IMG/VR virus record: IMGVR_UViG_3300018036_000074
Location: 1 to 22,816 of that record
DNA length: 22,816 nt
Strand: one strand, 5' to 3'
Origin: a virus
A program made the position numbers and the translations under genes. Under the pieces are notes generated by a model that searched no databases, had not been told where the DNA came from, and saw only the letters and a program-made list of their open reading frames with translations. Below are positions 1-22,816 of the stretch, piece by piece (the first letter of the stretch is position 1; each line of letters begins with the position of its first letter).

Positions 1-190
1 AGTTCAATGTCAACAGAGCAGGTCCGGGTTGAGCTAAATTTCTGCCTGCAGGGTCAATAGGACCGAATGGCTGATTAATTGATCCTTTAGGTGCAAAAAT
101 AGAAACTTCAAATCTTTCCGTTCTTGGAGTGTGAGTAGATCTTAACCTAGTTATAAAATTTTCTAGTGTTCTTGATGCTTGTTCTGCCAT
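1..190 (-). CDS. Tail-tube-type protein, N-terminal fragment (gp54/gp19-like)
   Basis: This is a partial gene: only the first 63 codons are present and the reading frame runs off the left end of the window. The ATG (190-188) shares one base with the TAA stop of the upstream gene, so the two are probably translationally coupled. The visible N-terminus contains a short helix-like segment (LENFITRLRS) followed by PRTERFEVSIFAPKG. That pattern resembles the start of T4 tube-type proteins (gp54 tube initiator, gp19 tube), in which a short helix leads into an RFxV-type first strand. It would act at the baseplate-tube junction or in the tube itself. The family assignment is an inference from a short fragment. 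gp3-type tail terminators or an unrelated virion protein cannot be excluded. Confidence 0.5.
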   Translation of the reverse strand, partial: MAEQASRTLENFITRLRSTHTPRTERFEVSIFAPKGSINQPFGPIDPAGRNLAQPGPALLTLN

Positions 191-762
191 TATCGCATTG
201 CCCTATTACTATCTGTGTATACAGTTCTATCACTAGCACCCACAAATCTTTGAGTTGGTAGAAATATAGATGCTTTCCAGTGTTGGGGGTCTATTTCTAT
301 AAACCGTGAATTTACGTTAGCTGTAATATATCTTTTTATTGATGGTTTAACTTGTGGAAATTTACCAAAGTTTTTAAGTATCGACCAACTTACCTGCATT
401 TTACTATCCTCTGTAAGCTCTTTATCAGTGTAGTCTAATAGAGTTCCTAGTAATTTTGCTCTTTGTAAGGGGGGTAAGTAGTGTAAGTTTAGCCCTAAGA
501 ATCCCCCAGAAACATCATCGAATGGAAGACATAAAGGAAATTTATCATAATAGGGAAGGGTATCTTTCATTTTTGGGTCATAAGCAAACATATACAATTT
601 ACCTACGTCTAAACTTGTTACGAACTTTCCTATGTCCGTTCTACCTGCATCACCAAAACTATCAACATTGGTAGCCATTTTTTTGACAGCACGCATATAC
701 CAGTTGAAAGATCTATCCTGGTCGCCCGCCGCAGTTCTAATGTTTTGAAATGGATTAGCCAT
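190..762 (-). CDS. Conserved T4-like virion/assembly protein, possibly gp2 DNA end protector
   Basis: 190 aa. The core, residues about 59-100, has the run YDPKMKDTLPYYDKFPL followed by GGFLGLNLHYLPP, a highly recognisable block in T4-like phages. A C-terminal block (FIEIDPQHWKASIFLPTQRF) is also visible. From memory this block belongs to proteins annotated as DNA end protector (gp2), which binds the packaged DNA end and allows head-tail joining. Proximity to gp4 fits, because T4 genes 2 and 4 are adjacent. T4 gp2 is longer (274 aa), so the name is kept provisional. The upstream gene ends 8 bases away, and an exact late promoter overlaps that stop codon and leaves almost no leader. The start ATG is followed by MANPFQNIRT. 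The downstream tail-tube-type gene overlaps by one base. Confidence 0.6.
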   Translation of the reverse strand: MANPFQNIRTAAGDQDRSFNWYMRAVKKMATNVDSFGDAGRTDIGKFVTSLDVGKLYMFAYDPKMKDTLPYYDKFPLCLPFDDVSGGFLGLNLHYLPPLQRAKLLGTLLDYTDKELTEDSKMQVSWSILKNFGKFPQVKPSIKRYITANVNSRFIEIDPQHWKASIFLPTQRFVGASDRTVYTDSNRAMR

Positions 763-767
763 ACCAC

Positions 768-775
768 TATTTATA
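768..775 (-). promoter_or_regulatory. T4-type late promoter (TATAAATA) with leaderless spacing
   Basis: The reverse strand reads TATAAATA exactly, then five bases (GTGGT), then the ATG of the 190-aa gene. In T4 late promoters the last base of this element lies near -6, which would put +1 on the A of the ATG (762). The element also overlaps the TAA stop (773-771) of the upstream gene. This implies separate late transcription of the gp2-like and tube-like genes, probably as a leaderless message. The motif match is seen directly; its activity is inferred. Confidence 0.55.
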
Positions 776-1499
776 ATGGTTTTATAGGATTAAATGTATA
801 TTTTCCTTCAGGCGTTTTAAAAAATATTACTCTGTCATTTACTTTGACACACTCAGTATTAAAAGTTATAACATATTTTTGTCTAAATTCGTCAGTTCCA
901 CAGTGTTGTTCAGCTAACTCATATCCATGTTTTTGTGTATATTTAAGATTAACATTTTTCCAGGTATCAAGGTTCAAGATATCTTTAATTGCAAACCAAT
1001 GGTCTGCGTTTTGAAAGTTATAGCAATATGCACTTTTTGCTGCAAATTTCATAATAAGGTCCCCTAAATTATTATCAGTAACAACTACTTTTACCCTGTA
1101 ATGATCTTTCCACCAACTCATACAGTTAGTTCTTGCATTCCCTGGATGGATAAAAAAAGTATTAGGTTTTTCTAACCTTACTATGTTTAAAGGAACTCTA
1201 TATGTTTTTAATCCTGCTGTACAAAAATAATGATATTTGGACCAATCATATATGTGTGCCTTTACACGGTCATTATGATATTCATTTGTAATTTCATAAT
1301 CAGGTTCATATGTAAATTCAAATTCAGTTTTATCTGTTAATTTTTTTAAGTCATTTAAATATATTTCCCACCATCTCTCAAGTTTATCTTCAAAATCCAA
1401 GTTGGTAATCTCTACAAAATCTTTAAAACTTACTTCAAACAAATAAAAATTTATTTTTGATGATTCTACTATTTTGAAAAAGATGTCATCTGGTTTCAT
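771..1499 (-). CDS. Unknown 242-aa protein coupled to a radical-SAM enzyme
   Basis: I do not recognise this 242-aa protein. Its start codon overlaps the TGA of the radical-SAM gene by four bases (ATGA, 1499-1496), so the two are very likely translated as a pair. It is rich in aromatic residues (many Trp, Tyr and Phe) and has five scattered cysteines. No signal peptide or membrane segment is visible. A central conserved-looking stretch reads FFIHPGNARTNCMSWWKDHY at about residues 114-133, and the C-terminal part is polar. The HPGN-R element looks like a functional site, but I cannot assign chemistry. Because of the coupling it could be a substrate, partner or second enzyme for the radical-SAM protein. 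It is not a T4 core gene and looks like an accessory insertion between head-completion genes. Confidence 0.75.
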   Translation of the reverse strand: MKPDDIFFKIVESSKINFYLFEVSFKDFVEITNLDFEDKLERWWEIYLNDLKKLTDKTEFEFTYEPDYEITNEYHNDRVKAHIYDWSKYHYFCTAGLKTYRVPLNIVRLEKPNTFFIHPGNARTNCMSWWKDHYRVKVVVTDNNLGDLIMKFAAKSAYCYNFQNADHWFAIKDILNLDTWKNVNLKYTQKHGYELAEQHCGTDEFRQKYVITFNTECVKVNDRVIFFKTPEGKYTFNPIKPL

Positions 1500-2467
1500 T
1501 TTTTATAATCCTTAAGAGAAAATTCCGTACCTAACATGTAGTCTATACTGCTGTTAGGGTCATTGCTCCAGACTAGAACTTCTGGATTTTCATATAAGAA
1601 ATCACAATTTTTACAATAATCAATCTCATCAAACCTTTCTTCTATATGAAGTTTACGTAATTCTTCATATTTTTCACCAAAGTATATTTCTTCTATACTT
1701 TGTTCTGAAAAGTGTCCCAGCACACTCTTTGCTTCGTTAGGTGGGCCTAGTGTTTGACAGCATGGAGTAACTGCGCCTGTTTGTCCATTATTACCGCCTG
1801 CACGTATTGTTATTTCAGGCGCGAAAGGACGACCACACGTTCTTTTAACAGGAGCTTCTCTGCCGTATGTTGGTTTGTAGTTGCCACTCCAATTGTGCAT
1901 TTTCCAAATGTAACCAATAGTGCCTATTTTATTAATAACATTTCGTCTGTATTCTTCAACCTCAAAATCAATTTGATTGTTGTTAAGAATAAGATGATAA
2001 GAACTCACTTCACATTTGCTACCTGATTCTGCTATATACTCTTTCAGTTTGATAGCGTTTTCAGATACCATATCAAAGTTATCCATACTCATCCACTTTT
2101 TGTACATCTCTCTGTTGTAGCCTATGAAACTAAAACGCATGAATCCTAATCCAGCGTCTACAACATCTTTCATAAAGTCACCACGTAAAAAACTTCCATT
2201 AGAATACATATAAGACTTGAGTCCTCTACGTGTACACGCTTCAACATACTCAGGCAATCGCTTGTTCATAGTAGGTTCGCCACTGCCTTCTAAATTTATA
2301 ATAGGCGTCCCATACTTTGGGGTTATTTGATCGAGTATATTTTCAAACATATCCAATGGCATGATACGAGTCCAGTCTTTACCGCGACCCGGATCTGAGT
2401 GAGGACACATGGCACACGAATAGTTACAACCACCCGCAACTTCAATTACTGCTCTTTCTAGTTTCAT
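1496..2467 (-). CDS. Radical SAM protein with SPASM-like C-terminal cysteines
   Basis: 323 aa. The N-terminus carries the radical-SAM cluster motif C14-x3-C18-x2-C21 (GGCNYSCAMCPH), which binds a [4Fe-4S] cluster that cleaves S-adenosylmethionine. NLEGSGEPTMN (about 58-68) matches the GGE-type SAM-binding motif. The C-terminal third has C211, C236-C237 and C285-x2-C288, a spacing like SPASM or twitch domains that hold auxiliary Fe-S clusters. Such enzymes typically modify peptides or proteins (maturases) or act on sugars or other small molecules. The substrate here is unknown. Its start overlaps the gp4 stop by four bases (2467-2464) and its own stop overlaps the 242-aa gene, so it is the middle of a three-gene coupled set. 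Family assignment is firm; the role is open. Confidence 0.9.
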   Translation of the reverse strand: MKLERAVIEVAGGCNYSCAMCPHSDPGRGKDWTRIMPLDMFENILDQITPKYGTPIINLEGSGEPTMNKRLPEYVEACTRRGLKSYMYSNGSFLRGDFMKDVVDAGLGFMRFSFIGYNREMYKKWMSMDNFDMVSENAIKLKEYIAESGSKCEVSSYHLILNNNQIDFEVEEYRRNVINKIGTIGYIWKMHNWSGNYKPTYGREAPVKRTCGRPFAPEITIRAGGNNGQTGAVTPCCQTLGPPNEAKSVLGHFSEQSIEEIYFGEKYEELRKLHIEERFDEIDYCKNCDFLYENPEVLVWSNDPNSSIDYMLGTEFSLKDYKK

Positions 2468-2910
2468 AATCCTAATTCTTTTTCAGTTATAATTTTAAAT
2501 TTCCACTTACGATCTTTACAAAATTCTTCAGCTGCTTCCCATTTGGCGAGATTAACCCCCCATTGTTTTACTTCATTTATAAACCTTTTAGTCCGACGTT
2601 TGGGGATTTTAGGTTCTTGTGTAAAGCGATAAGGTTTTACTTCTACAAGATACATTTCAGTTAAACTATTATTACATACTTTTACATAAAAGTCAACAAA
2701 ATATCTATGATATTTGTTATCTAAAGGCGAACGATATGGTATAATTACTTCCTCACTTCCCCATTCTTGTACAGAATCATTCAAATCACACCAATTCATA
2801 AATTTTAACTCATAACTAGAACGATAAATAATGTTACTAACATCCCCTTTATATTTAGCAGGATTCCGAGGTCTAAACTTTCCTTGGTATAATTGTTTTG
2901 TATATGTCAT
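2464..2910 (-). CDS. 4: Head completion protein gp4
   Basis: 148 aa, close to the 150 aa of T4 gp4, which is needed to finish filled heads before tail joining. The opening (YQGKFRPRNPAKYKGD) corresponds to T4 gp4 (SGKWVPKNISKYRGD), and IIYRSSYELKFMNWCD and WGSEEVIIPY also align with it. The fold is that of TnsA-like PD-(D/E)xK nucleases, and the expected acidic/lysine set is visible: E34, D73 and E90-V-K92. This suggests the nuclease-type site is intact. The gene is first in the leftward unit, with a late-promoter-like element about 31 bases upstream of its ATG. Its last codons overlap the radical-SAM start. Confidence 0.9.
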   Translation of the reverse strand: MTYTKQLYQGKFRPRNPAKYKGDVSNIIYRSSYELKFMNWCDLNDSVQEWGSEEVIIPYRSPLDNKYHRYFVDFYVKVCNNSLTEMYLVEVKPYRFTQEPKIPKRRTKRFINEVKQWGVNLAKWEAAEEFCKDRKWKFKIITEKELGL

Positions 2911-2916
2911 AGGTGT

Positions 2917-2924
2917 TATAAATA
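2917..2924 (+). promoter_or_regulatory. Late promoter for the fibre block (TATAAATA)
   Basis: Exact match to the T4-type late element, 37 bases upstream of the ATG at 2962. Predicted +1 is near 2930, inside the region also transcribed leftward from 2936, so the two divergent transcripts would overlap by a few bases at their 5' ends. A weak ribosome-binding sequence (GGGA, 2952-2955) lies before the start codon. Confidence 0.6.
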
Positions 2925-2941
2925 AAGTGAAACAACTATAG

Positions 2942-2949
2942 TATTTATT
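2942..2949 (-). promoter_or_regulatory. Late promoter for the leftward gp4 unit (AATAAATA)
   Basis: The reverse strand reads TAATAAATAC, a 7-of-8 match to TATAAATA. It sits 31 bases upstream of the gp4 ATG, so +1 would be near 2936, giving a leader of roughly 26 bases. It faces the rightward promoter at 2917-2924. Confidence 0.5.
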
Positions 2950-2961
2950 ACGGGAAAATAA

Positions 2962-3507
2962 ATGGCTACATTAAATCTTAGAGTAGGTAATGATACTCTA
3001 ACACATCAAGAGGTAGACGATAACTTCACTAATATTAATAATGAAGTTCTAGATCTACAAAATGATAAACTAGATGCCGCTGACGGTACTGGTACAGGTA
3101 CCCATACTTTTAATGATGTAGATGTTACTACTAATCTAGACGTAGGTGGTAATATTACAGCTACAAGGCTTAATGCCTCTATACGTGGTAAAATGCAAGC
3201 CCTCGGTAGTATTTCAGGTTCCACTACTATTGATCTAGATGACGGTGATATTGTCACTTGTACTATTACAGGCAACACTACTTTCACTGTTTCTAATTTC
3301 ATGGCAGGAGCTGTGAATACTGTAAGTTTTTACATTACTTGGTCAGCCTCGTCTACTCCTACAATTACTTGGCCTTCAGGTGTTGTATGGGACAGAGGAA
3401 ATACTCCTGGGCTAAACACAACTGGTAGTACATTAATTATGTTAGAAACATATGACCAAGGTTCTAATTGGATAGGTGTACAATCTTGGCGGTCATATTC
3501 AACTTAA
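2962..3507 (+). CDS. Short tail-fibre-like structural protein
   Basis: 181 aa. The N-terminus (LNLRVGNDTLTHQEVDDNFTNINN) is the typical opening of marine T4-like phage fibre proteins, a short strand followed by an 'xxEVDxNFTNLN' helix that often becomes a trimeric coiled coil. The middle (about 45-75) is DV..NLDVGGNITA, a head-binding or chaperone-type repeat style. The C-terminal half (about 85-181) is a beta-rich domain, with SGSTTIDLDDGDIVTCTITG and then TITWPSGVVWDRGNTP and GSNWIGVQSW, like domains seen in other marine phage fibre proteins. It is first in the rightward fibre block and is followed 9 bases later by the 656-aa repeat protein. It is probably a fibre or baseplate appendage; receptor binding is inferred only from composition and context. 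Confidence 0.65.
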   Translation: MATLNLRVGNDTLTHQEVDDNFTNINNEVLDLQNDKLDAADGTGTGTHTFNDVDVTTNLDVGGNITATRLNASIRGKMQALGSISGSTTIDLDDGDIVTCTITGNTTFTVSNFMAGAVNTVSFYITWSASSTPTITWPSGVVWDRGNTPGLNTTGSTLIMLETYDQGSNWIGVQSWRSYST

Positions 3508-3516
3508 GGAATCGTT

Positions 3517-5487
3517 ATGCTAAGACGGTGGCTTCTATCCCAGGGCGGTAAAAATACTACTACGGAGACAACATTTGCGACTCCGTATACTACTGTCTGG
3601 CAAACACAAACTTCTAGGGTGACACCATTTTCTACCTTGGGTCAGACTAATACTCAGACCTCCAGGCTGACACCTGTTATAACTGGTGACCTTACACAAT
3701 ACACTACCTCTTGGATTACTACTACACTTACTCCTACGACTACTTCTTGGACAACTACATGGTTTAGAAACACATTATACCCGTATAATATACAAACGTC
3801 TATATTAACGCCGTATATCACACAAAGACAAACTGATTATAGTAGGAATACAAATACAGACCGATCAACACAAACTACTACACAATATAATACTCTAACC
3901 AGTGCGGGTGCAAGTAGAGCTACACAAACAAATGACACAACACAATATACTACACAATATACTATTCCAACTAATACGGGTTTAAGTAGACCTACACAAA
4001 CAGATAGAACTACTTCTACATACACTTTTACACCGTATACTACTCCTATACAGACTGATAAGACTACCAGCTACTCAACTAATTGGACAACCAGCTGGAC
4101 TATTCAAAGCCAAACTGTTCTGCGTAATACGCAGAAAAACACTAGCCGGCAGACACAGACTTTCCTAAGACAATCAGTTTATGATTCTGGTTCAAGACAA
4201 ACTCAGACATTGACCAGCTGGACTGAACAGGTAGATGTATTTGTTCGCTATGACTATTATCAATCAAACACTAGTTACTCTCGCCAAACAGAGAAGAATA
4301 CTACTTATAGTGGTGTCTCCGGATCGTCTTCAACAAGAACAAGTTGCGATCAAGATTTCGCTCAAGGAAGTATTACATTAGCAATGCCTCAATGTACTGT
4401 GTTGTCATATTCACTTCAGGGCACTACTGGAACGATCTCTGGAACAGGTTCGGCATCTAGGACCACTACTTGGACAACTAGCTGGGGGTATATAGGGGGT
4501 TATATAGCTTATTTCGCCGCCGGTGACGGTTATCTTGACAATTATTATGATGCTTTTTGTTTGTCCGAGAGCGAATATGCCATCTATTGTGGGGTTGGTG
4601 GGCTAGGATACCAACAGGGGTTATGTACCGCCGAATCATGTACTGTCAGTGAAGGCCAATCTAGAAATACTAGTAGAAATACAACATATCAAAGTAGCTA
4701 TTCTTGTGCAGAAACAGCTCAGTATCTTGCAGACTTTAGTTGCGTCACAAGTTACTCCACAGCGTGGTCAGGCCAGACCGATTACCCGGTGGCTGTTTAT
4801 CGTCAATCAGATGTAAATTATAGTAGACAAACAAATACAACTACAACCTGGGAGCTGTATGCGGATGTTTATAGAAATACCACGACTACATGGCAGACTC
4901 TTAAACCGACATATGTAACCACAGACTATAACTATTCAAGGAATACTGATAGAGCAACATCTAGACTTACACAAAAATCTACTTTAGGGACAACAGGTAC
5001 TCAAACATTGACTTCATGGACTACTCAGGGACTTACTACTACTTCTTGGAGTTCGCAAACTACTGTTCTTGTCCCTGTAAGCACCGATTATACTACTCAG
5101 AGATTTACTACTACTTCTTGGGGTTCGCAAATTAATACTCAGGTCGACGGAATCACTCAATATACTACTCAGGGTGTTACCTCTACTACTTGGCAAACAA
5201 CCACTTCTTGGACTTCAAACTATTCAACTAGTTGGTTAACTCCTGTCAGTACGAATTCACAGACTTCCGTTAGTAGAATAACGTCTGTTACTACACAGTA
5301 TTCTACATCATGGTCAAGAAGTACATCTACTAATTATACAACAGGTGTAACTACTCAGAAGAATACATATTATCAGACACAGACCTCGACTACCAAACCG
5401 ACATCGAGATCTACTAGCTGGGACACAGAATATGCAAGCAATACAACAACGCAAACCAGTAGATCTACTACTTGGTTTACACCTTAA
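3517..5487 (+). CDS. Giant Thr/Ser/Gln/Trp repeat protein, fibre-like, with eight-cysteine island
   Basis: 656 aa, with AGGA upstream of the ATG. After a short basic start (MLRRWLLSQGGK) nearly the whole protein consists of degenerate short repeats rich in Thr, Ser, Gln, Asn, Arg, Tyr and Trp. 'TSW' occurs 12 times, and SR(Q/P/A/L)T(Q/E/N) units recur. Near residues 502-573 there are three consecutive 24-residue units. The repeats are interrupted at residues 277-409 by a different segment that contains all eight cysteines of the protein and a Gly/Tyr/Ala-rich stretch (GYIGGYIAYFAAGDGY). Alternating polar beta-branched residues suggest an extended beta-fibre or solenoid. No enzyme motif, signal peptide or clear membrane helix is visible. 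It lies between a fibre-like gene and a candidate fibre chaperone, so a host-contact fibre or adhesin is the best guess. I cannot name a family with certainty. Confidence 0.7.
   Translation: MLRRWLLSQGGKNTTTETTFATPYTTVWQTQTSRVTPFSTLGQTNTQTSRLTPVITGDLTQYTTSWITTTLTPTTTSWTTTWFRNTLYPYNIQTSILTPYITQRQTDYSRNTNTDRSTQTTTQYNTLTSAGASRATQTNDTTQYTTQYTIPTNTGLSRPTQTDRTTSTYTFTPYTTPIQTDKTTSYSTNWTTSWTIQSQTVLRNTQKNTSRQTQTFLRQSVYDSGSRQTQTLTSWTEQVDVFVRYDYYQSNTSYSRQTEKNTTYSGVSGSSSTRTSCDQDFAQGSITLAMPQCTVLSYSLQGTTGTISGTGSASRTTTWTTSWGYIGGYIAYFAAGDGYLDNYYDAFCLSESEYAIYCGVGGLGYQQGLCTAESCTVSEGQSRNTSRNTTYQSSYSCAETAQYLADFSCVTSYSTAWSGQTDYPVAVYRQSDVNYSRQTNTTTTWELYADVYRNTTTTWQTLKPTYVTTDYNYSRNTDRATSRLTQKSTLGTTGTQTLTSWTTQGLTTTSWSSQTTVLVPVSTDYTTQRFTTTSWGSQINTQVDGITQYTTQGVTSTTWQTTTSWTSNYSTSWLTPVSTNSQTSVSRITSVTTQYSTSWSRSTSTNYTTGVTTQKNTYYQTQTSTTKPTSRSTSWDTEYASNTTTQTSRSTTWFTP
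5020..5235 (+). repeat. Three in-frame 72-base (24-residue) tandem units
   Basis: Units start at 5020, 5092 and 5164, each beginning ACTACTCAG and encoding TTQ. Units 1 and 2 share most bases over their first 40 positions (for example TTACTACTACTTCTTGG then GTTCGCAAA) and diverge in the second half. Unit 3 is degenerate. They encode TTQ(G/R)(L/F/V)T(T/S)T(S/T)W plus a variable tail ending in Y or W. This is the clearest DNA-level trace of how the repeat protein grew by duplication. Confidence 0.8.
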
Positions 5488-5504
5488 TTACAGGAGATAC
5501 TAAA

Positions 5505-6023
5505 ATGTTATATGCGAGAATTAATCGCGAAACTAAAGAGGTGTTAGAGTTTCCTATTAATGAAACCTCTCTCAGAGACCGTTTTGCTAATACTACTCTT
5601 CCCAAGAAAATTGACGACTGGGCTTTAATGGATACTGATTATGCTTTAGTACCTCCAGGCCCTACGGATTTAAGACCGACTATTACCCATAGAGTTGGGT
5701 CTGTCGGTGCCGAATGGAATGAAGAAACTGGGGATTATGTTAGAATTTATGGTTTAGTAGAAGTTCCGGAAATAGACCGACCTTCTAGAACTGGTCAAAG
5801 ATGGCTTTTCTTAAAGCAAGAAAGAGCAAAACATTTAAGAAGATATGATTTTGCTGTGAATAGATATTTGAGTGAGGTTCGCCAAGGACTAACTCCTACT
5901 GATGATATTGAACAGTTAGACGCATTTGCTCAAAAGTTAAGAAACATGACAACTCAGTATGCTAACCCATATATGATTGATGAAAAAACCTTCTTTAAGT
6001 ATGTAGTTGATGAAACTGAATAA
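5505..6023 (+). CDS. Candidate tail-fibre assembly chaperone
   Basis: 172 aa from the ATG at 5505, chosen because AGGAG (5492-5496) sits correctly before it. The frame stays open to an earlier ATG at 5472, but that start lacks a ribosome-binding site and lies inside the preceding gene. The N-terminal half is a small acidic domain (INRETKEVLEFPINETSLRD) like that of assembly chaperones. The C-terminal part, WLFLKQERAKHLRRYDFAVN followed by QKLRNMTTQYANPYMID, resembles the Phage_tail_APC pattern (R..LL..tDw...R..LR.i..q..p..i). Such proteins help phage fibres fold or trimerise and are typically encoded right after their client, which here would be the 656-aa repeat protein. The assignment is an inference from pattern and position. 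Confidence 0.5.
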   Translation: MLYARINRETKEVLEFPINETSLRDRFANTTLPKKIDDWALMDTDYALVPPGPTDLRPTITHRVGSVGAEWNEETGDYVRIYGLVEVPEIDRPSRTGQRWLFLKQERAKHLRRYDFAVNRYLSEVRQGLTPTDDIEQLDAFAQKLRNMTTQYANPYMIDEKTFFKYVVDETE

Positions 6024-6026
6024 ATA
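6019..6026 (+). promoter_or_regulatory. Late promoter before the glycosyltransferase-like gene (AATAAATA)
   Basis: A 7-of-8 match to the late element, overlapping the TAA stop of the preceding gene. The predicted +1 near 6032 leaves a leader of about 24 bases with GGAG (6042-6045) ten bases before the ATG at 6056. Confidence 0.5.
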
Positions 6027-6055
6027 GTATTTAAATATAATGGAGTTTTTATATA

Positions 6056-7039
6056 ATGAACAACGAGCAACAAAACGAAATTTTTAGAAAATGTCGTCCC
6101 GATAATGCTGATGTATTGATGATTAACAAAAGGATCAAAGAACAAAATGATCCGACTTTATCATATGCTTATCGTTCTGAAAGGAACACTTGGGCCGAAG
6201 ATTTTGAGGAGACTTTAAGATCTTTGGCCCCATACCCCATATCATATGATGTAGGTTCTGTACAAGGATGTGATTTCAGTGAATTCACATACACTGAGTT
6301 TCCCGGCGGCGGTATCTGGGCAGACACACAGTCTAGAGAAATTAATTGTCGCATTATGGAAAACGCATCAAAAATAGATGGCGGTGAACTTGGCGATTAT
6401 ATGTCTGAAAAATTTTTAGAAAATGTTACCGATACGTATAAACTAAATGCCCCCCTAGAAAAATATTATGACCATATTATTTTTATGCCTGGACATAATC
6501 TTTTAGATCTTGCAGACAAAGAACAAATACAGCGTTTAGTGCAAGAAGAGGATGATGTTGTTATTAAACCTCACCCACTTACTGATTACGATTTTATGCG
6601 TATGTTAGCTAGCAAGTTGGGTTGGCAGAAAGTTTTATGGCGAGATGTATCAGGCGTCGATCTTCTTTTAAATTGTAAAACTGTGTATAGTACCACCGCG
6701 TCTGAAATGTTAATATTGGGAGCAGCTCTAGGGAAAACAATATATAACATATCAGTTTTTAGTGCTGAGGGAGCGGGTGTATATCAACCAATTAGCAGAA
6801 TTTTGACCATTGCTCAAAAGAGAGAAGGCAAAGAAGCGGCTATACAAAAACTTAAAAACATATTAGCTTGTCCTTGGACAGGGATTGTATTTCCTTTTAC
6901 TGAAAACCCAGAAGAAAATATGAAAAAGTTTTTTGATAAGGCTTTAGAAATGCGAGAAATGTATAGACCTCTTTCCTCAGGTAGAGGAAAGCTGGATGCT
7001 GAGGCAAGACCACACCCTGAGAAACCGGTAAGAAAATGA
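6056..7039 (+). CDS. Capsule-synthesis/GT-B-type glycosyltransferase-like protein
   Basis: 327 aa. The C-terminal half shows the signature of capsule polysaccharide synthesis and CDP-glycerol or Kdo-type transferases. It has DDVVIKPHPLTD (166-177), whose KPHP motif is at 171-174, then VDLLLNCKTVYSTTASEMLILG (201-222), which corresponds to the 'D-LL-Ca-VyT-tSt-gfEALLlGk' sugar-nucleotide-binding region. IIFMPGHNLL (141-150) is a plausible start of the Rossmann-type C-terminal domain. The N-terminal acceptor-binding half is divergent and has no clear motif. No membrane helix is visible, so it would act in the cytoplasm on a sugar nucleotide. Its stop overlaps the next gene by four bases. Position just after the Ser/Thr-rich fibre gene and its chaperone makes a virion protein a possible acceptor, but this is speculative. 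It might instead alter a host surface glycan. Confidence 0.65.
   Translation: MNNEQQNEIFRKCRPDNADVLMINKRIKEQNDPTLSYAYRSERNTWAEDFEETLRSLAPYPISYDVGSVQGCDFSEFTYTEFPGGGIWADTQSREINCRIMENASKIDGGELGDYMSEKFLENVTDTYKLNAPLEKYYDHIIFMPGHNLLDLADKEQIQRLVQEEDDVVIKPHPLTDYDFMRMLASKLGWQKVLWRDVSGVDLLLNCKTVYSTTASEMLILGAALGKTIYNISVFSAEGAGVYQPISRILTIAQKREGKEAAIQKLKNILACPWTGIVFPFTENPEENMKKFFDKALEMREMYRPLSSGRGKLDAEARPHPEKPVRK
6971..6991 (+). other. Coding-region hairpin (8-bp stem)
   Basis: CTTTCCTC and GAGGAAAG pair perfectly around a 5-base loop (AGGTA) within the last codons of the glycosyltransferase-like gene. There is no T-tract after it, so a factor-independent terminator is unlikely. It may be chance or a local mRNA structure upstream of the coupled start at 7036. 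Confidence 0.35.
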
Positions 7040-7254
7040 AACCAGAACACGAAGAAAGAGCAAAGATATGTATGGGGTGTGAGTATTTGCGCCCCACTAT
7101 AAGAACTTGTAAAAAGTGTGGATGTTTTATGCCAGCTAAGGTCAGACTAGATTTTGCTTCTTGTCCTATAGGTAAATGGAAAAAAATTGTTAGAAATCCT
7201 GATGGGAGTGTTATAAATAGTGAAAATACTAACACTTCTAATCAGGAAGAGTAA
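7036..7254 (+). CDS. Small zinc-ribbon-type protein
   Basis: 72 aa. Cysteines C12-x2-C15, C25-x2-C28-x-C30 and C43 (ICMGCEY, TCKKCGCFMP, SCPIGKW) form an evident zinc-binding ribbon of the kind found as a small conserved protein in marine T4-like phages, with the CGCFMP and CPIGKW landmarks. The last 20 residues are a polar Asn/Ser/Glu tail. It is translationally coupled to both sides: ATGA with the gene before and TAATG with gp48 after. A late promoter lies inside its 3' end. Its function is unknown. The position immediately before gp48 suggests a baseplate or assembly role rather than transcription control. Confidence 0.75.
   Translation: MKPEHEERAKICMGCEYLRPTIRTCKKCGCFMPAKVRLDFASCPIGKWKKIVRNPDGSVINSENTNTSNQEE
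7212..7219 (+). promoter_or_regulatory. Late promoter for the hub operon (TATAAATA, intragenic)
   Basis: Exact late element inside the end of the zinc-ribbon gene. The predicted +1 near 7225 lies about 29 bases before the gp48 ATG, with AGGAAGAG (7245-7252) as ribosome-binding site. No other match was seen until 12675, so this promoter may serve gp48 through the 200-aa unknown gene. Confidence 0.6.
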
Positions 7255-8447
7255 TGCCTTCAGAAAAAGATTTAATAGACCAAAGAGAAGCAGCAGCAGG
7301 TAAGGCCACCGACAGTTTTCAAGATCTGAAAGCCACTGTTGCTACATCTCCTAGTGTACATCACTACCCATCTGATCTTCATGTTGAAAGAGGACAAGGG
7401 GCAACATACCCACACAGTGTAATCTTCTATATCAATGCTCGTTCTAACAGCAGAGTAGGGCAAGCAGCTATAGCAGAAAATGCTAATAATGCACAGTTTG
7501 CTCAGGCTCAAAATAGATTAACTGCTGAGTACACTGGTCAAAATAGAATGAAGTCTGAACAGTATGCTGAGATTGCCGCTTCTGTAGGTGCAATTACTGC
7601 CGGCGTCGCGGGTGGTGCGGCTTTAAAGAAACTTTTTAACGGTGATTTAAAATCTGCAATCGGGTCCTTCATTGAAAAAGGAGCAATAGGTACTGCTGCT
7701 GCCGGTGTTATTGCTTCGGTAGCTGATTCCTCTACTCAAGTTAGATTACTAAGTGCGATTGAGCTTGTGACTCAGACACCCCCGATTGCAGCATATGGGG
7801 CATCATATGACCAAGAAGATGTAGGTGCAGTCGGTATTTTTGGCCAAGAAGGAGGTTTTATGGAGGCACTTACCAGCCCAGGAGCCTCTGCCGAATATCT
7901 TGCAAGAGGTGCGATTTCTGCAGCAGCCCAGCTACCAGCAGCTGCTGGTGTAAATATAAACGTGGGTGCTGCTATTGAAGCAACTTCTAAGAAAGTTGCT
8001 AACCCATATAGAGAGCAGTTATTTAAAAATATGGAATTTAGAAAGCATAGTTTCAGTTATCAGTTTGCTCCTAAAAACAAAGCAGAACTTGAAAGCGTAA
8101 TGGAAATTATACAGCTTTTTAAATATCATATGCACCCTGAAAAAACTGCTGACAGATTGTTTTTGATATATCCTTCAGAATTTCAAATAGAATATCGTTA
8201 TAATGGTACAGATTTCGTGGGCCCTCCTGATGGCGGCCAATTTACTCAGACAAGTAGAAATACATGGTTGAGTAAAATCGGTTCTTGTGTACTGGAAAAT
8301 ATGAGAGTGACTTACGGCAATCAAGACTTTGTAACTATCAAGGGAACGTACGGTGCTCCTGCATTTATTAATATGGAACTTACGTTTGCTGAAACTGAAC
8401 TTCTTACAAATGATCGTATAGGTCAAAACTTTAGGGATAGCTTCTAA
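7254..8447 (+). CDS. 48: Baseplate tube cap gp48
   Basis: 397 aa; T4 gp48 has 364. gp48 caps the baseplate hub and, with gp54, starts tail-tube polymerisation. The C-terminal tube-like domain is diagnostic: FRKHSFSYQFAPKNKAELESV, then FKYHMHPE, LFLIYPSEFQIEYRY, and CVLENMRVTYGNQDF with a final MELTFAETELLTNDRI. The N-terminal region (35-65) has a strand pair beginning SVIFYINARSNS. The middle (about 100-165) is Ala/Gly-rich with predicted helices and looks like an insertion compared with plain tube proteins; one segment (SVGAITAGVAGGAALKKLF) is hydrophobic but not a convincing membrane helix. The stop TAA shares one base with the gp53 start. Confidence 0.85.
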   Translation: MPSEKDLIDQREAAAGKATDSFQDLKATVATSPSVHHYPSDLHVERGQGATYPHSVIFYINARSNSRVGQAAIAENANNAQFAQAQNRLTAEYTGQNRMKSEQYAEIAASVGAITAGVAGGAALKKLFNGDLKSAIGSFIEKGAIGTAAAGVIASVADSSTQVRLLSAIELVTQTPPIAAYGASYDQEDVGAVGIFGQEGGFMEALTSPGASAEYLARGAISAAAQLPAAAGVNINVGAAIEATSKKVANPYREQLFKNMEFRKHSFSYQFAPKNKAELESVMEIIQLFKYHMHPEKTADRLFLIYPSEFQIEYRYNGTDFVGPPDGGQFTQTSRNTWLSKIGSCVLENMRVTYGNQDFVTIKGTYGAPAFINMELTFAETELLTNDRIGQNFRDSF

Positions 8448-8953
8448 TGTATTTTAAATCTATTAAAAATATATATTACCCTATTGATGGTAAAATTGTA
8501 AATGTCAAAGACATATTTGTTAGGGTTACAAACAAGTCACCGAAAGTAAATAAAGTAACACTTACTTCATATCGTATAGCAGACGGGGAAACTCCTGAAA
8601 TTGTTGCTCACAAATTCTATGGCAACACAAGACATCATTGGATTATTCTTCTAGTAAATACTATTGTAGATGTTTATGATGAATGGCCTATACCAGATAG
8701 AGAATTAAAAACTTTATGTGAAGATAAGTATGGTGAAAATGGATCAGGACTAATAAATCATTATAGACAAAGTACAGGAAACAGATTTATAGTAGATTAT
8801 GATGCAGCGGGACTTGCTAATGGTAGTATAGAAGAGGTTACTAATTACACATATGAATATGAAATAAATGAAAAGAAAAGAAACATTATGTTGTTACGTC
8901 CCGAATATGTAAAAGACTTTGTAAAAACATATAAAAAATTAGTGAGTAGCTAG
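8447..8953 (+). CDS. 53: Baseplate wedge protein gp53
   Basis: 168 aa; T4 gp53 has 196. The hallmark is a LysM-like block YRIADGETPEIVAHKFYGNT followed by HHWIILLVNTIVDVYDEWP (about 46-85), matching the T4 region in which 'aNAIYGNPQLYWVLLMCND' follows. The N-terminal stretch (MYFKSIKNIYYPI) corresponds to the first strand of the family. gp53 joins wedges around the hub and completes baseplate circularisation. AGGGA (8433-8437) provides a ribosome-binding site inside gp48. The following gene starts on the last base of its TAG. Confidence 0.85.
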   Translation: MYFKSIKNIYYPIDGKIVNVKDIFVRVTNKSPKVNKVTLTSYRIADGETPEIVAHKFYGNTRHHWIILLVNTIVDVYDEWPIPDRELKTLCEDKYGENGSGLINHYRQSTGNRFIVDYDAAGLANGSIEEVTNYTYEYEINEKKRNIMLLRPEYVKDFVKTYKKLVSS

Positions 8954-10296
8954 TGCAAGACGACGAGGTTTTACAATTTGCAGGTGAAGTCGATGTTGAA
9001 GAAGTTTTCATAACCTCTTCTCAAAATCCTTCTAATGTTGATCTTACCAATTTTATGGTAGAATTTAATCTGTATGAAGATTTATTTTCACCTACTATGC
9101 ACGGCGATATTGTTATTAGTGATTCAAATAACTTAATCACTGAGTTACCTATGATAGGCACAGAACTTATTACGGTAAAATTCAGAACACCTACACTGCT
9201 CGATGTACCCGAAAATATAATCGAAAAAACTTTTCAAGTATATTCTATAACTAACCGAACGCTAAACAACGACAGATCACAATTTTATGCTTTAAATTTT
9301 ATGTCAGTAGAAGCATACTCTGACAATGCTGTTGCTCTTTCTAAAACATTTGATGGAAATACGGCTGATCTTGTAAGTAAACATTTTGAAATGATACAAG
9401 GTAAACGTAGAGTAGATCAGAATAGAAAAACTGGTTTGGTCATACATGACACTCCTCATGCAAGTCAAATAAGATACACTTCATGTTATTGGAGTCCTAT
9501 TAAAAATATAATGTTTATTGGCCGAAGAGTAAAAGGCGCACAGATAGGCATGGGGGATTTTATATTCTTTGAAACAAACAAGGCATTTTATTTTACTAGT
9601 TTAGAATCATTAATAGCAGACCAAAGAACTGTAGGTGTGTTTGATGAATATGTGTACGAATTACAACCTGATTCTATACCTAGATTCAATCCCGACAAAT
9701 ACGGAAATACTTTTCCTTCTAGTATGACACGAATAGAAGAAATGACAGTACCAAAAGTCATTGACGTTTTAGATGGACAGGATAGTGGATACTACGGTCA
9801 AGTGAACAGAGGATATGATATGTTCACTAAGAAAATGTCTGAAAATATTTTTGATGCTAGACAACAGTTAGGAAACTTTGTAAGGACTGAGAACGGTGTT
9901 CCGATTCCTTCTGATATATTGTTGGATCCTCAAACACAAACACAATTTGTTTCATATAATAGTGGACTTTACAATACATATGGATTAGATGCTGAAACAC
10001 ACGATCCAAAAATTATGTTTAGAAAATCTTATCTAAATTCTTTCAATCAGTTTAAGTTTGAAATTACTATTCCTGGAAGAACAGATATAGAAGTGGGACA
10101 GTTAATTAGTATTCTGTATCCTGCTGCTAAAACAAAACTGGGTGACGAAACAGAAATAGATGACGTATTTGATCCTTTGTTGACAGGACAATATATAATA
10201 TCAGCATTACATCATACAATCACAACTGAAAGACACGTTATACGTGCTGAAGTTATTAAGAATGGATTAACAAAATCTCTAGGTGAAGTGAAATGA
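8953..10296 (+). CDS. 27: Baseplate hub protein gp27-like
   Basis: 447 aa (T4 gp27 391). The start is GTG (8953-8955), sharing its G with the TAG of gp53; no in-frame ATG exists before residue 33, within the conserved N-terminal strand, so GTG is the sensible start. The N-terminal part (NFMVEFNLYEDLFSPTMHGDIVISDSNNLITELPM...) is the first tube-like domain of gp27/gpD-type hubs, and FKFEITIPGRTDIEVGQLISILYP with a GQYIISALHHTITTERHVIRAEVIKNG end is the second. The trimer forms the central hub that carries gp5. The next gene, gp5, overlaps by four bases (ATGA), as expected for hub and spike partners. Confidence 0.8.
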   Translation: MQDDEVLQFAGEVDVEEVFITSSQNPSNVDLTNFMVEFNLYEDLFSPTMHGDIVISDSNNLITELPMIGTELITVKFRTPTLLDVPENIIEKTFQVYSITNRTLNNDRSQFYALNFMSVEAYSDNAVALSKTFDGNTADLVSKHFEMIQGKRRVDQNRKTGLVIHDTPHASQIRYTSCYWSPIKNIMFIGRRVKGAQIGMGDFIFFETNKAFYFTSLESLIADQRTVGVFDEYVYELQPDSIPRFNPDKYGNTFPSSMTRIEEMTVPKVIDVLDGQDSGYYGQVNRGYDMFTKKMSENIFDARQQLGNFVRTENGVPIPSDILLDPQTQTQFVSYNSGLYNTYGLDAETHDPKIMFRKSYLNSFNQFKFEITIPGRTDIEVGQLISILYPAAKTKLGDETEIDDVFDPLLTGQYIISALHHTITTERHVIRAEVIKNGLTKSLGEVK

Positions 10297-11705
10297 TAGC
10301 TCCAAATTTAAAATGGTGGATAGGTATTGTAGAAGACAGAGCCGATCCTGAACAACTAGGTAGATACAGAGTACGTGTACTAGGATATCACACGGCTAAC
10401 AAAATTACCTTACCTACAGCAGAATTACCCTGGGCAACTTGTATTATGCCTGTTTATTCACCCGGTATGTCAGGAATTGGACAGAATGCTATGTTACTTG
10501 AAGGTAGCACAGTATTAGGTTTTTTTGCTGACGGTAACGAAGAACAACAGCCTGTGATAGTTGGTTCTTACATGGGCTTTCCAACAGAAAGACAAGAAAA
10601 TCCTGAAGTGGGATTCAATGATCCCTTTCATACATACCCATTAAACGGAGAACAAGAAGGTCGCAATACACTGAACGAACCCGACACTTCTAGATTAGCT
10701 AGAGGCAAGAAGGCAGAAGATCATTATTCTTTATTGAATAAAAGAGGAACAAGAACAACAGAAATTCCTAGAGGATTAGCCCCCGAGGTTCCTTCAGTCA
10801 GTGACAATTTGCCAGGTGCTACATACGAAAGAGAAACCTGGGACGAACCACATCCTCGTTTTGGTTCTACCGATCAAGGAACATATACTCCTGCAGGTGA
10901 GCAACCTACATTTGAAGATGGAACAACCTCTGTTTATCCTTATAACAATGTGTGGGAAACAGAACAGGGTCACATTAGAGAGGTAGACGACACTCCAGGA
11001 AATGGTAGAATACATGAGTATCATAATTCAGGCACATTCTATGAAATACAAGCTGACGGTAAAAAAATTACTAAAATTGTAGGTGATGAATACGAAATTA
11101 CATTAAAGAATAGAAAGGTCTATATTGCAGGCAACTGTGATGTTACAATTGCCGGAAACGCTAAGATGTATGTGAAGGGTGATATGTACACTGAGGTTGA
11201 CGGCAATCAGTTTAATACTATACGTGGTAACCGTGTTACTAAGATTGGTGGTAACGATTTAACAGAAATACTTTCTGATTCTAATACACAGATAAACGGC
11301 AACAGAGCCGTTCGTGTTACATTGAATGATGTTGAAACTGTATTGGGTTCTCAAACCCATTCAGTAGGACTTACTAAGACCACTACTGTTAGTGGAAATG
11401 TTAGTGAAAGTCATTTGTCAAACATGAATACTACCGTCGGTCAAAACATGACAATAATGGTAGCAGAAAATGGAAATATAGGTACAGGTGACAATATGTC
11501 TATCGGTGCAGGCGGCAAGTCAACATTTAGATCAGAAGACGACCAACTGATACAAACTGCCGGCAAGCAAGACATATTCGTTACAGGCGGAAATCAAACT
11601 GTAAATGTCAGCTCTGGTAAGGTAGACATGGACGCTTCTAGTAATATAGAAATTACAGCAGGCGCCATAGTAGACATAGACGGATCTAGAATAGATCTGA
11701 ACTAG
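10293..11705 (+). CDS. 5: Central spike gp5, lysozyme-less, with VXGXXXXX needle
   Basis: 470 aa (T4 gp5 575). The N-terminal OB-fold is clear: WWIGIVEDRADPEQLGRYRV, ELPWATCIMPV, GSTVLGFFADGNEEQQPVI and VGSY (residues about 8-95). The C-terminal half is a triple-stranded beta-helix; from residue 302 the sequence falls into octads starting VDGN, IRGN, IGGN, ILSD, INGN, VTLN, VLGS, VGLT and VSGN, the VXGXXXXX rule of the gp5 needle. Between them (about 110-240) lies a Pro/Gly/Thr-rich linker with no T4-type lysozyme domain (no E-D-T set or lysozyme-like helices seen). It therefore probably pierces the outer membrane mechanically, with peptidoglycan digestion left to another protein. It lies between gp27 and the PAAR tip. 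Confidence 0.85.
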   Translation: MIAPNLKWWIGIVEDRADPEQLGRYRVRVLGYHTANKITLPTAELPWATCIMPVYSPGMSGIGQNAMLLEGSTVLGFFADGNEEQQPVIVGSYMGFPTERQENPEVGFNDPFHTYPLNGEQEGRNTLNEPDTSRLARGKKAEDHYSLLNKRGTRTTEIPRGLAPEVPSVSDNLPGATYERETWDEPHPRFGSTDQGTYTPAGEQPTFEDGTTSVYPYNNVWETEQGHIREVDDTPGNGRIHEYHNSGTFYEIQADGKKITKIVGDEYEITLKNRKVYIAGNCDVTIAGNAKMYVKGDMYTEVDGNQFNTIRGNRVTKIGGNDLTEILSDSNTQINGNRAVRVTLNDVETVLGSQTHSVGLTKTTTVSGNVSESHLSNMNTTVGQNMTIMVAENGNIGTGDNMSIGAGGKSTFRSEDDQLIQTAGKQDIFVTGGNQTVNVSSGKVDMDASSNIEITAGAIVDIDGSRIDLN

Positions 11706-11713
11706 GAAAGTTT

Positions 11714-12055
11714 ATGGCAAGCAATGTAGCAAGAAAAACCGACACTGTTAGTAATATTAGTCACGGCTGTACAACTCAGGGACAAATGGATTTAGTTTCA
11801 ACTAATGTATTTGCCAACGGATTGGGGGTAGCAAGACACAGTGATAAAACCGATCAACATACTATTCCAACAAAAACTTTAGATGGATACGATGAAGGTG
11901 TACCTCAATATTCATATCCTTGTTTACCGCATAGAGGATCTTTGTCATCCTCTGCCAGTACAGTATATGTTAATGGTAGATTAATAGGAAGAAAAGGAGA
12001 CAGCTGTGACACTGGAACAGTGTCCCAGGGTTCCGGAGATGTTTTTGCAGATTGA
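11714..12055 (+). CDS. 5.4: PAAR-repeat spike tip protein (gp5.4-like)
   Basis: 113 aa (T4 gp5.4 97 aa). The features are those of PAAR tips: ARKTDTVSNISHGC, GLGVARHSDKTDQH, AST(VYVNGRLIGRKGDSC)DTG and VSQGSGDVFAD. H18 and H41, with C20, H48 and C98, are candidate metal ligands in the positions expected for these cone-shaped, metal-containing tips. It would cap the gp5 needle. AGGAAAG (11704-11710) lies before the ATG. Coupling to gp5 and the following unknown gene is by short spacers of 8 and 12 bases. Confidence 0.85.
   Translation: MASNVARKTDTVSNISHGCTTQGQMDLVSTNVFANGLGVARHSDKTDQHTIPTKTLDGYDEGVPQYSYPCLPHRGSLSSSASTVYVNGRLIGRKGDSCDTGTVSQGSGDVFAD
12008..12024 (+). other. Coding-region hairpin (7-bp stem, GAA loop)
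   Basis: GACACTG and CAGTGTC pair perfectly around GAA near the end of the PAAR gene. There is no T-run, so it is not an obvious terminator. It may be chance. Confidence 0.3.
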
Positions 12056-12067
12056 TAGGAGATTAAA

Positions 12068-12670
12068 ATGAGTTGCGGTCCGGCAGAAGGTGCTAAAGCA
12101 TTAGCAGCTAAAGTAGATGCAGTCAATGACAAAATTGACTCAGTTATCAGTGATGCACAACAAGGTATTGCGTCACAAGTATCTAGTTTGAAATCTACAA
12201 TACAGGGTGAAGTAACCGGTATGACTGATTCTCTAAAGAAACTGATTCCTGAAATACCTAAAGTCCCCGACAGTTTACAAAATGATGTAACAAATATAGT
12301 CAAAACATTGCTTACAGGTAAACTCGCTGCTGCTGATTTAGCAAACGATCTAAAAAATCTAGAAAAGAAATGGGGAAGTTTAGATTTAGGAGATATTGAT
12401 TTAAATAATTTGCCACAGCTACTTAGATCAGGACAATTAGATTTAGAAAGTATATGTAAGAAAATACCTAACTTACAGAAAGAAGGGGTTGATGTTATTA
12501 TCAAAGGTGCTCCTGTTACTTTTCCTGAGATCGATGCAGTCAGTATTATTCGTGGCGGTAATATTCCTAAGGTGATAGATCCTATCATAAAAGTTGACAT
12601 TGCCAGAGCAAAAAGAGAAGCCGGGGAAAAATACTTAAATATTGTAAAACCTAGGTTCGGCGGCGACTAA
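12068..12670 (+). CDS. Unknown 200-aa helical protein between PAAR tip and gp25
   Basis: I do not recognise this protein with certainty. It starts at an ATG with AGGAGA (12057-12062) upstream. Residues about 8-75 look like amphipathic or coiled-coil helix (AKALAAKVDAVNDKIDSVIS, then DAQQGIASQVSSLKSTIQ), and the middle contains Leu/Lys/Asp-rich segments (KNLEKKWGSLDLGDIDLNNL). The C-terminal 60 residues (GVDVIIKGAPVTFPEIDAVSIIRGGNIPKVIDPIIKVD) look folded and beta-rich. There is no signal peptide or membrane helix. It is last in the hub operon, immediately before the gp25 promoter. A spike-associated or hub-assembly role is suggested by position only; no T4 counterpart is obvious. Confidence 0.7.
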   Translation: MSCGPAEGAKALAAKVDAVNDKIDSVISDAQQGIASQVSSLKSTIQGEVTGMTDSLKKLIPEIPKVPDSLQNDVTNIVKTLLTGKLAAADLANDLKNLEKKWGSLDLGDIDLNNLPQLLRSGQLDLESICKKIPNLQKEGVDVIIKGAPVTFPEIDAVSIIRGGNIPKVIDPIIKVDIARAKREAGEKYLNIVKPRFGGD

Positions 12671-12674
12671 CGGA

Positions 12675-12682
12675 TATAAATA
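12675..12682 (+). promoter_or_regulatory. Late promoter for the wedge operon (TATAAATA) with leaderless spacing
   Basis: Exact TATAAATA followed by five bases (CAGTT) and the ATG of gp25 at 12688, the same architecture as the reverse-strand promoter at 768-775. The predicted +1 is the A of the ATG. No Shine-Dalgarno is present at usual spacing; GGA at 12672-12674 is too far away. Confidence 0.6.
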
Positions 12683-12687
12683 CAGTT

Positions 12688-13104
12688 ATGTCACAGGAAA
12701 ATAGTATACAGCCAAAAACACTAGTAGCCAAGGTATTCAAAGACCTTGACTTAGACTTTACTGCTAATCAAAGATCTGGTGTGTCAAAAAAGAATGATCT
12801 CAACGCTATCAAACAAGCATTAAAAATACTTGTGTTGACTGATTTTTATGAAAGACCTTTCTATCCAACAAAAGGTGGCAATTTGAGAGGAATGTTGTTT
12901 GAAAATATGACATATATGATGGCAAATACTATGGCTAAGGCTATACAAAATTTAATTGAGACGTATGAACCAAGAGCAAAAATTGAATATGTGGATGTTA
13001 TTCCTGATTATGATGCCAACGCATATAGTGTTATTATAGAATTTTATGGTAGAAACGTAAATAAACCTGATAGACTGTCACTAGAATTAAAAAGGTTAAG
13101 ATAA
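12688..13104 (+). CDS. 25: Baseplate wedge protein gp25
   Basis: 138 aa (T4 gp25 132). gp25 is the conserved wedge protein that joins the gp6-gp7 core and triggers sheath assembly; it has a lysozyme-like fold without lysozyme activity. The signature is present: DLDLDFTANQRSGVSKKNDLNAIKQALKILVLTDFYERPFYPTKGG, with the E-R-P-F-(Y/F) core near residues 56-60, then the N-x-x-(G/R) region GNLRGMLFENMT. The C-terminal strand ends VIIEFYGRN. Adjacent to gp6 with a three-base gap. Confidence 0.9.
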   Translation: MSQENSIQPKTLVAKVFKDLDLDFTANQRSGVSKKNDLNAIKQALKILVLTDFYERPFYPTKGGNLRGMLFENMTYMMANTMAKAIQNLIETYEPRAKIEYVDVIPDYDANAYSVIIEFYGRNVNKPDRLSLELKRLR

Positions 13105-13107
13105 CAA

Positions 13108-15021
13108 ATGGCACAGTTAAATGTTACAGAATTAGATTTTGACAATATCAAACAAAATTTAAAAACATATTTGTCTAGTCAGGATGAATTTACTGACTAC
13201 GATTTTGAGGGCTCGGCTCTTTCTGTTTTGTTAGATGTATTAGCATATAATACTCACTACAATGCTGTGCTTGCACATATGCTTGCAAACGAATCCTTTA
13301 TTGACACTGCGGTTAAAAGAAGCTCTGTAGTTTCTCTTGCAAAAGCTTTAGGGTACACTCCTCGTTCTACTAAAGCAGCAACGGCTACAATAAATTTAAG
13401 TATTACGCCTGATGCTAACTATTTGTCTTCAAATAGTGTATTTACTTTATCTAGAGATACACAATTCACAGCAAATGTAGAAGGTACTTCGTATACATTT
13501 TATCCGTCAGAAGCGGTAACACAAACTATTCAGGATATTAACGGAACAGATCAATTTGTATTTAATAATTTAGTTATTAAAGAAGGTACTAGAATTACAA
13601 ATAGATATGTTGTAGCAGCAGGTAAAGAACTAGAGCCGCTGATTATACCCAATGAAACTGTGGACATTTCTACTATTCGTGTACGAGTAAGAGAAACAAC
13701 CTATGCTACGGATGTTACTACTTACACTGTAAATTCTAGTTTGCTTTCATTGAATAGTTCTTCAACTATATTTTATATTGAAGAAAACAATGAAGGACAA
13801 TATCAAATCTATTTTGGTGACGGTGTTATAGGTAAAAAATTAGAAGCGGGTAATCTTGTAACAGTAGATTATCTTGCAACAGCGGGTCCTGATGGAAACA
13901 AAGCAAATACTTTTAGCATAACATCTACTTTAACTAACTCAGCCGAAACAAAAACGGTTACTACTGTAAACTCATCATCCGGCGGGCAAAATAAAGAATC
14001 TATAGATAGTATTAGAATAAATGCGCCAAGAAATTATAGCGCACAATCAAGAGCGGTTACAGCTACAGATTATCAAAGTTTAATACTCGCAAGTAATGCT
14101 AACATCCAATCTTGTGCTGTGTGGGGAGGGGAGAAAAATGATCCTCCCGAATACGGTAAAGTTTTTATATCGCTTGATCCTATTGAGGGACAAACAATTA
14201 CGCAACAGGATAAAGATAATATTGTAAATGATATTATAAATCCAAAAGGATCAATTTCAATGTTGCCAGTGTTTGTAGACCCCGAATATACCTATATTGG
14301 GTTGACAGTTGGTATTGTTTACAATCCTAATTTAACAACACAATCTTCTGCTCAAATTCAGGCGGCAGTTAATACCTCTATTAATGATTTCTTTGCAACA
14401 GATCTTAAGACATTGAATAAAAACTTTTATTATTCAAGGCTACACAATATAATTAAAGAGTCATCTGATTCTATCATATCTGTGAATGTAACTCCGTATT
14501 TACAAAAACGTATTAATGTTTTAGATTTTAATTTAGCAGCCAACTATTCTTTTACTTTCAATAATAGAATTCAACCTAGAGAACTACATACTACATGGTT
14601 TGATATTAAGGTAGGTAACGCAAACACAAAAGTAAATCTACAAGATATTCCGGATGCCGGTGTTGTTCCTCCCGAGTATTCTGGCGGCGGCAAAGTTTAC
14701 GCTTTCACAGTAGATGGTAAACAAGTGGCACAAGTAGGAACTATAGATTATACCACAGGCAAAATTACAATAAACGCAATGACTGTGGGTGCTTTATATG
14801 GTAGTGAAACATCAATTCGTTTTACTACAAGACCACATGACGAAACTAAAGATATAACAACCAGCATATTAACAAGAACAGCAGCAGTATCAACTGGACC
14901 AGTATTCGCTACACCTAGTACAAACACAGTTTTAGATGTAGATAGAACAACAAAGAGTGTGACTACTGGTTCGAGACAAGGTGTTAAAATATCAGTAACT
15001 GCCGATAAACAGGGTTATTAA
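13108..15021 (+). CDS. 6: Baseplate wedge protein gp6
   Basis: 637 aa (T4 gp6 660). gp6 dimers form the core bundle of the wedge and hold the baseplate ring together. The N-terminus LDFDNIKQNLKTYLSSQDEF..YDFEGSALSVLLDVLAYNTHYN, then ANESFIDTAVKRSSVVSLAKALGYTPRSTKAA, is typical of the gp6/gpJ (Baseplate_J) family. The middle carries beta domains (about 170-260) with the motif QYQIYFGDGVIGKKLEAGN, a Baseplate_J hallmark. A second landmark is NYSAQSRAVTATDYQSLILA with WGGEKNDPPEYGKVFISLDP. The stop shares one base with the start of gp7. Confidence 0.9.
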   Translation: MAQLNVTELDFDNIKQNLKTYLSSQDEFTDYDFEGSALSVLLDVLAYNTHYNAVLAHMLANESFIDTAVKRSSVVSLAKALGYTPRSTKAATATINLSITPDANYLSSNSVFTLSRDTQFTANVEGTSYTFYPSEAVTQTIQDINGTDQFVFNNLVIKEGTRITNRYVVAAGKELEPLIIPNETVDISTIRVRVRETTYATDVTTYTVNSSLLSLNSSSTIFYIEENNEGQYQIYFGDGVIGKKLEAGNLVTVDYLATAGPDGNKANTFSITSTLTNSAETKTVTTVNSSSGGQNKESIDSIRINAPRNYSAQSRAVTATDYQSLILASNANIQSCAVWGGEKNDPPEYGKVFISLDPIEGQTITQQDKDNIVNDIINPKGSISMLPVFVDPEYTYIGLTVGIVYNPNLTTQSSAQIQAAVNTSINDFFATDLKTLNKNFYYSRLHNIIKESSDSIISVNVTPYLQKRINVLDFNLAANYSFTFNNRIQPRELHTTWFDIKVGNANTKVNLQDIPDAGVVPPEYSGGGKVYAFTVDGKQVAQVGTIDYTTGKITINAMTVGALYGSETSIRFTTRPHDETKDITTSILTRTAAVSTGPVFATPSTNTVLDVDRTTKSVTTGSRQGVKISVTADKQGY

Positions 15022-17804
15022 TGCCACATTATATACCGCAGTTTTTTAAATACGTATCATCTATTACGGTCACAAATGGTGGTACTGGATACAATGCCGT
15101 ACCCACGGTTACAATATCTGCTCCTGATGAATCTGATGGTATACAAGCAACTGCAACTGCTGTTGTAGTAAACGAAATTATAACAACTATCAATGTTACA
15201 AACGGAGGTGCTGGTTATACAACTCCTCCGACAATTACAATAGCCGCTTCACCCACAGGAGGTACTGATGCTACTGCTACGAGTTCGATTGCAATAGCTG
15301 TTGGTTCACCTTCTGACTATACAAAAACATTTAAAAGAATGGCAAAGTATAGTTTGCCAGAATTCGTAAGAGAAGATTACTCAGCATTTACTACGTTTAT
15401 TGAAAAGTATTTTGAATACATGGATCAGTCCGGCAAGCCCGGCAATCTACTTTTCAATACACATTATTTTGACATTGATGATTTAGACGCTATTGCTCTA
15501 AATAAAAGAGCACTAGAACTTGCCAGAGATTTTCCACAAGTTTTAGAAGTAGATAGAAGTCTACTTTATAAACACATTAAAACTCTTTATGAAGCTAAAG
15601 GTTCTGAACGTGCTATTAAAGCATATTTTAAATTAGTATACAATGAAGATGTAGAAGTATCATATCCAACAAACTATTTGTTAAGAACAAATGATGGTAC
15701 TTGGAGACAAAAAAGATCTATCAAGGTTTCTGCCGGTTATGATGATTATGACAGTATCAATCTTGTGGGAAGAGAAGTGGACATTTACTATTATGTCACT
15801 TCAAACTATTTTATAGAAGGTGACGATGATGACCCACAATATGGGTATCGTTTACCAAATACAGTATTAGCAAAAATACAAGCAGATGTACAAGAAGGTT
15901 CTAAAATTGTATATACCTTCCCTCAATCATATGAATTAAAATTAAACTTTGTAGATTCTGTATTAGAGATACCTGGTCCGGGTGATGGGGCGTCTGCGTC
16001 ATTGACCATTGAAGATGGTGTTGTGTTATCTACAACTTTTGATTCCGGTGAAACTGACGCTACTCGTACAACCGGTATTTACAGAAACATAACAGGAACC
16101 ACTTCTGGTAGTGGAACTGGGGCTACATTTACAATATCAGTTTCGGATGCAGGTGTAGCAAGTCTTGATGTGAAAGAAGGTGGTAAAGACTACGCTCTAA
16201 ATGATACTATAACACTTGCAGCATCAAATTTTGGAAGTAACGCCACTGATGATATTGTACTTACTGTAAGTAGTATCAATGACGGTCAAATAAAATCTGT
16301 TTCGGTTATTAACGGCGGAACAGGATACACAGCTGCGCCAACTGTAGTAATTACTGATACCGGCACGGGCGCCAATGCTAACATAACCGCAAACATCTCT
16401 AATGGCACTATACAGTATTTTACTGTGAACAGTGGTGGTTCTAACTATACTAGTGGAACTGCTAGTGTTAGTTTTGATGTGTCTGGTTTACCTACATTTG
16501 TTGTTCTAAGAGGAGATGATCCTTCAGAAGAAAATAAAAAAGCCACATTGAAAAGAGTAGTGACTAATATATCAGCCGGTACGTATAGTGGTTCAGTATC
16601 AGATGTGGGTTTTAGAGTTGGGCAAGCATTTAAAATTGCTGAAGGATCTACTGAAGGAACTTGGGCTCGTGTTAAAAGTGTAAACAGTTATAATATCCCT
16701 CAAACATGGACATTAATTTCTCCGGGTGAAGGATGGTCTTCAGCCACAGGAACTGATACTGTTACATCTAGAACAGGAGAAGACATTGATGTTACTTTTA
16801 CAACAAAATATCTTTTTGATTATGAAGGTCGTTTTATAGGAACTAAAGGACAGTTATCAGAAAAAAATATATTAAATGATAACAGAAAATATCAAATATA
16901 TTCCTACATTATTCGTTCTACACTAACACAGAGTATATGGGATTCAGGGTTTAGAAAGCATATGCACCCTGCAGGTAAGGAAGTATTTGGCGACATCTTT
17001 CTTTCTTCTACTATTGCACCCAGTGTTACATACTCTGTTCCTGATGGACTCAGTGTATTTAAATTTATTACAGAAGAAGTAGTAACTGTACTAGATCCTA
17101 TTAGTATTGTTGTGTATTGGGTAAGAAGTTTTCCTGATGACGCAGACGATCTTTCAACGGTAACTGTAGTAGAAACAAGTGTTGAAATTCTATATAATTT
17201 GAATCCGTCTGAAATACTAGATGCGGAAGAAGGAACTCTTGCAGATTATGTTGAAGATGATTATTGGTATGGTTTCTACACTCAAACAGGATTTGTAGAA
17301 AAAAATATTGGCAAAGTTGTATCTGATTCTATAATTTCTTCACAACTCTTTGTTCCTGTATTAACTTGGAACAGATACTTAACTGACACTCCGGTAATAT
17401 CTGAGAATATAGTGCCAGCTCTTCACAAAGTTGTTGCTTATGCTGATAGTGTTCAAAACATAACTGAATTATTAGATTTTGGATTTGAGTATTCAGACAC
17501 AATAACAGTGGATGACACAGGATTAAATTTTGTTTTTGATATTGGTAAAAATGTTTCAAATTCAGTATCAACAACACAAAATACTGTTATAAATATTGAA
17601 AAGATTATAAGAGATCCTGAAGGACTTAATGTTAGGCCAAGAACATATGAAACTGTTTTTTTACTAACAACTTGGAACAGAGACTTTGCAAATTCGGCAA
17701 CGACATCTGAATCAGGAAATATAATATTCGAGCAGGATTATATGGATCCCTCCTATCTAACAACGCCGAATGATTATTTGGGTTCGTTACAGGGAACCTT
17801 TTAA
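15021..17804 (+). CDS. 7: Baseplate wedge protein gp7-like, with NGGxGY repeat insertions
   Basis: 927 aa (T4 gp7 1032). Position (gp25-gp6-gp7) and the N-terminal core LPEFVREDYSAFTTFIEKYFEYMDQSG (about 112-138) with LYEAKGSERAIKAYFKLVYN (about 191-210) match marine T4-like gp7, the wedge arm protein that holds gp10 and gp8. The core is preceded by a block of TNGG(T/A)GY...PT(V/I)TI repeats at residues 13-93, just after the first strand MPHYIPQFFKYV, and further copies lie at about 422-490. The C-terminal 280 residues contain short Asp/Ser-rich strands ending in a DPSYLTTPNDYLGSLQGTF tail. The repeats make the protein a mosaic; the name rests on synteny plus the helical core. Confidence 0.75.
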   Translation: MPHYIPQFFKYVSSITVTNGGTGYNAVPTVTISAPDESDGIQATATAVVVNEIITTINVTNGGAGYTTPPTITIAASPTGGTDATATSSIAIAVGSPSDYTKTFKRMAKYSLPEFVREDYSAFTTFIEKYFEYMDQSGKPGNLLFNTHYFDIDDLDAIALNKRALELARDFPQVLEVDRSLLYKHIKTLYEAKGSERAIKAYFKLVYNEDVEVSYPTNYLLRTNDGTWRQKRSIKVSAGYDDYDSINLVGREVDIYYYVTSNYFIEGDDDDPQYGYRLPNTVLAKIQADVQEGSKIVYTFPQSYELKLNFVDSVLEIPGPGDGASASLTIEDGVVLSTTFDSGETDATRTTGIYRNITGTTSGSGTGATFTISVSDAGVASLDVKEGGKDYALNDTITLAASNFGSNATDDIVLTVSSINDGQIKSVSVINGGTGYTAAPTVVITDTGTGANANITANISNGTIQYFTVNSGGSNYTSGTASVSFDVSGLPTFVVLRGDDPSEENKKATLKRVVTNISAGTYSGSVSDVGFRVGQAFKIAEGSTEGTWARVKSVNSYNIPQTWTLISPGEGWSSATGTDTVTSRTGEDIDVTFTTKYLFDYEGRFIGTKGQLSEKNILNDNRKYQIYSYIIRSTLTQSIWDSGFRKHMHPAGKEVFGDIFLSSTIAPSVTYSVPDGLSVFKFITEEVVTVLDPISIVVYWVRSFPDDADDLSTVTVVETSVEILYNLNPSEILDAEEGTLADYVEDDYWYGFYTQTGFVEKNIGKVVSDSIISSQLFVPVLTWNRYLTDTPVISENIVPALHKVVAYADSVQNITELLDFGFEYSDTITVDDTGLNFVFDIGKNVSNSVSTTQNTVINIEKIIRDPEGLNVRPRTYETVFLLTTWNRDFANSATTSESGNIIFEQDYMDPSYLTTPNDYLGSLQGTF
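15057..15300 (+). repeat. NGGxGY beta-repeat block in gp7 N-terminus
   Basis: Two successive units: SITVTNGGTGY-x3-PTVTI and TINVTNGGAGY-x2-PPTITI. The linker contains DGIQATATA. A related block lies at 16285-16490 (SVSVINGGTGY...PTVVI, and a degraded VNSGGSNY). The pattern is shared with gp8 at 18901-19660. Confidence 0.8.
17588..17595 (+). promoter_or_regulatory. Possible intragenic late promoter (TATAAATA)
   Basis: Exact element inside gp7, about 240 bases upstream of the 149-aa gene. If active it would give a leader of roughly 230 bases, longer than the other sites here, for the 149-aa, gp8 and DUF4815 genes. The chance of a random match in this AT-rich sequence is not negligible. Confidence 0.35.
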
Positions 17805-17833
17805 TGTAAACTAAAAATTTTTGGAGATCAAAA

Positions 17834-18283
17834 ATGTTCAACAAAGAAACAATGAAAGCGACAGGCAAAGTCCATGTCGTACTTAAAGATGAAAAAGGTA
17901 ATGTTAAAGAAGATTTTACAGTAAACAACTTGGTTGTAAATGATGGTCTTGAATTCATTGCCAGCCGTATGAAAGATGCAACTGCTAATGTTATGTCACA
18001 TATGGAAGTAGGTACCGATAACACGGCTGCTGGTGGAGCTGATACTGCTCTTGGTGCTGCAGTTGCAGGTTCACGTACTGCTCTTACTTCAAGTGATATT
18101 ACTGCTAATGCTATTGCATATGTCGCAACATTTGGTGCAGGTACAGGTACTGGTGCATTGACAGAAGCAGGTATTTTTAATGCTGCTTCAGGTGGTACAA
18201 TGCTTTGTCGTACTGTTTACAGCACTATTAACAAAGGCGCTGCAGATAGTATGACTATTACCTGGACTATTACTATTTCTTAA
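17834..18283 (+). CDS. Small phage structural protein (gp7-gp8 interval)
   Basis: 149 aa, with GGAG (17823-17826) eight bases before the ATG. The start (TGKVHVVLKDEKGNVKEDFTVNNLVVNDGLEFIASRM) and the C-terminus (TFGAGTGTGALTEAGIFNAASGGTMLCRTVYSTINKGAADSMTITWTITI) match a small family found in many tailed-phage structural gene clusters, whose C-terminal sheet begins in VATFxAGTGTGxxTEAGIFN. I know no proven function; a virion decoration or fibre-associated role is likely. In T4 nothing lies between genes 7 and 8, so this is an insertion in the wedge gene order. Confidence 0.65.
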   Translation: MFNKETMKATGKVHVVLKDEKGNVKEDFTVNNLVVNDGLEFIASRMKDATANVMSHMEVGTDNTAAGGADTALGAAVAGSRTALTSSDITANAIAYVATFGAGTGTGALTEAGIFNAASGGTMLCRTVYSTINKGAADSMTITWTITIS

Positions 18284-18294
18284 TAGGAAAATAG

Positions 18295-20193
18295 ATGGCA
18301 CTTCTTCTTACTAAATTAGGTAAAACTGAACTAGCTCGTTCTTATTTTAGAGATATTCAAAACCAGAACGACTATTACTTTTTTACTTTTGGCAAAACTA
18401 CAGAGTGGGCGGATGAATCAAACCCGGACACTCCTGTTGACTCACCTTCTGCTGCAAATTCATTTCGTAGAAATATACTTTTTGCACAACAAATTACAGC
18501 GGCCAACGCTTGTCACTTAGTAAGAAGAATTCAATGGGAAAGCAATACCATTTACGACAGATATGATGATACGTATCACGGTCTTTCAGAAGGCGATGAT
18601 GGGTATGAAAACCGTTCATGGCGTACAGCTCAAATATTACCTGATGCTAACTATTATGTAATAACATCAGAACTTAACATTTATAAATGTATTGATAATA
18701 GAGATGCTAACGGTGATGTGGTTGCTAGTGATACAGAACCTACAGGCGTTGATTTAGATATTATCACTGCCGGTGATTATAAATGGAAATATATGGGAAC
18801 TGTCACTGACGGTGATGCTATTAGATTTTTAGATTCTAACTGGATACCGGTTAGAAAATTGTCTGGCAGTAATGGACAAAGATTTGATGTAAATGGAAGA
18901 GTTGATACCATTACTTTGACCAACGGCGGTTCCGGTTATGTAGTAGCTCCCGGAGTATCTATTTTAGGAGATGGGCAAGGAGCTTCTGCTGTTTGTACTA
19001 TTGATAGTTCCGGAGCAGTAGATTCTATCAGTATCAATTCTGCCGGGTCAGGGTACTCTTTTGCTATTGCACAGTTTTTAATTAACAGTGGTGTAAAAAG
19101 TATAAGCGTTACTAACGGAGGATCTGGTTACGATCCTAACAATCCACCTACTGTCACTATATCAATACCTGATGCAGCGGACGGCATACAAGCAACTGGA
19201 ACTGCTACCGTAAATTTAGCAGGAGAAATAACAGCTGTAGTAATTACTGAAGATGGTAGTGGTTACGAAACCCCTCCCACAGTTACTTTCTCAGGAAGCG
19301 GCGGCGCTACAGCAACAGCCGCTATTGAAACCGGTTCTGGTGCAACTGCTTCTATCGGATTGGGCGACCCTGACATTACTAGTGGATTAGATCAATGGGC
19401 AGTAGAACAAGCTGCTTCGGATTCCGCGGGACAAATTGACAGGATTGAAATGATTAGTGCCGGACTTAATTACATAGACGGTGACGTTACTATTACAATA
19501 TCAGGCGATGGTTCTGGTGCTACTGCAATACCTGTTATTGATAACAACGGACAAATAACAGATATTACAATTACTAATGCAGGATCTAATTATACCTTTG
19601 CAGAGATAACTATTACTCAAGGTTCTGGTACCGGTTCAGGTGCTCAAACTCGAGCTATTATTGCTCCTTTAAATGGACACGGTGATAATATGGTAAGAGA
19701 ATTGTATTCTACTACCATTGCTATAGTAACAGCTTTATCCGATTCCGATAATTCAGATTTGATTTTGAATAACGACTTTAGACAAATCGGTCTAATGAAA
19801 AATTTGAAACAATATTCAGATGTAACTCAGGAATACACTGGCTCAACGGGAACAGCTTCTTTTGTAGTTCAATTAGACAGTCAATCAGAACTTGATAAAT
19901 ATGATGTAGATGATGGTGTTACGTCATCTAGTGGAGGAGAATTTTATGTTTCTCAGACTAGAAATACTAATGGATATTTTTTACATTTACAACCAGTGAA
20001 AGGTTCAGTATCAGCTGCTACTTCATTGAGTAACACAACTCAGGGAGGCTCAACAGCAACAGCAAATATTTTAGCTGTAACTGAGCCTGAGTTTAGTATT
20101 AAAACAGGGGAACTTGTTTACTACGAAAATAGAGGCACTATTGGTAGACAAGAAGACCAGGCAGAAACAATTAAAGCATTTATTACATTCTAG
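18295..20193 (+). CDS. 8: Baseplate wedge protein gp8, enlarged by beta-repeats
   Basis: 632 aa versus 334 aa for T4 gp8. The N-terminus matches gp8: a helix (TKLGKTELARSYFRDIQNQNDYYFFTFGKTTEW), then NILFAQQITAANACHLVRRIQW, IYKCIDN and GDYKWKYMGTV. The C-terminus ends GELVYYENRGTIGRQEDQAETIKAFITF, corresponding to T4 GEMIYMENRPPIIMAMDQTEEINILFTF, so both ends of the family are intact. Between them, residues about 203-455 consist of repeat units such as ITLTNGGSGY and ISVTNGGSGYDPNNPPTVTI, which account for nearly all the excess length. gp8 bridges gp7 and gp10 in the wedge. AGGA (18285-18288) precedes the start. Confidence 0.85.
   Translation: MALLLTKLGKTELARSYFRDIQNQNDYYFFTFGKTTEWADESNPDTPVDSPSAANSFRRNILFAQQITAANACHLVRRIQWESNTIYDRYDDTYHGLSEGDDGYENRSWRTAQILPDANYYVITSELNIYKCIDNRDANGDVVASDTEPTGVDLDIITAGDYKWKYMGTVTDGDAIRFLDSNWIPVRKLSGSNGQRFDVNGRVDTITLTNGGSGYVVAPGVSILGDGQGASAVCTIDSSGAVDSISINSAGSGYSFAIAQFLINSGVKSISVTNGGSGYDPNNPPTVTISIPDAADGIQATGTATVNLAGEITAVVITEDGSGYETPPTVTFSGSGGATATAAIETGSGATASIGLGDPDITSGLDQWAVEQAASDSAGQIDRIEMISAGLNYIDGDVTITISGDGSGATAIPVIDNNGQITDITITNAGSNYTFAEITITQGSGTGSGAQTRAIIAPLNGHGDNMVRELYSTTIAIVTALSDSDNSDLILNNDFRQIGLMKNLKQYSDVTQEYTGSTGTASFVVQLDSQSELDKYDVDDGVTSSSGGEFYVSQTRNTNGYFLHLQPVKGSVSAATSLSNTTQGGSTATANILAVTEPEFSIKTGELVYYENRGTIGRQEDQAETIKAFITF
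18901..19660 (+). repeat. NGGxGY beta-repeat insertion in gp8
   Basis: At least six degenerate units beginning (D/K)(S/T)I(T/S)(L/V/I)(T/N).(G/A)GSGY or similar (for example ITLTNGGSGYVVAPGVSI, ISINSAGSGY, ISVTNGGSGY, VVITEDGSGYETPPTVTF, ITITNAGSNY). The third unit and its linker (PDAADGIQATGTA) resemble the gp7 block at 15057-15300 closely. It is inserted between the conserved N- and C-terminal parts of gp8. Confidence 0.85.
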
Positions 20194-20206
20194 GAATTAA
20201 AGAAAG

Positions 20207-22816
20207 ATGGCGCTTAATTTAAACACATCACCGTACTATGACGATTTTGACCCTGATAATAACTATAACAGGATTCTGTTTAAGCCAGGGGTTGCCGTAC
20301 AAGCTAGAGAATTAACTCAGCTTCAAACTGTACTGCAAGATCAAATTGGACAAATAAGTAGCTTTACTCTCAAGGAGGGTGCGGTTATTTCAGGGTGTGA
20401 AGAATTTACATCCAGTGTTCCTTATATTAAAGTAAATGACTCTGCCGATTATACTAATAACACATTGCCCAACTACATTGGAGAAACTGTAGAGGGTGGG
20501 ACCACTGGACTCAAAGCAACAATTATAGATGTTAGAGGCGGTACAGAAAACGATTCTAACGGTGATGAGAAAACACTATATCTTTCATACTTTGACGGCG
20601 GTGGAACCACAAACACCACTAAAGCTCAACATTTTGACAGCGGTGAAATACTCACTGTTGTCTCCCCTGGTTTTTGGAACGGAGATACTTTTGAAGTAGC
20701 TGATGCTACTGACACTCTGAAGAAAAGATATTGGGGACACGCACAAAGAATTCAATTGTCTCCTGGTATCATATATGCTAAGGGACAGTTTATTAGAACA
20801 GACAAAATAGGTTGTTATGTAGACAGACATAATTCTGTTGTTAGACGACAGATTGGTTTCGTAGTAGACGAAAGTATTGTAGGTGCAGACACAGACGGCA
20901 CTTTGTTAGATCCAGCATCAGGTACATATAACTATAACTCTCCTGGAGCAGATAGGTATAAAGTATCAGTTACTTTAAGATCTATTCCTTTAGACACAGC
21001 CCCACCTGATAACTTTTTTAGATACTGTACTTATCAATATGGTAAGTTTATTACCCACAAAATTAAAAACGATCCACTCTCACAGTTAGGTGATGAGATT
21101 GCTAAAAGAGCACACGCTGCTAATGGCAATTATGTTGTCAACGGTTACTATGTAAATGTACAAGAACACTTAAAAGATTCATTGAATGGTGGTAGATTTA
21201 CTGCTGCAGAAGGAGGTGATAACTCACTTCTTATTGCTACAATTTCTCCCGGTAAAGCTAACATAAACGGATATCTTAGATCTCTAGATAACGAGTTACC
21301 AATCCCCTTTAAGAAACCCATTACATCAGTTAAATCAGATGCCAGTACACTTACTACTTCTTACGGCAACTACATTGAAGTTGACGAAATGGCAGGTGTT
21401 TGGGATATTGGTTCATTAACTAACGGTGATGGTATTGTAGATTTATATGACGGTACTATAGGTGCAGCAACCTATGTTTTAGGTACTGGCAATGTGAACA
21501 ACGTAACCAATTCAAACACCAAAATAGGTGAGGCCAAAGTACGTCAGATTGTTCATTCATCGGGTACTATTGGTACAGCAACAGCAAGATATAAACTTTA
21601 CCTATATGACATTAAAATTACTAGTGGTGATTTTACAGACGTTCAAGGATTACATTATGAAAATGGAACTATTGATGCGTATGCAGATGTAGTTGCATCT
21701 TCTGCGACACTTGAAGAAACCGACTATAATAGAATGTTGTGGCGTTTGCCCAAAAAGTCTATTAAAACATTACAAGACAGTAGTAATGCTAATAACTATC
21801 AATTTGAATATTTTAAAGAAATTGATATAACCAGTATTACATCAAGAACATTTGATATTGAAGCAGATGGCGGAAATCTTGAAAATTTCCCCTGGGCAAA
21901 TTCCGCCGCAAATCTTGATGCTAATCTTATACTAGTAGCAACTACTGAGTTTACAGCAAACAGCGTAACCTATAAAATAGGTCAAATCATAGACGCAGAA
22001 ACACTATATGATTCTGGCGATACATCAACAGGTGGTTACGTTAGAATAGATCTAGGAGGTGCTGTTACAGCAGGAATCGCTTCATTTAAAGCATATGCAC
22101 ACACAACTGTTACCAATACTGGTACTTCTCTTAGCCCTATAAGCAAAACAGCACAAAAACAACAAAATATAAGAATAGATATTGATAACCACCCCAATCA
22201 CACTGGTGGTCAATACTCGTTAGGCGTTCCAGATGTATATAAACTACGTTCAGTAACAGCATATACTGAAGATACTCTTACAGGTACCTGGACTTCTGAT
22301 GGTTCAAATACAATTACAGGCAGTGGAGGCGCTGCTGACACAGAAGTAGTTCTAGGCTCGTTACTCAAAGATTCTAATGGTGTGATTGTGGGAACAGTTA
22401 CCAGTGTTCCGGATGCGGATACTATTGTTCTTTCAACAACAACCTCACAAATAAATTCAGGGGATACTATTACTTCTGGATTCAGTGCTGGTTCAAAAGA
22501 TGTAACAGCAGAGTTTAGATTAACTAATGGTCAAAAAGATAACTACTATGGACTTGCTTTTATAACAAAGAAAGGTTCAAGTACACTAAATCTTAGCACA
22601 TACAAATATTTAAATGTTGAGTTTGATTATTTTTCAAGAGGAAGTACCAATGTAAGTTTTACTACAGTGGATTCTTATCCGTTACCTAGCTCAGAAACAG
22701 CCACAGCTGCTTCTACACAGATATATTATCAGGAAATCCCTATATTTACATCTCAAAAACATGGGGTATATGACCTGAGAGATTGTGTAGATTTTAGACC
22801 TTATTGTCGTGCCGAA
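20207..22816 (+). CDS. DUF4815-type structural protein (gp9/gp10 position), C-terminus cut
   Basis: 870 codons are present and the frame continues past the right end. The start at 20207 follows 13 bases after the gp8 stop, with AGGAATTAAAGAAAG between. The N-terminus NTSPYYDDFDPDNNYNRILF, followed by KPGVAVQARELTQLQTVLQDQIGQ, is the DUF4815 opening known from marine T4-like phages, in which an elongated baseplate or fibre-connecting protein takes the place of T4 gp9/gp10. GTIGRATA-like turns (HSSGTIGTATARYKLYLYDI), the TDYNRMLWRLP segment (about 508-518) and the late DLRDCVDFRP block are also characteristic. It is Asp/Ser/Thr-rich with strong beta content. It likely links gp8 and wedge to the fibres. 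Confidence 0.8.
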   Translation, partial: MALNLNTSPYYDDFDPDNNYNRILFKPGVAVQARELTQLQTVLQDQIGQISSFTLKEGAVISGCEEFTSSVPYIKVNDSADYTNNTLPNYIGETVEGGTTGLKATIIDVRGGTENDSNGDEKTLYLSYFDGGGTTNTTKAQHFDSGEILTVVSPGFWNGDTFEVADATDTLKKRYWGHAQRIQLSPGIIYAKGQFIRTDKIGCYVDRHNSVVRRQIGFVVDESIVGADTDGTLLDPASGTYNYNSPGADRYKVSVTLRSIPLDTAPPDNFFRYCTYQYGKFITHKIKNDPLSQLGDEIAKRAHAANGNYVVNGYYVNVQEHLKDSLNGGRFTAAEGGDNSLLIATISPGKANINGYLRSLDNELPIPFKKPITSVKSDASTLTTSYGNYIEVDEMAGVWDIGSLTNGDGIVDLYDGTIGAATYVLGTGNVNNVTNSNTKIGEAKVRQIVHSSGTIGTATARYKLYLYDIKITSGDFTDVQGLHYENGTIDAYADVVASSATLEETDYNRMLWRLPKKSIKTLQDSSNANNYQFEYFKEIDITSITSRTFDIEADGGNLENFPWANSAANLDANLILVATTEFTANSVTYKIGQIIDAETLYDSGDTSTGGYVRIDLGGAVTAGIASFKAYAHTTVTNTGTSLSPISKTAQKQQNIRIDIDNHPNHTGGQYSLGVPDVYKLRSVTAYTEDTLTGTWTSDGSNTITGSGGAADTEVVLGSLLKDSNGVIVGTVTSVPDADTIVLSTTTSQINSGDTITSGFSAGSKDVTAEFRLTNGQKDNYYGLAFITKKGSSTLNLSTYKYLNVEFDYFSRGSTNVSFTTVDSYPLPSSETATAASTQIYYQEIPIFTSQKHGVYDLRDCVDFRPYCRAE

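Follow-up and report, generated by a model that had tools for sequence, protein, structure and literature searches.

What is the role of a 656-residue phage protein made up largely of short threonine- and serine-rich repeats, and which part of it, the repeats or a cysteine-rich segment lying inside them, is its defining element? The gene occupies positions 3517..5487 (plus strand) of a 22,816-nt window, by which we mean the whole stretch of viral DNA that was analysed (IMG/VR record IMGVR_UViG_3300018036_000074), and forms a single open reading frame with an ATG start. A first-pass annotation had counted 656 residues, 12 copies of TSW and eight cysteines all within residues 277-409, and these counts were borne out. 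Threonine contributes 178 of the 656 residues. The 12 copies of TSW compare with a mean of 0.8 and a maximum of 7 in 2000 shuffles of the same composition; SRxT occurs 18 times (shuffle mean 1.1, maximum 6) and SRxTQ five times (shuffle mean 0.09). Threonine positions are autocorrelated at a lag of four residues (0.27) and of eight (0.20), with values of ~0 at lags 1-3 and 5-7, and the residues found most often between threonines spaced four apart are, in order, [ST], an aromatic or basic residue and [STN]. The repeat unit is the tetrad T-[ST]-[RWYFK]-[STN], not TSW as such.

The repeat is held at the protein level: all four threonine codons are used and TSW is spelled in several ways. At the DNA level just two tandem duplications stand out within the gene, at 3866..4002 (plus strand) and 5020-5193, each of a 72-nt unit (24 residues or six tetrads), and these point to growth of the gene by 24-residue, six-tetrad duplications. 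In close pairs the protein evolves with a dN/dS of ~0.5-0.8. The whole protein has no family match in Pfam, NCBIfam, PHROGs or PDB, including the known fibre and adhesin families in these collections, and the tetrad repeats by themselves have no match in Pfam. A phmmer match to glucosidase 2 beta (E 0.04) and NCBIfam matches (0.03-0.07) were dismissed as chance. Tblastn searches of the phage collection with the repeat protein, and also with one relative, returned no matches, probably because the low-complexity filter strips the repeats. A scan of viral contigs with the protein as query returned one near-identical copy only, and a scan with a repeat-family profile gave five loci, none of them new; relatives were instead reached by searching via neighbouring genes. 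We found no description of the tetrad repeat or of its enzyme pairing in the open-licence literature, and the set of threonine-rich phage proteins of which this one is a member is apparently undescribed.

Relatives in the same position of the gene order align best at their ends. The N-terminus, MLRRWLL..GGKNTTTETTF (residues 1-24; 3517..3588, plus strand), is a putative attachment segment in which M1, T14, T18 and T22 are invariant and L6, G11 and F20 nearly so; the relatives begin with MSWTRKLF or MSRRFWLG. In the C-terminal motif TTTQTSRSTTWFTP (5443..5484, plus strand), T643, T647, T651, W653 and T655 are invariant and S648 and R649 nearly invariant, and the same-slot homologues share a C-terminal TSR[ST]T[TSN]W while their middle parts vary. 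It is in this middle part that the cysteines lie, at residues 277, 293, 348, 358, 370, 375, 397 and 409 (island 277-409; 4345..4743, plus strand), with none elsewhere. The island had been called a non-repeat segment; the confinement of the cysteines to it stands, and the label is slightly too strong, as tetrads occur inside it at residues 316-323 (TTTWTTSW) and 382-390 (SRNTSRNTT).

It may be, along the lines of the first-pass annotation, that the repeats build a shaft, either a solenoid or a (triple) beta-fibre, into which a compact disulphide-bonded or metal-binding cysteine head is set, the head being the receptor contact and the functional part. A strict four-residue periodicity would suit extended beta-structure, and the island is central and cysteine-rich in all 12 same-slot relatives examined (8-24 cysteines), with an even number in 11 of the 12, which weakly favours disulphides. 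CxxC is present in most of these relatives and is absent from the window protein. However, AlphaFold2 with 13 homologues in the input gives no fold for the repeat protein (pLDDT 33.8, pTM 0.26, low confidence throughout), a result that speaks for neither order nor disorder, the island is poorly conserved (13-23% identity between relatives and the window protein), and a search with the island alone found no match in Pfam or PDB and no known fold. Further to that, tetrad relatives in Caulobacter phages, KVP40-type phages and most metagenomic phages have few or no cysteines and lack such a head, so that the island is optional and is not needed for the pairing of tetrads with an enzyme described below. 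We consider this explanation improbable. The cysteine head of the first-pass annotation gives way to the repeats: judged by these relatives, the island is a feature of one clade, and it is the repeats rather than the head that define these proteins.

Its gene content marks the window as a piece of a T4-like phage. Downstream it encodes a tail tube cap, a gp53-like wedge, a hub lysozyme and wedge genes, a region that recurs in marine contigs with a distant relationship to Pelagibacter phage HTVC008M. With the tail tube cap gene as query, a search of viral contigs revealed a four-gene cassette that encodes, in order, a fibre-tip protein, the repeat protein, a tail-fibre-assembly-like protein and a protein that we refer to as g6056. 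The cassette is inserted between a TnsA-like gene (2464..2910, minus strand; PF08722, 1.9e-21), the HTVC008M equivalent of which is annotated 'head closure', and the baseplate tail tube cap gene (7254..8447, plus strand; PF11091, 1.5e-7; phrog_230, 4e-51); in many related contigs without it, these two genes directly adjoin each other. To the left of the cassette, between gp2-like and TnsA-like genes, the window carries a radical SAM/SPASM gene and an unknown gene (771-2467, minus strand), and among the loci this radical SAM gene is common only to L002, L019, L062 and L069.

The first cassette gene encodes a fibre-tip-like protein of 181 residues (2962..3507, plus strand; phrog_7760 tail fiber, 7e-11) and is present in every T4-like cassette with enough sequence. 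The C-terminal domain of this protein recurs ahead of tetrad genes in L216 (1.3e-14) and L218 (1.3e-4) and ahead of proline-repeat genes in L058 and L082. The L216 protein (L216:1653-3914) is a 753-residue GDSL-esterase fibre, with the fibre-tip domain at its end, encoded directly before the tetrad gene. The second slot is taken by a tetrad protein in L007, L012, L015, L019, L025, L047, L059, L110, L111 and L114. The third gene matches phrog_4912 (tail fiber assembly) at 5e-5 to 7e-4 in its L110, L111 and L114 homologues and at 0.026 in the window copy. Its listed TTG start at 5472 overlaps the repeat reading frame; as the homologues begin with MLYAR, the true start is probably downstream, at MLYARINRET (5505..6023, plus strand).

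The repeat gene is thus found between fibre-tip and assembly-like genes, a fibre-operon location. In Caulobacter phages Lullwater and BL198, tetrad relatives come after a gene annotated as tail fiber, and in other viruses tetrads are fused to virion, tail or glycine-rich tip domains. Gene order and fusions together place the product on the tail fibre, and we conclude that it very probably forms part of the virion, in the tail or a fibre, in agreement with the first-pass annotation. In the gp37/gp38-type arrangement of T-even phages, a second protein that evolves fast and an assembly-like gene come after the fibre gene. This arrangement resembles the gene order of the cassette; however, no sequence similarity was found, and tetrads stand in place of glycine-rich motifs.

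The strongest functional clue, absent from the first-pass annotation, is a linked glycosyltransferase. The fourth cassette gene, g6056 (6056..7039, plus strand), encodes 327 residues for which an AlphaFold2 model and homologues predict a KXHP-type (CMP-sugar) GT-B glycosyltransferase. The model, built with 18 homologues, has a pLDDT of 83.9, and its best matches in VIA-align are KpsC (GT107), WbbB (GT99) and KrkA (GT140), with Z of 9-10.8 over ~205-229 residues. The comparison with 6mgc/8fux gave Z 10.8 over 227 residues at an rmsd of 3.9-4.0 and that with WbbB Z ~10, a predicted, low-identity match set against a background Z of ~7-8; the Foldseek TM against Kdo transferases is ~0.4. By Foldseek E-value UDP-GlcNAc 2-epimerases come first, but their TM of ~0.25 and rmsd of ~10 are poor, and the Kdo transferases, best in VIA-align, are therefore preferred. 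A BolA match (0.064) was dismissed as chance.

K171, H173 and P174 occur in 58/58 distinct homologues and give the (K/R)XHP CMP-binding motif as defined in PMC12887879; N148 and E217 are present in 57/57 homologues, and Tyr128 is invariant wherever it is aligned. An invariant KXHP on a predicted GT-B fold is what g6056 has in common with KpsC, WbbB and KrkA. The retaining Kdo families also share QXXXD with a nucleophilic Asp (PMC10148158, PMC12887879). This motif is absent from the g6056 family, in which the matching strand, as judged by eye from its position after the first strand of the C-terminal domain, reads [LM]PGxN with Asn148 in 57/57. With QXXXD replaced, we do not file g6056 as a member of the retaining beta-Kdo transferases (GT99/GT107/GT140), and neither donor nor mechanism can be transferred from KpsC, with which g6056 aligns across KXHP and a second motif at E 1.4, below significance. 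The resemblance extends to bacterial poly- and sialyltransferases, which carry (K/R)XHP: g6056 has KXHP and a later S-E motif, and matches polysialyltransferase 5wcn at Z 8.4. Matches of the g6056 family to the profiles of Capsule_synth (PF05159, 0.0061) and polysialyltransferase (PF07388, 0.036), each the best among 18 members, lie below significance and below the curated Pfam cut-offs, the window protein scoring 13.4 bits for PF07388 against a cut-off of 23.3; weak as they are, these matches and the KpsC alignment lead in the direction given by the predicted fold. Unlike in the polysialyltransferases, the acceptor of g6056 is presumed to be a protein and not a glycan. The enzyme has a dN/dS of ~0.1 (window versus L007, with dS near saturation), against the ~0.5-0.8 of the repeat protein. 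Taken from the model and the motifs, g6056 looks like a CMP-sugar GT-B enzyme.

Homologues of g6056 were found in Caulobacter phages Lullwater and BL198 (T7-like), in Cr30, in Vibrio phages KVP40, QD01, D527 and F86, in Stenotrophomonas phage DLP_6 and in many metagenomic viruses. Except in DLP_6, where a distant enzyme homologue has no adjoining tetrad gene, each of these named phages has a threonine tetrad gene just upstream on the same strand, sometimes with one small gene between; in Lullwater the tetrad protein is gp41 and the enzyme gp42. In D527 and F86 the tetrad reading frame is present but not annotated in frame, small or out-of-frame calls having replaced it (L090:4147-4680, L093:3972-4529). 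The KVP40 protein (KVP40.0254) and its relatives make up phrog_30374, 'unknown function', so that the earlier statement that no family can be named holds for the window protein in Pfam, NCBIfam, PDB and PHROGs and fails for this relative. Like the window protein, phrog_30374 members are threonine tetrad proteins adjoining a g6056 homologue; they differ in their length of ~200 residues, in having few or no cysteines and in a different N-terminal domain, and the PHROG model does not pick up the window protein.

In the first set of loci (1328 ORFs), each of the 43 tetrad ORFs shares its locus with an ORF of the g6056 family and stands upstream of it on the same strand, within ~3 kb; those loci that were reached via the tail tube cap gene had not been chosen for g6056. 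As a reverse test, viral contigs were scanned for DNA encoding TT[ST]WTT[ST]W alone. Among the matches listed, ~32 loci had tetrad ORFs, and in ~20 of these the locus itself includes a g6056-family ORF; when whole records were searched, again among the matches listed, the enzyme was found in 12 of 14 (E 3e-22 or better), three of which overlap with the ~20, and in the two misses the genes run off the contig end. None of 30 pattern-positive, tetrad-negative control records among the matches listed carries the enzyme. These counts describe a sample in which related viruses are not independent. Clustered at 40% identity, the enzymes form 13 groups, 12 of which have a tetrad gene adjoining or in the record (in cluster L247/L236 the partner is shown just for the same record). 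The pairing spans T7-like, T4-like and other phages, and the tetrad proteins have several unrelated N-termini; the usual position of the enzyme gene, in the loci that were examined, is directly after the tetrad gene. The gene linkage between tetrads and enzyme across unrelated phages is very tight. A scan of bacterial genomes returned one contig, phage-like and from a Bacteroidetes MAG (L258:1-3094), with a tetrad C-terminus, an assembly-like gene and a g6056 homologue, followed by an oxygenase-like gene and ribonucleotide reductase-like sequence.

The linkage could also be read as that of an enzyme which modifies a host glycan or the adjacent fibre-tip protein. In the former case, the repeat protein would be an ordinary unglycosylated adhesin or fibre tip, such as a gp38-type tip carried by a short fibre, and g6056 would act on the host surface, for example by altering LPS or capsule and so excluding superinfecting phages; the two genes would be neighbours since both concern host recognition. 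The fibre-tip and assembly-like neighbours agree with this, as do the fast evolution of the repeat protein between conserved ends and the well-known phage glycosyltransferases that change the host surface (noted also in PMC12619734). Nevertheless, one enzyme family accompanies one extreme repeat across unrelated phages while N-termini and fibre partners differ, and an enzyme of the host surface has no reason to track a threonine tetrad on a fibre, which makes this explanation unlikely, if still worth keeping in mind. In the latter case, the repeats would be a disordered or low-complexity spacer and g6056 would modify the fibre-tip protein, whose gene accompanies all T4-like cassettes with enough sequence; the low AlphaFold2 confidence along the whole repeat protein would fit a spacer. 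We regard this as very improbable, as several records have enzyme and tetrad gene with no fibre-tip domain detected, and a spacer needs neither a fixed tetrad register nor a conserved C-terminal motif.

Given that the enzyme tracks the repeat rather than host or phage type, and that the repeat consists almost entirely of hydroxyl residues, an enzyme and its acceptor are the simplest reading. On balance, we think it probable, by a modest measure, that the repeat protein belongs to the tail-fibre tip or to a surface sheath of a T4-like marine phage and is the acceptor of the co-encoded g6056. The near-constant presence of the enzyme beside tetrad genes suggests that these phages sugar-coat a tail-fibre protein. 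The fibre-tip protein would be made first, and the repeat protein would be joined to it via a conserved terminus, aided by the fibre-assembly-like protein; its tetrads would present ~260 Thr/Ser hydroxyls. Gram-negative bacteria contain CMP-Kdo for LPS. In the host cytoplasm g6056 may use this or another nonulosonate as a CMP-activated acidic host sugar and transfer it onto Thr/Ser of the repeats, which would result in a stiff, hydrated and negatively charged glycan brush. Such a brush might shape adsorption, or shield and hide the fibre, and may also stiffen the repeat.

More tentatively, and with rather more doubt than confidence, we suggest that the pair represents a widespread, undescribed two-gene module of several types of tailed phages, in which a 'mucin-like' Thr/Ser tetrad fibre protein would be served by its own KXHP glycosyltransferase, representing a new family, which would draw on the host CMP-Kdo/nonulosonate pool and give the virion an acidic coat. 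To our knowledge, there are few systems in which the proteins of phage particles have been shown to be glycosylated. If the reading is true, the acceptor-enzyme pair is conserved and easily recognised and occurs in phages with cultured hosts (Caulobacter phages Lullwater and BL198), where virion glycosylation is directly testable; it would give hypothetical genes of many environmental viruses a function and account for an extreme repeat, one which standard homology searches mask as low complexity and annotation pipelines sometimes miss entirely. In mycobacteriophages, glycans on capsid and tail tube subunits shield the particle, as Freeman et al. 2023 are cited in PMC12619734. The likeness lies in glycans on structural proteins, which we infer here; the candidate acceptor in our case, in contrast, is a dedicated threonine tetrad protein, the enzyme is of the KXHP type and the hosts, where known, are Gram-negative.

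A Hint/intein-like tail (..ILTHN..) is found at the end of some tetrad proteins (L127:5264-8713, L172:3020-6655 and L137:1323-2300), with a weak Pfam Hint_2 match in L137. Two further loci (L058:2632-7760, L082:2710-7718) have, in the same slot, a fibre-tip gene, a proline-rich NVASYNAPTPG repeat protein and a PF13640 2OG-Fe(II) oxygenase (prolyl-hydroxylase-like), followed by two unknown genes and a PF11397 GlcNAc transferase. We see in their product a candidate hydroxyproline-glycosylated fibre. This parallel cassette speaks for the enzyme-acceptor reading and suggests a design that recurs at this site, in which a fibre repeat comes with modifying enzymes of its own.
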